Shown here: positions 1-64,000 of the stretch, one piece after another
How positions within the stretch are numbered: the stretch's first letter is position 1
Layout of the letters: every line of letters starts with the position of its first letter
Assembly (NCBI GenBank): GCA_013298125.1
Contig: JAAFJP010000001.1
Location: forward strand, 62,001 to 126,000
Source of the DNA: Cytophagales bacterium
GTDB taxonomy: Bacteria > Bacteroidota > Bacteroidia > Cytophagales > Spirosomataceae
DNA length: 64,000 bases
Reading direction: 5' to 3'
Program-made: the position numbers and the translations under genes
The notes under the pieces: generated by a model
Databases searched by the model: none
What the model saw: the letters and a program-made list of their open reading frames with translations, nothing else
Told to the model about the DNA's origin: nothing

Positions 1-1
1 C

Positions 2-1222
2 ACCATCAACTACCTCGACCGTCAAGTGATTGGTCTATTAAAACCTACGCTCGAAAAGCAATTTAGCTGGTCTGAAAAAGATTACAGCTATATCGTGATC
101 TCCTTTCAAGCTGCCTACGCATTCAGTTTGTTAGTTTTTGGAGGAATTATTGACAAAATCGGAACAAAATCTGGTTATATTGTTTCCATTATTATGTGGA
201 GTTTGGCGGCAATTGCTCATGCTTTTGCTAAATCAACTTTTGGATTTGGCGTTGCCCGTGCGGCATTGGGTTTGGGTGAGGCAGGAAATTTTCCAGCCGC
301 CATTAAGGCAACTGCCGAGTGGTTTCCGAAGAAAGAGAGAGCCTTAGCCACAGGAATTTTCAACTCAGGGGCAAATATTGGGGCGGTCGTCGCTCCCGTC
401 TTAGTACCTTGGATTTTGGGGATTTATGGTTGGGAAATGGCATTTATTGTAACGGGAGCAATTGGTTTTGTATGGCTAATTTTTTGGTGGATTTACTACG
501 AAAAACCCTCTAATCAACCCAAATTAAGCAAAGAAGAATTTGATTATATTCACAGTGATAACGAAGAAGTAGATGCAAACGAAAAACCTGTGGCATGGTT
601 AAAACTCTTCGGAATTCGTCAGACTTGGGCATTCTTTTTTGGTAAAATGCTTACCGACCCAATTTGGTGGTTTTTCCTATTCTGGTTGCCTTCGTATTTT
701 TCAACAACCTTCAATTTAGACTTAAAAAAACCAAGTTTACCCTTGATTATTGTTTATACCGCCACAACGATTGGTAGCATCGGAGGCGGATATTTATCTG
801 GATATTTCATTAAAAAGGGCTGGCAAATTCATAAAGCCCGCAAGATTTCGATGTTGATTTTTGCGATATGCGTTGTACCCATCATGGCGGCTCGTTACGC
901 TACGGATATATGGCAGGCGGTGGCTCTTATCAGCTTGGCGGCGGCGGCTCATCAGGCATGGAGTGCTAATATCTATACGGTTGCCTCGGATATGTTCCCA
1001 AAGAAAGCCATCAGTTCTGTAATTGGTATTGGTGGAATGGCTGGTTCAGTTGGCGGGATTGTTTTTCCTTTGATAGTAGGCTCATTATTAGATAGTTACA
1101 AAGCATCAGGTGATATAAATTCGGGGTATAATATCATCTTTTTGATGTGTGGAAGTGCGTATCTATTGGCATGGTTTATTATGAATTTCTTTGCTCCTAA
1201 GAATGAGCGGGTGGTGATTTAG
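2..1222 (+). CDS. MFS permease, ExuT-like (5' end outside window)
   Basis: Inner-membrane major facilitator superfamily permease of the anion:cation symporter group that imports hexuronates and related sugar acids. The frame is open to the window edge and the codons before the GTG at 26 read TINYLDRQ, the conserved end of the first membrane helix in ExuT-type carriers, so the true start lies upstream of the window. Seen in the sequence: the loop GGIIDKIGTKSGY after helix 2, the motif GEAGNFPAAIKATAEWFP, a central hydrophilic loop (about residues 170-195), and further helices to the end at NFFAPKNERVVI. The substrate (hexuronate, fucose or another sugar acid) is inferred from family and from the glycosidases in the window. 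No downstream partner on the same strand. Confidence 0.88.
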   Translation, partial: TINYLDRQVIGLLKPTLEKQFSWSEKDYSYIVISFQAAYAFSLLVFGGIIDKIGTKSGYIVSIIMWSLAAIAHAFAKSTFGFGVARAALGLGEAGNFPAAIKATAEWFPKKERALATGIFNSGANIGAVVAPVLVPWILGIYGWEMAFIVTGAIGFVWLIFWWIYYEKPSNQPKLSKEEFDYIHSDNEEVDANEKPVAWLKLFGIRQTWAFFFGKMLTDPIWWFFLFWLPSYFSTTFNLDLKKPSLPLIIVYTATTIGSIGGGYLSGYFIKKGWQIHKARKISMLIFAICVVPIMAARYATDIWQAVALISLAAAAHQAWSANIYTVASDMFPKKAISSVIGIGGMAGSVGGIVFPLIVGSLLDSYKASGDINSGYNIIFLMCGSAYLLAWFIMNFFAPKNERVVI

Positions 1223-1343
1223 AGGAGTTTGATAATTCTGAAGGGATTTAGATGAATATCTATAAACTGTGTTTAATTTACTGCCATTTTTTATCAATTG
1301 ATATAAATCATTGGTTCTCTAACAGTTTTTATAGAACGATAAA

Positions 1344-1410
1344 TGTAGGAACGAATAGCATTTGTCCATCCCTTTAATTGGACATCGTACGAATGCTATT
1401 CGTAGCTACC
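1344..1410. repeat. REP-like inverted repeat, copy 1 of the CGAATAGCATT family
   Basis: The 234-base spacer between the permease and the next gene holds an imperfect palindrome with arms ACGAATAGCATT and GAATGCTATTCGT around a short loop that has its own TGTCCA/TGGACA pairing. A second copy of the same element lies at 60894-61090, where it is interrupted by another repeat. Nothing else is recognisable in the spacer. Confidence 0.7.
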
Positions 1411-1456
1411 ACAAGAATTTTTAGACAATCAAATGTTTTGATATAAATATAAATCA

Positions 1457-1783
1457 TTAGTCATTTTTTTGTCTTTGAAATAAGAAATAAATTAATGTCA
1501 TCAATGCGGGTCCAAATATGTAAATGTAGTTCAAGATGCGTTCATTTTTAAAGTATGGCATATTTGAGGTAGAGAATAGAACTACTAATAAAGTTGAAAA
1601 ATATATGATGATTAGTTTAAGCCTTTGACCTTTTTTTGCTTTAAATGAAAATACCCAAAAGAGGAAAAATATTATTGAAACAAATTGTCCAATTAATGGT
1701 AATAAAATTTCCTCTCCATGTGCTAATACGTGAAATGGCGTTAGTAGAATCAAGACGATTGGAATTAGTTTTTGTTGATTCAT
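1457..1783 (-). CDS. small hypothetical membrane protein
   Basis: Unrecognised protein of 108 residues. I chose the ATG at 1783 over an in-frame TTG at 1801. The product starts with a hydrophobic leader (PIVLILLTPFHVLAHGEE) that could be a signal peptide ending at AHG, followed by three hydrophobic stretches separated by basic loops (KAKKGQRLK; FQRQKND at the end). It is probably an inner-membrane protein of three or four helices. It follows another hypothetical membrane protein by 60 bases on the same strand, so co-transcription is plausible. Function unknown. Confidence 0.6.
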   Translation of the reverse strand: MNQQKLIPIVLILLTPFHVLAHGEEILLPLIGQFVSIIFFLFWVFSFKAKKGQRLKLIIIYFSTLLVVLFSTSNMPYFKNERILNYIYIFGPALMTLIYFLFQRQKND

Positions 1784-1843
1784 TGGGAATAGGATTTTCA
1801 ATTGAATTAAATATTTTCGTATAACTTGACCTGTGAGAGGTGA

Positions 1844-2326
1844 TTAACTCAATAGATGATTTTCATTCTTTACTCTTACTTTCTTTTTTTTGAGTTCATC
1901 TTTAAGTTTTAACCATGTAGAATCTCCCAAGGAGCTTGAAGAATATAGTTTGCTTCGATTGTCCTTTGTTATTATTTTGAGACAATTAGGATATTTCGAT
2001 AAACTTTCTCTAAAAATAACAACCTTGATATCTTTGAAACGATATATATTTTTCATCCAGAAAAATATATCGTTTTGAACTATAAAGTAATCTTCTGACA
2101 AAGCAAAAAAGTGCATATTCCAAGAGAATAACAAAAAAGGTACAATTATTATTAAAATAAAAAGTAACTGAGATAATCTTGCTTCTCCTTCAAAATCAAA
2201 AACTCCAATAGCCAGTCCAAAAATAAGAAAAATTAGAATCATTATATGAGCAAACCATGCCAAAGTATAATCTTTAAACGTTTCAATAATTCTATCGTCT
2301 GCTTTCTTTAAAATATAGTTTTCCAT
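1844..2326 (-). CDS. hypothetical membrane protein, possible bacterial PH-like domain
   Basis: 160 residues from the ATG at 2326 (MENYILKK). A longer frame reading back to 2386 would overlap the upstream gene and is less likely. Two hydrophobic helices (around HIMILIFLIFGLAIGVF and LLFILIIIVPFLLF) are followed by a beta-rich soluble part with YFIVQNDIFF, the arrangement of small two-helix proteins with a PH-like domain; this assignment is an inference. The gene starts 38 bases after the ATP-grasp gene and probably shares its transcript. Confidence 0.6.
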   Translation of the reverse strand: MENYILKKADDRIIETFKDYTLAWFAHIMILIFLIFGLAIGVFDFEGEARLSQLLFILIIIVPFLLFSWNMHFFALSEDYFIVQNDIFFWMKNIYRFKDIKVVIFRESLSKYPNCLKIITKDNRSKLYSSSSLGDSTWLKLKDELKKKKVRVKNENHLLS

Positions 2327-2364
2327 TTTTATTTGCTTATGAATATTTATTCTTTTTATATAAC

Positions 2365-3531
2365 TCACCCCACCAAATGCCCGCAAAACTGTGCCTTATT
2401 ATCAATTATTTTCCCACCACACCGAAACCCTAAACCTGCTCCTTCGCCCGCAAAAAAGACTCCTGCTTGATAATAATTGCCCGAATTGTCTTGCAAAAAT
2501 TCGGTGTATTCTTGATAAATGGCTTTTTGTTCAAAATAATCTCCTCCCGTTTTTTCAAGCGTAACGCCTACGGGTGAAAGGATTTTTACGTTTGCTCCTT
2601 CTCTTCCAAATAATACTTTTTCTACACAAGATTTATTGACTAATTGTTGATTATCAGTCTCCAATAAAAGGGGATGATTTGGAAATAAATCCCATAAAAT
2701 TTTCAAAATTCCTTTCGATTGAAACAATAAAGTATAGACTGGATTCATCACAAGGGCTTTTTTACTTGTTACGATGTCCGTTAGAATTTTTGATAATTCG
2801 GGTTCGTCCCAACCGATATATTCCCACGGCACGAGCTTAAACCAATAGTCATATTTTGTAAAACTTCCGTCTTCATTTTGTTGAAAAATGCCTTGTTCGA
2901 CAGAAAACTCCACGTTTTCGATGTGTTCAAATGTTACCTCAAAACCTGCTTCTTCGGCAGCTTCGCCCAACAATTGCATATTGGTATCGTCTTCTGGATA
3001 ACCTTCCATCGTCGAAATCAAAAGTGTAGGTACAAACTCTGGATTCTGCTTTTTGAGCTCTTGAAACTGATTAACCAAAGACTCAAAAAGAGTGTTGAAT
3101 TGTGAACTTTCGTCCAATCCATTTGCCTTTAAAGATGCCCATTGTACCGTTGCAGTTTCGGGAATGCAGGTGGCAGTATCGGCATTAAATTCTATGAGTT
3201 TTATGGGTTTTCCGTCCAAACCGCCCGATAAATCAAAGCGTCCGTAAAGATGCCAATTTTTATCATTTTCCCAAGAATATTTAACCAATTCAATCAAATT
3301 TACTGGAATGCCCAAATTTGTAAATTGCTCATTATCAATTACATACTGAGCCGCTTCAATAAACATTTCGTATAATTGATTGGCGGCTTCATAATAATTT
3401 TCCGCTTCTTTTTCAGAAACTTCAATCATCGAGTCAGTGATGTATGGAAGCGTGTTTTCACCCAAAAGCCAATCATAACCAGCATTTTGGAGGGATTGGG
3501 TTGGGGAGATGTTAAGTTTTTTGAAGTTCAT
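2365..3531 (-). CDS. glutathionylspermidine synthase-like ATP-grasp ligase (YgiC/GSP family)
   Basis: 388-residue cytoplasmic protein of the glutathionylspermidine synthase C-terminal (ATP-grasp) family, close in length to E. coli YgiC and to its homologues in Campylobacter. Seen: GRFDLSGGLDGKPIKLIEFN near residue 100 (substrate/ATP-grasp N-lobe motif), the following ADTATCIPETATVQW, the acidic segment LVPWEYIGWDEPEL, MNPVYTLLFQSKGILKILW, and VEKVLFGREGANV in the ATP-binding C-lobe. YgiC-type members form a C-N bond on an as yet unknown substrate; they lack the amidase domain of true Gsp synthase, as here. The gene partner commonly found beside it, a UPF0323-like lipoprotein, lies 6 kb upstream at 9781-10458. 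Confidence 0.88.
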   Translation of the reverse strand: MNFKKLNISPTQSLQNAGYDWLLGENTLPYITDSMIEVSEKEAENYYEAANQLYEMFIEAAQYVIDNEQFTNLGIPVNLIELVKYSWENDKNWHLYGRFDLSGGLDGKPIKLIEFNADTATCIPETATVQWASLKANGLDESSQFNTLFESLVNQFQELKKQNPEFVPTLLISTMEGYPEDDTNMQLLGEAAEEAGFEVTFEHIENVEFSVEQGIFQQNEDGSFTKYDYWFKLVPWEYIGWDEPELSKILTDIVTSKKALVMNPVYTLLFQSKGILKILWDLFPNHPLLLETDNQQLVNKSCVEKVLFGREGANVKILSPVGVTLEKTGGDYFEQKAIYQEYTEFLQDNSGNYYQAGVFFAGEGAGLGFRCGGKIIDNKAQFCGHLVG

Positions 3532-3599
3532 TTGGTTAAGTACACTGTTAATTAAATATTTTTAAGTTAATTTTTATCAAAAAATCTTTGATTGAGGAG

Positions 3600-3629
3600 C
3601 TTCCCGAAAGTTCTAAAAATTTCGGGAAG
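3600..3629. repeat. short inverted repeat, CTTCCCGAAA family
   Basis: CTTCCCGAAA pairs with TTTCGGGAAG over a 10-base loop in the spacer between the carboxypeptidase and the ATP-grasp gene. No T-run follows on either strand, so a repeat element is likelier than a terminator. The same arm sequence recurs in a longer palindrome at 35860-35940. Confidence 0.6.
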
Positions 3630-3713
3630 TTAAAGCAACTTGATTAACGCTGTATTAAGTTGGAAATTTGTTTGAAAATCAGTATTAGATGATTCATGGT
3701 CAAAATAGCATTT

Positions 3714-4739
3714 CTATAAAACCGCACTTTCCAATAATTGAATCGTCCCTTTATCCGCATCCATTTCAGCCTCAATACCCACAGGAATCGTGAATTTATC
3801 CGTAATATGCCCAATCATTGCCCCTGCAAAAGCGGGTTTGTTAAGTGGGCAAATGTGATCTTCAAAAAGGTCTTCAATCGTTAAAGAACCAAAACCACCA
3901 TTACCAACATCACATTTAGTACATTTTCCGAAGATAAAACCATTTATTTCGTCCAATACTCCCGTCAATTTAAGGTGGGTAATCATGCGATCAATTCGAT
4001 ATGGAGCTTCTTGTATATCTTCACAAAAAAGTATAGAATTTTTCCAGTCGGGGATATATTTTGATCCTAATAAATGACATAAAACACTTAGATTTCCACC
4101 CAATAATTTACCTTTGGTTTTTCCGCCGTTGATGGTCGAAACTCGGTCATTGACCAAGGTTAAATTGTCGCCCATGACTTTTGGATTCTCGAATAAAGTT
4201 GCTTCGCCATTCATCAAAACACTCCGAAAATGTTTTACCGTAAACTCATTCCAAGTGGCTGAACCCACAGGTCCGTGCATCGTTACCAAGCCCGTTTGGG
4301 CGTGAATTCCTAACAATAAAGCGGTAATATCCGAATATCCTACGATGACTTTTGGGTTTTTACGGATGGTTTCATAGTCCAACAAAGGCAAAACCCTTGC
4401 ACAACCCCAGCCTCCGTGTACGCATACAATCCCCTGTACGGACGAATCAGCGAACATTTCGTTGATGTCAGCCGCACGGTCAGTGTCTTTGCCCGCCAAA
4501 TATCCGTAGCGTTCCCACATCCGTTTTCCGTATTTGACCTTGAAGCCCAAAGCCTGCAAAGATTCCGCCGTGATTTTGACAGCCTCTTTACTGAACGCAG
4601 GGGCAGCGGGACAAACCAAACCAATAGTATCACCAACTTTGAGACGGGCAGGTTTGATGATAGGATTCGTTTTTGCAATATTTGCTGAGGTAATTAGTGG
4701 AACACTTGCCAGACTTTGAAGGAAATTTCTACGTTGCAT
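3714..4739 (-). CDS. LD-carboxypeptidase, peptidase family S66 (LdcA/MccF-like)
   Basis: Serine peptidase of family S66, which removes the terminal D-Ala from murein tetrapeptides during cell-wall recycling or, in MccF-like members, cleaves microcin-type amides. Start set at the ATG at 4739 because the product then begins MQRRNFLQSLASVPLI, a leader with a twin-arginine-like RRNFLQ motif, suggesting export; an in-frame ATG at 4796 lies in a terminator-containing spacer. The catalytic Ser is in VGYSDITALLLG, the Glu in ILFCEDIQEAPYRIDRM and the His in IGHITDKFTIPVG, the order known for LdcA. Length (341 residues) is normal for the family. A terminator hairpin at 4800-4830 separates it from the upstream genes. 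Confidence 0.9.
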   Translation of the reverse strand: MQRRNFLQSLASVPLITSANIAKTNPIIKPARLKVGDTIGLVCPAAPAFSKEAVKITAESLQALGFKVKYGKRMWERYGYLAGKDTDRAADINEMFADSSVQGIVCVHGGWGCARVLPLLDYETIRKNPKVIVGYSDITALLLGIHAQTGLVTMHGPVGSATWNEFTVKHFRSVLMNGEATLFENPKVMGDNLTLVNDRVSTINGGKTKGKLLGGNLSVLCHLLGSKYIPDWKNSILFCEDIQEAPYRIDRMITHLKLTGVLDEINGFIFGKCTKCDVGNGGFGSLTIEDLFEDHICPLNKPAFAGAMIGHITDKFTIPVGIEAEMDADKGTIQLLESAVL

Positions 4740-4799
4740 TTTAGGGGTTTTGTTTGAATGAATAGATGATAAAGATATTGAAAAATTATGATACATGAA

Positions 4800-4830
4800 A
4801 AAGGTCGCTGAATTGTGTTCAGCGACCTTT
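4800..4830 (-). terminator. rho-independent terminator
   Basis: A 13-bp perfect stem (AAAGGTCGCTGAA / TTCAGCGACCTTT) with a 5-base loop. Read on the minus strand it is followed by TTTTT, just after the stop of the gene at 4848-5219. The core 27 bases are identical to the terminator at 6835-6861. Confidence 0.85.
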
Positions 4831-4847
4831 CCAAAAAGTCTAAAATT

Positions 4848-5219
4848 CTATCTTACCCACTCAGACCAAGGAATGACAAAGGGCAAAACCAATACCCAAA
4901 TCAAGAAAAACATTGCCATTCCTGACGGATAAGGCTGGTTATTTCTGATGGCGGGCAAAGCAACCACCAAAAGCCAAGTGCCTTTGTAGATGAGTTGTAC
5001 TAAAAGAATTGGTGAAAATGAAATGGGTCGCCAAAGTCCTAAGATTGATAGAATGAATATTGCTAACCACAGACAACCAACCAATCTTATTACTTCGGTT
5101 GGTTGATAGGCATTCTGAAAAACTGTCACTGCCGATTTCTTGGGATTGAAAACGGAAGTAATACTTATCCAACCCGCCACAATGATATTTGCTACGTAAA
5201 CTAATTTTATTGCAATCAT
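4848..5219 (-). CDS. hypothetical four-helix membrane protein
   Basis: 123 residues from the ATG at 5219 (MIAIKLVYVANIIVAGW). An in-frame TTG at 5246 would overlap the upstream gene. Four hydrophobic stretches are visible: VYVANIIVAGWISI, LWLAIFILSILGLW, SPILLVQLIYKGTWLLVVALPAI, and the last MAMFFLIWVLVLPFVIPW. It resembles small DoxX-like or DUF-type membrane proteins of Bacteroidota, but I cannot name a family. It follows the barrel-like protein at 5230 and ends at a terminator, so 6113 to 4848 is probably one operon. Confidence 0.65.
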   Translation of the reverse strand: MIAIKLVYVANIIVAGWISITSVFNPKKSAVTVFQNAYQPTEVIRLVGCLWLAIFILSILGLWRPISFSPILLVQLIYKGTWLLVVALPAIRNNQPYPSGMAMFFLIWVLVLPFVIPWSEWVR

Positions 5220-5229
5220 TTTGTTATTT

Positions 5230-5688
5230 TTAAAAAGTTCTTCCAATTCCAGTTTTTAGTACGGGATAAATGGCATTATTATCTGCGTTTGTTGTTCGTC
5301 CAATTCCTAATCTACTGTCAAATGTCCAAGTCTTATCTTTGCCAAATCTGTGAGCGTATCCATAACCTGCGTATGGTAAAAAAGTAATGTTTTTATCTTT
5401 TCGTAAAAAATCATTTTCAATAAAAGCTGTCCCGACAAATAGATAACTTCCATTCATACGCTCTTTTATAAAGTATTTTAAATTTACACCGTGCGTATTG
5501 ACAAAGTTTGTTTCTAACTGAACCGTTACGTTTTGAAAGGTTCTGGTTTCAAAAGTAAGTAGCGGACTTAAAGGTGGAAAAATCAAAAGACTTAATCTGA
5601 CATTGACAGTGGGTAATTTAGGGTCGCTTGTCTGTGCCTTTAAAAATGAACATTTTAAGACAAGAATCATCATCAAAATCGTTCTCAT
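5230..5688 (-). CDS. secreted hypothetical protein, small outer-membrane barrel-like
   Basis: 152 residues with a signal peptide (MRTILMMILVLKCSFLKAQ, cleavage near AQ-TS). The mature part alternates polar and apolar residues in strands such as VTVQLETNFVN, VNLKYFIKERMN, SYLFVGTAFIE and TFLPYAGYGYAHRFG and ends with the aromatic TGIGRTF, as in small eight-stranded outer-membrane barrels. Its start overlaps the stop of the SRPBCC gene upstream by four bases (ATGA), so the two are translationally coupled. Function unknown. Confidence 0.65.
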   Translation of the reverse strand: MRTILMMILVLKCSFLKAQTSDPKLPTVNVRLSLLIFPPLSPLLTFETRTFQNVTVQLETNFVNTHGVNLKYFIKERMNGSYLFVGTAFIENDFLRKDKNITFLPYAGYGYAHRFGKDKTWTFDSRLGIGRTTNADNNAIYPVLKTGIGRTF

Positions 5689-6113
5689 TTCTTTTCTGCG
5701 ATTTCTTTAAATTTATTCATTACTTCGGGCAAAACCTTTCTGAATTGTCCGCCAAGCATAAAGCCAAATATCCTTTTCAAAAAACCTGTAAAAGCAATAT
5801 CGTCTGTAAAATATACAACTCCATCTTCAACATTTAAGCTCCGTTTGATGACAAGTTCACCAACTGGCATGATAGTATTGAAAGTATACGATTGCATCAG
5901 GATGATTTCCGAAATATAGAATTTTAGTTTCGGTCCAGACTTTGGAATTAAAGTCCCTTTTGTATGAACCGCAAAATCGCCTTCAAGGTTTGCCTCAATG
6001 AGTTCGGTGTCCCATTGATGCCAATTTTGTACATCAATAAGGGTTTGCCAAACATTTTGGGCGGTGGTATTTACGGGAATCGTGAAGCTGAAATGATGAT
6101 TACTTTGTTTCAT
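5685..6113 (-). CDS. SRPBCC (START-like) domain protein
   Basis: 142-residue single-domain protein of the SRPBCC/polyketide-cyclase-like fold, which forms a deep pocket for hydrophobic ligands. Seen: the opening strand HHFSFTIPVNTTAQNVWQTLIDVQNWHQWD, a signature of the family (helix followed by W..WD), the middle strands KGTLIPKSGPKLKFYISE, and a C-terminal helix FRKVLPEVMNKFKEIAEKK. Homologues often act with small transcription regulators or membrane proteins, and here a Crp/Fnr gene lies upstream. Ligand unknown. Confidence 0.78.
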   Translation of the reverse strand: MKQSNHHFSFTIPVNTTAQNVWQTLIDVQNWHQWDTELIEANLEGDFAVHTKGTLIPKSGPKLKFYISEIILMQSYTFNTIMPVGELVIKRSLNVEDGVVYFTDDIAFTGFLKRIFGFMLGGQFRKVLPEVMNKFKEIAEKK

Positions 6114-6178
6114 TAGACTATTTGTTAAAAAATCATCACAAATGTCTAACTATAAAAGATGAAACTACTGCACCTATG

Positions 6179-6757
6179 TTAATTTCGGTTTTGAGTAGCC
6201 AACTTTTTTCTAATCCTACTCAATGACTGTGGAGCGATGCCAAAATATGAAGCTAAATATTTCAGAGGGATTCTTTGTAATAGATTGGGATTGTTTTTCA
6301 ACATTCTTTCATAACGAAACTCAGCCGTTTCGGTTTGTAAATCTTCCAAGATTTCTTCGGTGAAAAACTGTACTTCTTGGGTTATTTTTCTGGCAAAATC
6401 AGACCAACTTTTAAGGCTGAACAATTCATTGGTTTGATTATAGGTTATCTGCCAAACTATTGATTGTTCGATGGCTTGGATATTTTCAGTAGCGGGCTTT
6501 TGGGCGTTGAAGCTTGCCTGTGAGGTGAAAAAATAAGGTGCTTCCGTAAAAAATTTGGTAATATCATCCCCGTCTTTATTGATGTAAAAACGAAGAAGTC
6601 CACTTTCTACAAAATATAGATGTCGGCAAATACTTCCTTCTGCCAAAACTATTTCATCTTTTTTGATAATACGTTTTTCAAAACATTCAGAAATAACATT
6701 CCATTCGTCTGCGGGAAGGGATGTATAATTTTCTATAAATTTTCTTAGATTGTCCAA
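6179..6757 (-). CDS. Crp/Fnr family transcription regulator
   Basis: 192 residues: an N-terminal cyclic-nucleotide-binding fold (KKDEIVLAEGSICRHLYFVE..GLLRFYIN, about residues 30-110) and a C-terminal helix-turn-helix (IPLKYLASYFGIAPQSLSRIRKKL). The start appears to be TTG at 6757: no in-frame ATG occurs between the preceding stop and LDNLRKFIENY, and the N-terminus matches the usual start of this Bacteroidota subgroup. The cNMP-binding arginine motif of true CRP is not evident, so the effector is unknown. Members of this group commonly control stress or small-molecule genes nearby. Confidence 0.85.
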   Translation of the reverse strand: MDNLRKFIENYTSLPADEWNVISECFEKRIIKKDEIVLAEGSICRHLYFVESGLLRFYINKDGDDITKFFTEAPYFFTSQASFNAQKPATENIQAIEQSIVWQITYNQTNELFSLKSWSDFARKITQEVQFFTEEILEDLQTETAEFRYERMLKNNPNLLQRIPLKYLASYFGIAPQSLSRIRKKLATQNRN

Positions 6758-6830
6758 GTTTTTGCATTTATCTGAAATATAGTGATAAAATTATTGAAAA
6801 TTAGAGGTTTTCCCAAATTGTGTTACATCA

Positions 6831-6861
6831 AAAAAGGTCGCTGAATTGTGTTCAGCGACCT
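6831..6861 (-). terminator. rho-independent terminator, duplicate of the one at 4800
   Basis: AGGTCGCTGAA/TTCAGCGACCT stem with TTGTG loop, followed on the minus strand by TTTTT. It lies 22 bases after the stop of the SRPBCC gene at 6883-7425. The 27-base core is identical to that at 4802-4828, and the neighbouring TACAT is shared too. Confidence 0.85.
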
Positions 6862-6882
6862 CTAAGGTGTTTAAAATAACTA

Positions 6883-7425
6883 TTAATTTTGCTCAACTGC
6901 TTTTTTGAGTAGGTCTAATCCTTTTTGATTAGTTTTCTCCATGCCCGCTTTTGCCCCGAATAACCACATAAAAAATGCGTCAATCAAGCTCGATTCTACT
7001 TTGAAATCTTGGGTTACGGTTATGCCATTTGGGGTTTCTGTAAATGTATAATCGAAGGTTGGCTTTGCTACGAATGGTTTTTGAATATCGCATTGCATAC
7101 CTATAAAATTTAAGGAATCTATCTTCACAATCTCTTGATAACCAAGGTCTTTGCCACCGTTGCCGTCCCAGTGGTACTGAGCTCCTACTGTTCCGTCCGT
7201 TCCTTTTACTTCATATTTTTGAGTAGGGTCTTCGGCTAAAAATGGTGACCATTTTGGGAAGTTTTTTAGGTACCTCACCATGTCATAAACCTCTGTTTTT
7301 GAACCTTTTACGGTTACAGATTTAACTATTTGAATTGATTGAAGACCGCTTGCCTGATACAAGCCAAATCCGATGAATGCAACAAGTGCAATGCCAATAA
7401 CTGTTAGAATCATTTTCGTTTTCAT
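6883..7425 (-). CDS. membrane-anchored SRPBCC/polyketide cyclase family protein
   Basis: 180 residues: one N-terminal helix (MILTVIGIALVAFIGFGLYQ) that anchors or exports the protein, then an SRPBCC domain (about residues 35-180) with VTVKGSKTEVYDMVRYLKNFPKWSPF, the family's opening helix with a W-S-P motif, followed by GTDGTVGAQYHWDG and a C-terminal helix ending GLDLLKKAVEQN. This is the common Bacteroidota 'polyketide cyclase' type with helix plus domain. It stands as a single gene closed by a strong terminator. Ligand unknown. Confidence 0.82.
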   Translation of the reverse strand: MKTKMILTVIGIALVAFIGFGLYQASGLQSIQIVKSVTVKGSKTEVYDMVRYLKNFPKWSPFLAEDPTQKYEVKGTDGTVGAQYHWDGNGGKDLGYQEIVKIDSLNFIGMQCDIQKPFVAKPTFDYTFTETPNGITVTQDFKVESSLIDAFFMWLFGAKAGMEKTNQKGLDLLKKAVEQN

Positions 7426-7566
7426 GTTTAAATTGTGAGTTAAAAATTGAGTTTTATTTTTGTTTTAGATTTGGGTAACGACATATTAAAATAGATGCTT
7501 TTGATTAGTTAACTTTCTGATTTTAAAGCTAATAGCCAAAAGCCAAATGCCGACAGCCACTTATGT

Positions 7567-7914
7567 TTACATTGGATTAATACTTCTTACTTCTACGTTA
7601 CCGCCCATGTGAAGAATCGGGCAATTTTTTGCCATCTCAACAGCTTGGTTTAAACTATTTGCTCTTACAATCATATTCCCCGCAACCGTTTGATTATCAG
7701 ATAGATTAATACCTTCAAAAACCGTTTTGTCTGCCGATATTCGTTTGCCTTCAAATCCTAATTGGTGAGTGCTTACCAATTTTTCTTGTATGGCAAGGTT
7801 ACCGATAAACGCTCCCCATTGTTGGTGCATTTCATTCATTTCAGCATCTGTTGGCTGACGGTCAAAGCTTGGTTCAAATCTGAACAATAACATAAATTCT
7901 TGTCTGTTTTCCAT
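7567..7914 (-). CDS. YciI-like (YCII/DGPF) family protein
   Basis: 115-residue protein of the YciI/DGPF ferredoxin-like fold. Seen: MLLFRFEPSFDRQPTDAEMNEMHQQWGAFIG at the start, the pattern of YciI-related proteins (strand, helix with a conserved M..H..W), then GKRISADKTVFEGINLSD and the closing AVEMAKNCPILHMGGNVEVRSI with the family's conserved A..CP motif. Such proteins are often linked to ECF sigma factors of the sigma-70 like ECF41/42 type, but none is present here. Function unknown. Confidence 0.82.
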   Translation of the reverse strand: MENRQEFMLLFRFEPSFDRQPTDAEMNEMHQQWGAFIGNLAIQEKLVSTHQLGFEGKRISADKTVFEGINLSDNQTVAGNMIVRANSLNQAVEMAKNCPILHMGGNVEVRSINPM

Positions 7915-8058
7915 CGTTGTATTTGTTTAAATGTTTAATGATGATACAAATTTAGACGTGTAACAAATCACAAATCTTGCCATAGGACAAGAAAACAATT
8001 ATGGGTAAAATATTTTCAATTTCTACGATTTTACGGAGGTCGTCCTTTGAATTTACAA

Positions 8059-8089
8059 CCCTCCTAAGCGTTTGAAACGCTTGGGAGGG
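8059..8089. repeat. REP-like hairpin, CCCTCCTAAGCG
   Basis: CCCTCCTAAGCGTTT pairs with AAACGCTTGGGAGGG around a single base, one mismatch in 15. It lies 15 bases past the stop of the gene at 8104-8820, with no T-run on the minus strand, so it is more likely a repeat element than a terminator. Confidence 0.6.
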
Positions 8090-8103
8090 CTAATTTCAAG
8101 GCT

Positions 8104-8820
8104 TTACGAATAAACCATTTTCAATTTCTTATAAATAGCCACGTGCAGAAACACAATCGTCGGCGGGGCGATGGCGGGAATAAAACAAAAAGGAAAACGT
8201 GCCAAAGTATCAACACCCATAGAACCTGTGTCGATAGAGATTTTCGTAAGAACAAAGGCAGAGACGGCAGTAAAGATTATATCCGCCAAGCCAAATGTAT
8301 TCCAAATATAGGTCAGCTTTCGAGCGTAGGGCTTATTATCGCTAATGGCTTTTGCTACAAAAATACTGGCAATGGCAGAAATCATATCTCCAAATCCAGT
8401 CACAAGAGCAAAGAACGTGGGTAAGGTTTCGTAGTACGTAAGGATAACGAAAAACACCCCAATTACCCTAAAAATGTGGACTTTAACCATATCTTCTAAA
8501 TTAGCATTATGAAGAATAGTCTTGAAAATGGCTAAATTAATGACAATCGTAAACAAGAATGTTGCGAAGGGGAAAGTTGTGAAAAGTAAAATAATGGGTG
8601 GAAAAAACACTTTATTGAACCATCCATTAAAGCTCCCAACAGTAACGTAGGATAGATATACGCCAAAGAAGCCAAGGATAGAATAAAAGACGTTATTCTT
8701 TTTAGCGATTGGTGAGGCTTTGCGGGCTAATAAAGCAATTAAGAAAACAGGTAGTGGAATGGCGATTAAAAATAGGATTGAAACCCATTCTGGAACAAAA
8801 TACTCTTTTAGTGTATTCAT
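8104..8820 (-). CDS. hypothetical membrane protein of about seven helices
   Basis: 238 residues, strongly hydrophobic, with about six or seven membrane helices, for example VSILFLIAIPLPVFLIALLA, FYSILGFFGVYLSYVTVG, FATFLFTIVINLAIF, IFRVIGVFFVILTYYETL, DIIFTAVSAFVLTKIS and FIPAIAPPTIVFLHVAIY. A family name is not recognised. Its start overlaps the stop of the Crp/Fnr gene by four bases (ATGA), so regulator and membrane protein are translated together; the regulator probably acts on this pair. Confidence 0.7.
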   Translation of the reverse strand: MNTLKEYFVPEWVSILFLIAIPLPVFLIALLARKASPIAKKNNVFYSILGFFGVYLSYVTVGSFNGWFNKVFFPPIILLFTTFPFATFLFTIVINLAIFKTILHNANLEDMVKVHIFRVIGVFFVILTYYETLPTFFALVTGFGDMISAIASIFVAKAISDNKPYARKLTYIWNTFGLADIIFTAVSAFVLTKISIDTGSMGVDTLARFPFCFIPAIAPPTIVFLHVAIYKKLKMVYS

Positions 8821-9398
8821 TTGTTGTCGGTTATTTCTTTTCTAATTCTACTTAATGAGGTATCGGTAATGCCCAGATAGGTGGCGATTTGTTTCAGAGG
8901 CACATTTTGAACAATATCGGGTTTTTCTTTGATAAGATTGAGGTATCTGTCCTTGGCGGGGTCGGCGATGATGGAGACTGAGTGATTTTTGAGTTCAAAA
9001 TAGTTATTGACCAAACGAGTGCGACCAACGTCTCTAAATGCCTCAATACTAAACAGTTTCATGAAATTTTCAAAGGAGATTTTCCATGCTACACAGGGCG
9101 TAATTGCCTGAATATTCTCTCTACATTTGGTTTTCAAGAAATACGAATGCCAATCAATGACAATATCAGAGGCACTAAAAAACTTGGTGGTGATGTCATT
9201 TCCTTCTAAATCAATGGCAAAGGAGCGAGCGAAACCGCTTTCGAGGAAATAATAAAAATTAGCCGTAGAGCCTTCTTGTACGAGATAATCATGTTTAGCA
9301 AATTCGATTCTTTGATACTGGCTTAGGATTTTCTCTAAATCATCTTGCTTAAAATTTTCATCTTTAAAAATAGTTTTTAGAAAGTGTTTGTCATTCAT
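8817..9398 (-). CDS. Crp/Fnr family transcription regulator
   Basis: 193 residues from the ATG at 9398 (MNDKHFLKTIF); an upstream in-frame ATG at 9440 would lie within the promoter. N-terminal cNMP-binding-like barrel (HDYLVQEGSTANFYYFLESGFARSFAI) and C-terminal HTH (VPLKQIATYLGITDTSLSRIRKEITDN). It is paralogous to the regulator at 6179-6757 and ends with the same SLSRIRK recognition helix pattern. Translationally coupled to the membrane protein at 8104. Expressed from the promoter at 9422-9452. Confidence 0.87.
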   Translation of the reverse strand: MNDKHFLKTIFKDENFKQDDLEKILSQYQRIEFAKHDYLVQEGSTANFYYFLESGFARSFAIDLEGNDITTKFFSASDIVIDWHSYFLKTKCRENIQAITPCVAWKISFENFMKLFSIEAFRDVGRTRLVNNYFELKNHSVSIIADPAKDRYLNLIKEKPDIVQNVPLKQIATYLGITDTSLSRIRKEITDNK

Positions 9399-9421
9399 TT
9401 TCTTAAAGTTTTTGTAAAATA

Positions 9422-9452
9422 CGAATATATGACTATGCATGAAATATACAAA
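9422..9452 (-). promoter_or_regulatory. candidate Bacteroidota promoter of the Crp/membrane-protein pair
   Basis: On the minus strand TTTG, 19 bases, then TATATTCG, one base off the -33/-7 consensus TTTG-N19..21-TAnnTTTG used by the housekeeping sigma factor of this phylum. It ends 23 bases before the ATG at 9398. Confidence 0.55.
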
Positions 9453-9518
9453 ATCACATACTTCAAAATTTAAAACATCTTAATCAATAAATTGTTTATT
9501 TTTCTTGTAATCAGTACA

Positions 9519-9682
9519 GTGTTTAATAAGTTTTGTGTAATCTTTCAGAACACGATTCGTAGGATTCATAAGATTAATCGTGATTAAAACTTACAATCAT
9601 ATTAATCTTATAAATCTTGACGGTGCGACGTTTCGCAATCGTGCTCTGAAAATTTGGGTAAGAAAACTTGTTAAACAGTGCA
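9519..9682. repeat. nested inverted repeats, CAGAACACGATT family copy 1
   Basis: The 380-base spacer holds an outer imperfect inverted repeat (GTGTTTAATAAGTTTT on the left, AAAACTTGTTAAACA on the right). Inside it is a second one whose ends are TTTCAGAACACGATT (9543-9557) and AATCGTGCTCTGAAA (9637-9651), with a further ATAAGATTAAT/ATTAATCTTAT pairing inside. The inner element recurs at 58731-58817. A stretch of GAAAATTGAA repeats follows at 9728-9772. No gene is seen in the spacer. Confidence 0.65.
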
Positions 9683-9780
9683 ATCAGATGCTCAATGCTT
9701 GAGTTATTGACTCAGAGATTTCTATTCCTTTTCCCTTGAAAATTGAAAATTGAACATTGGAAATTGAAAATTTTATTTTT

Positions 9781-10458
9781 TTATCCTCTGAATCCTCCTC
9801 GCCCTGTACTCCTAAAAAATCCACTTCGCCCACTCACGGGTCTGGATGTGATAGTGCGTGAACTTCCGATGCTTTCGTGAATGCCACTTGATTTTTGGAA
9901 GGCACTTTGTGACGAATAATATCGTCCCATCATCGGAAAAAAGAAAAATCCACCAGAGTGATGCCTTCTGCGATAGGTTGTATCGCTTGAATTCATCGTT
10001 TTTGGATTCAAATCTGGACGATAATTTGCATAATTTGGACTCATCGTTTTTGCCAATAAATAGCCCATGCCACCAAACAGAAGAGCATTTGGCAAAGCAT
10101 TATTCTGTCCAATCATCGTTGGATTTGTTTTTATATCGTTGTCAATCAATGCTTTAACTGCTTGTGGAGAAAGCGTTTCTGTCTTTCCGTCCAAGTACGT
10201 GACGATGGCAACGGAACTATCGGCTGGCACTTCGGTTTCGTCTGTGATTTTGAATTGACCTTTTGAGGTTTCAGAAATATAGGTTTTCACGCCTTTCGTA
10301 TAAACTTCAACTTCCTCATAATCCTCATCGTCCGAAGACTCGCTACTGCCACAACTTTTCAGCATGACGGAATTGCCCAAAATAGCCAACGCCAACGAGC
10401 CACTGATAGAAATATCTTTGATTTTACGAATAAATGAATGTTTGCGTATGACTGTCAT
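9781..10458 (-). CDS. UPF0323-like lipoprotein
   Basis: 225 residues from the ATG at 10458 (MTVIRKHSFIRKI); a GTG at 10479 is an alternative. A basic N-terminus and a hydrophobic segment ending in LKSCGSSE suggest a lipoprotein with the acylated Cys in KSCG. Then come KGQFKITDETEVP, IVTYLDGKTETLSPQAVKAL, a glycine-rich GGMGYLLAKTM, HHSGGFFFFP and a Ser/Gly/Arg-rich tail ending RSTGRGGFRG. Layout and tail match the UPF0323 lipoproteins of Helicobacter and Campylobacter, which from memory lie next to a glutathionylspermidine-synthase-like gene; that gene is at 2365-3531 here. Function unknown; the family match is from pattern recall, so moderate confidence. Confidence 0.65.
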   Translation of the reverse strand: MTVIRKHSFIRKIKDISISGSLALAILGNSVMLKSCGSSESSDDEDYEEVEVYTKGVKTYISETSKGQFKITDETEVPADSSVAIVTYLDGKTETLSPQAVKALIDNDIKTNPTMIGQNNALPNALLFGGMGYLLAKTMSPNYANYRPDLNPKTMNSSDTTYRRRHHSGGFFFFPMMGRYYSSQSAFQKSSGIHESIGSSRTITSRPVSGRSGFFRSTGRGGFRG

Positions 10459-10602
10459 CTTGTTTTGGTTTTTAGACACAGCAAATTTTCTCTATTAACT
10501 ATCTTTCCTATGTCTCTATGTGGTTACAAATGTATTTGAAAAAATGGAAATGTGAGTGTATTTTAGAAGAATGGTTTTTTGGGTGGATATTTTGGTCAAT
10601 AT

Positions 10603-10720
10603 GTAGGGGCGTATCGCATACGCCCGAATTGTCGGAATGTGGGCGTATGCGAGAGGGCGTATGCGATACGCCCCTACGATTTTCTGCAATCCAAATGGGT
10701 GTATGCGATACGCCCCCTAC
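10603..10720. repeat. REP-like palindrome, GGGCGTATGCGATACGCCC family
   Basis: GTAGGGGCGTATCGCATACG (from 10603) pairs with CGTATGCGATACGCCCCTAC (ending 10677), 23-bp perfect arms, and a third, slightly different copy of the right arm stands at 10697-10720. It lies just upstream of the GH106-like gene. The short frames it opens are not genes. Confidence 0.75.
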
Positions 10721-10758
10721 TTTTCAGTAACCAATTTACCTTTCCGTCTTTCTATACT

Positions 10759-13686
10759 ATGAAATTCCCAAAACTATTCCCCCTCATCATATTCCTTTCC
10801 ATACTAAGAGGAAACGCCCAATCCCTCCAATGGAAGCCCATTACTCAACTATCGAAACCGTGGTCTCGTTGGTGGTGGATGGGCAATGCCGTCAATCCCA
10901 AAGACCTGACTTTCAACATGGAAGCCTATCAAAAAGTTGGTTTGGGCGGACTGGAAATTACCCCAATTTATGGTGTAAAAGGTACGGAATCTCAATTCGT
11001 TGATTTTCTTTCGCCTACATGGGTGAGCCTGTTCAAACACACCCTCACGGAAGGCAAACGCTTGGATTTGGGCATTGACTTAGCCAATGCTTCGGGCTGG
11101 CCCTTTGGTGGACGTTGGGTTGAGCCAGAAGATGCTTGTAGATACATAACTCATAAAATCTATTCCTTAAAAGAAGGCGAAACATTGACTGAGAAAATCG
11201 CCTATCAACAAACGCCTTTACTCCGTTATGTTCGTTCTAATGATTTTAAAATCAATGACTTACAACAACCCATTTCCAAAAACAATAACCTCCAAGAACT
11301 TGCCATTGACCAAGTGAGATTTGAAAAACCTTTGCCTTTGCAAACGCTTATGGCGTATTCAGACAGAGGAGAAATTTTGAATTTGACTGATAAAATTACA
11401 CTTGAAAATCAACTTAATTGGACAGCCCCCAAAGGGAATTGGACGCTTTATGCACTCTTTTCGGGTTGGCATGGCAAAATGGTTGAACGGGCTGGACCGG
11501 GTGGAGAAGGAGATGTGATTGACCATTTTTCTGAAAAAGCAACCAAGAATTATCTCGCTGCCTTCGACAAAGCATTTGCCAATACGGACGTGAGTTCAAT
11601 GCGGGCTTTTTTCAATGATTCCTACGAAGTGGATGATGCCAAAGGGCAGGCAGATTGGACACCAGAGCTATTTAATGAGTTTCAAAAAAGACGTGGGTAT
11701 GACCTTCGGAATTATTTGCCAAATCTGTTTAGCCAAGAAAAAACGGACATCAATCGTAGGGTTTTATGTGATTATAGAACAACGATTTCTGACTTGATTT
11801 TAGAGAAATATACCTCCGTATGGGCAAATTGGGGGCATTCTCGTGGAAAAATTGTGAGAAACCAGGCTCATGGTTCACCTGGCAATACCTTAGATTTATA
11901 TTCGCAGGTTGATATTCCTGAAATTGAAGGAATGGATTTATTACGAATAAAATTTGCTTCATCTGCCTCGAATGTGATGGGTAAAAAATTGACCTCTTCC
12001 GAATCTGCCACTTGGGAAAATGAACATTTTTTATCCAATTTGGGTGATGTAAAAAAGAGTTTAGACCGATTTATGCTGGGCGGCATTAACCATATTTTCT
12101 ATCACGGTACGAATTATTCACCCCAAAATGAGCCTTTTCCAGGATGGTTGTTTTATGCGGCGGTGCATTTTACGCCTCACAATCCATTTTGGAAAGATTT
12201 TGGAGCTTTGAATCAGTATGTGGCTCGTTGTCAGACGTTTTTGCAAGATACCAAACCCGACAATGACATTCTTTTGTACTTCCCGATTTATGACCGTTTT
12301 TCAGAACAAACGTCCAAAGGTTTGCTCCAACATTTTGACGGTGTTACGCCCGAATTTAATGATACAGATTTTAAGTCAGTAGCTCAAAAAATGTTGGATA
12401 AAGGTTATTCTTTTGATTATATTTCGGATAAGCAAATTGCGGATTTGGAGGTAGCCTCACCCCGAAGCGTCGGTCGCCCCAGCCCCCTCTCCCGTGGAGA
12501 GGGGGGGTATTTGTCGTTGAATTTCTCCCCCTCTCCACGGGAGAGGGGGCTGGGGCGACCGACGCTTCGGGGTGAGGCTTCTTGGAAAACCATTCTACTG
12601 TCTGAAAATGAGATAATTACGATTAATACTTTTGAAAAATTAATTCAATTAGCCAAAGAGGGAGCTGTGATTGTTGTTCATAATCAATTACCCAAAAACG
12701 TGGAAGGATTGAATAATATATCAGCACGACAAGCAAAATTTAAGAGCCTGATTGCTCAACTGAATTTCGTAAAAAATCAAGGAATTTCTGTGGCAAAAAT
12801 TGGAAAAGGAGCTTTTATCTTAGGAGAAAATTTAGAGGAAATTTTGACGGCAGCAAAGGTGCAAAGGGAGACAATGATTGATGTTGGTTTACAATGTATT
12901 CGTAAAAATCATTCCAAAGGTAAGACTTACTTTATCAATAATCAGTCGGATAAAAACTTTGAGGGTTGGGTGAAAATTGAGTCTCCTTTTCAGTCTATTG
13001 CCCTCTATAACCCGATGAATAAGAGCTTAGGATTGGCAAAAATCAAGGCAAAAAGCCAAGAAGTTTATCTACAAACTATGGCAGGTGAATCGGTGATTTT
13101 AGAAACCCAAAATGAGGTAATTAAAGGCAATAAATATCCTTATTTCAAAGCCATTACTGAACCCCAAGAATTGACTGGGAACTGGCAAATAAAATTCACC
13201 GAAGGCGGAGAAGTTTTACCAAAAAATATTGAAACAAAAACGCTACAATCATGGACGGATTTTGAGGGAGAAGATTATAAAAATTTCTCTGGCACAGCTA
13301 CTTACGTACATACATTTGCAAATCCAAATACTTCTAAGTCAGGCTATTGGCTTGATTTTGGCAAAGTTTCTGAATCTGCAAGTGTGCGTATGAACGGACA
13401 AATTATAGGAACATTATTAGGTCCAGTATATCGTATTTTTGTGCCTTCAAAGCTCTTGAAATCTCAAAATATTTTAACGATTGAAGTTTCCAATTCTATG
13501 GCAAATCGGGTGATTGCTTTGGAGAAAAAGGGGGTTGTTTGGCAGAAGTTTTATAACATCAATGTCTCGGCAAGATTGAAGCAAAATTTAGGAGAAAATG
13601 GCTATTTTACCACAAAAAATTGGACTCCGAAACCGTCTGGGATTTTGGGGAAGGTTACGCTGACGGCGGTTGGGGTTTTGAAGTGA
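10759..13686 (+). CDS. GH106-like glycosidase (alpha-L-rhamnosidase type) with palindromic insertion
   Basis: 975-residue exported enzyme of the large 'glycosyl hydrolase' family that includes GH106 alpha-L-rhamnosidases. Start set at the ATG at 10759, which gives a signal peptide (MKFPKLFPLIIFLSILRGNA); the longer frame reads through the upstream repeat. Seen: SRWWWMGNAVNPKDLTFNM and GLGGLEITPIYGVKG near the mature start, FNDSYEVDDAKGQADWTPE, EGMDLLRIKFASSASNVMGK, FYHGTNYSPQNEPFPGW, and a C-terminal galactose-binding-like domain (YWLDFGKVSESASVRMNGQI). Between about residues 565 and 607 the protein is interrupted by a Pro/Arg/Ser/Gly-rich stretch encoded by a 127-bp palindrome, which keeps the frame open. 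Predicted role: release of terminal rhamnose; RhaM at 38624 fits. Confidence 0.85.
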   Translation: MKFPKLFPLIIFLSILRGNAQSLQWKPITQLSKPWSRWWWMGNAVNPKDLTFNMEAYQKVGLGGLEITPIYGVKGTESQFVDFLSPTWVSLFKHTLTEGKRLDLGIDLANASGWPFGGRWVEPEDACRYITHKIYSLKEGETLTEKIAYQQTPLLRYVRSNDFKINDLQQPISKNNNLQELAIDQVRFEKPLPLQTLMAYSDRGEILNLTDKITLENQLNWTAPKGNWTLYALFSGWHGKMVERAGPGGEGDVIDHFSEKATKNYLAAFDKAFANTDVSSMRAFFNDSYEVDDAKGQADWTPELFNEFQKRRGYDLRNYLPNLFSQEKTDINRRVLCDYRTTISDLILEKYTSVWANWGHSRGKIVRNQAHGSPGNTLDLYSQVDIPEIEGMDLLRIKFASSASNVMGKKLTSSESATWENEHFLSNLGDVKKSLDRFMLGGINHIFYHGTNYSPQNEPFPGWLFYAAVHFTPHNPFWKDFGALNQYVARCQTFLQDTKPDNDILLYFPIYDRFSEQTSKGLLQHFDGVTPEFNDTDFKSVAQKMLDKGYSFDYISDKQIADLEVASPRSVGRPSPLSRGEGGYLSLNFSPSPRERGLGRPTLRGEASWKTILLSENEIITINTFEKLIQLAKEGAVIVVHNQLPKNVEGLNNISARQAKFKSLIAQLNFVKNQGISVAKIGKGAFILGENLEEILTAAKVQRETMIDVGLQCIRKNHSKGKTYFINNQSDKNFEGWVKIESPFQSIALYNPMNKSLGLAKIKAKSQEVYLQTMAGESVILETQNEVIKGNKYPYFKAITEPQELTGNWQIKFTEGGEVLPKNIETKTLQSWTDFEGEDYKNFSGTATYVHTFANPNTSKSGYWLDFGKVSESASVRMNGQIIGTLLGPVYRIFVPSKLLKSQNILTIEVSNSMANRVIALEKKGVVWQKFYNINVSARLKQNLGENGYFTTKNWTPKPSGILGKVTLTAVGVLK
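12453..12579. repeat. palindromic element A, in frame inside the GH106-like gene
   Basis: Perfect 53-bp inverted arms (12453-12505 and 12527-12579) around a 21-base loop. Its GC content is far above that of the gene. Arms contain AGCGTCGGTCGCC and CCCCCTCTCCCGTGGAGAGG. It encodes PSPLSRGEGG on one arm and SPSPRERGLG on the other, and no stop arises. Related to elements D and E. Confidence 0.95.
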
Positions 13687-13836
13687 TTTTTTGTTTTTTA
13701 TTTTCGAAAATTTGGTTTAACTTGGTTGATGACATCGAAGGGCGGTTTAGTTGAGGTACGATTATGTATTGATTAAAAATAAATAAAAAAGCTTTTAATA
13801 ATTTTACATTTTATCAAAATAAATATGTTTACAATT

Positions 13837-14733
13837 ATGGAAAAAGAAGCACAAGCAAGTAAACTAAAAATCCTTCGTGATTATGAATTAATTTACAGAA
13901 AATACAAACAAAATCTGGGTAGAGAGCGTAAGATTCTAAGTGATAAATCAGCAAAAGAAAGATTTGATGAATTAGCATCAACAAATCTTCCCAGGTGTAT
14001 TTTTTATGTTTTTGATATAAAGGATGATTGCATAACTTTTGAAAAAAATTTACACCTTTTAGGATATAGAAGAAAGTATAACAGGATTGATATTATTAAA
14101 TCTGTTCATAAAAATCATCAAAAGATTTTACCTTACCTACTATATGGTCTTTTTAAAATACTTTTTGAGGAGGAAAAATATTTATACGAATTTAAAAATA
14201 ATAATATCTTTCTGAGCATGAGGAGAGCCGTAAAATATAATGTTGAAGAAGGTAAAGAGAGATTTTTATATTTACAACAATTCATTTTACCTTTTGAATT
14301 TGATGAGAATGATAAAATGGTATCTTATCTAAATTGGTACATTATTCTAAATGATTTTCAGGGTGAGAAAATGGAATTCGAGGTCATAGCACATGAGTAT
14401 TTTCAAGCACCTCCTAAATATTTAAACGATATTTCAACAAAGGTAAAAGAACTTTGTAGTACAGTCTTAGATTTACTTTTTAAAAATGACAAACAAAAAG
14501 AAATCATTCGGCTTATGAATAATGGACTTTCAACAGTTGAAATTGCAGAAGAACTTCCACTTGGGGATAATTTTAATTCACGTAAAAAAGCTATTGATAA
14601 TCAAAAAAGCAAAATCTTATCAATTGCAAAAGAGGAATTTCCTTTGAATAATTTTAATACAGTAGACAATGTAGTATATTTTTTAGACAGGCAAGGCTTT
14701 ATAAACAAAGAAAAAAAATATATGAATTATTAG
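13837..14733 (+). CDS. hypothetical regulator with C-terminal HTH
   Basis: 298 residues from ATG 13837 (MEKEAQASK); an ATG at 13825 is also in frame. An N-terminal basic helical part is followed by a PAS-like stretch of Bacteroidota type (RCIFYVFDIKDDCITFEKNLHLLGY, LYLQQFILPFEFDENDKMVSYLNWYIIL). A C-terminal helix-turn-helix reads KQKEIIRLMNNGLSTVEIAEEL, the spacing of LuxR-like output domains, and is followed by SRKKAIDNQKSKIL. Likely a cytoplasmic transcription regulator of the PAS-LuxR-like kind common in this phylum, though I cannot name a family. The base composition is more AT-rich than its neighbours. The secreted repeat protein starts 70 bases downstream and may be its target. Confidence 0.6.
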   Translation: MEKEAQASKLKILRDYELIYRKYKQNLGRERKILSDKSAKERFDELASTNLPRCIFYVFDIKDDCITFEKNLHLLGYRRKYNRIDIIKSVHKNHQKILPYLLYGLFKILFEEEKYLYEFKNNNIFLSMRRAVKYNVEEGKERFLYLQQFILPFEFDENDKMVSYLNWYIILNDFQGEKMEFEVIAHEYFQAPPKYLNDISTKVKELCSTVLDLLFKNDKQKEIIRLMNNGLSTVEIAEELPLGDNFNSRKKAIDNQKSKILSIAKEEFPLNNFNTVDNVVYFLDRQGFINKEKKYMNY

Positions 14734-14802
14734 TGTAACACTACCTTTTCATTCATTAGAATCCACTTTTTTTGTAGACAACTTAAACAAAAGGAGGTCA
14801 AA

Positions 14803-16161
14803 ATGAAAATGTCTAACGTTATACTAATTTCAGTGCTATTTGTATTTTCTTTCTCGAATGGTACTACTGCACAAACTCAACAAATATGTGGAGGAACTAT
14901 CCCAACAGGTTGGATTACTATATCTATTGATGGGAATTGCAATGGAGGTTACATCAAAAGGACTATTAAAAAAATTGATGGGCTTCCTTCTGGTACTACA
15001 TTAGATATTTGCGGTGACTCTCCGCCAGCAGGATGGATTACAATAAGAATCAAGTCTGACTATTGTACACGATTAGGTTCTTATGCGTACACTGGAAGAA
15101 CTATTAAAAAAATTGATGGGCTTCCTTCTGGTACTACATTAGATATTTGCGGTGACTCTCCGCCAGCAGGATGGATTACAATAAGAATCAATTCTGACTA
15201 TTGTACACGATTAGGTTCTCTTGCTTATACGGGTAGAACTATTAAAAAAATTGATGGGCTTCCTTCTGGTACTACATTAGATATTTGCGGTGACTCACCG
15301 CCAGCAGGATGGATTACAACAAGAATTAATTCTGCTTATTGTACACGACTAGGTTCTCTTGCTTATACGGGTAGAACTATTAAAAAAATTGATGGGCTTC
15401 CTTCTAGTACTATATTAGATATTTGCGGTGACTCACCGCCAGCAGGATGGATTACAATAAGAATTAATTCTGATTATTGTACACGATTAGGTTCTCTTGC
15501 TTATACGGGTAGAACTATTAAAAAAATTGATGGGCTTCCTTCTGGTACAACATTAGATATTTGTGGTGATTCTCCACCAAGAGGATGGATTACAACAAGA
15601 ATTAATTCTGATTATTGTACACGATTAGGTTCTCTTGCTTATACGGGTAGAACTATTAAAAAAATTGATGGGCTTCCTATTGGAACTACATTAGATATTT
15701 GTGGTGATTCTCCGCCAGCTGGATGGGTAACAACTTATATATTCCCTAATTATTGTGCACGATTAGGTTCTCTTGCATTCACTGGGAGTACTATAAAGAA
15801 ATTACAAGGGATGGGTAACAGAGAGGCTAGTACTTTTGCAGATTCGTTATCGTCTGTTTTAACTGATAATTCGTCAAACTTTTCAAAGAATTATTTAATG
15901 AATGAATCTGAGGATGATTTCAATGTAATAATTGCACCGAATCCTACAAGTTCTGAATTTACTCTTAATTTTTCCAGTATTGATCAAGATACTCCAATAT
16001 TTTATAGAGTTTATGGTTTAGCAGGACAAGTAATAGAGGAAGGAAACATTGAGCCTAATAAAAAAAATATTAATATAGGTAATGATTTTAGCTCAGGTAC
16101 TTATATACTCCATGCCTTTCAAACTAATAAATTTAAGATTATTAAGTTAATGAAACTATAA
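14803..16161 (+). CDS. secreted T9SS protein with near-identical 46-residue Cys repeats
   Basis: 452 residues. Signal peptide MKMSNVILISVLFVFSFSNG...AQ, then one degenerate and six regular 46-residue repeats (about residues 28-330), each carrying CGDSPPAGWIT and YCTRLGSLAYTG, i.e. two cysteines per repeat that could pair. The C-terminus (from about residue 375: IIAPNPTSSEFTLNFSS...FSSGTYILHAFQTNKFKIIKL) is a type A sorting domain, so the product is exported by the type IX system and attached at the cell surface or released. A GGAGG Shine-Dalgarno-like stretch stands six bases before the ATG, unusual for the phylum. Function unknown; adhesion or ligand binding is a guess. Confidence 0.85.
   Translation: MKMSNVILISVLFVFSFSNGTTAQTQQICGGTIPTGWITISIDGNCNGGYIKRTIKKIDGLPSGTTLDICGDSPPAGWITIRIKSDYCTRLGSYAYTGRTIKKIDGLPSGTTLDICGDSPPAGWITIRINSDYCTRLGSLAYTGRTIKKIDGLPSGTTLDICGDSPPAGWITTRINSAYCTRLGSLAYTGRTIKKIDGLPSSTILDICGDSPPAGWITIRINSDYCTRLGSLAYTGRTIKKIDGLPSGTTLDICGDSPPRGWITTRINSDYCTRLGSLAYTGRTIKKIDGLPIGTTLDICGDSPPAGWVTTYIFPNYCARLGSLAFTGSTIKKLQGMGNREASTFADSLSSVLTDNSSNFSKNYLMNESEDDFNVIIAPNPTSSEFTLNFSSIDQDTPIFYRVYGLAGQVIEEGNIEPNKKNINIGNDFSSGTYILHAFQTNKFKIIKLMKL
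14962..15789 (+). repeat. six tandem 138-bp coding repeats
   Basis: Units start at 14962, 15100, 15238, 15376, 15514 and 15652, each exactly 138 bp and opening with ACTATTAAAAAAATTGATGG; a partial unit precedes and another follows. Neighbouring units differ at only a few bases, many of them silent, which suggests recent expansion or gene conversion. Confidence 0.95.
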
Positions 16162-16181
16162 CAAAATATTTGAATGATAAA

Positions 16182-16215
16182 TAAAAATGGGCAAAATATA
16201 GTTTGCTCATTTTTA
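16182..16215 (+). terminator. rho-independent terminator
   Basis: TAAAAATGGGCAAA pairs with TTTGCTCATTTTTA around a short loop, 20 bases after the stop of the repeat protein, with a T-rich 3' side. Confidence 0.75.
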
Positions 16216-16341
16216 TTTTCTCAGATTGTAAAAGTTTGATATTATCATGTGCCGTATTCACTGACCACTTCACAAAAGTCTCAACCTGTAAGTATATTAT
16301 CGGGTAATGAAAAAGCGATTAAAAGATGAAAGTAATGAAAC

Positions 16342-16356
16342 CGTTACAAATTGTAA
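16342..16356. promoter_or_regulatory. short perfect palindrome GTTACAA-A-TTGTAAC
   Basis: The 291-base stretch from the terminator to the antitoxin gene holds no gene. The only clear structure is this 7-bp inverted repeat about 150 bases before the antitoxin; it could be an operator but nothing ties it to a regulator. Confidence 0.3.
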
Positions 16357-16506
16357 CCAGTTGAAAATATTTACCTCATTTAGTTATTTAGCCTTTTAAT
16401 AGCCGTTACTCGCCAGAAGTAAGCGACTAAATGAATCGTACGAAAAAAACGGACAATTGAAAGTTTACTTGTATTTTTATGTAAGAAATTCAATCAAATA
16501 AAAGCC

Positions 16507-16647
16507 ATGAAAACAGCAACAAAACCAAAAGAAGTGCCTGTTAAACAGGTAATGAGGGCACCAGAAGGCAGACCCAAAGTAAAACAAGGGGCAGGGAGAC
16601 ATTTAATGTATATGTCAGATACACTTTTTGACGATGATTTGAAATAA
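16507..16647 (+). CDS. small putative antitoxin of a PIN toxin pair
   Basis: 46 residues (MKTATKPKEVPVKQVMRA...MYMSDTLFDDDLK). It has a charged, probably unstructured composition and ends in an acidic stretch. Position decides the call: its stop overlaps the ATG of a PIN-domain gene (TAATG). The first twenty bases, GCCATGAAAACAGCAAC plus AAAA, match the start of the other antitoxin gene at 24515, hinting at a common origin or shared translation signal. No DNA-binding motif is obvious, so it may neutralise only the toxin. Confidence 0.6.
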   Translation: MKTATKPKEVPVKQVMRAPEGRPKVKQGAGRHLMYMSDTLFDDDLK

Positions 16648-16922
16648 TGAAATGTTATCTTTTAGACACGCACATTTTCCTTAATGCTTGGGGAAGACCT
16701 GAGAAAAATGGAAAGAAAATAACCAAGATAATTGATAGTGATTGCCCAAAATATCTTAGTGCTATCTCGTTGGTAGAAATTGCTCAATTGTTAGAGTCGA
16801 AGCCCAAGGAAGTAAAAATAAATATTCCTCTTGCAACTTTTTTTCATCAAGCAATGAGTGATTTACAAGTTCAGATTTTAGACATCACGCCTGAACACGC
16901 ACAACGATTCTATGAGATTTAG
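16647..16922 (+). pseudogene. PIN-domain toxin, 3'-truncated
   Basis: 91 residues of a VapC-like PIN ribonuclease, whose family length is about 130. The first acidic active-site motif is present (LLDTHIFLNAW) as is YLSAISLVEIAQLLE, where the second acidic residue sits. The reading frame stops right after ITPEHAQRFYEI, exactly before the region that normally carries the remaining catalytic aspartates (the DPFDRLLIA-type motif). A minus-strand gene ends 12 bases later, so the 3' part seems to have been lost. The toxin is probably inactive, although a short functional form cannot be ruled out. Confidence 0.7.
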
Positions 16923-16933
16923 ATGATAAATTT

Positions 16934-17884
16934 CTATTTTTTCTTCAAAAATACTTTAACTAATTTTACCGTCTCCTGTGGGTCTTCTTCCATCGGAGTA
17001 TGCCCCAAATCCTTGAAAATCACAATTGTATCATTAGGTAAATCGGCATGAAATTTCTCTGCAACGTCCAACGGAATTAGTCCATCTTCTTTGCCCCAAA
17101 TGATAAGCGTTGGCATTTTTAAAGTATTGATTTTCAAATATTTATCACTTTTAATGGATGTGTTCATTCTGTCCACGAATGCCTTTCTATTCCCTTCTCT
17201 ACTTGCCATATCGTAATATCTTTCAATCAGTTCGGGCGTAATTCTATCGTCATGGATATAGACGTTCTCCAAACTTTTTTTGATAATAGAATGTGGAAGG
17301 ATGTACTTAAAAAGGTTTTTAATCACAGGAATTCGGGCAGCTTGAAAAGCAATCGGAACGGATTTTGAAATCATCGGATAACCACCCGCATCCACCAAAA
17401 TCATCTTGCTCACACGCTCAGGATGAGCCAAAGCGTACACCCACGTAATGCCACCTCCCAAAGAATTTCCACCCAAAACACAGCGTTTAATGTTGAGTTT
17501 TGAAAGGAATTTTTCCATAAAGTCACTATAAAAATCCTGTGAATAGTCACCCGAAGGATTTGGTCCTGTTAGTCCGTAAGCAGGTAAATCCATGGTGATA
17601 ATTCGATGTTCATTTTTTAGCTCACTTACCCATCCTTCCCATGTATGTAGGCTCGCACCAGTGCCATGAATCAGCACAATCGGGAGTGAATCCGTTACTA
17701 AGCCTTGGTCTCTAAAATGGACTTGCATTCCATCAATTTCTACAAATTCAGATTCTGAATTGACATATTTTTTCTTCAATTCTTCAACTGAAACATCATC
17801 TTTCCAATTGAGAACAATGAAGCCAACAACGAGCAGCAGAATCAGCAACAATGTGTATTTCAAAAACTTTAAAATTGTTTTCAT
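16934..17884 (-). CDS. alpha/beta hydrolase, membrane-anchored or exported
   Basis: 316 residues from ATG 17884 (MKTILKFLKYTLLLILLLVVG, one N-terminal helix). The alpha/beta-hydrolase fold is shown by the oxyanion motif IHGTGASLHTWEGW, the nucleophile elbow GGNSLGGGITW, the acidic residue in IIWGKEDGLIPLD and the catalytic His in DLGHTPMEEDPQE. An in-frame start at 17950 lies inside the GH3 gene and is less likely. It starts 22 bases after the GH3 stop, so the two are co-transcribed. It could be an esterase acting on acylated sugars, but the substrate cannot be read from the sequence. Confidence 0.85.
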   Translation of the reverse strand: MKTILKFLKYTLLLILLLVVGFIVLNWKDDVSVEELKKKYVNSESEFVEIDGMQVHFRDQGLVTDSLPIVLIHGTGASLHTWEGWVSELKNEHRIITMDLPAYGLTGPNPSGDYSQDFYSDFMEKFLSKLNIKRCVLGGNSLGGGITWVYALAHPERVSKMILVDAGGYPMISKSVPIAFQAARIPVIKNLFKYILPHSIIKKSLENVYIHDDRITPELIERYYDMASREGNRKAFVDRMNTSIKSDKYLKINTLKMPTLIIWGKEDGLIPLDVAEKFHADLPNDTIVIFKDLGHTPMEEDPQETVKLVKVFLKKK

Positions 17885-17906
17885 GTAATTATTATTTATC
17901 AGTTCT

Positions 17907-19913
17907 CTATTTCTCATACCCCATCCCATCCCCAAACGTAAACAAAGCATACCCTTTTAGCTTCATAAATCCTGGTACGTCAGACTGATTTTCTAAGATA
18001 GCTTTCTGTGAAATTGGGGTCGTAAACGGCATTTTTCCTGTTGGATTAAAAGCTCCACTTACCACGTCCAAAATGGCATCAGTTGTTGTGCCAAAGGTCG
18101 CCAAAACTGTTTTTAAATTACCATTATCAATCTCTGAAATCATCCATGGACTTGTATAATTTATCACCACTACTGTTGGCTTTGTACTTGTTATTTCATT
18201 CACACGAGTCACATCAATTTTGTTTTTGGACAGACTCAAATCAATTGCGGCAGAAGTAGAATTGAATAAACTTCCACCATTAGGCGTAAGCCAAAGTATC
18301 ACAACATCAGCCTCCTCTTTGGTCGAAACAAATTCAAAATTCCAAGGATTATTTGCTGGTTTTACGACTGTAAATGGCGTTTTTGTTCTGCCATTATCGT
18401 AGTAAGATTCAAAATAAACCTTCTTTTTAGGAGCGATGGGAAGGGTTTTCACTTCATTTCTTAATAAAACGATAGATTTTCTCATGGCTAAATCTCCACG
18501 CTTTTGAAACTCAGCATTGCCCACAATTTTCTCTGCCTCCGCAACGTCCACGTAAGGGTTTTCAAAGAGATTAAGGGCAAATTTTTCTCTTAATAATCTT
18601 GCGACTGATTCATTGATTCGGGCTTCTGAAACCATCCCTTTTTTTACGGTTTCCAATAAAAGTGTCGGGTCGGCTGAACCTGAAAAGATATCTACGCCAC
18701 AGTCAATGGCTTTTTGATAACGTTCCAATATCGTTAAATTTTCAACGCCCCATGGCATCATTTCGATAGGTCCAGTATCTGAATTGATGATGCCTTTAAA
18801 ACCCATTTTTGTTCTCAATAAATCCTTGATGATGGCTTTGTTGTAGGCAAAAGCCAATTCTTCGTATTTCGTGCCAATCGGTTTTGCGTAATAAGGCATA
18901 ATGGACGATGTACCTGCATCAATTGCCGCTTGGAAAGGTTTGAGGTGATAGTCGAACATATTACCAGGATAATGCTGGTCTTTCCCCCAATCAAAATGTG
19001 GGTCATGCCCTTCCACTTGTGGACCTCCGCCTGGGAAATGTTTGGTGGTGAGAGCAACAGATTTTTCGCCCAAGTTTATTCCTTGAAAACCCAAAACAAC
19101 CTCACGAGTCATGTCTGCCACTAAGTTGGCATCTTCTCCAAAAGTGCCTTCAATTCGTTGCCAGCGGGGTTCAGTGGCTAAATCCGCCATGTATTGATAG
19201 CCTTTTCGGAGTCCAATTGCCGCCCATTCTTGGCGAGCAATATCCGCAAATTCACGGGTTAATTTCAAATCTCGCATGGCAGCTAAACCTAATTCACCAG
19301 GCCATTTTGAGAAAACCGTTGTGCCAACGCTGAGTCCGATAGAAGCATCAACGGTGATGTGATTTCGTGGATTGGAAGCAATGATAGCAGGGATTCCCAA
19401 GCGTGAATTTTCGCAAAGAGCTTGCAAATTATTCGCCCATTCTGCCAAAATTTTAGCGGAAGTATTGGCACGTAAAATGAAATGTCGTAAATGATTTTTT
19501 GTTATGCCTTTGGTCGTGCCAGCGGCTGATAGCATGGGGTAGGGGAGAGGTTTTTTAGAAAACATATTCATACTCTGAACAAGGTCTTCTTCATTAAATC
19601 CACTCGTAATTTCAGCTTTGGGGGCATTGGGTTGGAAAGAAAAATCACCAGCCAAACGAGAGGTACTGATGAGCATAAAACCCACTTTCTCCTCAATGGT
19701 CATTTTAGCAACTAAATCCTTTACCCGTGTTTCAATCGGTAAACGCCAGTCTTCGTATTTATCAATTTTCCCGTTTTGATTTAGGTCTTTGAACTCTAAG
19801 TTGTTCTTTTTCAGAATTTTAGCGGTTCGATAACCTAATTTGGGTTGGATGGGCTTTTGAGCAAATGTACTTGTGAAAGTTAATACTGATAAAAGTAAAA
19901 GGAGTAATTTCAT
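17907..19913 (-). CDS. glycoside hydrolase family 3 enzyme, secreted
   Basis: 668 residues with a signal peptide (MKLLLLLLSVLTFTSTFAQ). An EF-hand-like calcium loop follows (DLNQNGKIDKYEDWRL), common in exo-acting GH3 enzymes of this phylum. The TIM-barrel domain shows FGEDANLVADMTREVV and TKHFPGGGPQVEGHDPH (substrate-binding KH motif), with the predicted nucleophile Asp in GFKGIINSDTGPI. The C-terminal alpha/beta sandwich begins around KSIVLLRNEVKTLPI. Domain order and length match beta-glucosidases/beta-xylosidases of GH3; the exact specificity is not visible. Together with the hydrolase downstream it forms a two-gene operon. Confidence 0.9.
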   Translation of the reverse strand: MKLLLLLLSVLTFTSTFAQKPIQPKLGYRTAKILKKNNLEFKDLNQNGKIDKYEDWRLPIETRVKDLVAKMTIEEKVGFMLISTSRLAGDFSFQPNAPKAEITSGFNEEDLVQSMNMFSKKPLPYPMLSAAGTTKGITKNHLRHFILRANTSAKILAEWANNLQALCENSRLGIPAIIASNPRNHITVDASIGLSVGTTVFSKWPGELGLAAMRDLKLTREFADIARQEWAAIGLRKGYQYMADLATEPRWQRIEGTFGEDANLVADMTREVVLGFQGINLGEKSVALTTKHFPGGGPQVEGHDPHFDWGKDQHYPGNMFDYHLKPFQAAIDAGTSSIMPYYAKPIGTKYEELAFAYNKAIIKDLLRTKMGFKGIINSDTGPIEMMPWGVENLTILERYQKAIDCGVDIFSGSADPTLLLETVKKGMVSEARINESVARLLREKFALNLFENPYVDVAEAEKIVGNAEFQKRGDLAMRKSIVLLRNEVKTLPIAPKKKVYFESYYDNGRTKTPFTVVKPANNPWNFEFVSTKEEADVVILWLTPNGGSLFNSTSAAIDLSLSKNKIDVTRVNEITSTKPTVVVINYTSPWMISEIDNGNLKTVLATFGTTTDAILDVVSGAFNPTGKMPFTTPISQKAILENQSDVPGFMKLKGYALFTFGDGMGYEK

Positions 19914-19916
19914 GGT

Positions 19917-19957
19917 TTCAATCTTTTGTTTCGGATGATTTCTTACAAAAGATTGAA
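19917..19957 (-). promoter_or_regulatory. 13-bp perfect inverted repeat in the GH3 leader
   Basis: TTCAATCTTTTGT and ACAAAAGATTGAA face each other across 15 bases, starting 4 bases from the GH3 start codon. It could be an operator or an mRNA hairpin that blocks translation; there is no T-run in the right place for a terminator of the gene upstream. Confidence 0.5.
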
Positions 19958-19976
19958 AAGGGTTTATCTTACTGAT

Positions 19977-20621
19977 TTAACGTAAAATATCACCTATTGA
20001 AGAATGAACCTGTGGCAAATATCCAGCCTTAAAAGTCTCCACATAACTTAGTGGTGTCAAAACCTCTACTTCTTGGTTTTGTACAAATTCTAAGACTTTC
20101 GTATAACCACTAAAAGACCATTCGTAAAGATTTTGTTGAAACCATAAATAGGCTTTTGAAGAATCATCTATTGTGACAAAAGTTCCATCGGGTAGAGTTG
20201 TAAGATTTGCTTTAAAAGTCTTTTGAAAACCATTTTCGTTTAATCTTTCTTGGTGAATTAGAGCATCAATCGCATCAATTTTAGCATCTTTTGCTAAACC
20301 ATATCGCTCACCATTTGCCAATAACCAAAGACTTTTGAAATGCTTAAAATCTGAATTTCTACAAAAACCACAAGGGCGATGTCCCGCCGCAAATGCCGTG
20401 GCTTCGTCCAAGAAAAATAACTCCGTCCAACGGTTTGGAGTCATTACTTTCCTTTGGAAATTTTTGTATTTCAACTCGCAAGTTATCCAATATTTTACCG
20501 CATGATTTCTGACAATTTCCTTGTGTGCATTGTGTATTACGCCTCGATTGCCTGTCCATGTGCCTCGCTCGGGAGTAGCGATTATCGTGCTGAAAGGGCT
20601 TATTCTGTTTTGTAGGGGCAT
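19977..20621 (-). CDS. hypothetical protein of the HRPCxxC type
   Basis: 214 residues, no signal peptide. Recognisable pattern: TPERGTWTGNRGVIHNAHKEIVR near the start, WITCELKYKNFQRKVMTPNRWTELFFLDEATAFAAGHRPCGFCR in the middle, and FVTIDDSSKAYLWFQ later. The HRPCGFC stretch looks like half of a metal site (Ada-like), and the same block occurs in a widespread but uncharacterised bacterial family. I do not know its function. It is on the same strand as the signalling block downstream but separated by a 127-base spacer with an inverted repeat. Confidence 0.6.
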   Translation of the reverse strand: MPLQNRISPFSTIIATPERGTWTGNRGVIHNAHKEIVRNHAVKYWITCELKYKNFQRKVMTPNRWTELFFLDEATAFAAGHRPCGFCRNSDFKHFKSLWLLANGERYGLAKDAKIDAIDALIHQERLNENGFQKTFKANLTTLPDGTFVTIDDSSKAYLWFQQNLYEWSFSGYTKVLEFVQNQEVEVLTPLSYVETFKAGYLPQVHSSIGDILR

Positions 20622-20650
20622 ATATTTCTTAGCATTATCGAATAAGTTTT

Positions 20651-20733
20651 AATTTTCAATGGTCAATGCACAATTTACAAGTGTCTTGACCAAATAAAGT
20701 CGGAGTGCTAATCACTTGAACATTGAAAATTAA
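20651..20733. repeat. inverted repeat TAATTTTCAATG
   Basis: Perfect 12-bp arms TAATTTTCAATG and CATTGAAAATTA enclose about 59 bases between the HRPCxxC gene and the cyclase gene. The same A/T-rich sequence type occurs at 9728-9772. Confidence 0.5.
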
Positions 20734-20748
20734 TAATAAAAACATTTT

Positions 20749-21789
20749 CTAATCCATCACCTCATAGACCAACATTGGCAAAGCCTTATTCTTCAAAGTA
20801 ACCTCCCCCACTTTTTTACAATTAAAGGATTCTTTCACTTTATGATACGCATTTTCATTGATGATGATTTGTCCTGCATCAGCGGCAGTTTGTAGTCTTT
20901 GGGCAGTGTTTACGACATCGCCAATCACGGTATAATCCAAACGTCGAAGGTTAGCCGAACCAATATTTCCCGAAATCATTTCGCCCGAATTTAAACCAAT
21001 GGATAACTGGGGCGTAAAAGGCACAGGATGAGCCGTTTGGGGCATTTCTTCAATCTGTTTTCTGACTGCCAAACAGGCATCAATGGCACGGTCTAAATGA
21101 TATTCGTCTCTGAAAATTGCCATGACAGCATCGCCCATAAATTTATCAATATATCCACCCTGAGCAATAATTTCTTTTACTATTACGTCAAAATAATTGT
21201 TCAATAACTTCACTACGGCATCGGGCGTTTCGTTTTCAGAAATAGCCGTAAACCCACAAATATCAATAAAAACTACGGTAGCTTCTACGGTTTCATTGAC
21301 CATAATCGACGATTCAAACTCACGACTTCCCATAAAACTCAGTACCGTTTTGTCCACGTACATCCTCAGAATATCATTCTCTTTGATAGCTTTTAGTGTT
21401 TCTCTGATTTGATTTACTTGTAAAATAGTGCGTTCAATCGTTACTGATAAATCATCGAAATTGACGGGTTTTGTTACGAAATCAAACGCTCCACGGTTCA
21501 TGGCAATACGGATATTTTCCATGTCGCCATACGCCGAAATAATCACCGATTTGATGAGTGGAGAAGATTCATTCAGATGACTCAACAAGGTCAGACCGTC
21601 CATTTCGGGCATATTGATGTCACTCAGAACGATGTCAATTTCTGGATTTTGTTGAATTTTATCTAAGGCTTCTTTTCCGTTAAGAGCAAAAAAGAACTCG
21701 TATTTTTGTTCTCGTATTTTTTGACGAAATTTTTGCTTAATGAGCATTTCCAAATCTGGCTCGTCATCAACTACTAATATCTTTGTCAT
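20749..21789 (-). CDS. response regulator fused to class III adenylate cyclase
   Basis: 346 residues. Receiver domain 1-125 with the phosphoacceptor Asp57 (VLSDINMPEMDG), acidic pair VVDDEPD and switch residues IISAYGD and VTKPV. A short linker, then a class III nucleotidyl cyclase domain (about 165-345): metal-binding Asp residues in VVFIDICGFTAIS and KFMGDAVMAIF, and DYTVIGDVVNTAQRLQ. The Lys before FMGD and the DYTVIGD segment fit an adenylate rather than guanylate cyclase. Output is therefore probably cAMP. It is the last gene of a kinase-regulator-regulator operon and starts 1 base after the single-domain regulator's stop. The Crp/Fnr genes in this window could be readers, but they lack an obvious cAMP site. 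Confidence 0.9.
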   Translation of the reverse strand: MTKILVVDDEPDLEMLIKQKFRQKIREQKYEFFFALNGKEALDKIQQNPEIDIVLSDINMPEMDGLTLLSHLNESSPLIKSVIISAYGDMENIRIAMNRGAFDFVTKPVNFDDLSVTIERTILQVNQIRETLKAIKENDILRMYVDKTVLSFMGSREFESSIMVNETVEATVVFIDICGFTAISENETPDAVVKLLNNYFDVIVKEIIAQGGYIDKFMGDAVMAIFRDEYHLDRAIDACLAVRKQIEEMPQTAHPVPFTPQLSIGLNSGEMISGNIGSANLRRLDYTVIGDVVNTAQRLQTAADAGQIIINENAYHKVKESFNCKKVGEVTLKNKALPMLVYEVMD

Positions 21790-21790
21790 A

Positions 21791-22165
21791 TTAATTCAGC
21801 TTCAATTTTTCTTTAAGTAGTTTAAAATCAACGGGTTTGTTCAAAAAATCATCTGCCCCCAATTCTTTGGCACGATTAAAATTTTCATCATCTCCATACG
21901 CCGTAATCATCATCACGATTGGAGGAGGAGGTTTTGGATAACCTTCTTTGATGTGGCGTAAAAGCTCCAATCCACTCATGCCAGGCATATTGATGTCCGA
22001 CAAAATGAGGACGGCTTCTTGCTGATTTTCTTGCAAATAAGCCAAGGCTTGTTCACCCGAAAAAGCGAAAACCAATTCCACGATTTTTTCTCTAATTTCT
22101 TTTCTGAAACGTTGTTCAAATAGGGTTTGGATGTCTGTTTCATCATCCACGACTAATATTTTCAT
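21791..22165 (-). CDS. single-domain response regulator (CheY-like)
   Basis: 124 residues, a receiver domain only: VVDDETD acidic pocket, phosphoacceptor Asp57 in LILSDINMPGMSG, MMITAYGD and FLNKPVDF switch residues. Without an output domain it may compete for phosphate or act in a phosphorelay between the kinase upstream and the receiver-cyclase downstream. It overlaps the kinase gene by four bases (ATGA). Confidence 0.92.
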   Translation of the reverse strand: MKILVVDDETDIQTLFEQRFRKEIREKIVELVFAFSGEQALAYLQENQQEAVLILSDINMPGMSGLELLRHIKEGYPKPPPPIVMMITAYGDDENFNRAKELGADDFLNKPVDFKLLKEKLKLN

Positions 22166-24426
22166 GCGGTTTGTTGGGGTAAAATTATGGTAAATTCTGT
22201 ATAATCTCCTTCTTTTGATTCAACTTTCAATTCTCCACCATGTCCTTTCGTAACAATATCATAACTCAAAGACAAACCTAAACCTGTACCTTCGCCTGTG
22301 GGTTTTGTGGTAAAAAATGGTTGAAAAATCTTAGCTTTCACAGCTTCTGGCATTCCTGTACCGTTGTCTTTTATCGAGACAATTATTTGATTATCAACAG
22401 ATCTTGTACTTACAACAACCTGTGGTTTAAAACTTACGTCTGTTTCTCTACTTTCTTTCTGTCTTTTACCAACGGCATAAAAAGCATTGTTAATCAAATT
22501 CAAAAATACTCGTCCAACATCCTGCGAAATTACTTTTATTTGCGGTAAATTCTCTTCAAATTCCATTTTAAAATCAGCATTGAAGCTCTTGTCTTTCGCT
22601 CTTAGTCCATGGTAAGACAGTCTCAAATATTCGTCCGCAAGGGCATTAATATCTGTCAATTCCTTTACGCCTGTGCTTGTACGAGAGTGTTCGAGCATAC
22701 CCTTCACGATGCTACTCGCTCGCTTGCCGTGGTGCGTAATTTTTTCAAGATTTTGTGAAATATCAGCCATTAATTCATCTTCCAATCCTTCGTCTCTATC
22801 ACCCTTCTCCTTGCTTCTTTCATCCTTTAATTCTTCAATCAACTCCACACTCATTTCTGAGAAATTATTGACAAAGTTCAAAGGATTCTGAATCTCGTGA
22901 GCAATGCCTGCCGTCAGTTCACCCAAAGAAGCCAATTTCTCGGATTGAATTAATTGGTTTTGAGTAACTTTCAGGTTTTCCAAAGACTGATTCAATTCGG
23001 CAGTCCGTTCATTTACCTGTCTTTCTAAATACTCATTTTGAGTTGATAGAATTTGCTGTTTTTCTCCTGATAATTTTTCAATTTCTTCTAATTTTTGACT
23101 TAATGAAATATTGGTTTTGACAAATTCTTTGGCAAGACTAAATGAGATTGCACCTGATACTGAAAGTTGTGGACCAACGAAAAATAGAATAAAAAAGATT
23201 GGTAGTAGTATTGCATCAAAGGCACTATTATTATTTGAACTATTAGGATTAAAAACAGCAAAGTAAACTCCCAAACTAATAAGAAATATTACGAAAATAG
23301 CTATGAAAATGACAACTGCATTTCGCATAACAACGCCACTTGCTGTTTTATTTTTTATGGATTTCCATATCAAAAATATATAATTTAAAATAAGTAAACC
23401 ATAAGCAACAAAAAGATAGTAGGATGGAATTTTTTGAACAAAAAGTAATATGTTAAGTATAATAAATGAGATAATAATTACCCAAAATAATAACTTTTTA
23501 GCGTATTGCAAAAATTCATAAATCGCATTGAATAATATAATGTGAGCTGTTATCAAGAAAATACTTCTGATAATATCAATATTTGTAAATTTTTGAAAAT
23601 CATCGTAAACATATCCTCCTCTCAGTAAACACAAGTAAAAACCAAATAATACCATTGCTATGCTCATTGAGCGATTGTATTTTTTACTTCTGAAATATTG
23701 GTGAAAGAAAAAATGAATGAAAGCCATCATAAAGAATAACCCTGCACAAATTCCAGTTGCCAAAGCGTATGTTGTTTCTTTCGAAAGTATTTTTTCTACA
23801 AATCCATCTAATTTTAAGATTCTGATGTTGAATGGAAAAAATTTATCTTGATAATGGTCTATTTCCCTTTGTGGCGTAAATAAAAAACGTACCGCTAAGG
23901 TTTGCTCTCCAGGAGTATTGAAAGTGAAAGAATAAGGTAATCTAATTTTGAAATATTTTGTTTTTGCCTTTTGTGGGTCTAAGTCAATTTGCCCAATTTC
24001 ATGAAGCAATTTTCCGTTTAAGTAAATTTCAGCCGCTCCTGTAATTGATACAGTAAAAACATAAGGCTTTCCAACTAATGAAGAATCGATAAAAATCTTC
24101 TTTCTGAACCAAGCAATATAGTTTTTTTCTTTTGAAGGATAATTATTAAATGATTTATCAGTAGAAGTCGTATCCCATTTAGAATCATCAAAATTTGAAT
24201 TTGCGAAGTCTGGTTTATCCTCATACTTTACTTTCCACCCACGATAAATCAAGATTCCATCTTTGGGAATACTGTCAATCTTATAAACATTAAATTCTCC
24301 TCTATTATACTTTGAGGCATAAATTCGTTGAGCCTTCAATTTCTTCTTGGCTTCGGGCGAAAGTTTCGTTTGTCCAAAAGCAAGGCTGGTTAATAAACAG
24401 AGGCAAATGGTTTTTAATAATCTCAT
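22162..24426 (-). CDS. hybrid-free sensor histidine kinase with 7TMR-DISM-like sensor
   Basis: 754 residues. Signal peptide (MRLLKTICLCLLTSLAFGQ), an extracytoplasmic jelly-roll domain (about 60-200; FTVSITGAAEIYLNGKLLHEIG resembles carbohydrate-binding folds), then seven membrane helices (about 215-430), the 7TMR-DISM layout. A coiled coil (SLSQKLEEIEKLSGEKQQ, ERTAELNQSLENLKVTQ) leads to the H box with His510 (GIAHEIQNPLNF), and N, G1, F and G2 boxes follow (NLINNAFYAV, DNGTGMP, FQPFFTTKP, GTGLGLSLS). There is no receiver domain. Its partners are the two regulators downstream. The catalytic part is nearly identical to that of the kinase at 25253. Confidence 0.9.
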   Translation of the reverse strand: MRLLKTICLCLLTSLAFGQTKLSPEAKKKLKAQRIYASKYNRGEFNVYKIDSIPKDGILIYRGWKVKYEDKPDFANSNFDDSKWDTTSTDKSFNNYPSKEKNYIAWFRKKIFIDSSLVGKPYVFTVSITGAAEIYLNGKLLHEIGQIDLDPQKAKTKYFKIRLPYSFTFNTPGEQTLAVRFLFTPQREIDHYQDKFFPFNIRILKLDGFVEKILSKETTYALATGICAGLFFMMAFIHFFFHQYFRSKKYNRSMSIAMVLFGFYLCLLRGGYVYDDFQKFTNIDIIRSIFLITAHIILFNAIYEFLQYAKKLLFWVIIISFIILNILLFVQKIPSYYLFVAYGLLILNYIFLIWKSIKNKTASGVVMRNAVVIFIAIFVIFLISLGVYFAVFNPNSSNNNSAFDAILLPIFFILFFVGPQLSVSGAISFSLAKEFVKTNISLSQKLEEIEKLSGEKQQILSTQNEYLERQVNERTAELNQSLENLKVTQNQLIQSEKLASLGELTAGIAHEIQNPLNFVNNFSEMSVELIEELKDERSKEKGDRDEGLEDELMADISQNLEKITHHGKRASSIVKGMLEHSRTSTGVKELTDINALADEYLRLSYHGLRAKDKSFNADFKMEFEENLPQIKVISQDVGRVFLNLINNAFYAVGKRQKESRETDVSFKPQVVVSTRSVDNQIIVSIKDNGTGMPEAVKAKIFQPFFTTKPTGEGTGLGLSLSYDIVTKGHGGELKVESKEGDYTEFTIILPQQTA

Positions 24427-24514
24427 ATTTTAGATGTTTTGGATAGGTAATGGGATGTCAAGGGAATTTAATTATAAAATTTGAATATATTTGTAAAAAA
24501 TAATTTAAAGAGCC

Positions 24515-24718
24515 ATGAAAACAGCAACTAAAAATACTGATTTGCCTTTCTTCAAAAAGTTTAAAACCTACTCAGCCGCAGAAATTATCGCTGCTGGTGG
24601 TACAACTGCGTTTGCAAGATTAACAGGGCATAATCCTAAAAAAGCATTCAAATTAAAGGGAGAACCACTTTCAGAAGAACAATTTGAGGCGGCTTTGTTA
24701 GACCTTCAAAGAAAATGA
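24515..24718 (+). CDS. putative antitoxin of a PIN pair
   Basis: 67 residues: MKTATKNTDLPFFKKF, TYSAAEIIAAGGTTAFARL and LSEEQFEAALLDLQRK. Its stop overlaps the start of the PIN gene by four bases (ATGA), the usual antitoxin-toxin coupling. A TATATTTG box (24486-24493) is a plausible -7 element although no clear -33 TTTG stands before it. The start region shares GCCATGAAAACAGCAAC with the antitoxin at 16507, although the rest of the two proteins differs. Confidence 0.65.
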   Translation: MKTATKNTDLPFFKKFKTYSAAEIIAAGGTTAFARLTGHNPKKAFKLKGEPLSEEQFEAALLDLQRK

Positions 24719-25192
24719 ATTTACTCTTCGACACTAACATCCTAATTTTTATCAATCGGACAAAAGATGAGGATAAAATTAGAGATTTTCTGAACCCTAA
24801 AAATAACGAAATCTATATTTCTTATGCTTCCATTGCGGAAGTAGAATCATTTGCTTTGCAAAATAATTGGAGTAAGAATAAAATTCAAAGACTCAGTTAT
24901 TTTATTGATGAAGTTCGAACTATACAAATTGATGATTTACTTCTAAAAACCTACGTGGACATTGATGCTTTTTCACAAAGAAAGCACCCCAATTTTAGCA
25001 GTTATTCATTCGATACCCCAAGAAATATGGGTAAACATGACCTGTGGACGGTTCGCCGCTGCGATAGCTGCAACAGCTTCACTATTGAATCTAACTTTGG
25101 TAACAACCGACCAAGATTTCAACCATTTGAACGACGAGTTTTTAGAAGTTCGATACATTGAACCAACCGAAATTCGGAAATATCTTTTATAG
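24715..25192 (+). pseudogene. PIN-domain toxin, frameshifted
   Basis: VapC-like PIN ribonuclease with the frame broken after residue 111. The first part (MNLLFDTNILIFINR, YISYASIAEVESFAL, FDTPRNMGKHDLW) is in frame with the start. The rest (ATASLLNLTLVTTDQDFNHL to the end YIEPTEIRKYLL) continues one frame off and ends at 25192. Removing 16 bases, ACGGTTCGCCGCTGCG at 25048-25063, would give DLW-IAATAS, exactly the usual PIN sequence, so an insertion of 16 bp is the simplest explanation. All catalytic acids are present across the two frames. The product as it stands should be inactive. Confidence 0.8.
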
Positions 25193-25252
25193 GTTAAATT
25201 TCTCAAAAATTGAACTTTTAGAATCAAATTTGTAAAGTAGTTTTTCCAGCCT

Positions 25253-26611
25253 TCAAATCGGTAATTTAATAATAAATTCTGTTCCTTCGCCCTCAGCACT
25301 CGTTACGTCTATCGTTCCGCCATGTCCCTTGGTAACAATATCATAACTCAAAGACAAGCCCAAACCTGTACCTTCGCCTGTGGGTTTTGTGGTAAAAAAT
25401 GGTTGAAAAATTTTGGCTTTTACAGCATCGGGCATTCCTGTTCCGTTGTCTTTTACTGTTATAATTATCTGGTTATCAATGTTTTTAACACTAACAATAA
25501 CCAAAGGTTTATAACTTTCACTCTTTTCCCTTTTTGCTACGGCATAAAAAGCATTGTTTATCAGATTCAACAAAACCCTCCCAAAGTCTTGCGGAACGAC
25601 ATTAACTTTCGGTAAATTCTCCTCAAAATCCATTTTGAAGTCGGCGTTGAAGCTCTTGTCTTTTGCTCGTAATCCATGATAAGAAAGCCTCAAATATTCA
25701 TCCGCAAGAGCATTAATATCGGTTAATTCTTTCTGTCCTGTGCTTGTACGTGAGTGTTCGAGCATCCCTTTTACAATGCTACTCGCTCGCTTGCCGTGAT
25801 GAGAGATTTTTTCTTGATTTTGGATTAAATCACCCATTAATTCTTTTACTAAATCCTTGTCAATCAAATCTTTATCTAATTCTTCATTGAGTTCTTGTGC
25901 GAGTTCAACACTCATTTCTGAAAAATTATTGACAAAGTTCAAAGGATTCTGAATTTCGTGGGCGATGCCAGCCGTAAGCTCGCCCAAGGATGCCATTTTC
26001 TCGGCGTGAATGAGTTGGTCTTGGGTAGATTTTAGTTCTAAGATGGTTTTTTCTAAGGCATCTTTTTGTTGGGTTAGTTCGGCAGTTCTTTCGGCAACCT
26101 GAACTTCGAGGCTGTTTTTTTTGTCTTCTAAAATCTGTCTTTCAAGTGCCTCTTTTAACTTTTGAGCCTTGTCTCTTTTGAATTGACGTTGTGCATATAT
26201 CCCAAAACCAAACAACCAAATTGAAGCGAATGTTATGATATTGTCAAAGAAATCGTCATTGTTCTTATAAAATTTTGGAACAATTAACTTGAAAATATCG
26301 CTAAAAAATATGGTAATAATGAGTGGTAAAACCGTTAATCCGACAACCCGAATATTTTGCGAAGTACCCTTGGATTTATAAAGAATGTAAAGAACAGCTA
26401 ACGATATGATTTCGAGGTAATTACGGGTAAAAAACTTAACCCCTGACGATTCAGCCACAAGCAATAAAATCAACATCCCCAGCCATGCAAATCTTGTGTA
26501 TTTGTACAGTTCTGGAAGTTGTTTTTCTGTTTCTAAAAAGCGGGTAATTATACGAAGAACACCAGCCAAAATTCCGACTGCCATCGCAATATCTCCATAG
26601 TCAATATTCAT
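25253..26611 (-). CDS. sensor histidine kinase, membrane-bound
   Basis: 452 residues. No signal peptide; about five membrane helices in the first 145 residues, a coiled coil (DKAQKLKEALERQILEDKK, AERTAELTQQKDALEKT), then DHp with His218 (GIAHEIQNPLNF) and the HATPase domain (NLINNAFYAV, DNGTGMP, FFTTKPTGEGTGLGLSLS). The catalytic half is close to that of the kinase at 22162, also at base level, so the two arose by a fairly recent duplication, while the sensor halves are unrelated. No regulator is adjacent; it may feed the same regulators. The degraded PIN pair lies between the two kinases. Confidence 0.88.
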   Translation of the reverse strand: MNIDYGDIAMAVGILAGVLRIITRFLETEKQLPELYKYTRFAWLGMLILLLVAESSGVKFFTRNYLEIISLAVLYILYKSKGTSQNIRVVGLTVLPLIITIFFSDIFKLIVPKFYKNNDDFFDNIITFASIWLFGFGIYAQRQFKRDKAQKLKEALERQILEDKKNSLEVQVAERTAELTQQKDALEKTILELKSTQDQLIHAEKMASLGELTAGIAHEIQNPLNFVNNFSEMSVELAQELNEELDKDLIDKDLVKELMGDLIQNQEKISHHGKRASSIVKGMLEHSRTSTGQKELTDINALADEYLRLSYHGLRAKDKSFNADFKMDFEENLPKVNVVPQDFGRVLLNLINNAFYAVAKREKSESYKPLVIVSVKNIDNQIIITVKDNGTGMPDAVKAKIFQPFFTTKPTGEGTGLGLSLSYDIVTKGHGGTIDVTSAEGEGTEFIIKLPI

Positions 26612-26642
26612 ATTTTCTTAATTTTATGAGGTAAAATAGCTC

Positions 26643-27539
26643 TTATTTCGCATGACCTTTCTCTTTCAAAATTCCTCCTGTGGCTTCTTTGATGATGTGA
26701 ACATAGACAAAGGCTTTATCATCAATATTTATCACTGCTTCGTGTATCTGTTTGATTTCCAGTCGAGTAACGATGGTAACGATAATATCTGTCTCCGTTT
26801 TGACATCAAAACTATTGGGTAAATATCCTTTTTCACCTTTATAAACGGTGATACCTTTCCCTAATTCATTTACCAAAAAACTCTTCACTTCTTCGGGCTT
26901 TGAAGTGATAATATTGACGGCGGTAAATTCCTCAATACCATCAACAACATAATCCGTTGCACGCACGGCAGCAAAGTAAGTAATGATGGAATACATGGCG
27001 GTTTCGATACCAAACTGGAAGGCAGCAATACCAAAAATAATCGTGTTGAATAAGGTCGTAATCTCACTGTTTGACAGTCCCGTTTTGCGTTGTGTAAATA
27101 ATGCTATTACCTCAAAACCATCCAGAACGCCTCCGCCTCTGATGACTAATCCTCCCCCCATTCCGATAAGGATTCCACCAAAAATAGCAATCAATAATTT
27201 GTCATGGGTTATGGGGGCAATGTTTACAAAAATCAGTCCCAATGAGAATAAAACAACCGTAATAATGGTCTGAATGGCGAAGGTTTTACCAATTTTTTTG
27301 TAGCCCATGTAGATAAATGTGGCATTGAAGGCAACAAAAACGACACCAATATTGATTTTGAAAACTTCGTGCAAGAGAATAGAAATACCCGTAACGCCCC
27401 CATCCATAAAGTGGTTAGGAAGCATAAAACCCTTCATGGCAAAAGTGGCTAAAACAGTGCCTACAATGATTTGTAATAGGTTTTTGGAATCCAGAATGGT
27501 TTTCCAGTCGATTGTGTCGGTTAGATGTTTTTTTGACAT
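26643..27539 (-). CDS. YitT family membrane protein
   Basis: 298 residues of the YitT family (DUF161 membrane part plus C-terminal DUF2179). Membrane helices such as LLQIIVGTVLATFAMKGFML and FAIQTIITVVLFSLGLIFVN fill the first 200 residues, with the family's PNHFMDGGVTGISILLHEVF and GGILIGMGGGLVIRGGGVLDG. The C-terminal cytoplasmic DUF2179 reads AVNIITSKPEEVKSFL...GKGITVYKGEKGY. The transported substrate of the family is not established. Single gene, started beside a repeat. Confidence 0.9.
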   Translation of the reverse strand: MSKKHLTDTIDWKTILDSKNLLQIIVGTVLATFAMKGFMLPNHFMDGGVTGISILLHEVFKINIGVVFVAFNATFIYMGYKKIGKTFAIQTIITVVLFSLGLIFVNIAPITHDKLLIAIFGGILIGMGGGLVIRGGGVLDGFEVIALFTQRKTGLSNSEITTLFNTIIFGIAAFQFGIETAMYSIITYFAAVRATDYVVDGIEEFTAVNIITSKPEEVKSFLVNELGKGITVYKGEKGYLPNSFDVKTETDIIVTIVTRLEIKQIHEAVINIDDKAFVYVHIIKEATGGILKEKGHAK

Positions 27540-27554
27540 AATTTGAGGGTTATT

Positions 27555-27701
27555 GGTACGCAGATGACGCAGATTTTCAACCGCAGATTTACGCAGATTT
27601 TTATATTACTGTTTATCGTTTTTCTAAAAATATATTTGGATTGAAAACTTCTGTTATCTGTGTGAATCTGCGTTTACAAATCTGCGTTATCTGCGTGCTA
27701 T
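27555..27701. repeat. inverted repeat of the CGCAGATTTACGCAGAT family
   Basis: Arms of about 45 bases: ACGCAGATGACGCAGATTTT.. on the left and AATCTGCG..ATCTGCGTTATCTGCGTGC on the right, imperfect, with a 50-base loop. It fills the gap between the YitT and M20 genes. Confidence 0.7.
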
Positions 27702-27745
27702 TCACAAATAAATTAACGAAATATTTATTGAATTTCAAAAAAAAC

Positions 27746-29278
27746 TTACTCCATCATCATCAAAGCCACATAGGTTTCGATACCATCCCAGATGTTTTTT
27801 ATTCTAATGTTTTCATTTTCAGCGTGTTGATTATTGTCGTGATTGGCAATCGGAACGGTGATGGTTGATGTTTTAAGAATTTTATCAAACACATAAAGCG
27901 GTAAACTTCCACCCATACTTGGCATTAAAACGATTTTATCTTTCGTGGTTGATTGAACCGCTCTTATCACATTTTGAGCAATCGGTAAATCCATGCGGGT
28001 GCGTTGTGCGTTGTAACCTTCCTTCGCCATCACACGGGCTATGAACGGATATTTCAAACGCTCTTCATCGGTAATGCTCTCATTTTGAGATACATAAAAT
28101 CCTTGCGAACGAATATGCTCAATCACTTTTTGAACTTGTCGTTGAGCATCATTACCTAAAACCAAACGCAAATCTAAGGCTGCTGTAGCAGAGGTCGGAA
28201 TTACGTTGGCTGCCATTTTGCCCACGTTGGCACTCAATAATCCACTAACATTTAAGGACGGTTCACTGATTAGTTCAGCCAAAGATTTTCCGCCACCTTC
28301 TGCCCTTACGAAACCCAATTCTTCTCGCATTTGGTCTTCTACGGGTGGAATATTTTTCAAGGCAATTTTCTCGGATTCCGTCAAAGGCGTTAAGTCATCA
28401 TAAAAACCTTTTATCAAAACTCGTCCGTTATCGTCTTTCATCGAAGCCAATAATTTTGACAACAACATTCCAGGATTAGGAGCCCAATTACCGTAATGTC
28501 CGCTGTGCAGAGGGCGTTTTGAGGCAAATACTTTCACTTCCATATTCACATCCCCACGAACCCCAAAAACCACTTGCTTTCTGCCCGATTGATGTACAGG
28601 TCCATCGCAAATTATCCACAAATCTGATTTGAGTTTTTCTTGGTGTTTTTCTAAAATTTCCGCCAAATGCGTTGAACCCGCTTCCTCTTCTCCTTCAAAG
28701 AAAAACTTGAAATTGATGGAAGGAGTCATGCCCGTTTTTACTAAAACTTTATAAGCTGAAAGTATCGCAAACACGCCCGCTTTATCATCTGAGGCACTTC
28801 TGCCATAAATTCGCCATTCTGGATTGATGGATTCTGTGGGTTTTGGATTAGGAATAATCTTCCCACTTTTCTCCAAAGAAGCATTTAAAAATACTGACTC
28901 AAAAGGTTTTATCCCTTCCGCCCATTGATTGGGATTGACGGGCTGACCGTCGTAATGAGCGTAAAAGATGATGGTTTTCTTAGCATTAGGTGTATTGATT
29001 TCTCCGAAAATGGCAGGAGGAACGCCCTTCGTTTTTCCTTCTAAAAATTGTGGCTTGATACCATTATTTTCCATCATTTTAGCAATGTAGGCGGCAGTTT
29101 TTTGAATGCCTACCGTATCATAAACCACATTCGGAATAGACAATAAACCCATGAATTCTTGTAATAATTGATGCTCATTGGCTTTGCGATACGCCTGTAC
29201 TTTTTCTTGAACAGGATTCTGTCCGAAAGATAGAATTTGAGAAAAAATTAGGGTTACAAGGAGGAAAGATTTTTTCAT
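27746..29278 (-). CDS. M20 family metallo-dipeptidase, secreted
   Basis: 510 residues from the ATG at 29278, giving a signal peptide (MKKSFLLVTLIFSQILSFGQ). An upstream in-frame ATG at 29422 would add 48 residues without a leader and is unlikely. Zinc-site residues of family M20: His and Asp in FYAHYDGQPV, Asp in GRSASDDKAGV, the Glu pair FFFEGEEEAGS, Asp in WIICDGPVH, and a late His in VPIANHDNNQHAENE. The lid/dimerisation domain lies between about residues 215 and 370. Probable role: hydrolysis of dipeptides in the periplasm or outside. A TATATTTG box (29302-29309, minus strand) lies 24 bases before the start. Confidence 0.9.
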   Translation of the reverse strand: MKKSFLLVTLIFSQILSFGQNPVQEKVQAYRKANEHQLLQEFMGLLSIPNVVYDTVGIQKTAAYIAKMMENNGIKPQFLEGKTKGVPPAIFGEINTPNAKKTIIFYAHYDGQPVNPNQWAEGIKPFESVFLNASLEKSGKIIPNPKPTESINPEWRIYGRSASDDKAGVFAILSAYKVLVKTGMTPSINFKFFFEGEEEAGSTHLAEILEKHQEKLKSDLWIICDGPVHQSGRKQVVFGVRGDVNMEVKVFASKRPLHSGHYGNWAPNPGMLLSKLLASMKDDNGRVLIKGFYDDLTPLTESEKIALKNIPPVEDQMREELGFVRAEGGGKSLAELISEPSLNVSGLLSANVGKMAANVIPTSATAALDLRLVLGNDAQRQVQKVIEHIRSQGFYVSQNESITDEERLKYPFIARVMAKEGYNAQRTRMDLPIAQNVIRAVQSTTKDKIVLMPSMGGSLPLYVFDKILKTSTITVPIANHDNNQHAENENIRIKNIWDGIETYVALMMME

Positions 29279-29357
29279 GAGTTTGTGTTGATGTTTTTTC
29301 ACAAATATAATCACATAAAATTTTAAATCCAGTCTCAGAATTTCATGAAAATATGAC

Positions 29358-29382
29358 CTTTCGAGCGAAATATATGAAAAAA
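29358..29382. repeat. isolated copy of the TTCGAGCGAAAT motif
   Basis: CTTTCGAGCGAAATATATGA is followed by an A-run, the same as the motif that occurs four times (two forward, two reverse) before the AAA ATPase gene at 35653-35747. The rest of the 461-base spacer 29279-29739 is AT-rich and contains no gene I can support. Confidence 0.5.
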
Positions 29383-29739
29383 TAGGAATATAGAGATGAA
29401 ACAATACAAGGATATTTTTCAACTAAGATAAAAGGTTTTTCGATACATTTCTGACAAGAGAATCTATTTTACCATTTAATAATTAATGCGGTAAAAACAG
29501 GTCGATTTGTTTTCTATTATAATCAAAAAATATTTTTTTTGGAGTACCATTACTCAGGCTCGTGTCTTCAATTGATACCTTTTGGTAATATAATTAAATT
29601 AATCTTGCTCTTTATAATATACTAATTTGTAGTCACAAAAGATTTTACAGATGCTAACGCTGTGCCATGAAGTGAAGCATTTTTAAATATCATCAACGTT
29701 GTCTTTTGTCTTCCAACAGTAAACTGAAAAATCAAGATT

Positions 29740-32700
29740 ATGAGAAAATTTTATCTAATCATTCTTGCTGCCTTGTTTGCAAGTAGTATCAATGCTCAAA
29801 ATGTAACCGTAAACCCAGGAGCGGGGTCTTATGTTAATTTGTCTTCGGCTTTTGCAGCCATCAATGCAGGTACGCATACGGGGAGCATTTCTATCATCAT
29901 TGTCAATAACACCAGCGAACCCGTTGGAGGGGCAATACTCAATGCCAGCGGTACAGGTTTAGCTTCATATACTTCGATTTCAATCGCTCCCAGCGGAGCA
30001 ATAACCATTTCGGGTGCTATAACGCCAGGATTACCACTCATTGATTTGAACGGGGCTGATAATGTAAGCATCAATGGTCTGAATTTACTCACCATAGAAA
30101 ACGCAACTTTTTCTGCCACCAGTGGCACTTCCACTATCCGCTTCGTGGGAGGTGCTACTGGCAATACTATTACTAACTGCTTTATTAAAGGAGCTTATGC
30201 TGGATCGGTAGCCAATAAAGGGGGCATTATCTTTTTCTCAACGGATGCAGTAACTGCTAATGGTAACGATGACAATACAATTTCCTTTTGCAATATCGGA
30301 CCTCCTGCCTCAAACTTTTTCGGGGTCCTTCCCACCGTGGCGATTTACGGCAATGGCTCTACGACTTCTACCGCCATTGGCAACAGCGGAATATCAATAA
30401 ATAACAATAATATTTTTGATTATTTTGGAAACATAGCAACGAGTGCGGGGGTGGCAACAAATGGGGGTTGTAATACTTGGACAATATCTAACAATCGGTT
30501 CTACCAAACAGGTACCAGAACTTGGGAAGCAGGGGCATTGCACACACCCATTTTGATTGATAACGATATTACCAATAGTGGTGCTCAGGGTTTTACAATT
30601 ACCAATAATGTGATTGGCTATGCTTCTGATATGGCAAGTGGCACGTACACGCTTACGGGTTCTAATGGTTCTTTTCGTGGAATACAATATAGAGGTTTTA
30701 CGGGCGGTGCGGTTTCAAATATCAGCAATAACACAATTGCTGCGGTTAGTCTCACGGGGGTATCTTCTGATGGCGTGAGTTCTGAAAGCCCTTTTATGGG
30801 CATCTACATTGCCAAGGGGGTTGTAATTTCTAACAATAATACCATCGGAAGCCAATCAATAACTGGCTCACTCAGTTATTCTACCAGTTCTTCCTTTCCT
30901 TCTGACGTAATTGGAATTTTTAATTCTAGCTCTAATGCTTGGACGGCAAACAACAATACTATCGGTGGTATTACTGCTGCTAATACCAGCACTGGTGCGG
31001 CTAATATTTTTGGTCTTGGAGTTAATACTTTATCCTCGATAGCAACAAATCTTGCTAATAACTTAGTGGGTGGAACAGTCGCTAATTCTCTGCAAAGTAC
31101 AGCAGCGGCTAGCACAACAGGTACAAAGGTGGTTGGGATTTTAGTTTCTTCCTCTATTGCTACATTATCTGGTAATACCATCCGTAATTTAACTGCTCCT
31201 GGTGGTACGGGTACAGGCACATCTTCTTCGGTTGCGGGCATTGTGTTTAGTAGTACATCCAGCAATAATACGGTAAGTAAAAATACCATCTTCAATCTTT
31301 CTAATACCAATACAACGACCGCCTCCGTAGTAACTGGTATTCAGTTTACGGGTAGTACCGCCAATTTAGTAGAACGTAATTTAATATATGACCTAAGCGT
31401 AGCAACCAACAGTACGGCTGCCGAAGTAAATGGGATAAAAATTGCGGGTGGCACAACTACTTTTCGCAATAATGTAATACGGTTGGGAACAGGCATCAAT
31501 AGTGCCATCGGTACAGGCTCTGCTACGGGCGGTGTAAATGGATTCAACGAACCTTCGGGTACCAATACTTTTTATCACAATAGTGTGTATATCGGCGGCA
31601 CACCCACTACTGGGGCTGGACCTTCTTATGCGTTTAATAGTTCAATAATTACCAATAGCCGTGTGGTTAGAAATAATATTTTTTTTAATGCTCGTAGTAA
31701 CGGTGGGGCTACGGGTAAAAACTATGCGGTAAGTGTAGGTGGTACAGGACCTAATCCCTTTGGATTAACGATTAACAATAACTGCTATTTTACCAATGGA
31801 ACGGGGGCAGTATTTGGTTTCTTTAATTCTACAGATGTGGTAAATTTAGCAGGTTGGCAAACCGCCGTTGGGCAAGATGCCAATAGTATTAGATCCAACC
31901 CCTTGTATATATCCGCTACGGATTTACATTTACAGGCAGGTTCACCAGCCATCAATGTAGCGGCTAATGTGGGCGTAACAAATGATTTTGATGGTGAAAT
32001 CCGCCCTGGTACTAATGCCCAATTTGATATTGGGGCAGACGAAAGAGATGGTATAGTACAACCAACCAATGATATACAAGCAACTGCTTTTATTAATCCA
32101 ATAAATGGTGGTTTCAAAAGTGTAGGAGTTCAATTCTCTCCCCAAGCGTCTTTTACCAATATTGGCTCCAATAATCAGACCAATGTAACAGTGCGTTACA
32201 CGATTTTGAATGCAGGGTCAACCCAAGTATATAACCAAACTTTTGTGATACCAGTCTTAAATTCGGAGGCTTCCACTACCGTTACCTTCCCCAGTGTTAC
32301 CTTGTCAGTAACTGGTACTTATACCATTATCGCCAAAGCAGAACTGGTAGGGGATTTAATAACTTCCAATAATCAAATCATGGGTTCACTTACTGTTATC
32401 CCTTCCTTGTCGGGCATTTATACCGTTGGTACGGGGGGTAATTATGCTTCTCTGACTAACGACTTGGGGATATTTGATGCGATGAATAACTTTGGCGTTA
32501 GGGGAAATATTACCATTAATATTATTTCTGACTTGAATAGTGAAACGGGAACAATTGCCCTCAACGAAAATCCTGCGGGTTTTTCGGTACTTATCAGACC
32601 GAGTGGCGGTGCCAGAATAATCACGGGTAGCAACGCCTCGGCTTTGATTAGGCTAAATGATGCTGATAAAGTAACCATTGATGGCTCTATCAATGGCTCA

Positions 32701-34140
32701 AAGGCTGCTCCCTGTGTAGTAGGAGGCGATTCTACCTTGCGACAATTGACTATTCAAAATACCAATACGGGTACATCTGCCTGTGTTTTGTCTATATCAA
32801 GTGTGGTAAATGGTGCTAACAATAATATAATCAAGAATGTAAAGATTTTGGGTCAAAGCTCTACTTCTACACTATTGGGAATTTCAATGGGAGGTGCCAC
32901 GCCCAATACAGCAGGTACAGACGGTGATAATAATCGTGTAGAAAACTGTTCTTTTAAACGAATGACTTTAGGTATCTATGGTTCAGGGGCATCGGTTACT
33001 AATCAAAATACGGGAACTGTGATTACCCAAAACGACCTATCTGCTCTTTCGACAGGTACTCCTTCGACAAATAGGATTAGAAAATTAGGAGTTTTGATAT
33101 TTAATGACAACGGTGCATTGGTTAGCTACAATAGTATTGGAGGAATGGATAATAACGAATCATATGATGCGATTGGAATTGGAATTGGTATTCAGCAAGT
33201 GAATGCTACCTATGTAGGAGGGAGTGGTGGTGTAAATAATGCTTTGGTAACGAATAATAAGATTAACGGTATTAACAGCAATTCTACTGTTGGATTTTCT
33301 GCCGCAGGTATTGCGGTGGCAGGTAATAGTGGTGGTGCTAATATTATCAGTAATAATATGATTACTGGGGTAATATCAAACAGTACTTCACCCGACTTGC
33401 TTGCGGGTATATTTGTGGCTGGTGAAGCGGGTTCAGATACGAGAATATATCATAACTCTGTGTCTATGACTGGAAACAGAGGTACTACCGCCAATCAGAT
33501 GCCCAGTTATGGCATTGCGATAACGGGTACAGACCCAGTGGTTGAGCTGAAGAACAATATTTTTTACAATATTCAGGAACCTGGCAGCGGAGGAGCAAAT
33601 ACCAAAGCATACGCTATTGGTATGGCAACAAGTACATTTAGTAATTTGAATTCAAATAATAATGATTTTTTTGCAGCAGGTACACAACCTGGTCATTTCC
33701 GAAGTGGCTCATTGGGTGTAACTGGCGGTACTGATTATGCCACACGAGCTTTATGGACTACTGCCACTGGCAAAGATGGTAATTCGGCACAATTACTTCC
33801 TCCGTTTCTCAATACTACCAACGATTTACATTTAACCGCTAAAATGACAGGAATTACAGGGACACCGCTTGCCACTGTTACAACCGATTTTGACTGTCAA
33901 GCTCGTGCTGCTGTGCCAGAAGTGGGAGCGGATGAATTTGGCATCATCAGCATCGCCAATGGCTTATGGACTGTACCAGCTACTTGGAATATAAACCGTG
34001 TACCCATTGCCAGTGATGTGGTCATTATTGATACTCCCCACACCGTTACGCTCAATAGTACGGGCAATGCCAAAAGTGTCTTACAAAAAGGTAAATTGAT
34101 ATTGGGTAATATTAGTGCTTTATTGAGGTTAGGGTTTTAG
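29740..34140 (+). CDS. large secreted repeat protein, probable parallel beta-helix
   Basis: 1466 residues with a signal peptide (MRKFYLIILAALFASSINAQ). The body is rich in Asn, Thr, Ser and Gly with many short runs like SINNNNIFDYFG, ISNNTIAAVS and ANNNTIGGIT, the ladder pattern of right-handed beta-helix (pectate-lyase-like) proteins. The first block opens with YVNLSSAFAAINAG and a second one begins near residue 890 with YASLTNDLGIFDAMN. In between (about 780-880) is a CARDB-like stretch (NDIQATAFINPINGGFKSVG, NQTNVTVRYTILN). The end reads ANGLWTVPATWNINRVPIASD..., the start of a common Bacteroidota beta-sandwich, and stops at ALLRLGF without the type IX sorting domain seen in other proteins here. 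Role unknown; surface or glycan-binding. Confidence 0.8.
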   Translation: MRKFYLIILAALFASSINAQNVTVNPGAGSYVNLSSAFAAINAGTHTGSISIIIVNNTSEPVGGAILNASGTGLASYTSISIAPSGAITISGAITPGLPLIDLNGADNVSINGLNLLTIENATFSATSGTSTIRFVGGATGNTITNCFIKGAYAGSVANKGGIIFFSTDAVTANGNDDNTISFCNIGPPASNFFGVLPTVAIYGNGSTTSTAIGNSGISINNNNIFDYFGNIATSAGVATNGGCNTWTISNNRFYQTGTRTWEAGALHTPILIDNDITNSGAQGFTITNNVIGYASDMASGTYTLTGSNGSFRGIQYRGFTGGAVSNISNNTIAAVSLTGVSSDGVSSESPFMGIYIAKGVVISNNNTIGSQSITGSLSYSTSSSFPSDVIGIFNSSSNAWTANNNTIGGITAANTSTGAANIFGLGVNTLSSIATNLANNLVGGTVANSLQSTAAASTTGTKVVGILVSSSIATLSGNTIRNLTAPGGTGTGTSSSVAGIVFSSTSSNNTVSKNTIFNLSNTNTTTASVVTGIQFTGSTANLVERNLIYDLSVATNSTAAEVNGIKIAGGTTTFRNNVIRLGTGINSAIGTGSATGGVNGFNEPSGTNTFYHNSVYIGGTPTTGAGPSYAFNSSIITNSRVVRNNIFFNARSNGGATGKNYAVSVGGTGPNPFGLTINNNCYFTNGTGAVFGFFNSTDVVNLAGWQTAVGQDANSIRSNPLYISATDLHLQAGSPAINVAANVGVTNDFDGEIRPGTNAQFDIGADERDGIVQPTNDIQATAFINPINGGFKSVGVQFSPQASFTNIGSNNQTNVTVRYTILNAGSTQVYNQTFVIPVLNSEASTTVTFPSVTLSVTGTYTIIAKAELVGDLITSNNQIMGSLTVIPSLSGIYTVGTGGNYASLTNDLGIFDAMNNFGVRGNITINIISDLNSETGTIALNENPAGFSVLIRPSGGARIITGSNASALIRLNDADKVTIDGSINGSKAAPCVVGGDSTLRQLTIQNTNTGTSACVLSISSVVNGANNNIIKNVKILGQSSTSTLLGISMGGATPNTAGTDGDNNRVENCSFKRMTLGIYGSGASVTNQNTGTVITQNDLSALSTGTPSTNRIRKLGVLIFNDNGALVSYNSIGGMDNNESYDAIGIGIGIQQVNATYVGGSGGVNNALVTNNKINGINSNSTVGFSAAGIAVAGNSGGANIISNNMITGVISNSTSPDLLAGIFVAGEAGSDTRIYHNSVSMTGNRGTTANQMPSYGIAITGTDPVVELKNNIFYNIQEPGSGGANTKAYAIGMATSTFSNLNSNNNDFFAAGTQPGHFRSGSLGVTGGTDYATRALWTTATGKDGNSAQLLPPFLNTTNDLHLTAKMTGITGTPLATVTTDFDCQARAAVPEVGADEFGIISIANGLWTVPATWNINRVPIASDVVIIDTPHTVTLNSTGNAKSVLQKGKLILGNISALLRLGF

Positions 34141-34164
34141 GGAGTTGGAGATAGAGATATTTGT

Positions 34165-34195
34165 ATCCGTAGATTTATCATAGAAATCCACGGAT
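34165..34195 (+). terminator. hairpin after the beta-helix gene
   Basis: ATCCGTAGATTT pairs with AAATCCACGGAT (one mismatch) 24 bases after the stop. The T-run is poor, so it is only a possible terminator. Confidence 0.4.
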
Positions 34196-34213
34196 GTAAA
34201 ACAAAACTTTATT

Positions 34214-35623
34214 TTACAGTGATTCAAAAAAAATATTCATCGTCAAATCCTTTAAAAAAAAATGATTATAAGGACTTTTCCCGAGTCCATAAGGTGAAAT
34301 AAAGACTGCCCAAAGAGCCTTTTTGTTTGACGTATTTATGCGTAATTGTTCTACCTTATTTCTTAATGCCAAATCATATTTTTGAGTAATTACAAAGGGG
34401 GCTTGGCTGTATTTTATTTCAAAAACATTGATGATTTTGTCAGCCCTATCAATCACTAAATCTATCTGAGCCTCTGCATTTTGCCAAGAATAACTATTAC
34501 TCATAATACCGCTAATTCCTAATGCTTTTTTTATCTGTGGAATATGGTTAAAACACAGTAATTCAAAGGCATATCCTGCCCAATTGTTGTATTTAGGGCT
34601 ATTATAGTATTTTAGCCAATGATTTTCCTCTGATAAATTTGCACTAAGATTATTATAAAAAAGACAAAATGGGTCTATTACTTGATACAGACTTCCTTTC
34701 GATTTTTTATCTAATGGTGTATATTTTTTTATGAAATTGCTAAGTTCCAATTCCAATAATATTTTGCTCAGACTACCTCCGTCACTCAGGTTTGTTAGTT
34801 TTGAAATTTCATCTCTGGTCAAGCCTTTATTTTTAGTGCAAATAGCCTCAACTACGCTTATATAAAACTGATATTTCTTGAAAAGGGACTTAAAAAGCAT
34901 TTGATATTCCATCGCCAAAAAAGCATTTTTGCCAAAACAAAGTTCATTTATATTTTGGGCGGGACTCATTTCCCTTGAAAACTGGTCAAGGTAAAACGGA
35001 ATCCCTCCAAATACCATGTATGCCTCAATGCACTGAGCTTGGTTATATTGAAATCCTTTTTCTTCAAAAAAACGGTAACATTCTTCTAAATTGAATGGCT
35101 CTACGCTGATTCTGGCGGTTACTCGGTTATAAAGCCCGCCTGTATTGTTGAATAATTTATTGACTATCCATGAAGTTGCCGAACCACACACGATAAATAA
35201 AATATCTTTTTGTGCAGATGCCCAGCTATTCCAAAAATACTCTAAGCCTAATAAAAAATCAGAACCTTGTGTATCCATCCAAGGCAATTCGTCAATAAAA
35301 ATAACCTTTTTTTGATTGTCTTTTACTTTTGATAATGCCTTTATGAATTCATTGAAAGCATCATACCAGTTATTGATTGAAACATTTTCGTCTGCATAGT
35401 TCAACTGGCTATACATATTTGTTACAAAATTATGTAGCTGTTGATTCTTATTGCCGTTCAATAAACCCGTACAATAAAATGTGAATTTGTTGTCAAAATA
35501 TTCCTTAATCAAAAATGTTTTTCCCACTCTTCTACGACCATACACTGCCACAAAATGAGAGCGATTTTCGTTGAAATATTTTTCTATTTGATTCTTTTGT
35601 GTTTCTCGACCTATCAGCTTCAT
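34214..35623 (-). CDS. AAA ATPase with DUF234 (PD-(D/E)XK-like) C-terminus
   Basis: 469 residues of the archaeal-type ATPase family. Walker A at about residue 30 (YGRRRVGKTFLIK), Walker B in KKVIFIDELPWMDTQ, sensor motif FIVCGSATSWI, then a winged-helix segment (TRDEISKLTNLSDGGSLSKILLELE) and a DUF234 end. The latter contains a nuclease-like pattern with Asp388, Glu402 and Lys404 (QIDLVIDR...VFEIKYS). Such proteins are abundant in Bacteroides relatives and archaea, often in mobile or defence-rich settings, but their role is unknown. Upstream lies an unusual repeated palindromic motif, possibly its own operator. Confidence 0.88.
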   Translation of the reverse strand: MKLIGRETQKNQIEKYFNENRSHFVAVYGRRRVGKTFLIKEYFDNKFTFYCTGLLNGNKNQQLHNFVTNMYSQLNYADENVSINNWYDAFNEFIKALSKVKDNQKKVIFIDELPWMDTQGSDFLLGLEYFWNSWASAQKDILFIVCGSATSWIVNKLFNNTGGLYNRVTARISVEPFNLEECYRFFEEKGFQYNQAQCIEAYMVFGGIPFYLDQFSREMSPAQNINELCFGKNAFLAMEYQMLFKSLFKKYQFYISVVEAICTKNKGLTRDEISKLTNLSDGGSLSKILLELELSNFIKKYTPLDKKSKGSLYQVIDPFCLFYNNLSANLSEENHWLKYYNSPKYNNWAGYAFELLCFNHIPQIKKALGISGIMSNSYSWQNAEAQIDLVIDRADKIINVFEIKYSQAPFVITQKYDLALRNKVEQLRINTSNKKALWAVFISPYGLGKSPYNHFFLKDLTMNIFFESL

Positions 35624-35652
35624 AAATCATATTTTTTAGCAAATATATCATT

Positions 35653-35747
35653 CTTCGAGCGAAATGTATAAAAAAGATTAAGATTTCGCTCCAAAGTTGA
35701 TACACTTCGAGCGAAATGTGTAAAAAAAATGGAGATTTCGCTCGAAG
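35653..35747. repeat. two tandem units of the TTCGAGCGAAAT palindrome
   Basis: Each unit has CTTCGAGCGAAATGTRTAAA and, some 20 bases on, the inverse GATTTCGCTCGAAG (in the first unit GATTTCGCTCCAAAG). Units at 35653-35696 and 35705-35747, 30-125 bases before the ATPase start. The same forward motif occurs alone at 29358-29382. Confidence 0.75.
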
Positions 35748-35859
35748 ATAAGCTATTCTGTCTTATTATCGTTTGACTGCAAAGAAAGTTTTACACAGTC
35801 AAACGTATGTCGCCCATTCTCCTCTAAGGGAGCATCCAAATTTAAAGATACCCACTTAT

Positions 35860-35940
35860 AACTTCCCGAAAGTAGAAATAACTTTCGAGAAGTTGTTGAG
35901 AGTCTTACTTCCCGAAAGTTATTTCTACTTTCGGGAAGTT
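35860..35940. repeat. 34-bp inverted repeat, CTTCCCGAAAGT family
   Basis: AACTTCCCGAAAGTAGAAAT... (35860-35893) faces its complement (35907-35940) with one mismatch and a 13-base loop. The arm end CTTCCCGAAA is shared with the smaller repeat at 3600-3629. It lies upstream of the FecA-like gene's promoter. Confidence 0.8.
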
Positions 35941-36011
35941 CTTCTAAGTCAGAAGTAGGTATGTTTAAACTTATATACCTCCTGACAGCGGTTATATTTT
36001 TATAACCTCGC

Positions 36012-36032
36012 TATTTAGAAAAAATCTAAATA
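36012..36032. promoter_or_regulatory. operator candidate 1 (TTTAGA-N5-TCTAAA)
   Basis: TATTTAGA-AAAAA-TCTAAATA, 8-bp arms, immediately upstream of the -33 box of the FecA-like gene. A repressor bound here and at the second copy could block the promoter. The TTAG/CTAA half sites recall DtxR-type metal regulators; this is an inference. Confidence 0.6.
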
Positions 36033-36034
36033 AT

Positions 36035-36066
36035 TTTGGATACATAAAGTTTGATGAATAGTTTTG
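36035..36066 (+). promoter_or_regulatory. promoter of the FecA-like receptor gene
   Basis: TTTG (36035-36038), 20 bases, TAGTTTTG (36059-36066): a full match to the Bacteroidota -33/-7 promoter. It lies 44 bases before the ATG at 36110. Confidence 0.75.
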
Positions 36067-36074
36067 TATCATTA

Positions 36075-36091
36075 TTTAGAATTAGTCTAAA
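36075..36091. promoter_or_regulatory. operator candidate 2 (TTTAGA-N5-TCTAAA)
   Basis: TTTAGAATTAGTCTAAA, the same half sites and the same 5-base spacing as the copy at 36014-36030, placed over the expected transcription start. Confidence 0.6.
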
Positions 36092-36109
36092 CAAACTTTA
36101 TAAAAGCAC

Positions 36110-38536
36110 ATGAAATATTTGATAAATACTATTCTATTCGTTTTAGCTTTTCAAATGAGCTTATTGGCTCAAAAAACGAGTATATCGGGGAAGATTTTTA
36201 ATCAAGAAAAACAAGCAGTAGCTGGTGCAAATATCACGCTCAAAGGGACGGTGAGGGGCGTACAGTCTAATCAAAATGGCGAATATATCATTAAGTCAAT
36301 TCCAACGGGAGAATATACGGTTGTGGTATCGAACGTAGGTTTGAAAACGCAAGAAGTAACGGTAAAAGTCGTTGAGAATGAGACGAAAAAGATAGATTTT
36401 CAGATGGAAGATTTGTCTCAAACGCTTAATACGATTGACGTAATTGCTAACCGTGGCGTGAGAGGAAACGAGCATTTGGCGGAAGTAGAGGGCTTTTCTA
36501 TTAATGCTACCAAGAAAAATGAGGTGATTTTATTGGATAATATCAACGCTAATTTGGCAATGAATAATGCTCGTCAAGTGTTCAGTCGCACGCCTGGGAT
36601 TTCGGTTTGGGAAAATGATGGTTCGGGTATTCAGTTGGGGGTGGCTTCAAGAGGACTTAGCCCTAATCGTTCTTGGGAATTTAATGTTAGAATGAATGGT
36701 TACGACATCACGCCCGACCCAATGGGTTATCCAGAGGCATATTATACACCACCGATGGAAGTAGTGGATAGAATTGAGATTGTTCGTGGGGCTTCGTCTC
36801 TACAATATGGCTCTCAGTTTGGTGGTTTGATGAATTTTGTGATGCGAAAACCTGATATTTCTACAAAATTCACGGTTGAATCTCAGAACACTACGGGCAG
36901 TAATGGGCTTTTTAGTACCTTCAATTATGTGGGTGGTACGACAGGCAAGTTGAGCTACACGGCTTATTATCAGAAGCGAGTAGGAAATGGTTGGCGAGAT
37001 AACAGCTATTTCAATACTGACCACGCTCATTTGGCGTTGAATTATGCGGTATCGAACAAGTTGAAAATTGGGGCGGAGGTAACTTACATGACCTTTCAGT
37101 CGCAACAAGCGGGTGGATTGACGGATGCACAATTTTCCCAAAATGCCCGCCAGAGTACCCGTAGTCGCAATTGGTTCAGTACGCCGTGGTTGATTCCTTC
37201 GGTTTCGGCGGAATATATTTTTAACGAAAAATCAAAATTGAGTTTCAAAGCATTTGGCGTAATTGCTGAACGGAATAGTGTTGGTTTCACAAAAGCCATT
37301 ACTGAGACTGATGATTTGAAAAATCGCCAAGTAGATAGAGATTTTTATGCCAATTTTGGTTCGGAATTACGTTTTCTGACTGATTATAAATTGTTCGGAA
37401 AAAGTAATACACTCGCCACAGGTTTTCGTTATTTCAAAGGAAACATAGACCGCAAGCAATTAGGCAAGGGAACGGCTGATGCTGATATGAATTTTGAGAT
37501 TGTAGAGAGTTTGTACCCCCGTGATTTAGCGTTTAAGAATACCAATACAGCCACTTTTTTTGAAAATATTTTTCGTTTCAATGATCAATTTTTGATAACA
37601 GCGGGAGCAAGAATTGAAAACATCAATTCGACTATGGATGGACGTTTTGCTTTGACAAATGGACAAGCTACAAATCTTTCGCCCATCAGTCGTACTCGTA
37701 CTTTTGCCTTGTTTGGGGCGGGGGCAGAGTATCACGTAACGAAGCAATCAGAATTTTATACCAACATTTCACAGGCGTATCGTCCTGTGCTTATTTCAGA
37801 TTTGACTCCTCCTGCCACTACCGATATTATTGACGAAAATTTACAAGATGCCAAAGGCTTTAACTTTGATTTTGGTTATCGTGGAAAAATCAATAATTTC
37901 TTCAATTTTGATGTGGATTATTTCTTCTTGAACTACGATAATCGCATCGGAACAATCAGCCAAACTAATTCCGCAGGACAGCGTTTTCAGTATCGCACAA
38001 ACTTGGGAAGGTCGGTTAGTCAAGGTTTTGAGGGATATTTAGAATTTGACGCACTGGCGGCTCTTGCCCCAAAAGCCAAGTTGGGCTCTTTGAGTATGTT
38101 TGCTTCCATTGCTTTCATTGACGCTACCTATCGTGATTTCAGAACGACCACCGTGAGTAACGGACAAATCGTAGAAGGCAATTTATCAGGAAAACGAGTG
38201 GAAAATGCTCCTCAAAAAATAAATCGTTTTGGGGTTACATATGCCAAAAAAGGGCTTTCGGTTACGTGGCAAATGAGTGATATCGGTAAGGCATATTCAG
38301 ATGCTTTGAATACAGAAACGCCTAATGCTGCCGCTACGACAGGGGTAATTCCAGCCTATCAAGTACAGGATTTATCAGCTAATTTCAAGTTTTTGAAACA
38401 TTACAACCTCAAAGCGGGCGTAAATAATTTGACCGACGAAAGATATTTTACACGTAGAGCGGGCGGTTATCCAGGTCCAGGATTATTACCTGCCGATGGA
38501 CGTACTTTTTATGTGTCGGCTGGGGTGAAGTTTTGA
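36110..38536 (+). CDS. TonB-dependent receptor, FecA-like
   Basis: 808 residues. Signal peptide MKYLINTILFVLAFQMSLLA; a carboxypeptidase-like beta-sandwich (about 22-105, SISGKIFNQEKQAVAGANITL); TonB plug (about 115-245: ARQVFSRTPGISVWENDGSG, VDRIEIVRGASSLQYGSQFGG); and a beta-barrel ending with the aromatic GRTFYVSAGVKF. The TPGISVWENDGSGIQL segment and PDPMGYPEAYYTPPMEVVD are typical of Bacteroidota proteins annotated as iron(III) dicitrate transporter FecA. The two palindromes around its promoter suggest control by a metal-responsive repressor. No anti-sigma/sigma pair is adjacent. Substrate inferred as a ferric chelate. Confidence 0.88.
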   Translation: MKYLINTILFVLAFQMSLLAQKTSISGKIFNQEKQAVAGANITLKGTVRGVQSNQNGEYIIKSIPTGEYTVVVSNVGLKTQEVTVKVVENETKKIDFQMEDLSQTLNTIDVIANRGVRGNEHLAEVEGFSINATKKNEVILLDNINANLAMNNARQVFSRTPGISVWENDGSGIQLGVASRGLSPNRSWEFNVRMNGYDITPDPMGYPEAYYTPPMEVVDRIEIVRGASSLQYGSQFGGLMNFVMRKPDISTKFTVESQNTTGSNGLFSTFNYVGGTTGKLSYTAYYQKRVGNGWRDNSYFNTDHAHLALNYAVSNKLKIGAEVTYMTFQSQQAGGLTDAQFSQNARQSTRSRNWFSTPWLIPSVSAEYIFNEKSKLSFKAFGVIAERNSVGFTKAITETDDLKNRQVDRDFYANFGSELRFLTDYKLFGKSNTLATGFRYFKGNIDRKQLGKGTADADMNFEIVESLYPRDLAFKNTNTATFFENIFRFNDQFLITAGARIENINSTMDGRFALTNGQATNLSPISRTRTFALFGAGAEYHVTKQSEFYTNISQAYRPVLISDLTPPATTDIIDENLQDAKGFNFDFGYRGKINNFFNFDVDYFFLNYDNRIGTISQTNSAGQRFQYRTNLGRSVSQGFEGYLEFDALAALAPKAKLGSLSMFASIAFIDATYRDFRTTTVSNGQIVEGNLSGKRVENAPQKINRFGVTYAKKGLSVTWQMSDIGKAYSDALNTETPNAAATTGVIPAYQVQDLSANFKFLKHYNLKAGVNNLTDERYFTRRAGGYPGPGLLPADGRTFYVSAGVKF

Positions 38537-38623
38537 GGGTTTGGGATGTAGAAAAATGGTTGCACGCAAATTTCATTAGTAGATTTTACAAACCTTTTTC
38601 TTATCTTACTAAAACAAATACCC

Positions 38624-38944
38624 ATGCAAGAAATAGCCTTTACGATGAAGCTCAAAAAAGGGTTTGAGCAAGAATATAAAAAACGTCACGATGAGATTTG
38701 GGAAGAACTTTCAACCACCCTTTATGAGGCGGGAATCAGAGATTATACCATTTATTTAGATGAAAATACAGGAACTTTATTCGCAGTGCAAAGGCGTATT
38801 GATGGACATACGATTGATTCACTTCCTGAACTCCCAATTATGAAAAAATGGTGGGCTTTTATGGCAGATATTATGGAAGTGAATCCTGATAATTCGCCTA
38901 TTTCTGTACCTTTGACTTGTGTATTTCGGAACGAATCAAAATAA
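38624..38944 (+). CDS. rhaM: L-rhamnose mutarotase
   Basis: 106-residue dimeric ferredoxin-like protein that interconverts alpha- and beta-L-rhamnopyranose so that uptake or isomerisation can proceed. Seen: the family's early EYKKRHDEIWEEL with the catalytic His in KRHDEIW, the AGIRDYTIYLDE strand, and the ending PIMKKWWAFMADIMEVNPDNSP, nearly the classic RhaM signature KWW..MAD.M.....N.P. Length is as expected. It lies between the FecA-like receptor and the GH95 gene. It fits rhamnose released by the GH106-like enzyme at 10759. Confidence 0.93.
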   Translation: MQEIAFTMKLKKGFEQEYKKRHDEIWEELSTTLYEAGIRDYTIYLDENTGTLFAVQRRIDGHTIDSLPELPIMKKWWAFMADIMEVNPDNSPISVPLTCVFRNESK

Positions 38945-39171
38945 TTAACTTAGAGGTTTAGAGAAAGACAAATTTATCTTTCTCTAATCCTCCTAAGTAA
39001 TTCATACTATTTAAACGACGTTTTTTTTGAAACCGAGCGTCGGTCGCACAAAAGAATCAAAAGAAAACAAAGTGTTTATTTTGTAAAACTATTGATACCT
39101 TTTGATTCTTTTGTGGTAAAAATGTAAACGTCGTTTATTTACATTCGATTACTTAACCTCTAAGTTCAAAA
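38945..39171. repeat. nested inverted repeats between rhaM and the GH95 gene
   Basis: Three levels: an outer pair TAACTTAGAGGTTTAG (38945) / CTTAACCTCTAAGTTC (39156); within it an AAACGACGTTT (39013) / AAACGTCGTTT (39126) pair; and inside that a perfect 17-bp pair CACAAAAGAATCAAAAG (39047) / CTTTTGATTCTTTTGTG (39099). A hairpin at 38949-38996 is part of the left side. The stretch AGCGTCGGTCGC near 39036 also occurs in palindrome A. Confidence 0.75.
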
Positions 39172-39179
39172 TAAATCCC

Positions 39180-41633
39180 ATGAAAAAATCTCTCCAAATT
39201 CTCCTAATAATCACCCTTTTCATAACCCAAATTCATGCCCAAAAGCCATTGACTTTGTGGTATAAACAACCCGCCCGCAACTGGAACGAAGCCTTGCCGA
39301 TTGGTAATGGACGCATCGGTGCGATGGTTTTTGGTGGACGAGATTATGAAACCATCCAACTCAACGAACAAACACTGTGGTCGGGTGGACCTGTAAATCG
39401 AAATCCTAATCCAGATGCTTCAAAACACTTGCAGGAGGTCAGAGATGCCCTTTTTGCAGGTGAATATCCCAAAGCCGAAAAACTCACGAAGCAATTGCAA
39501 GGCTTATTTTCAGATGCCTATCAGCCTTTGGGTAATTTAGTTTTTCATCAACAATTCAAAGGTGAGGTAACGGATTATTATAGAGATTTGAATATTGAAA
39601 ATGCTGTTTCTACCACTCGTTTCAAGGTGGGAGATACGGAGTTTACCCGTGAGATTTTTGTGTCTGCCCCTGCCCAAGCGATGATTATGAGACTCAAATC
39701 CAGCAAAAAAGGGGATTTAGATTTTCGGGTATCAACTAAAAGTCAGCATCCGATTATGAAATCTTTAATTGGTCAAAATCAGATAGTTACTCGTGGGAAA
39801 ACACCCTCTCTCTCAACACCAAGTTATGTCAATGGTAAAAGAATTCCTGTAACTTATACAGATTCCACCAATTGCAAAGGCACTCGTTTCGATTGGCGTT
39901 TTGTGCTTCAATCAACCGACGGGCAATCAACCATTGACACTTCTGGTTTTCACGTTTGGGATGCCTCCGAAGCCGTTTTTGTCTTAACTGCAGCCAGTAG
40001 TTTCAACGGTTTTGATAAATGTCCAGACTCGGAAGGAAAGGATGAAAAAGCATTGGCAGACAGTTACGTAGCATTGAATAAGGATAAAACTTTTGAAACG
40101 CTAAAAACTGCCCATATTGCTGATTATCAAGGGTTTTTCAATCGAATGAGTTTTAATTTGAATGGTAATCCAAACGTAGATTTGCCCACCGACCAACGAT
40201 TGTTGAAATATACCGAAGGAGCAAAAGACCCCGCTTTGGAGAGTTTGTATTTTCAATTTGGACGATATTTATTGATTTCATGTTCTCGCCCAGGTGGTTT
40301 ACCTGCCAATTTGCAAGGCATTTGGAATAATTCCGTTCGTCCGCCGTGGAGTTCAAATTATACGGTAAACATCAATACCGAGATGAACTATTGGTTGGCT
40401 GAGATGTGTAATTTATCGGAATTGCATACGCCTTTGCTCAATCACATCAAAAACATTGCGGCTACGGGTCGAGAAACTGCCAAGAATTTTTATGGAGCAA
40501 ATGGTTGGGTTGCTCATCATAATTCGGACATTTGGGGGCTTTCAAATCCCGTGGGAGACTTAGGAAAAGGAATGCCAATGTGGGCAAATTGGACGATGGG
40601 CGGAGCGTGGTTGAGCCAGCATTTGTGGTTGCATTACGCCTATACGGGAGACAAAAAATATCTCAAAGAACAAGCCTATCCGCTCATAAAAGAGGCTTCT
40701 ATTTTTTGTAAAGAATGGCTTATACAGGACGGGAGGGGATATTTAGTAACAGCTCCAGCAACTTCTCCCGAAAATACTTTCATCACTGACAAAGGTGAAA
40801 AAGGCTCTGTTTCGATAGCAACCACGATGGATATGTCTTTGATTTGGGATGTTTTCACGAACACCATCGAAGCCTCCGAAATCTTGGGAATTGATGCAGA
40901 TTTCAGGAAAGAATTAATCGAAAAACGGTCAAAATTATTGCCTTTACAAATTGGCAAAAAAGGGAATTTGCAGGAATGGTTTAAGGATTGGGAAGACGTT
41001 GAACCTAAACATCGACACGTTTCTCATCTATTCGGATTGCACCCAGGGCGACAAATTTCTCCTTTGAAAACGCCCGAATTTGCCAATGCCGCCAAGAAAA
41101 CCCTCGAACTCCGTGGAGACGATGGTACGGGTTGGAGTAAGTCTTGGAAAATCAACTTTTGGGCAAGACTCCACGATGGCAATCACGCCTATAAACTCGT
41201 GCGAGAACTCTTAAAATTGACGGGTATGGAAGGTACGAATTATGAAAAAGGAGGAGGTTCGTATCCCAATTTATTGTGTGCTCATCCGCCTTTTCAGATT
41301 GATGGGAATTTTGGAGGTACATCAGGCATGGCAGAAATGTTACTCCAAAGTCACGATGGATTATTGAATATTTTGCCCGCCTTACCAGACGATTGGGCAT
41401 CGGGCGAAATCAAAGGATTGAAGGCACAGGGCGGTTTTGAAGTAGATATTACTTGGAAAAATAAGAAGGTAACGAGTTTGAAAATCACCTCTGCATTAGG
41501 GGGGAATTGTAAGCTAAAATTGCCCAATGCTTTGAAATTGGAGGGGAAAGGGAAGTTGATTAATGAGAAAGAAACTTCAACTTCTATGTTTAAAACTGAA
41601 AAAGGAGGGAAATACTCCCTGATTGGATTGTGA
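39180..41633 (+). CDS. glycoside hydrolase family 95 (alpha-L-fucosidase type), secreted
   Basis: 817 residues with a signal peptide ([21 protein letters not shown]). The N-terminal beta domain holds [17 protein letters not shown] and [19 protein letters not shown], hallmark motifs of GH95. The (alpha/alpha)6 barrel shows [49 protein letters not shown] and [16 protein letters not shown], and the C-terminal domain follows [21 protein letters not shown]95 enzymes remove alpha-1,2-linked L-fucose or L-galactose by inversion; which sugar is cut here is not visible. A strong bidirectional terminator follows. Confidence 0.94.
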
Positions 41634-41658
41634 GAAAGAAGCAAGATAAATGATATTC

Positions 41659-41693
41659 AAAAGGGGATAAATTTGTGAATTTATCCCCTTTTT
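41659..41693. terminator. bidirectional rho-independent terminator
   Basis: AAAAGGGGATAAATT and AATTTATCCCCTTTT, a 15-bp perfect stem with a TGTG loop and U-runs in both directions, between the convergent GH95 and T9SS genes. Confidence 0.92.
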
Positions 41694-41705
41694 GACTACA
41701 TGAAA

Positions 41706-44700
41706 TCACAACTTCTGAATCTTATAAACGACCCTTTTATTATTTCGTTCAAGTTGGAGAAAATACTGCCCACTTGAATAAGTAGAAAGGTCTAAAATCG
41801 TCTCAGACTTATTGATATTTTGTTGGAAAATCTGTTTTCCTAAAATATCTGTAATCTGTAACGTCGTATTTTTAAAATTATCACTTTGAATCGTTATTTT
41901 GTCAGACGTTGGATTTGGGAATAGTTTTACGTCAAGGTCTGATAATTCTTCACTGGCAGTGATTAGTTCCAAACGAACAATTCCCGTACCTGATACTTTT
42001 CCCACGCAATAGGCATCATTGACAGCAAATACTTTGTATGAAATTGGGCTAAGTGGGTTTAATTTAATTACAAAAGGAGAAGCAGTCGCACGATAAATAA
42101 TGGCAGATAATTCTTCAAGTCCAAATTTAACAGACCAAGGTGGTGTGCCTGTAAGATTTATTTTTACGTTTACAGGTTTACCTTCTGAGAAAAAATAGGT
42201 GGTTGAATCTAAGGTGGCTATTGAGGCTTTGAATGAATTTAAGGGGTAAATATTAGACGCACTACTCACATCTTTATCGGTTGCAATTACTCTAATACGA
42301 TAATTATCTCCTTCTGGCAAGTCTTCTGGTATGGTAACTTTTAAAGGACTTTTATCACCTTCTGAAACAATATCTTTAAAGTTTTCTCCATTTTTATCAG
42401 AAATTTGAGCTGAGAATTTATTAGTTGTAGAGAAAGAGCCTTGTGTATCAAAATACACATATTGTTGCCCACCCGAACACACATAAGCAATTGAATAAGT
42501 ACCAAAATTAGTGTTAATAATTTTATCAGTAAGCGGATTAACAGTTACAGTAGCACTACCAGACACTTTTCCAACACCACAAGAATTGGTGATAGATTTT
42601 AAAGTATAAGTAGTTGTTTTAGAAGGCTTTACATTAACAAATTTCCCCCAAGAAGTGTAGCCCTGTGTATCATTGGATAATAGATAAATAGCATCATCAT
42701 AATAGGATGGATTATTTTTGGTATTATTATTTACCACAGAAATATAAGTCTGTTGTCCAGAGTTTATGATTGTATTACCCGATATTGTAGCATCTGGTAA
42801 GGTCATTATTGAAAGACTATTACTAAACGTTTTTGATATAATTGGCTTTGTCGAACTAACTTCAAGTTGGTAAGTGTCGAATGCTAAATTATTTGGAATT
42901 TTCAATTTTAGTTCTCCTGATAATAATGCAACTTCATGCACATCATATCTATTTTTCTTGCTATCAATCAATGTAAATTTAAAAGTATTGCCTGCATCAA
43001 ATTCTCCAAAACTTGAAGCATTCACGGTTATATCTTTCCCAGAGCAGATCGTGTAAATGTTCAATTGATTAACTGTAATAGAAGGTTTTATGGTAACTTT
43101 TACACTTCCAGTACCTACTCCATATCCACAAGTATTTTCAAGAGATTTTAAAGTGTATGTTGTTGATTTTGTGGGTGTAAATGATTGGCTATTATCGTAG
43201 GATAAAATTCCACGAATTACTTGGTCTTTGTCATCTACTAAAATAGTGTTCGCTGGAGTTGTACCAGTAATGGAATATTTTAAATTTACCGATGTTCCAC
43301 CCTCAATAGAAACTGCATTTGAGCCGTCGGGGGCAGATAAATTTGCTTTAACGGGCAATTTTATCTGAAATCCTAAAATTTGAGAATAAACTTTTACCGT
43401 AGTATTACTAACAAGTTTTAATAAATAATTGCCTTCTTTCAAGGTAGATGGGATTTTAAATCGTATTGGATTTTCAGATGAATTGGTAATTAAATCGGTA
43501 AAAACAGAGTCTTTTTGTAATGCTATTTGAAGATTAAATGTAACATTTGGTTCTTTAACTCCATTTATTTGATAGTTATAATTGTAGTAATTATCTGTAC
43601 AATATACGCTGTTATCTAAAATTGAATATAATTTAAACGGAACAATATTTATTTTAAAAGAATTATCAGCAGCTGTTCCTATTCCACATTCATTTGAAAC
43701 TGATTTTATTGAAAAATTAGTACTACTCTTGAATCGTCTAATAAGTTGTTGAGTCCCATCAAAAGTCGAGCCATCAGAGAAAATATATGAAACTGGAACG
43801 CCCCCCGTACTACCATAAATATTGAATTTAATCTCTTCATCAACTAATGTTCCAAATTCTAATTGTGAAATTGCTGAAAGATTAATAGAAGGTTTTGTAT
43901 TTATAGTGATATATGGACTGTCACTTATCGTTGTGGGAGCAGAAGCTACTACTCTTATGGTATAATTGGTATTATTGTATAAATTCACATCTGGTATCAC
44001 AACATCAATGGGGGAACTTTTCCCAGTACCGATTATTTTGGTAACACCGTATTGAGTAAGCTCTACTTTGTATTCATTTTCTGTTTTAAAACTTCCAAAT
44101 GTTTTAAAATATATTTTTGTTTTCTCGCCAACACATAATTTTGTAGGAACATTTTTAAGCGTTATATCATTATCAGCAGGACTATTAACATAAACAGTTA
44201 GCCCTCTTGTATCAGAAGTAGGAACTGTTCCGCAGATATTACTAACGGATTTTAATTTAAAAGTCGTGGTTTTTGCAACTTGTACAGGAATACCCAAAGC
44301 GTAATTATTTAAACGATAGTCTGCATTAATAGTTTGACGAGTAGAATCTTCTAATAAAACTGACAAATTGCCTGTTCCATACGTTATAAGTTGAAGCCAA
44401 GCACTGCCTTTTGTTACTAAATTTATCGGAAGTGGACTATTAAATGACACACTTGGTAAAGTCCTGATTTTAAACGGTTTTCTACTGTATGTTACCTGAT
44501 AAGGGTCATTTCCGTAACTTATTCCAAGATAGAAATTATCAGAATCTGGATTTTTATTGTCTAATAAATTTTTGGGTAAGGTTACTTTCACTGTTCCATT
44601 ATTAAATACGGCAGGCACTTTAATTCTGTCGTTATTTGTTCCGTAATTATTTGTGGTAACAAATGCAATGATAGAGGCATTATCTCCAAAAGTTGAATAT

Positions 44701-45965
44701 TTTGCGGTGAAAGAGTCTCCCAAGCATATTTCCATATTTTCTTTTAAAGAATCTATGACAACCCCTGGTTTTACGTTCACATTCATCACATTTTTACCCA
44801 CTGGACCTACACCACATTTGCTTGTAAAAGCAGCAATTGAATAACTTTTTGATTTATCGGGAAGAACCGATTTAGAAAAAAGTCCACTATATGGTGAATT
44901 GGGCGTAGTGTAGTCAGGATTGTAGTAAATATTGTGAAAACTTCCATCACTCAAAATCATATTCCAAGGTCCTATTCCAGTTACTTTATAGTCAATAAGT
45001 ACAGGATAGCCCCAATAAATATTTTCACTATTCGAAGTAATTTCAGCGGAGGCTTTATCGCCAATAAATATTCTGTCGGATAAAGATGACCAAGCAGATA
45101 CCGCTTTCGGGCTACTACTGATTATTCTAACATTATAGTCATAGGGAGCAGCTATAAAAGAAGGTAAAATAGCTTCAATATATCCATCTTTTTCAACAGC
45201 ATCAATTTCATATTCTTTGTTTGGGGAACTTTGAAGCCCAATTTTAAATTTGTTTGAAGAGCTTACTTTTTCCGTTGATGAGTAATTGATTTGAATTTTA
45301 CCACCCAAACAAGCATTTTGTGTTACACTTATTACCTTTAAACCAATCTCATTAACGGTTAATTTTGCCGTTCCTGAGACATCTCCACGCCCACAAACAT
45401 TGGTTGCATAGGCAATTGCGTAGTCATTAGATTTTTTAGGATAAATTGTAAAATTATCACCTGTATCTGATATATTTCCAATGTTTATTGCTGTACTATC
45501 ATTCAATACAGCTTTGATAAAAGAGCCAGTCCCTTTAATTCTAAGGTTTACAGATTCATAGGGATTAATGAAAGAGGAACTAAAACCTAATAATGTTAAA
45601 TTAGGTTTTACAGAAAGAGAAGAAACATAAACCTCTGAACCTAAGACATTTGGCTTGTTTGCAATAACACGAATGTAGTACGAATAATAATAGTTATTCT
45701 CATCAAAATTAGCAGGTATAGTAAACTTTAAGGGACTTGTGGTACCTTCTGTTACAAGATCTGACCATATACTCTGATTTGAATTTCTGATTTGGACTTT
45801 AAAAACATTTCCCGACTCAAAAGTACCCGTGGAGGTGAAAGGCAGCGAAGTAGATGAGCCTTTACAGACTAAACCTGTAGTCTGTCCTGTTGTAATTGTT
45901 TGAGCATGAACAAAATTGAGAAAAGAGGTGGTAAAAATAATTATCAATAGAAGTTGTTTTTTCAT
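41706..45965 (-). CDS. giant T9SS surface protein with repeated Ig-like modules
   Basis: 1419 residues. Signal peptide MKKQLLLIIIFTTSFLNFVHAQ, then about six repeats of a two-part module of roughly 200 residues. Each begins with a Cys-containing opening such as ICLGDSFTAKYSTFG or LCVGEKTKIYFKTFG and ends with a CGVGKVSGSATVTVNP-type strand, so paired cysteines recur per module. The end (about 1345-1419: VKLFPNPTSDKITIQS...LSTYSSGQYFLQLERNNKRVVYKI) is a type A sorting domain for type IX secretion. Likely a stalk or adhesin. Its promoter and signal-peptide region have a second, diverged copy at 46913-47075, beyond the transposase. Confidence 0.88.
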   Translation of the reverse strand: MKKQLLLIIIFTTSFLNFVHAQTITTGQTTGLVCKGSSTSLPFTSTGTFESGNVFKVQIRNSNQSIWSDLVTEGTTSPLKFTIPANFDENNYYYSYYIRVIANKPNVLGSEVYVSSLSVKPNLTLLGFSSSFINPYESVNLRIKGTGSFIKAVLNDSTAINIGNISDTGDNFTIYPKKSNDYAIAYATNVCGRGDVSGTAKLTVNEIGLKVISVTQNACLGGKIQINYSSTEKVSSSNKFKIGLQSSPNKEYEIDAVEKDGYIEAILPSFIAAPYDYNVRIISSSPKAVSAWSSLSDRIFIGDKASAEITSNSENIYWGYPVLIDYKVTGIGPWNMILSDGSFHNIYYNPDYTTPNSPYSGLFSKSVLPDKSKSYSIAAFTSKCGVGPVGKNVMNVNVKPGVVIDSLKENMEICLGDSFTAKYSTFGDNASIIAFVTTNNYGTNNDRIKVPAVFNNGTVKVTLPKNLLDNKNPDSDNFYLGISYGNDPYQVTYSRKPFKIRTLPSVSFNSPLPINLVTKGSAWLQLITYGTGNLSVLLEDSTRQTINADYRLNNYALGIPVQVAKTTTFKLKSVSNICGTVPTSDTRGLTVYVNSPADNDITLKNVPTKLCVGEKTKIYFKTFGSFKTENEYKVELTQYGVTKIIGTGKSSPIDVVIPDVNLYNNTNYTIRVVASAPTTISDSPYITINTKPSINLSAISQLEFGTLVDEEIKFNIYGSTGGVPVSYIFSDGSTFDGTQQLIRRFKSSTNFSIKSVSNECGIGTAADNSFKINIVPFKLYSILDNSVYCTDNYYNYNYQINGVKEPNVTFNLQIALQKDSVFTDLITNSSENPIRFKIPSTLKEGNYLLKLVSNTTVKVYSQILGFQIKLPVKANLSAPDGSNAVSIEGGTSVNLKYSITGTTPANTILVDDKDQVIRGILSYDNSQSFTPTKSTTYTLKSLENTCGYGVGTGSVKVTIKPSITVNQLNIYTICSGKDITVNASSFGEFDAGNTFKFTLIDSKKNRYDVHEVALLSGELKLKIPNNLAFDTYQLEVSSTKPIISKTFSNSLSIMTLPDATISGNTIINSGQQTYISVVNNNTKNNPSYYDDAIYLLSNDTQGYTSWGKFVNVKPSKTTTYTLKSITNSCGVGKVSGSATVTVNPLTDKIINTNFGTYSIAYVCSGGQQYVYFDTQGSFSTTNKFSAQISDKNGENFKDIVSEGDKSPLKVTIPEDLPEGDNYRIRVIATDKDVSSASNIYPLNSFKASIATLDSTTYFFSEGKPVNVKINLTGTPPWSVKFGLEELSAIIYRATASPFVIKLNPLSPISYKVFAVNDAYCVGKVSGTGIVRLELITASEELSDLDVKLFPNPTSDKITIQSDNFKNTTLQITDILGKQIFQQNINKSETILDLSTYSSGQYFLQLERNNKRVVYKIQKL

Positions 45966-46030
45966 AATATTTTTGGATAAAATTGGTGAACATTATTTGT
46001 GTAAAAATCAAAGATAATAAATCTATATCC

Positions 46031-46245
46031 TTGGCTGGTAAACCCTCGCCGTCCCGTGGCTGTGTCTCCCGACCAGCCATAGTGCGACAGCAACGTCCCG
46101 AGTAGGTTAGTATTTGAATTTAACATATTGATTATTGCAAACCCTCGCCCTCCCGTGGCTGCGTCTTCGACGGGAACGCCAAGTTCAGCCATTGTGCGAC
46201 AGCAACGTCCCGAGAAGGTTAGTGTTTGAATTTAATATATTGATT
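46031..46245. repeat. two direct copies of a REP unit beside the RAYT gene
   Basis: Two units of roughly 105-110 bp that share AAACCCTCGCC, TCCCGTGGCTG, AGCCAT and the block GTGCGACAGCAACGTCCCGA, each ending in an A/T-rich TATTGATTAT. Stretches in each can fold (GGCTGGT/ACCAGCC in the first). They lie 3' of the transposase. Confidence 0.85.
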
Positions 46246-46260
46246 ATCAGTAATTTATAT

Positions 46261-46818
46261 TTAAAATATCTCCATGAAATGCGTAAGAAACCCAAAATCA
46301 TCAATCCCAGTTTCATAAAATTTTGCCGATGACCAATAATAATTTTCAGGTCTATCCGCCAAATTCCATCTTTCATGTAATGGATTCAAATGTACATAAT
46401 TCAGTTTTTGAATCATCATTTCTCTCGAAAATATTTTGATAGCCAAAGGGTCTCTTTGCCAAAATTGATAGGCTCTATCGTTTTTATCTGAGATAAAGCA
46501 TTCTACTTCAAGAATTTGAGGATGATTTGCTTGTAGTTCTCGTTTGAATTGGTGGGCAGTAAACTTGGTGAAACTGGTATCGGGTAGTTCCTTTCCGTTC
46601 ATAGAATTTAGCTCCCAAATAATGTGAACGTGGTTTGGCATGATTACGAAACCATAAACGATAATCAACTTTCTTTCCACTAAATTTTTCAAGCAATCGG
46701 TAATGATTGTCTTCAAATTATCTGTTTTGAATAGTTTTTTCCATGAAACGATGGTAGAAGTATAGAAGTACACTTCGTGAAAGTCCATATGTGAGTTTCT
46801 TATTTGTGGTTGTTTCAT
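46261..46818 (-). CDS. REP-associated tyrosine transposase (RAYT, Y1 family)
   Basis: 185-residue single-domain Y1 transposase, IS200-related. HUH motif with His63 and His65 (VIMPNHVHIIWEL), catalytic Tyr141 in KLNYVHLNPLHERW, and the RAYT-typical WQRDPLAIKIFSREM before it and YYWSSAKFYE after it. RAYTs are domesticated transposases that mobilise REP/BIME hairpins rather than themselves. Here direct REP copies lie 3' and a hairpin copy 5'. It appears intact and could act on the REP copies nearby. Confidence 0.93.
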   Translation of the reverse strand: MKQPQIRNSHMDFHEVYFYTSTIVSWKKLFKTDNLKTIITDCLKNLVERKLIIVYGFVIMPNHVHIIWELNSMNGKELPDTSFTKFTAHQFKRELQANHPQILEVECFISDKNDRAYQFWQRDPLAIKIFSREMMIQKLNYVHLNPLHERWNLADRPENYYWSSAKFYETGIDDFGFLTHFMEIF

Positions 46819-46837
46819 TTAATCATTACTTTTAATT

Positions 46838-46912
46838 TGTAATATATTGATTATCAGAATATTGTATTGCTTACGCACGATGTCTGGTGGGGACACCAGC
46901 CATGGGGAGGGG
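46838..46912. repeat. REP hairpin 5' of the RAYT gene
   Basis: Contains TATATTGATTAT, shared with the 3' repeats, and a stem of the type GATGTCTGGTGGGGACACCA plus CAGCCATGGGG. It marks the other edge of the RAYT cassette and is followed at once by a duplicated signal-peptide remnant. Confidence 0.7.
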
Positions 46913-47007
46913 GTCTCTGTAATCTGCCCCGTAGTAATTGTTTGTGCATGAACAAAATTGAAAAATGTGATGATAAAAATTAGTGTAATTAATAGTCGCT
47001 TTTTCAT
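46913..47007 (-). pseudogene. remnant of a second T9SS surface gene (promoter and signal peptide only)
   Basis: On the minus strand it reads MKKRLLITLIFIITFFNFV, then HAQTITTGQIT, almost the same as the first 32 residues of the intact gene at 41706 (MKKQLLLII...FLNFVHAQTITTGQTT). Similarity at base level stops at about 46912 where the REP begins. The upstream sequence is related as well: both have TCAAAGATAATAA and TTTGTGTAAA before the start (45990-46022 and 47033-47065). The remaining spacer to 47237 holds no gene; a TAACTTTG box (47210-47217) could serve the YheT gene. Confidence 0.75.
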
Positions 47008-47237
47008 AATAGCTGGGGAGTAAATTTTAGGTTATATTTGTGTAAAAAAATGAAAATCAAAGATAATAAGATTCTGTTTATTATGTCACCTCAGTTGTAT
47101 TCAAATTGTAACTCTAATTATTTTATTCATCTGAGTTGAAGTCTAAGATTTCACTCAAAATACGATGAATAATAAACGCTAAAACCTTCATTAGAAAAAT
47201 CTTCTCCTATAACTTTGCGTAAAAATCAGAAGAATCA

Positions 47238-48200
47238 ATGCCCATCATCAACTCGTCTTATCAGCCTTCATTTATCTGGCGAAATCCACACGTCTCAACC
47301 ATTTATCCAAGTGCTTTTCGGAAAGTTCATGGGGTCAATTATACCCGTGAAAGATTAGAATTATCAGACGGAGATTTCTTGGATTTAGATTGGTCAAAGT
47401 CTTCTGATAATAATTCAAAACTCGCTATTCTTTCGCATGGTTTTCTTGGAAATACGACTCGCCCATACCTTTTGGGAGGTGTAAAGGCTTTCAATTTAGG
47501 CAATTACGATGTTGTGGCATGGAATCATCGTGGACTTGGAGGTGAAAATAATCGTTTTGAAAAAATCACGATACATGGCAGTTCTGACGATTTGGAGGAA
47601 GTTATTAATCACGCTTTATCCAAAAAACAATACTCCGAAATCATCTTGGTTGGTTATAGTAAAGGTGGTAATATTTCGCTAAAATATGCGGGAGAAAAAG
47701 GCGAGAATACGCCATCGGAAATCAAGAAAATCATTGCAATTTCCTCTCCTACGGATTTGCAAGGTAGCGTGGATGTGATGGGAAAAGATGGTTTTTATAC
47801 TGAGCGTTTTAAATCAAAACTCTTAAAATTTCTATTAAATCGTTCAGAATTAATTGACAGTCAAATACTTAAAGAATTTACTAAGTTTAAATACCTTGAT
47901 GATTTTACAGATAACTATATTGCCCCACTCAATGGATTTAAAGATGCTCGAGAATATTATGATAAATGTGCCGCCATTCATGTAGTCGATAAAATTCGTA
48001 TCCCGACTTTTATTCTCAATGCTCAAAATGATCCTGTTTTATCAGATAGTTGTGCCTTGTTAGATTTCGCAAAAACATCAGACTATATCTTTTCAGAAAT
48101 GCCCAAACATGGTGGACACTGTGGGTTTTATATGCCAAATTCCGATGGATTATATTGGGGGGATAGACGTATGATGGAATTTGTGAAGGAAAATGTCTAA
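47238..48200 (+). CDS. alpha/beta hydrolase, YheT family
   Basis: 320 residues of the YheT/COG0429 family of cytoplasmic esterase-like hydrolases. The N-terminal family signature is FIWRNPHVSTIYPSAFR (in YheT: NPH.QTI.p). Oxyanion region ILSHGFLGNTTRPY, nucleophile Ser in ILVGYSKGGNISLKY, acid in FILNAQNDPVLSD, His in MPKHGGHCGFY. Homologues hydrolyse small esters; the physiological substrate is unknown. Its 3' end overlaps the convergent VOC gene by 4 bases. Confidence 0.88.
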   Translation: MPIINSSYQPSFIWRNPHVSTIYPSAFRKVHGVNYTRERLELSDGDFLDLDWSKSSDNNSKLAILSHGFLGNTTRPYLLGGVKAFNLGNYDVVAWNHRGLGGENNRFEKITIHGSSDDLEEVINHALSKKQYSEIILVGYSKGGNISLKYAGEKGENTPSEIKKIIAISSPTDLQGSVDVMGKDGFYTERFKSKLLKFLLNRSELIDSQILKEFTKFKYLDDFTDNYIAPLNGFKDAREYYDKCAAIHVVDKIRIPTFILNAQNDPVLSDSCALLDFAKTSDYIFSEMPKHGGHCGFYMPNSDGLYWGDRRMMEFVKENV

Positions 48201-48586
48201 CTATATTCAATCAAATCCCAAAGATTACCATACAAATCTTCAAAAACTGCCACCGTTCCATACGCTTCTTGGCTTGGTTTTCGGATGAAATTGATGCCTC
48301 TTTCAAGCATTTTATCATAGTCTCTTTGGAAATTATTGGTTTCTAAAAACAAGAAAACTCGTCCGCCTGTTTGCTTGCCGATGCTTGCTTTTTGCTCGTC
48401 ATTGGAGGCTTTGGCTAATAAAATACTGCATTCCGAATCCTTGTCTGGTTTCACTAAAACCCATCTTTTCTCGGGACTCAGCACAGTGTCTTCTATCAAT
48501 ACAAAATCTAATTTTTCTGTATAGAATTTTATCGCTTCGTCATAATCATGGACTACGAGGGCTATATGGACTATTTTTCGTTTCAT
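48197..48586 (-). CDS. VOC family (glyoxalase/bleomycin resistance-like) protein
   Basis: 129 residues from the ATG at 48586 (MKRKIVHIALVVHDYDEAI); an upstream in-frame start at 48634 reads through a repeat. Two beta-alpha-beta-beta-beta modules are visible: VHIALVVHDYDEAIKFYTEKLDF and GGRVFLFLETNNFQRDYDKML, with VAVFEDLYGNLWDLIEYS as the last strand and its metal-ligand Glu/Asp position. Probable metal-dependent small-molecule enzyme or binding protein; substrate unknown. Confidence 0.87.
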   Translation of the reverse strand: MKRKIVHIALVVHDYDEAIKFYTEKLDFVLIEDTVLSPEKRWVLVKPDKDSECSILLAKASNDEQKASIGKQTGGRVFLFLETNNFQRDYDKMLERGINFIRKPSQEAYGTVAVFEDLYGNLWDLIEYS

Positions 48587-48604
48587 TTTGATTAACAAAA
48601 AATT

Positions 48605-48687
48605 AAAGAAGCCACCAAGGCACGAAGTCTCCATTTATTGATTTTGAATACTTTAAATTCTTTGTGTCTTAGCGTCTTGGCGGTTTA
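48605..48687. repeat. REP-like inverted repeat, CCACCAAGGCACGAAG family
   Basis: AAGCCACCAAGGCACGAAG on the left and CTTTGTGTCTTAGCGTCTTG then GCGGTT on the right form an imperfect inverted repeat in the spacer between the VOC and DUF5916 genes. Confidence 0.6.
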
Positions 48688-48694
48688 AAAATTT

Positions 48695-50971
48695 CTACAC
48701 ATTAAACCAATAAGTCAATTTAAAAACTATCGCCCTATTCTTGGTTTGGAGGGCTGAGTTACTCAAATAACGGTTTCCGAAAGTATCATTTTTGAAGGTT
48801 TCGGTGGCGTAATAATTATCAGTATAAACCAAGAAAAAATCACTGGCGGGCTTGAAACGCCATTGCAAACGGGTATTTACACTCAGATTATTCGATAAAT
48901 TGTTGTACTGAACCAAACTACTGAAAAATACACTTCTCGAAAACGATAAATCTATTTTTGGACGCAATAAAATCAACTCTGACGCACCATAGGGCTGGGT
49001 GATTTTGTTGTAAGAAGCATCAATCGAGAAGATTCCATAAGGTTGATAACGATAAAAAAGCGAAGTATTTATCTGTCGAATTGTTCCCCCAAAATAATCC
49101 CCTAAACGACCTTGTAGCGTATAATAAAACTTACGTCTGGCATTGGAAATAAAGTTGATTCTCGCCTCTGGATAGGTGTAATCTGTACCAGCTTTGAGTA
49201 CGCCTGCCCCCTTGCGTGTAGGGTCAAAATCATCAAATAAATAGGTGTAATTCACCCGATAAGGCGTAAGCCGCAATTGTGCTGAACTCTGAAAACGAAT
49301 ATTGAAAAACAGGGGTGAAAAATCATAGTCCAACTTAATTCCATCGTTGATTCTCCAATAAAAATCTCCATCCACTCCGAAACCAAAAGTGTTGATTATC
49401 TGAGACTTAGGATAAATTCTATAAACTATATTGGGTTCTGTTCTGTAATAATTGGTACGGGTTACGTAGCCCGTTTGGTTGGCAATATCATAGTTTTCGC
49501 CCACGGTTTCTATGCTTTGTGTCATGCCAAATTTGGGAGAATCGTAGGTAATAACGGCTGCCCCTGTATATTGTCCGTCTTCATTTTTTGGACGAAATGC
49601 ACGATGATAAAACAACTTTCCACTCCATTTTCCATCGGGAGAATTTAGGTTATAATCAAGTCCTAAGATTCGGGTATAATCGTTGGCATTGATGCCTCCG
49701 CTTTCATTTCTGAGCGTGTCAAAAATCCAATTTTGTTTGTTCGTAAAAATGAATCCAATATTGGAACGACTAAAAACTCGGCGTTGGATAGCCGTTACTA
49801 AATAATTTGAACTTGGTAAATTAAAATCTCCCTGCGAACCTGTCTGCATCGTCAGAAAACCAATCCGCCAATCTTTGTTCAAACGTCCACTCAGGCGTGT
49901 ACCCAAGAGGATTGGGATTCTTTCGTTTTGGTCAGATTTTGCATTATAAGCCAAACCAACTCTTCGGGAAAAAAATGGGGTAATATTATCAAATCCGAAG
50001 CTCCCAAAAAGGTCAGCATTTTCAATAAAAAACTGCCTTTTTTCTGGAAAAGAAACCTCAAATCGACTCAAATTTTGTACCTGTTGATCGACTTCTACTT
50101 GGGCAAAATCTGGGTTTACGGTTATGTCTAAATTCAGCGAGGGCGTAACCGCTATTTTTGCATCAAAACCCACATTACGTTCTGTTCTAAGGTCTTTTTT
50201 ATTCTGAAAATCTTTATCCAAACCTCCTAATACGTAGGGAATTATCGAAATATTTGCCCCAGGTTTTGGCGGAGGATTATCCCAAATAACCGTTCCTGAA
50301 AAATTGATATTATTGCCATTAAAATTACGAGGAATGGGTCCCCACGAAGAGCGTTCTGCGAACTTTTGGCTTTGGTCGAATCGGAGAAAATTTACTAACC
50401 ATTCATTGGTATCATCGCCAACTTTATATCGAATAGTTTTGAAAGGAATCGCCATTTCGACTTCCCAACGGTCTTCGTAATTGATAACTTTTGAGTACCA
50501 TTTATTGTCCCAATCAGTAGAAAGCTCGTTGCCGTTTGAGACTAAGCCGTCCCGCTGAACGCCCAGAGGACTCACCGCAAAATTGAAAGAGTTGAGTTTA
50601 TCTTTGAAGGTATCGAGGTTTACAGAGAATAAATCGGTTGTACCACTCGGAAAATCTCGTTTGAGTGAAAGCACCACATATTTTTTAGGTTGATGGCATA
50701 CTCCGCTGATATACAGATAGTTATCATCAAAAGTCATGCGTGCTTCGGTTTGATGGATAGCTCTTGATGTATCATAAGGTTGTGCTTGCCAAAAGTTATC
50801 AGCAACCGCAGCATCTTTCCAATCGGCTTCGTCTAACTTTCCGTCCAATACCATTTTGCCCACGGCTTTTTTGATATGGAGTTTATATTTTTTATCGTTG
50901 TCGGTATTCTGACCATTGGAATTGATTGAAAACCAGAGGGTTAGTGATATAAATAGTAATAATTTTTTCAA
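48695..50971 (-). CDS. DUF5916 outer-membrane protein with CBM9-like N-terminus
   Basis: 758 residues, signal peptide MKKLLLFISLTLWFSINSNGQ. Residues 30-220 form a CBM9-like domain (KLDEADWKDAAVADNFWQ, DDNYLYISGVCHQP, EMAIPFKTIRY), then the DUF5916 barrel with PDFAQVEVDQQVQNLSRFEV, FPEKRQFFIENADLFGSFGF and a closing strand VFKLTYWFNV. The family is found throughout Bacteroidota, often as an outer-membrane protein of unknown role that follows glycan genes. The start is TTG at 50971; no in-frame ATG precedes it. Confidence 0.88.
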   Translation of the reverse strand: MKKLLLFISLTLWFSINSNGQNTDNDKKYKLHIKKAVGKMVLDGKLDEADWKDAAVADNFWQAQPYDTSRAIHQTEARMTFDDNYLYISGVCHQPKKYVVLSLKRDFPSGTTDLFSVNLDTFKDKLNSFNFAVSPLGVQRDGLVSNGNELSTDWDNKWYSKVINYEDRWEVEMAIPFKTIRYKVGDDTNEWLVNFLRFDQSQKFAERSSWGPIPRNFNGNNINFSGTVIWDNPPPKPGANISIIPYVLGGLDKDFQNKKDLRTERNVGFDAKIAVTPSLNLDITVNPDFAQVEVDQQVQNLSRFEVSFPEKRQFFIENADLFGSFGFDNITPFFSRRVGLAYNAKSDQNERIPILLGTRLSGRLNKDWRIGFLTMQTGSQGDFNLPSSNYLVTAIQRRVFSRSNIGFIFTNKQNWIFDTLRNESGGINANDYTRILGLDYNLNSPDGKWSGKLFYHRAFRPKNEDGQYTGAAVITYDSPKFGMTQSIETVGENYDIANQTGYVTRTNYYRTEPNIVYRIYPKSQIINTFGFGVDGDFYWRINDGIKLDYDFSPLFFNIRFQSSAQLRLTPYRVNYTYLFDDFDPTRKGAGVLKAGTDYTYPEARINFISNARRKFYYTLQGRLGDYFGGTIRQINTSLFYRYQPYGIFSIDASYNKITQPYGASELILLRPKIDLSFSRSVFFSSLVQYNNLSNNLSVNTRLQWRFKPASDFFLVYTDNYYATETFKNDTFGNRYLSNSALQTKNRAIVFKLTYWFNV

Positions 50972-51100
50972 GCGTTTGTGATTTTTTTGTTTGATGAATA
51001 TTGTCGTAAAGTTACTAATTGATGTCCCGAAAAGGTACAGAGTACCCTCAATATTTGTAGTATTTGTGTGAAATGTAAGTACAAGTCATTCTTTTTTACC

Positions 51101-51211
51101 CAACGGATTAAAATCCGTTGTTAGGAAATCGGTCATTCCTATGGAATTTTGTCGCTGTAAATAAGTCCCAGAGGGACGACTTATATCCTAATAACGGATT
51201 TTAATCCGTTG
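51101..51211. repeat. inverted repeat CAACGGATTAAAATCCGTTG
   Basis: The left arm (51101-51126) faces the right arm (51186-51211) with one mismatch; each arm is itself nearly palindromic. A smaller ATAAGTC/GACTTAT hairpin with GTCCCAGAGGGAC inside lies between. It fills the space between the divergent DUF5916 and DoxX-like genes. Confidence 0.8.
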
Positions 51212-51281
51212 CATAAAGGAAAGTTTTACGTAGAATCTAATCGTCTTATTCTCATCCCCAAAAAATATTTCTCAAAAAACA

Positions 51282-51314
51282 TTTGCATTATTGATTCTAA
51301 CTCCTCTATATTTG
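51282..51314 (+). promoter_or_regulatory. promoter of the DoxX-like gene
   Basis: TTTG (51282-51285), 21 bases, TATATTTG (51307-51314): full match to the Bacteroidota -33/-7 consensus, 33 bases before the ATG at 51348. Confidence 0.75.
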
Positions 51315-51347
51315 TAGTGTACTATTTATCTAATACACTAAAACAAA

Positions 51348-51947
51348 ATGAAAAATCAAAAATTCTGGAAATTCATTGCTGGTTGTATCAGATTTTGGTT
51401 GGGGATTATTTTACTGTCGGCGGGAGTAACCAAGATGTTTCATGGGCATTTTATTCAGTTGATTGGACCTCCTTGGATGGAAGGAGAATTAGAAAAGTAC
51501 AATTTAGGATTTTATTCTGTTTTCATAGCTTATTCTCAAATCATTATTGGATTTATGCTTTTGGTGAAACGATTTGCTACATTGGGGGCAGTGATGGCTA
51601 TTCCGATGTTTATGAATATCTTGATGATAACGATTTCGCTACATTGGCAAGGTACGCCTTATGTGGTTACATTCTTTCTTTTGTGCAACATCTATTTACT
51701 CATATACGATTATCACAAAATTAAATTTTTGATAACCGACGACTCTAAACCTATTCAACAAATTCCGATAAAACGCAATGATATTCAATTGGATATGCTG
51801 TATATCATCGGACTCATTATCATTCTAATCGCTGTTTCGATTAGAGGATTAGAAGGCGAATTTCCAAAAATATTAGCCTATATCGGTTTGGGGTCGTTTG
51901 TGGTTGTGTATGGATTTGGGATTTGGAAGAATAGGAAAGTGAAATAA
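51348..51947 (+). CDS. DoxX-like membrane protein
   Basis: 199 residues with about six hydrophobic segments: CIRFWLGIILLSAGVTKMFHG, FYSVFIAYSQIIIGFMLLV, LGAVMAIPMFMNILMI, TPYVVTFFLLCNIYLLIY, then a charged loop and MLYIIGLIIILIAVSI. The first pair (a helix with SAGVTKMF followed by another with IIGFMLL) is the pattern of DoxX/SURF4-type quinol-linked membrane proteins; this is a pattern match only. The ABC gene begins 41 bases downstream. Confidence 0.65.
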   Translation: MKNQKFWKFIAGCIRFWLGIILLSAGVTKMFHGHFIQLIGPPWMEGELEKYNLGFYSVFIAYSQIIIGFMLLVKRFATLGAVMAIPMFMNILMITISLHWQGTPYVVTFFLLCNIYLLIYDYHKIKFLITDDSKPIQQIPIKRNDIQLDMLYIIGLIIILIAVSIRGLEGEFPKILAYIGLGSFVVVYGFGIWKNRKVK

Positions 51948-51988
51948 TTAACTGTCAAAATATTTACTCATTCTATCACAATAAAACT

Positions 51989-52822
51989 ATGATACAAATC
52001 AAAAATCTGTCTTTTGACTATGGAAAGCGAAAACCTGTTTTCCGAAATCTCGACCTGACCCTTACCGAAGGCAATGTCTATGGGCTTTTAGGGCGAAATG
52101 GGGCGGGAAAATCCAGTCTTTTACGCAATATGGCGGGCTTGCTTTTCCCTACTTCGGGTACGTGTATCGTGAACGGACACAATGCCCAAGACCGTCTGCC
52201 TGTTTTCCTGCAAGACCTTTATTTTCTGCCCGAGGAGTTCCACACCCCGCCCGTGAAAATTAAGGAATTTGTGGATGTTTACGCTCCGTTTTATCCAAAT
52301 TTTTCTCGGAAACAGTTTTTGGAATATCTCGAAGAATTCCAATTGTCTGATAATGAGAAATTTACGGAGCTTTCGTTGGGACAAAAGAAAAAAGCTTTGA
52401 TTGGCTTTGCTCTTTCGACCAATACAAAAGTCTTGCTGATGGACGAACCTACGAACGGTTTGGATATTCCTTCCAAAAGTCAATTCAGAAAAATTATTGC
52501 TTCGGTGGCTACTGACGAACGGATTATCGTTATCTCAACCCACCAAGTTCGTGATTTAGAATCTTTGATTGACCCAATCATTATTTTGGATAATTCGGAG
52601 GTCTTGCTCAATGCCACAACGGAGGAAATTACTGAAAGGTTATGTTTCAAAACTGTCTCGAATGTAACGGAACATGATAAGGTTTTGTACTCAGAACATT
52701 CACTAAGAGGTTTCTCAATCGTAACGCAAAATACTGATAATGAGCATTCTAAGGCAGATTTAGAACTACTTTTTAATGCAACGCTGACGAACCAAGCACA
52801 GATAAAACAATTATTTAACTAA
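51989..52822 (+). CDS. ABC transporter ATP-binding protein
   Basis: 277-residue nucleotide-binding subunit. Walker A in GLLGRNGAGKSSLLRNMAGL, Q-loop around FLPEEFHTPP, ABC signature LSLGQKKKALIG, Walker B VLLMDEPTNGLD, and H-loop VISTHQVRDLESL. The unusual LSLGQKKK signature and the small size are typical of drug/bacitracin-type or YtrB-type exporters of the ABC-2 class. Its partner is the membrane protein at 52888, and a YtrA-like GntR regulator follows. A long C-terminal extension after residue 210 is not a known motif. Confidence 0.92.
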   Translation: MIQIKNLSFDYGKRKPVFRNLDLTLTEGNVYGLLGRNGAGKSSLLRNMAGLLFPTSGTCIVNGHNAQDRLPVFLQDLYFLPEEFHTPPVKIKEFVDVYAPFYPNFSRKQFLEYLEEFQLSDNEKFTELSLGQKKKALIGFALSTNTKVLLMDEPTNGLDIPSKSQFRKIIASVATDERIIVISTHQVRDLESLIDPIIILDNSEVLLNATTEEITERLCFKTVSNVTEHDKVLYSEHSLRGFSIVTQNTDNEHSKADLELLFNATLTNQAQIKQLFN

Positions 52823-52825
52823 AAC

Positions 52826-52878
52826 GTAACACAGACTTTAGTCTGTTCTTCCGACAAACAGACTGAAGTCTGTGTTAC
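52826..52878. repeat. inverted repeat GTAACACAGACTTTAGTCTG
   Basis: 22-bp arms with one mismatch (52826-52847 and 52857-52878) between the ABC ATPase and permease genes, only 9 bases before the permease start. It could lower permease expression or be a REP insertion. Confidence 0.8.
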
Positions 52879-52887
52879 TAAAAACAT

Positions 52888-53760
52888 ATGAACAATACAT
52901 TTGATTTTAATCGTTTCTCCTTGCTCGTAAAGCGGCAATGGGTTGAAAATAAGAATCTGTTTTTGATGGCGAGCGTAATTCTCACGGGCTTAGGAATTAT
53001 ATTTTACGCTCTAAATATGAATTGGGTAAATGGAAGTATTCGTAATTTTCAAAAAGAGCTATGTTACTTTGGACTATTTTTATCGGGAACAATTTTCACC
53101 AGTTACATTTTCAGAGATTTTCATAATAAAAATGCTTCTACTAATTTTTTACTAATTCCAGCCTCTCAGTTTGAAAAACTACTAAATGGGCTTTTTTACG
53201 CTTTTATTTTCTTTCCAATAATTTATTTTTTACTTTTTGGAATAGTAGATTTCTGTTTTGTAAAAATTGGTAATTCAATCATTATTAGTCAAGAAAAGTT
53301 ACCCAAAGTTGATGGGGTCTATGATTTATTAAACTATACCTTATATGAAGGAATTAGATTTACCGATGCAGTATCTATTGAAGAAATGGCAGAAAAGAGT
53401 TATTACAGTTTAACAGAATTTCTATTTATATTACTTTTTTGGGGTATAGTCCAATCAATCATGATTTTAGGTTCAATGATTTTTGAACAATGGGCTTTGA
53501 TAAAAACAGGATTTAGTGTTTTTGTTATTGCACTCCTGATAGGTCTTTTATTTAATCTTGCAATAAAACTATCTTATGGGGATTTGTACGAAAGGTTACA
53601 ACAAATAGAGACCCAAAATGATAATATTGATGGTTATCATAATTTTGTTTCACCAGTAAGTTCTTTTTTTAATGATATGCTTAAAATTTTGGCTAAGTAT
53701 GTTGCTATCCCTCTCATATTGATAATTGCCTATTTCAAACTTAAAGAAAAACAAGTATAA
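52888..53760 (+). CDS. ABC-2-like permease subunit
   Basis: 290 residues, hydrophobic, about six membrane helices (LFLMASVILTGLGIIFYALN, LCYFGLFLSGTIFTSYIF, FIFFPIIYFLLFGIVDFCFV, FILLFWGIVQSIMILGSMIF, GFSVFVIALLIGLLFNLAI, YVAIPLILIIAYFKL). No named family, but its place between the ABC ATPase and a YtrA-type regulator makes it the membrane half of that transporter. Confidence 0.75.
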   Translation: MNNTFDFNRFSLLVKRQWVENKNLFLMASVILTGLGIIFYALNMNWVNGSIRNFQKELCYFGLFLSGTIFTSYIFRDFHNKNASTNFLLIPASQFEKLLNGLFYAFIFFPIIYFLLFGIVDFCFVKIGNSIIISQEKLPKVDGVYDLLNYTLYEGIRFTDAVSIEEMAEKSYYSLTEFLFILLFWGIVQSIMILGSMIFEQWALIKTGFSVFVIALLIGLLFNLAIKLSYGDLYERLQQIETQNDNIDGYHNFVSPVSSFFNDMLKILAKYVAIPLILIIAYFKLKEKQV

Positions 53761-53762
53761 CG

Positions 53763-54128
53763 ATGGAATTTAGAGATAATAAAGCGATATACCTCCAAAT
53801 AGCCGAGTTTATTTGCGAGCGTATCCTACTGAAACAATGGGCGGTGGGCGATAAAATTCCGTCCGTCCGTGAGTTGGCAGTACAGTTAGAAGTCAATCCG
53901 AACACCGTAGCAAGAACCGTAGAGTTCCTCCAACAAAAAGATATAATTTTCACGAAAAGAGGCATGGGCTATTTTGTTTCGGACGAAGCCATTGAGAAAG
54001 CAACGGCATTCAAAAAGGATGATTTTTTACAGAATGATTTACCCCTTTTTTTCAAGAATATTCAATTATTAGGGATTGATTTTGAGGAACTTAGGGGGAG
54101 GTTTGGGGAATTTCAGGAGGGAAAATAA
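53763..54128 (+). CDS. GntR family regulator, YtrA subfamily
   Basis: 121 residues. Winged helix-turn-helix of GntR type (MEFRDNKAIYLQIAEFICERIL, VGDKIPSVRELAVQLEVNPNTVARTVEFL, IFTKRGMGYFVSDEA) with only a short helical tail, the YtrA subfamily that typically represses its own ABC transporter operon. It starts 2 bases after the permease gene, so the three genes are one unit. Confidence 0.92.
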   Translation: MEFRDNKAIYLQIAEFICERILLKQWAVGDKIPSVRELAVQLEVNPNTVARTVEFLQQKDIIFTKRGMGYFVSDEAIEKATAFKKDDFLQNDLPLFFKNIQLLGIDFEELRGRFGEFQEGK

Positions 54129-54132
54129 ACAG

Positions 54133-54211
54133 ACAACATCCCCCTGCCCCCTTCAAAGGGGGAATTGCACTAATGGTAAATCCCCCTTTGAAGGGGGCAG
54201 GGGGATGTTGT
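54133..54211. repeat. palindromic element B
   Basis: Perfect 31-bp arms (54133-54163 and 54181-54211) with a 17-base loop, containing CATCCCCCTGCCCCCTTCAA. It lies 4 bases past the GntR stop and ends 22 bases before the next ATG. GC-rich against its AT-rich surroundings; same general type as elements A, C, D and E. Confidence 0.95.
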
Positions 54212-54233
54212 GGACAAACAAACAAAAAACAAC

Positions 54234-54929
54234 ATGAAAACATCAAATAAATTATTACTCGGTACAGGGATTTGTATCGTTTTGGGGATATTTTCTTTTG
54301 CTTTTATGATGCGTGGGGCGTATCAGAAGGCGTTGGCAGCACCCGTATTATCAGAGAGAGTTTCTATTGATTTGAAACCTATCAAATATCTCAATCTTGA
54401 CTTTGAGGGCAGTCTTCATTTTGTACATGGAGATATGTATGCTATTGAGATTTTGAGAGATTACAAAGACTCATTAAGTCTTAATTATCAAGGAGATACG
54501 TTGATTTTAGATGCTAAGAAATTAGGGTGGATAATTTTTACTTCACCACAAGTACCTATTTTGAAGTCTTATTCAACTGATAATGATGATGTACAAACAG
54601 AGAGAGAATACAATGATGAAGAAGATGATATATACAATTTAAGAATATCAGTAGATAGTGTAATGACAGGTAGTTTTATAGCAAATATTCAGGAAACATT
54701 TTCTGTTAATTTTAACAAGTGTACCTTAGACAAAGTTGAAATAAAGAATAAAGAAATTTCAAGCTATACCTTTGACCAAAGTAAGATTAAACAGTTAAAT
54801 CTGAAACTTCCTTTGTACTCAGAATTGCATTTTGATTATTCTCAAATTCAATCTAAAAATGTAATATTGGGAGATAGTTGTGAGGTATTTTTTAAGGGGA
54901 AACAGTCTTATTCTTCTTTTTTGAGGTAA
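54234..54929 (+). CDS. hypothetical exported protein
   Basis: 231 residues from ATG 54234 (MKTSNKLLLGTGICIVLGIFSFAFMMRG, one N-terminal helix that anchors or exports it). The rest is beta-rich and soluble (LNLDFEGSLHFVHGD, DSLSLNYQGDTLILDAK, NIQETFSVNFNKCTLDKVEI, KQLNLKLPLYSELHFDYSQI). The pattern of repeated short strands recalls DUF2807-type adhesin-like proteins, but I would not name it. It belongs to the ABC operon by position, although palindrome B separates it from gntR. Confidence 0.55.
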   Translation: MKTSNKLLLGTGICIVLGIFSFAFMMRGAYQKALAAPVLSERVSIDLKPIKYLNLDFEGSLHFVHGDMYAIEILRDYKDSLSLNYQGDTLILDAKKLGWIIFTSPQVPILKSYSTDNDDVQTEREYNDEEDDIYNLRISVDSVMTGSFIANIQETFSVNFNKCTLDKVEIKNKEISSYTFDQSKIKQLNLKLPLYSELHFDYSQIQSKNVILGDSCEVFFKGKQSYSSFLR

Positions 54930-54954
54930 ACAAATTTTTCTACAAAAAACCAAC

Positions 54955-55005
54955 AAAATCCCATTCATAATGATAAGAAATATTTATCTTTATGAGTGGG
55001 ATTTT
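54955..55005 (+). terminator. rho-independent terminator
   Basis: AAAATCCCATTCATAA and TTATGAGTGGGATTTT, 16 bases with a G-T pair, stand 25 bases after the stop of the gene before. Confidence 0.75.
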
Positions 55006-55036
55006 CCATTACTACGAGAATCAAAAACTCAAACTC

Positions 55037-56434
55037 ATGAAAAAACTATTCGCTTTTGTTCTTCTTTTTCTTTCTGTTTTTTCTGTGAAATCACAAGTCA
55101 GGGAATCCCCAATAGCTTACATTAAGAAATTTCAACAATATCGACTTTACAGCCATGATGTTGATTCAGTGCTATATTATGCTAAGAAATTGGGTTCTAA
55201 AAAAGATTTTGCATATTGGTTTAATCATTTGATTCATAACGAATTTGCTCTTTCATTCGTGAAACCAAATTTTAAAAATGATAGTAGCTCATTAAAGCAA
55301 AAGAAATGGGAAAATGAATTAGTTTATGATAGAGAAGTGCTAAGGCAAATGATGTCAGACACGATGTCATTGCTTAGAGAAACGGCTAAACCCATTTATT
55401 ACTGGAATGCGATTCAAGAAAATAGTAATAATAAGGCTGAGTTGGAACGATTAACCAAAGAATTCATGGCAGAGGGATTTTTGCCTAAGAATTTTTATAA
55501 GGATAGAACAGGACGTTATGGTTTGATGATTCACAGAGTCATTAATGAACAAATTGAATTAAAACCTTTGGCAAATACTCTTTTCAATTTGATTAAAGAA
55601 AATGTAATAAATAATCAAATAAATGTCACTGATTCTATTTCAAGAGATGATTCAGATAAAAGAGCCTGTTTTCGATATTTATATGCTTACATTAGTTTTT
55701 GGGAATCGACTCAAACCGATGATAAAAAGAATAAGGAACTTTTATTAAAAACAGCCTTTGAATATAGCCCTGACTTAACTTATAAAGTACATGACAGAGG
55801 ATATTTTTATGATAAAATGTTGCTTTCAGGTAAAGATTCATTTGATGAGGAATATTTGAAGTTTATGGAATCTAATTATTCTGATAAAAAACAAATTCTC
55901 TCAGTATTACTTAAAATGGCACTCAATGAACCTAAGCATAAAGCAATCTTGAAGCAATTTTATGAGAAGAATAATTTTACCGAAAACAACTTCGTAGATT
56001 TCTGGAAGGCTTCTATTGATAAAAATGGCAAAAACGCCCCATCTGTATCTCTCAGCTTACTTGACGGAACGCTATTTTCAAGCAAGAATAATTTAGGAAA
56101 ATGGATATTGATGGACTTTTGGGGTACTTGGTGTGGTCCATGTCGAGAAGAACATCCTGACTTGCAAAGATTCCATGAATCAATTAAATCTCAGAGTATC
56201 AGGGGAATATCTTTAATTACTGTGGCTTGCAGAGATACAAAAGAGCAAGTCGTAAAATATATGGATAGCAAAAAATTATCCTTTCCCGTCGTCATGGCGG
56301 ATGATAAAATTGAAAAAGATTTTGCTGTTCAGGGTTATCCAAGTAAAATTTTGATAAGCCCCACAGGAAAATATATTAATATTCCTTTCGGTGTAGATTG
56401 GCAAACTCTCATAAAGGATTATTGCGATTTGTAA
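55037..56434 (+). CDS. secreted TlpA-like thioredoxin-fold protein
   Basis: 465 residues from ATG 55037 (signal peptide MKKLFAFVLLFLSVFSVKSQ); an in-frame ATG at 54992 lies in the terminator hairpin. Residues 20-330 are helical and unrecognised. The C-terminal thioredoxin fold (about 330-465) has the redox motif WGTWCGPCREEHPDL, then ISLITVACRDTKEQVVKY and the cis-proline loop VQGYPSKILI. TlpA-like proteins act as periplasmic disulfide reductases. The 3' end overlaps the convergent gene by 26 bases. In Bacteroidota such two-part proteins are common near transporters, but the role of the N-terminal part is unknown. Confidence 0.83.
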   Translation: MKKLFAFVLLFLSVFSVKSQVRESPIAYIKKFQQYRLYSHDVDSVLYYAKKLGSKKDFAYWFNHLIHNEFALSFVKPNFKNDSSSLKQKKWENELVYDREVLRQMMSDTMSLLRETAKPIYYWNAIQENSNNKAELERLTKEFMAEGFLPKNFYKDRTGRYGLMIHRVINEQIELKPLANTLFNLIKENVINNQINVTDSISRDDSDKRACFRYLYAYISFWESTQTDDKKNKELLLKTAFEYSPDLTYKVHDRGYFYDKMLLSGKDSFDEEYLKFMESNYSDKKQILSVLLKMALNEPKHKAILKQFYEKNNFTENNFVDFWKASIDKNGKNAPSVSLSLLDGTLFSSKNNLGKWILMDFWGTWCGPCREEHPDLQRFHESIKSQSIRGISLITVACRDTKEQVVKYMDSKKLSFPVVMADDKIEKDFAVQGYPSKILISPTGKYINIPFGVDWQTLIKDYCDL

Positions 56435-57614
56435 CCACCATCCACTCCGCCAACAAAGCCAAACAATGTGCCTCACAAGTCCAATTGATGTGGAAAAGTT
56501 TGGAAGAAGATAATTTGTAGAGCAAAGGGTTTTCGTAGGCGGTAAGTAGTCCTGCGATGAAGAAACCAGCCCCCCCCGCCCCCGATGGGGGAGCTTTCTC
56601 GTCCACAAAATTGAACGAAATAACGGACGATGAAGCTCCCCCATCGGGGGCGGGGGGGGCTACTGTTTCTAATATTACTTTATCCCAAAAACTCAAATCC
56701 ACTTTCTGTAAATAATACAAAATATCTCCTTCCAATTTCTCCCGACAAATTTCTAATTCGGGAATGTGAAATTTATTCATCAATCGCATGACGTGATACA
56801 TAATCAAAGGTGTGCGTGCGTACTGATGTGCTACTCGAAAAGGTTGTTCGATGTACTGATTTGAGAGAATTGTTTGTTGGATATATTTTACAGAATCTTG
56901 TCCGTGCTGGTCTAATTCTAAACCAAAATGTAATTGACAATAAATCATATTCGACAAAGCACAAGCATCAAACTCGATGTACATATCTTTGCCAAACCAA
57001 GTGGAATAAGCATTGAGGTTTTTGTATTCTGGAAACGTATTTTTGATTTGTTGTTTATGATTATTGGAATGTTGTATCAACTTGTTTTGCAACCACTTAG
57101 CATCTTCTCGTGTATGCGGAAGCGTCATGTAAATCATCGCAGTATCATCAATGTCATCAGGGATTTTGAAGTGATTGAAACGATGCAGAAGATTACCGTG
57201 TGGGAAATGTTGTGAAGGATTGGTTTGAAAGAAATTATAAGTATTTAGTGCATCTTTATTTTTGAATAAATTATAACTACGGACAGCCTTATCCGTAATT
57301 TGTTCAACTAATTTTTGAGATTCAAGTGATAATTTTTCCTTGATATTATTAAGTGTAAAAACCGTAATTGCCGTAAAAAAAACATTCGTATCTGGACGAC
57401 GATATCGCAAATATTCATTACTCCGATACGACTCAAAAATACCTTCGGGAAAGTATTTTCGATTAGCGGCATCTTGGAGATGTACAATTTTTTGTATGAG
57501 GTCGTCCAGAGAAAACCTCACCCCCGACCCCTCTCCCATTGAGAGGGGAGTATTCGTCTGTCTAAAAACTCCCCTCTCCACGGGAGAGGGGTCGGGGGTG
57601 AGGCTCTTATTCAT
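56409..57614 (-). CDS. hypothetical protein with a DxDDTA motif, carrying two in-frame palindromes
   Basis: 401 residues, no signal peptide. Residues 153-160 read DDIDDTAM, the acidic motif of class II terpene cyclases (squalene-hopene and copalyl type), in an otherwise helical protein (NNIKEKLSLESQKLVEQ, EDAKWLQNKLIQHSN, YARTPLIMYHVMRLM). I do not recognise the family, and the length is below that of the known bacterial class II cyclases, so a cyclase-like fold is only a possibility. Palindrome D supplies residues 4-33 (LTPDPSPVERGV..., SMGEGSGVR) and palindrome C residues 318-349 (TVAPPAPDGGAS, EKAPPSGAGGAG). Both keep the frame. The start ATG overlaps the stop of the GNAT gene upstream (ATGA), so it is translationally coupled. 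Confidence 0.7.
   Translation of the reverse strand: MNKSLTPDPSPVERGVFRQTNTPLSMGEGSGVRFSLDDLIQKIVHLQDAANRKYFPEGIFESYRSNEYLRYRRPDTNVFFTAITVFTLNNIKEKLSLESQKLVEQITDKAVRSYNLFKNKDALNTYNFFQTNPSQHFPHGNLLHRFNHFKIPDDIDDTAMIYMTLPHTREDAKWLQNKLIQHSNNHKQQIKNTFPEYKNLNAYSTWFGKDMYIEFDACALSNMIYCQLHFGLELDQHGQDSVKYIQQTILSNQYIEQPFRVAHQYARTPLIMYHVMRLMNKFHIPELEICREKLEGDILYYLQKVDLSFWDKVILETVAPPAPDGGASSSVISFNFVDEKAPPSGAGGAGFFIAGLLTAYENPLLYKLSSSKLFHINWTCEAHCLALLAEWMVVTNRNNPL
56568..56661. repeat. palindromic element C, in frame in the DxDDTA gene
   Basis: Perfect 29-bp arms (56568-56596 and 56633-56661), with an extra TCGTCC pairing further in, around the sequence GCCCCCGATGGGGGAGCTT. Translated on the minus strand it gives PPAPDGGA on one arm and APPSGAGGA on the other. 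Confidence 0.93.
57516..57603. repeat. palindromic element D, forms the N-terminus of the DxDDTA protein
   Basis: Arms of 36 bases (57516-57551 and 57568-57603) with two mismatches, loop 16. Contains CCTCACCCCCGACCCCTCTC, akin to elements A and E. Its right edge is 9 bases from the ATG at 57614, so it inserted just after the start codon. Confidence 0.93.
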
Positions 57615-58105
57615 AAATATTTTATCATCGAATCTTCATCAACAAACTCATTCTCTGCCATTTGAATACTGTTCCGTTCAACCGCAAAAGTCTCAAATCC
57701 TTCTGAAAGATACAAACTTTTTGCTCTGTGATTGGTGGCTACGACGGTCAGATAAATTTGTTTTAATCCTTCGCCTTGCATGGCTCTGTCTGTACAGGCT
57801 TGTAAGAGTTTCCGTCCGAGTCCTTGCCCTTTGGCTTTTTCAGAGACGTACATTCTGAAAATCAAGCCTTTATGTTTTAGTTTTACAAATAAATCTCTTT
57901 TGAAACCTACCGTTCCTACTAATTCTCCATCGTCCGAAAATGCTCCCAAAGTAAAGTTTTCAAAAGTATCTTTCGTTGGGAAAACCTCGCCCACAATGTC
58001 AATGGCAGAAACTCTGAAAAACTGTGGTTCGTCAGTAATGGCTCTCACAAGTAAATCGTAATAGGCTTTTATATCGTTGGCTTCGGTGATGGTTTTTATA
58101 TTCAT
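57611..58105 (-). CDS. GNAT family acetyltransferase
   Basis: 164-residue single-domain GCN5-related N-acetyltransferase. Acetyl-CoA loop RMYVSEKAKGQGLGRKLLQ (Q/RxxGxG/A, residues about 90-100), preceded by the beta-4 strand GLIFRMYV and followed by LTVVATNHRAKSLYLSEGFETF, the typical last strands. Acceptor unknown. Its stop overlaps the start of the DxDDTA gene (ATGA), coupling the two; a third gene upstream is also a GNAT. Confidence 0.9.
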   Translation of the reverse strand: MNIKTITEANDIKAYYDLLVRAITDEPQFFRVSAIDIVGEVFPTKDTFENFTLGAFSDDGELVGTVGFKRDLFVKLKHKGLIFRMYVSEKAKGQGLGRKLLQACTDRAMQGEGLKQIYLTVVATNHRAKSLYLSEGFETFAVERNSIQMAENEFVDEDSMIKYL

Positions 58106-58221
58106 AAGTATTCGTTGAGAAACAGTTTATTATGTTATTTGAAAGTAAAAAACCGACTATAACTATTTGAAAACCATTTATTTACGGATTTTTATAACTT
58201 ATCAACTTATAGACTTAAAAC

Positions 58222-58692
58222 TTAACGACTGTTTAGTGGGTATTCCATTTTAATATCTGTTCTTTCATAAAGCGTTCCTCCGAGAGGTACTTCCACAAAA
58301 CCCACACTCAAATACATCGTAATTGCAGGCGTTAATGCACGATTTGAGAGTAAATACAAGGTTTTAGCTTTCCGTTTTTTGGCTTCTTCAATCGTGATGA
58401 GACACATCTTTTTACCCAAACCCAAACCTTGTGCTTTGGGCGTTACACCCATTTTTGCGAGTTCATATACACCATCGCCATCATGTATGAGGGCGGATGT
58501 ACCCACGATTTCATCGTCCAATTTAGCCAAAAAGATTTGCCCACCAGCATCAATAATTGCCTGTGGGTCGTCTAATTGCTCTAAATCGTGAGGTTCAACT
58601 TTAAAGAATTTTTCAATCCATTCAACATTAATTCTTTTGAAGTCTTCTTTGTAAATATGCTGATATTCAATGATTTGTAATTCTTTTTTCAT
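58222..58692 (-). CDS. GNAT family acetyltransferase
   Basis: 156 residues. GNAT core with the CoA loop GVTPKAQGLGLGKKMCLI, preceded by YELAKMGV and followed by TLYLLSNRALTPAITMYLSVGFVEV. The HEAT-like N-terminus (LKRINVEWIEKFFKVEPHDLEQLDDPQ) is typical of the MarR-associated/GNAT subgroup that modifies small molecules or amino acids. Acceptor unknown. It is the second of three GNAT genes in a row on this strand. Confidence 0.9.
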   Translation of the reverse strand: MKKELQIIEYQHIYKEDFKRINVEWIEKFFKVEPHDLEQLDDPQAIIDAGGQIFLAKLDDEIVGTSALIHDGDGVYELAKMGVTPKAQGLGLGKKMCLITIEEAKKRKAKTLYLLSNRALTPAITMYLSVGFVEVPLGGTLYERTDIKMEYPLNSR

Positions 58693-58730
58693 GTTTTAAT
58701 GTATCGTTTTACTACCTATCCTCTTGCATT

Positions 58731-58817
58731 TTTCAGAACACGATTTGATGATTTATAAGATTAAAAAAGATTGAATATGGCAATCCTATTAATCTTGTCA
58801 ATCATTAAATCGTGTTT
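58731..58817. repeat. inverted repeat, CAGAACACGATT family copy 2
   Basis: TTTCAGAACACGATTTGATG (from 58731) faces AATCATTAAATCGTGTTTA ending at the stop codon of the GNAT gene at 58816. Second copy of the inner element at 9543-9651. The right end is truncated and merges with the gene's 3' end. Confidence 0.7.
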
Positions 58818-59298
58818 ATATTGCCTTTTCAAAAAAATGCGTATCAACCGCCATAATCGGAAAAACGCTTGGTAAATTCTGTTTTTCAATTAACGTAAAT
58901 CCATTTCGCTCATAAAATCTAATGGCAGCTTGCAAACGTTCGAGAGTACCAAGATAAAGATTTTTGAAACCACCTTCACGAGCGGAGTTTTCCAAAATAT
59001 CAAATAGTCTTTGAGCAATGCCATATTCTTTTCCTCTAAATTCTTTCTTCACAAACATCTTTCTGATTGTACCTACATCTTCGCCACAGTCAATCAAGGC
59101 AATCGTACCAACGACTTCACCCTCAGATTTCGCTACCCAAAAATTACCTTTCCCTTGTTGATAAAAACTTGGAATATTCAACAAGTCTTGTTGTTCATTG
59201 ATGGTAATCGGAACGTTAAATTCGTTTTGTTGTATGTTCAAAATCAAGTTTACAATATTGTTAGTATCTTGATTTTCAAATGGTTGTATTGTAATCAT
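58816..59298 (-). CDS. GNAT family acetyltransferase
   Basis: 160 residues. GNAT fold with strand GTIRKMFVKKEFRGKEYGIAQRLF (CoA-loop variant RGKEYGIA instead of RxxGxG) and LGTLERLQAAIRFYERNGFTLIEKQ. ALIDCGEDVG is the loop that often carries the acid. The C-terminus FFEKAI lies in the repeat at 58731. Acceptor unknown. Part of the GNAT/PhzF cluster on the minus strand. Confidence 0.88.
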   Translation of the reverse strand: MITIQPFENQDTNNIVNLILNIQQNEFNVPITINEQQDLLNIPSFYQQGKGNFWVAKSEGEVVGTIALIDCGEDVGTIRKMFVKKEFRGKEYGIAQRLFDILENSAREGGFKNLYLGTLERLQAAIRFYERNGFTLIEKQNLPSVFPIMAVDTHFFEKAI

Positions 59299-59307
59299 GG
59301 CTTGTAA

Positions 59308-59399
59308 ACCTCGCCCTCCGCCCCCCTCTCCGTTAGAGAGGGGGAGAAATCGTCCGAATGCTCCCCCTCTCTAACGGAGATGGGGCTGGGGGGTGAGGT
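59308..59399. repeat. palindromic element E
   Basis: 39-bp arms (59308-59346 and 59361-59399), the inner 20 perfect (TCTCCGTTAGAGAGGGGGAG) and the outer part with several mismatches, loop 14. It occupies the spacer between the GNAT start at 59298 and the PhzF stop. Same family as A and D by the CCCCTCTCC/GGAGAGGGG core. Confidence 0.9.
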
Positions 59400-59409
59400 G
59401 CTTTTGGTT

Positions 59410-60192
59410 TTACACATTTATCTCTCCCACTAAATAAGGAGCAACTTTTCCTGCAATTTTTACTCTATCGCCCACCAAAGTACACATCAACTCGCCCCCA
59501 CGTGAGGAAATTTGTCTGGCAGAAAGCGTAGTTTTATTCAAGGCTTTTGCCCAATAGGGCGTAAGCGTGGTATGTGCAGAACCCGTAACTGGGTCTTCAT
59601 CAACGCCCGAAGCTGGACCAAAGAATCTTGATACAAAATCAACTTCATCGCCCTTTGCCGTTACCATGACTCCACGACATTTTACAGAGGCAATTTTCTT
59701 TAAATCAGGCTTGAACCCTTTGATTTGGGCTTCATTGTCAAAAACTAACATATAATCCGTCAAGCCTTTGATAGTTTCTTTGGGCGTTGCTCCTAATGCT
59801 TCAATAAAGGCTTGGGGTGTTTCTGAGGGGGTTAATTTATCCATCGGAAAGTCCAATTCTAATAAATCTCCTTGTTTTTCAACCTTCAAAATCCCACTTC
59901 TTGAATTAAATTCGATTACTGATTTCGTATAATTTTCGTACTGAAAAATCTGATAAGCCGTTGCCAAAGTGGCGTGTCCACATAAATCGACTTCTACCGT
60001 TGGCGTAAACCAACGAATATGATATTTATCGCCTTCCCAGACGTAAAAAGCAGTTTCAGCAAGGTTATTTTCTAAGGCAATTTTTTGCATTAATTCGTCC
60101 GAAATCCATTCGGTCAATGGCACAACTGCGGCTGGGTTCCCACCGAAAACTTTGTCGGTGAAAGCGTCTAATTGGTAAATTTTTAGTTGCAT
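59410..60192 (-). CDS. PhzF family isomerase-like protein
   Basis: 260 residues of the PhzF/DapF-fold family, two pseudo-symmetric halves. Active-site Glu in MQKIALENNLAETAFYV (the conserved N-x-x-E pattern, about residue 45) and the second-half signature GVDEDPVTGSAHTTLTPYW at about 195-215 (GxDxDPVTGSAH). PhzF itself isomerises trans-2,3-dihydro-3-hydroxyanthranilate in phenazine synthesis, but homologues in this phylum are uncharacterised and no phenazine genes are near. The 28-bp tandem repeats at 60209 lie directly upstream. Confidence 0.91.
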   Translation of the reverse strand: MQLKIYQLDAFTDKVFGGNPAAVVPLTEWISDELMQKIALENNLAETAFYVWEGDKYHIRWFTPTVEVDLCGHATLATAYQIFQYENYTKSVIEFNSRSGILKVEKQGDLLELDFPMDKLTPSETPQAFIEALGATPKETIKGLTDYMLVFDNEAQIKGFKPDLKKIASVKCRGVMVTAKGDEVDFVSRFFGPASGVDEDPVTGSAHTTLTPYWAKALNKTTLSARQISSRGGELMCTLVGDRVKIAGKVAPYLVGEINV

Positions 60193-60208
60193 GGTATTTA
60201 TAGTTTTT

Positions 60209-60286
60209 GATTCAGGAGAATCGTTTTACATTTTTTGATTCAGGAGAATCGTTTTACATTTTTCGATTCAGGAGAATCGTTTTACA
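60209..60286. repeat. three tandem 28-bp repeats upstream of phzF-like gene
   Basis: Units start at 60209, 60237 and 60265 with the sequence GATTCAGGAGAATCGTTTTA followed by CAT and a T-run. Each carries a GATTC-AGGA-GAATC hairpin. The last unit overlaps the 3' end of the marR-like gene. Confidence 0.9.
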
Positions 60287-60764
60287 CAATTTTATGAAAT
60301 TCTTTAAACCTTTCTAAGTAACTTTTTTCTGTCCATACGTCTTCAATTTCTTTGATAGCAATCATAATATTATGTTCTCTGGACTCAATAATATCATCAT
60401 TCAAAGCTCTGATTTCTGCCCAAATTTTTTGTAAAATGGTCAATAAACTCTTTCCTTTTTTCGATATTTTCAGATTTCTTTTTCGGGCATCATCAGTTGA
60501 TTTTTTAGAAATAATTAATCCTTTCTTTTCTAAATCTTTCGCTATCTGGATAATGGCTGGATGGCTAACATTCAGATTTTCAGCCAATTCCATAATACTT
60601 GCTTCACCTTTTTGAGATAAATAATAAAAAAGTGGAAAGAATCGAGGTTCAAAATCGACATTATAAAATTTATAAACATCTAATGTGCTTTGCATCCCGA
60701 AGTCACTTAATCGTTTCAGGCGACTGGCAAAAGCCAATGTTCCTAAGTCGGCAATTATATCCAT
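60282..60764 (-). CDS. MarR family transcription regulator
   Basis: 160 residues. Winged HTH at about residues 45-115: FFPLFYYLSQKGEASIMELAENLNVSHPAIIQIAKDLEKKGLIISKKSTDDARKR; the recognition helix SHPAIIQIAKDL and wing are typical of MarR. It lies upstream of the PhzF-like gene and the GNAT genes on the same strand, with only the repeat array between. It may control that cluster and itself. Confidence 0.9.
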   Translation of the reverse strand: MDIIADLGTLAFASRLKRLSDFGMQSTLDVYKFYNVDFEPRFFPLFYYLSQKGEASIMELAENLNVSHPAIIQIAKDLEKKGLIISKKSTDDARKRNLKISKKGKSLLTILQKIWAEIRALNDDIIESREHNIMIAIKEIEDVWTEKSYLERFKEFHKIV

Positions 60765-60804
60765 TTTTTAGAAAAGTATTTGTCGTTAATTATTTAGGTA
60801 AACA

Positions 60805-60825
60805 ATTACGTAAGTGATTACGCAA
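60805..60825. promoter_or_regulatory. candidate MarR operator: tandem ATTACGTAA / ATTACGCAA
   Basis: Two 9-base copies 12 bases apart (60805-60813 and 60817-60825), the first with a TTACGTAA palindrome, 40-60 bases before the marR-like start. A TTTG (60823-60826, minus strand) could be a -33 element but no good -7 follows. Autoregulation by the neighbouring MarR is an inference. Confidence 0.45.
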
Positions 60826-60851
60826 ATTTGAAAATAATAGTTCAGAAAAAC

Positions 60852-60884
60852 AAAAAAGCCACTCTTTTTTTTAGGAATGGCTTT
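60852..60884 (-). terminator. probable terminator of the TonB receptor gene
   Basis: On the minus strand AAAGCCATTCC pairs with AGAGTGGCTTT and is followed by T6. It lies downstream of the receptor gene at 61116, beyond the nested repeats. Confidence 0.6.
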
Positions 60885-60893
60885 GAAATTTTA

Positions 60894-61090
60894 TTTGTAG
60901 GCACGAATAGCATTCGTCCAAATCAGGACGTGTACGAATGCTATTCCAATGCTGTCAATTTAAGAAATCTGTCCGACTAACGCTGGTAGGGTTCAAAACC
61001 CTACCAGCGTTCAAACGGGGTTATTAAATATATTTTGACAAAAGTAAAACCTTAAATTGACAGCATTGGAATGCTATTCGTCCCTACAAA
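60894..61090. repeat. CGAATAGCATT-family element, copy 2, interrupted by an inserted element
   Basis: The outer element reads TTTGTAGGCACGAATAGCAT..., GTACGAATGCTATTC at the left part and GAATGCTATTCGTCCCTACA at the right, split by 122 bp. Joined across the insertion it matches the intact copy at 1344-1410. Confidence 0.85.
60947..61068. mobile_element. 122-bp MITE-like element with 18-bp inverted ends and 11-bp flanking direct repeats
   Basis: Perfect terminal inverted repeats CAATGCTGTCAATTTAAG and CTTAAATTGACAGCATTG. Direct repeats GAATGCTATTC lie directly on both sides (60936-60946 and 61069-61079). Inside is a palindrome with GCTGGTAGGGTT and AACCCTACCAGC. No gene is encoded, so it would need a transposase in trans. 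It has inserted into another repeat. Confidence 0.85.
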
Positions 61091-61115
61091 ATATTCTCTA
61101 ATAAAATATCGAAAT

Positions 61116-63521
61116 TTAAAATCTTGCTGATAAACTAACCCCCACAGTTCTTGGATTTCCCAAAGTTGCAGACCCAAAACTGTACGCATAGGCGATGTAA
61201 GTGGTATTTGAGAGATTTCTTCCCCAAAACATTAGATCATAATTCTTGGTCGAAAATCCTGTTCTGATATTAAATAGTGCGTAATCGTCTTGGCTGTATC
61301 TGTTGGCTAAGTCAAAATATTGTTTACCCAACAATCGCCATTCTCCACGAGCAATAAACTGAATAGCATTTGTTACAGAATGGCTATACTGCACCGACAT
61401 CATCGACGTAAAACTTGGCGTTAAGATTTGTTTGTTGCCTGTAAAATCCTTCTCTACTTTCGTTTGTTTTCCAGCTACAAAAGCCGTTTGTGGTAATACT
61501 AATTTTGAAAAAACTGTCGAAGTCATTCCAAAATTCCAGTCAATTTGTAAGCCTTTGGCAATAGTTGCTGAGATTTCAGTTTCAAAACCTGTACTCGAAA
61601 AATTCCCTGCATTGCGAGTGGCAGTACGAAATCCTAATTCGGGAATGAGCGTAGGAGTCTGAGCATCAGTAACTTGGATATTAAAAGCGGCAAAATTTGC
61701 TCTCAAACGATTGTCAAAATATATTCCTTTCCAACCAAATTCTATGTTGTTACTATACTCTGGGGCAAAAGCAACCAAGGGTGCATCAGAAGGGTCAAAA
61801 CCAATCTGACTAAATCCTCCAGCACGATATCCACGACTATATGACACGTAAGCTACTTGATTCTCAGCTACTTTATAAGTCAAATTTATTTTAGGTGAAA
61901 AGGCACTAAAACTGGTAGAAGCCGTTGTGTCTGAGCGAGTTGTGGCAGTGAAAGTTCCTTGTTGAAACTTACTTCCTACGGTCAATTTTTGATTTTCAGA
62001 ATCATATCTCAATCCCAAAGTCAAATCAATGGATGAGTCAAATGAATAAGTCGCTTGACCAAAAAACGCAATTCCATTATTGTCTGCCAAAGCATTTGTC
62101 AAAGATTTAGCATTATTGGGTTGTCCAAACTTACTTCCATCTTTTCCGATAATAAGATTTTGACTTGCAGGGTCATTTTGTGTAAAATAAAACCCGCCCA
62201 AAGTCCATTTCAGATTGGATTCTGAATTAGGAGAAGAATTCAAACGTACTTCCTGAGTCCAGAAACTAACTGTATTTTGGTTGGCATCGTTTTTTACCTC
62301 AACAGCATTGACATCCAAACTTTGTGATTTGTAAGGTAACTGTACATCCGCATCAATTGGTCCATCATAAAAACGGTCATTGGTTTGATAGGCAGTTATA
62401 GAAGTAATATTAACTTTGTTTCCGAAATAATTTAACACCGCTGAACCGTTCAAAGTATTGTCATTATCCTGGGCAACAGCATTATAATTGACCTTAAATT
62501 TCACCGAATCCACCAAAGCCACTGCATAAGGAGCAAGCGTAAAAGAGCCTTTATTTTTACGATTATATTGTTTCAGATTCAAGACCGCCGAAAACTTGGG
62601 AGATGCTACATATTTTAAGAAATAATTACCCGTAAAACTACTATGAACATCAAATTTTGAGTTATCGAAAATATTAGTATAAAAACCATCACGAGCATCA
62701 AAAATCACCGAAGCACCCACAAAAAGATGGTCTTTTATCAACGGAGTACGTACACCAGCCGAATAGCGTTGTGTTCCGAATGAACCAAAATTTACTTCAC
62801 CAAAACCACTGGTTTTATTAGTCGGTTGTTTGGTAATAATATTGATAACACCTCCCATTGAGTTACGTCCATAGAGCGTTCCTTGCGGACCTCTCAAAAC
62901 TTCAATACGTTCAATATCAATAAGTTGCGGCACGTAGGCATCTAATCTAAATTGATTTACACCATCCACGTAAGTTGCCACGGGTTGGTCATAAGAAGCC
63001 GATGCAATGCCACGAATGGAAGTAAAATTTTTGTCGTCCCCAGCACTTGCAGTGTACATATTAGGTACGATTGTAGTCAAATCTTTAATATTCCAAAGAC
63101 GATATTCGGCTACTTGTTTTGATGAAATTGATGAGATAGCCAAAGGTAATTTTTGAGCATTTTGTTCAACTTTTTCAGCCGAAACCACTACTTCTTCTAA
63201 TTGCTCATTCGACTCACTCAAAGTGACATTAAGCTCCTGATTTTCTGTCGATTTAGTCGTGAATTTTTGCGTTTTTGTGGAAAATCCAACCGCTGAAATT
63301 TCAAGGATTAAATTACCAGAAGGCACTTTTTTGAATTGATATTTCCCATCTGTATCAGATACAGTTCCGAGATTAGAATTTAAGATTTTGATATTAGTTC
63401 CCCTCAGACCTTCTCCACTTTTTGAAGTTATTTTTCCAGTGATACTTTGGCTAAAAGATTCTATACAGAAACTAAAAATACAGAAAAGCAAAGTAATTGA
63501 TTTTACAAAATTGGGTTTCAT
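61116..63521 (-). CDS. TonB-dependent receptor with carboxypeptidase-like domain
   Basis: 801 residues. Signal peptide MKPNFVKSITLLFCIFSFCI; carboxypeptidase-like domain (about 24-110, SITGKITSKSGEGLRGTNIKI); plug with LPLAISSISSKQVAEYRLWN and RIEVLRGPQGTLYGRNSMGG; barrel of about 22 strands ending LGNPRTVGVSLSARF. The plug motif GPQGTLYGRNSMGGVINIIT is that of iron-complex/vitamin or pesticide-type receptors, not SusC. Substrate unknown. A TATCTTTG box (63550-63557, minus strand) lies 29 bases before the start without a clear -33 element. No SusD partner. Confidence 0.9.
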   Translation of the reverse strand: MKPNFVKSITLLFCIFSFCIESFSQSITGKITSKSGEGLRGTNIKILNSNLGTVSDTDGKYQFKKVPSGNLILEISAVGFSTKTQKFTTKSTENQELNVTLSESNEQLEEVVVSAEKVEQNAQKLPLAISSISSKQVAEYRLWNIKDLTTIVPNMYTASAGDDKNFTSIRGIASASYDQPVATYVDGVNQFRLDAYVPQLIDIERIEVLRGPQGTLYGRNSMGGVINIITKQPTNKTSGFGEVNFGSFGTQRYSAGVRTPLIKDHLFVGASVIFDARDGFYTNIFDNSKFDVHSSFTGNYFLKYVASPKFSAVLNLKQYNRKNKGSFTLAPYAVALVDSVKFKVNYNAVAQDNDNTLNGSAVLNYFGNKVNITSITAYQTNDRFYDGPIDADVQLPYKSQSLDVNAVEVKNDANQNTVSFWTQEVRLNSSPNSESNLKWTLGGFYFTQNDPASQNLIIGKDGSKFGQPNNAKSLTNALADNNGIAFFGQATYSFDSSIDLTLGLRYDSENQKLTVGSKFQQGTFTATTRSDTTASTSFSAFSPKINLTYKVAENQVAYVSYSRGYRAGGFSQIGFDPSDAPLVAFAPEYSNNIEFGWKGIYFDNRLRANFAAFNIQVTDAQTPTLIPELGFRTATRNAGNFSSTGFETEISATIAKGLQIDWNFGMTSTVFSKLVLPQTAFVAGKQTKVEKDFTGNKQILTPSFTSMMSVQYSHSVTNAIQFIARGEWRLLGKQYFDLANRYSQDDYALFNIRTGFSTKNYDLMFWGRNLSNTTYIAYAYSFGSATLGNPRTVGVSLSARF

Positions 63522-63776
63522 TATGATGATTTTTGATTGAAATTATTTACAAAGATACATCTGAGAAACGTATTCTTTGTCCTTTTCTATTGAAGCTTCA
63601 CTAAAAGGAAATGTATCTTCATTACTTGACTTATTTTTGAATATCATTATGCAACGACAATATTTTCTTCTTACCTCTTTTTCAATGTTGTCCCCAGTTT
63701 ATTTCTGGATTATCCAATATTTCTCTTTTTGCTCCCAAAATAATCATTTTTTGACCTATCTTCAGAAGCGAGATAA

Positions 63777-63810
63777 AACAAAAAACGCTACAATAATCAT
63801 TGCAGCGTTT
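63777..63810 (-). terminator. rho-independent terminator of the gene entering from the right
   Basis: On the minus strand AAACGCTGCAA pairs with TTGTAGCGTTT (one mismatch) and is followed by T6, 40 bases after the stop codon at 63850. The remaining spacer 63522-63776 holds no supported gene. Confidence 0.75.
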
Positions 63811-63849
63811 CCAAATCACTTAAACTCTATATTATGAAAAATTCTTAAA

Positions 63850-64000
63850 TCACTTTTTTACTTTTACTGCCCTTTTCCCAAACTGATAACTCGCACCAAA
63901 CCTGAGACTTAACCCACCGTTTGAGGTACTACTATTAAAAGGCAACTGATAACCTGTTTCTACTGTGGCGAGAATCCTTTTCAAAACCACATAATTTAAG
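63850..64000 (-). CDS. C-terminal end of an outer-membrane beta-barrel protein (partial)
   Basis: The minus strand is open from the window edge to the stop at 63850-63852 and reads LNYVVLKRILATVETGYQLP, FNSSTSNGGLSLRFGASYQF, GKRAVKVKK. Alternating residues and the SLRFGASYQF strand near the end are typical of the last strands of a small outer-membrane barrel. Only 49 residues are visible, so the family cannot be named. A terminator hairpin follows it, confirming that this is a gene end. Confidence 0.65.
   Translation of the reverse strand, partial: LNYVVLKRILATVETGYQLPFNSSTSNGGLSLRFGASYQFGKRAVKVKK

Follow-up and report, generated by a model that had tools for sequence, protein, structure and literature searches.

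An in-frame palindrome in a GH106 gene and DUF559 domains framed by the same repeat ends

The palindrome within the GH106 gene

The window, by which we mean the whole 64-kb stretch of DNA that was analysed, contains a gene of the GH106 family with a long palindrome inside its coding sequence. The relevant features, including two further repeats in the window, are listed here with coordinates and, where applicable, strand.

10759..13686, forward: gene that hosts the element; its product is a GH106 (alpha-L-rhamnosidase family) protein of 975 aa, counted from the ATG at 10759; Pfam PF17132, E 7e-67
12453..12579, forward: palindromic element of the long subfamily; two inverted REP-like units and a spacer, in frame in the GH106 gene
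12453..12505, forward: left arm, 53 bp
12455..12463, forward: outer tag CCTCACCCC, found again in other copies and at the left end of the DUF559 element in IleRS
12483..12505: inner hairpin (left unit), arms CCCCCTCTCC and GGAGAGGGGG around the loop CGT
12506..12526: spacer, 21 nt
12527..12579, reverse: right arm, 53 bp, perfect reverse complement of the left arm
12527..12549: inner hairpin (right unit), arms CCCCCTCTCC and GGAGAGGGGG around the loop ACG
12569..12577, reverse: inverted outer tag
57516..57603: family copy of the short subfamily
59308..59399: less regular palindrome with CCCCTCTCC and CCTCACCCC motifs

The preliminary description had placed a 127-bp perfect palindrome, in frame and free of stop codons, inside a GH106-like gene. 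The Pfam match and the open frame across the element confirm this placement, and there is not a single mismatch between the 53-bp arms at 12453-12505 and 12527-12579; the wording was loose only in that a 21-nt centre separates them. Each half is a REP-like unit, consisting of the tag CCTCACCCC and the hairpin CCCCTCTCC-N3-GGAGAGGGG. The element has a G+C content of 68.5%, compared to 36.5% for the window, and its predicted RNA fold of -139.6 kcal/mol (z -18.5) was matched by none of 200 shuffled sequences.

Positions 12453-12579 encode the peptide ASPRSVGRPSPLSRGEGGYLSLNFSPSPRERGLGRPTLRGEA, and the element corresponds to residues 566-607 of the 975-aa protein. An AF2 model of the host protein (46 rows) had a mean pLDDT of 85, with internal values below 50 only at residues 567-584 and 590-606, both within the element and situated between strands 563-566 and 611-614. 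On the strength of this model, the palindrome-encoded stretch is most likely a disordered loop that the protein tolerates. A search of solved structures with the GH106 protein returned three distant chains, from which the place of the element could not be read.

Relatives retrieved with the GH106 protein belonged to Arcicella and other Cytophagales, and the source genome appears to be Arcicella-like; the compared stretch of one relative with the same genus code (G007) is identical in Arcicella aurantiaca. The search covered 56 homologous loci, of which 42 aligned on both flanks, including four pairs of identical sequence, and 14 on one flank only. All 42 lack the palindrome, as the preliminary description had anticipated for homologues, and carry at its place a variable loop of 30 or 33 nt (KNQSITNGAT in an Arcicella example). 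The clean gap that it had also anticipated did not appear at any of them, and since every empty locus holds this loop, about 10 residues were replaced rather than a stretch cleanly inserted. The nearest homologous gene, in G035, is broken over two contigs, whose ends are near the position of the palindrome.

A dispersed family with copies in frame

With the 127-bp element as the query, 81 matches were obtained in the genome with both strands counted; among 92 candidates from the first look, 40 were scored. The pattern CCTCACCCC-N(2-30)-CCCCTCTC yielded 106 forward and 105 reverse half-sites, and a reversed-pattern control over the genome yielded none. The palindrome is thus one of roughly a hundred dispersed copies of a small repeat. 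We examined all listed pattern matches (contigs C1 to C20:23493) and 20 further places found with the 127-bp query, with six more places from that query omitted. These 86 elements came to 81 after removal of duplicates, 66 of them whole and 15 single units. The whole copies comprised 47 short (80-93 bp), nine long (109-125 bp), and ten of other lengths, and the long subfamily, to which the window copy belongs, carries one more module per arm, such as GAAGCGTCGGTCG. Every half consists of the tag and a hairpin (stem 9-10 bp, loop 3 nt), and two inverted hairpin units, the arrangement of REPINs, are present in the family.

Perfect arms had initially been taken as a sign of recent insertion or active correction. 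Among the 47 short copies, arms of the same copy had an identity of 0.951, compared to 0.862 for arms of different copies (permutation p <= 0.0002), and the nine long copies gave 0.968 and 0.872. This likeness fits correction and also fits spread from several master copies, so it does not decide between recent and corrected arms. Target-site duplication, the mark of MITEs of classical insertion sequences, was not above the control, as a direct repeat of at least 3 nt was found at 30/66 copies and 23/66 mismatched pairs. The palindromy reaches into the flanks by a mean of 2.7 nt, and the outermost AA/TT probably belongs to the unit itself.

When a copy was counted as in frame if the open frame ran on for 60 aa or more on both sides, 24 of the 81 lay in frame inside open frames, one broke a gene, and 56 lay outside such frames. 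The frame was therefore kept in 24/25 intragenic copies against an expected one third (p 6e-11), although the 24 cases are partly dependent, as both ends of the DUF559 element in IleRS are counted among them and two genes carry two copies each. The gene-breaking copy (L192) lies between two long frames that fail to join. Hosts identified through Pfam include a GHMP kinase, an exosortase, a Mur ligase-alanine racemase fusion, RND pumps, molybdopterin oxidoreductases, QueA, a penicillin amidase, LeuRS, a photolyase, FUSC, a heparinase, a MutS-domain protein, MetRS, DUF1549/1553, IleRS (the DUF559 element), a histidine kinase, and a DUF4011 helicase. One further host frame, of 179 aa (L136), had no Pfam match and may not be a gene. 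A dispersed palindrome lying in frame in unrelated genes and adding low-complexity peptide bears out the proposed resemblance to Rickettsia palindromic elements (RPEs).

Comparison with relatives showed how such sites are occupied elsewhere. The MetRS site is empty at 7/7 relatives' loci, which read TDQ, or in one case TED, in place of the FQNSPLNGRGAGGEA of this genome. The LeuRS site is empty at 6/7, with KYKGE (KYQGE in one), while G007 has the same insert, and the photolyase site in G002, G005, and G007 holds another palindrome-like peptide. Being empty or differently filled, these sites seem to be permissive loops in which inserts of this kind gather. Single units were located in genes more often than whole elements (10/15 and 14/66; Fisher p 0.001), from which no conclusion about an intragenic excess is drawn because the ten include both ends of the DUF559 element in IleRS.

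DUF559 elements with the same repeat ends

A family search of the genome gave two matches to DUF559, a Pfam domain of unknown function, both in frame in host genes and framed by units of the family. One host is IleRS (contig C17); the other, on C46, is a large gene that has a PD-(D/E)XK domain and is AddB-like by reading. In IleRS, the PF04480 domain lies between two single units; the insert starts with CCTCACCCCCAACCCCTCTCCCGTGGAGAGGGG, and its right unit CCCCTCTCCACGGGAGAGGGGCTGGGGGTGAGG precedes CGACCGACGCTTCGGG, the long-subfamily module. Judged by its sequence, the IleRS insert is a short element split open around a DUF559 ORF. The window palindrome has both ends in common with this longer, ORF-carrying copy, as would a MITE-like derivative.

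IleRS is free of the insert in 8/8 Arcicella-group relatives examined (G001-G007 and G035), among which the empty G035 gene is 96-99% identical to that of this genome in the flanking protein, and the IleRS of G031 carries a DUF559 insert. About ten codons flanking the insert differ from the empty site, as at GH106. Beside the DUF559 domain on C46, a stretch of 38 bp is identical to positions 12540-12577 of the window element, and the site of this type is occupied in G000, G007, and G035 but not in G001-G006. At the LeuRS loop, this genome has a short unit where G055, from a different family, has a DUF559 element, and the right ends of the two are at most two codons apart.

Beyond this genome, DUF559 was detected in 222/395 sampled Bacteroidota genomes. 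Among the best 150 matches, which form a ranked rather than random sample, 39 lay in open frames of at least 600 aa, whereas in a control with Y1_Tnp (198 genomes) none of the listed matches reached 600 aa and the largest open frame listed was 307. After removal of three divergent loci (L248-L250) from 80, we analysed 77, of which 48 were embedded, as defined by stop-free frames in the DNA, and 29 standalone; as related loci are included, counts over this set are not independent. Hosts of the 48 were named through Pfam for 29 (28 plus one) and by reading translations for the rest. Embedded domains were found in MetH (ten at site 1 and one at a second site), LeuRS (three and four at two sites), IleRS (two), HsdR (five), type ISP R-M genes (three), HsdM (two), Eco57I-type genes (three), AddB-like genes (three), RecG (two), UvrD-like genes (two), IcmF (two), PurL (one with GATase_5, at the very end of the protein), and other or unassigned hosts (five). 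The motif ExDGxxH retained its E, G, and H in 77/77 domains and its D in 76/77, and Pfam matches of DUF559 to REase_MTES_1575 were weak and mostly under the cut-off; we treat the domain as a putative PD-(D/E)XK-type nuclease.

Hairpins with an all-pyrimidine 5' arm occurred in 79/154 DUF559 flanks of 200 nt, compared to 6/750 more distant stretches. At least one side carried such a hairpin at 32/48 embedded and 19/29 standalone loci, and none was present within 200 nt at 26/77 (16/48 embedded and 10/29 standalone). This count supersedes inverted-repeat scores over 260-nt flanks, in which 12/24 embedded and 12/28 standalone loci exceeded the 95% point of mismatched pairs.

In a tree of the 77 domains, built on few columns (107), one branch (99/93) has the ten MetH site 1 copies together on one side, even though the window's family, further families of its class, and different classes are all represented among them. 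A group of 33 rows (100/99) holds the MetH, tRNA-synthetase, AddB-like, RecG, IcmF, PurL, and UvrD cases and also takes in a type ISP gene and two genes that stand alone. Two DUF559 lineages have filled LeuRS site 1, and neighbours in the 33-row group often have the host lineage rather than the gene in common (IcmF with LeuRS in f22; AddB-like with MetH site 2 in f1), a pattern that, as far as sequences can tell, is what jumps between genes would be expected to leave. Two further analyses were set aside, namely dN/dS of eight DUF559 pairs, for which pS was near saturation, and an AF2 model of MetH with DUF559, with a mean pLDDT of 57 on 10 rows.

Palindromes and DUF559 were also compared across genomes. 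The palindrome beside the IcmF-embedded DUF559 of f22 has 22 matches in G270 and 32 in G316, with one in G136, none in G194, and six in G000. Across 59 relatives, and ignoring kinship, DUF559 was associated with the presence of at least one half-site of our pattern (odds ratio 6.2, p 0.0013); at six or more half-sites the association was not significant (p 0.058). Four relatives have 14-19 half-sites each and no DUF559 match (G001 and G015, both 99% complete; G002, 84%; G005, 86%), so palindromes exist without a resident nuclease.

Routes of spread and known systems

The framing of DUF559 by the same repeat ends suggests how gene-invading palindromes may spread. In an autonomous form, a DUF559 (PD-(D/E)XK-type) nuclease ORF would lie between two inverted REP-like units, and both this form and the cargo-less one would enter protein-coding genes where the product has a variable loop or linker, at the cost of a few codons and without loss of the frame. 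As a result of such entry, the host would carry a disordered peptide from the short form or an extra nuclease-like domain from the long form. The DUF559 protein would recognise the hairpin units, cut DNA, and mobilise its own ORF as well as cargo-less unit pairs in trans; its expression may be borrowed from the host gene, and out-of-frame insertions would presumably be purged by selection against broken hosts. The insert in the window would then probably be a non-autonomous, cargo-less MITE- or REPIN-like copy of a DUF559 element that the host protein tolerates in the form of a disordered loop. Whether DUF559 elements constitute a separate mobile class, in which a nuclease between REP-like hairpins colonises conserved genes as an added, unspliced in-frame domain and both generates and spreads in-frame palindromes such as the one in the window, we regard as evenly balanced. 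The preliminary description was right about the RPE-like character and the absence from homologues, and missed the more than 200 half-sites, the REP-like halves, and the framing of DUF559.

DUF559 could instead be cargo, or could have inserted into the palindrome later. The palindromes would then spread by another route, with DUF559 genes as passengers that insert into them or recombine at them, which we consider unlikely while giving it real weight. It would account for the palindromes in the four relatives without a DUF559 match, for target-site duplication not exceeding the control, and for three loci (L226, L232, and L294) at which the nuclease adjoins whole palindromes and does not just lie between two halves. 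It fits less well with the IleRS element, where two single units are split around the ORF, with the hairpins that flank standalone DUF559 genes too, and with the co-occurrence of DUF559 and the pattern among the 59 relatives, which is significant at one or more half-sites and marginal at six or more.

An ordinary REP or REPIN moved by a RAYT (Y1 HUH transposase) is a markedly less probable explanation. Two inverted hairpin units with an outer tag are REPIN-like and the genome has five Y1_Tnp matches, yet neither CCTCACCC nor CCCCTCTC lies within 1.5 kb of any of the five, the GTAG tag is absent from the matched units, and a pyrimidine hairpin was found at 0/60 flanks of 30 Y1_Tnp loci (25 control and five from this genome, with five short loci skipped). 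RAYT as the mover is accordingly unsupported.

Two other explanations carry still less weight. Translational bypassing is known from mitochondrial byps and protein splicing from inteins, and an insert that is hopped over by ribosomes at the hairpin, or spliced out as a peptide, might be suspected from the very strong mRNA hairpin and the tRNA synthetases among the hosts; it is highly improbable, as bypassing would not need the frame-keeping, stop-free state of 24/25 intragenic copies, and Pfam scans of 28 DUF559 hosts at E 1e-5 found no intein domain. An assembly artefact is hardly credible, for although long perfect palindromes are easily misassembled and the nearest homologous gene is split over contigs ending nearby, members of the family, with arms particular to each copy, turn up in many contexts and in further genomes.

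A search of the literature, with bioRxiv and most subscription journals outside its scope, found DUF559 neither as the partner of REP-like units nor as a recurrent in-frame domain of housekeeping enzymes, and by titles no DUF559 or palindrome paper on such elements. If the mobilisation by DUF559 proposed above is true, gene-invading palindromes gain a mover, a role left open for CGTC-type repeats, and the locus in the window leads to a concrete, testable candidate for it. Embedded DUF559 would also make central enzymes (MetH, LeuRS, IleRS, RecG, HsdR, and IcmF) hosts of unspliced selfish domains, which would affect their annotation.

Inteins and homing endonucleases likewise put a nuclease ORF into recurrent sites of conserved genes without breaking the frame, as DUF559 does with its nuclease-like ORF in MetH, LeuRS, IleRS, and RecG. 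The DUF559 elements differ in the lack of an intein domain in the 28 scanned hosts, in the REP-like hairpins that frame them, and in a seeming placement in variable loops or linkers.

In-frame palindromes in bacterial genes have reportedly been known since the Rickettsia work of Ogata in 2000. The elements described here resemble RPEs by description in being dispersed and in frame in unrelated genes, and differ in belonging to another phylum and in having repeat ends that also frame a DUF559 ORF. RPEs are described as dispersed palindromes, about 150 bp as first reported, that are often in-frame translational fusions in unrelated genes (PMC10969869). In the REP literature, the GTAG and CGTC super-families are short tagged hairpin units, often in inverted dimers, some of which lie inside ORFs of tRNA synthetases, recB, and photolyase (Di Nocera 2013, PMC3733652). 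As intragenic REPs and RPEs are already on record, the palindrome alone is of a known kind. The same paper assigns two RPE families to the CGTC repeats, notes CCTC as a CGTC variant, and says that CGTC repeats are without a dedicated transposase (PMC3733652). Compared by eye with what is given there, the tag here is CCTCACCCC, with no unpaired GTAG or CGTC tag, and the stem CCCCTCTCC is without the AT pairs at the first and second positions and without the CCA tail; unlike the CGTC repeats as described there, a candidate mover, DUF559, is found here. A further parallel in arrangement is the REPtron, given in that text as a RAYT gene flanked by REPs (PMC3733652): as in a REPtron so described, the gene of a probable DNA-acting enzyme lies between REP-like units with many cargo-less copies elsewhere, while the gene here is DUF559 rather than a Y1 HUH transposase and the element is often in frame inside its hosts.

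Start and nearest homologue of the GH106 gene

The GH106 gene likely starts at the ATG at 10759. Its mechanical open reading frame begins at 10579, and the stretch preceding this ATG (10579-10758) adds a repetitive peptide (YAIRP) that stems from inverted repeats of GTAGGGGCGTATCGCATACGCCC (10603-10716). These repeats may represent a second family of dispersed palindromes. The nearest homologue, 93-96% identical and found in the Arcicella-group relative G035 (locus L106), is split across the end of contig C203 and the start of contig C166, both of which terminate near the palindrome insertion site.

Other repeats of the window

Further repeats in the window were as follows.

1345-1409 and 60894-61090: separate repeat family around ACGAATGCTATTCGT / GTAGGAACGAATAGCATT
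14803-16161: open reading frame built from tandem repeats of ~45 amino acids each (TIKKIDGLPSGTTLDICGDSPPAGWITIRINSDYCTRLGSLAYTGR)
35860-35940: 34-bp inverted repeat AACTTCCCGAAAGTAGAAATAACTTTCGAGAAGT, arms 97% complementary, spacer 13 nt
54133-54211 and 56568-56661: C/T-rich palindromes (ACAACATCCCCCTGCCCCCTTCAAAGGGGG; AGCCCCCCCCGCCCCCGATGGGGGAGC)

The two C/T-rich palindromes are akin in style to the family of the GH106 element and differ from it in sequence.

Insertions in other genes

Among 81 copies of the palindrome family, the sole gene-breaking copy lies at 1525-1610 of locus L192, where the flanking long open frames (508 and 430 amino acids) are not joined through the palindrome. Two DUF559 domains (probable nucleases) occupy two sites (L229, L252) in the methionine synthase MetH of genome G014, an open frame of 1645 amino acids. 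At the photolyase loci of three Arcicella-group relatives (L319, L321, L324), the same loop carries a palindrome-like peptide that differs from that of the window genome (QPSPKGRAIDIKSPPSRGGLGG in two of the three, versus SSPLSRRGAGGEV); a single photolyase loop has thus received several different inserts.
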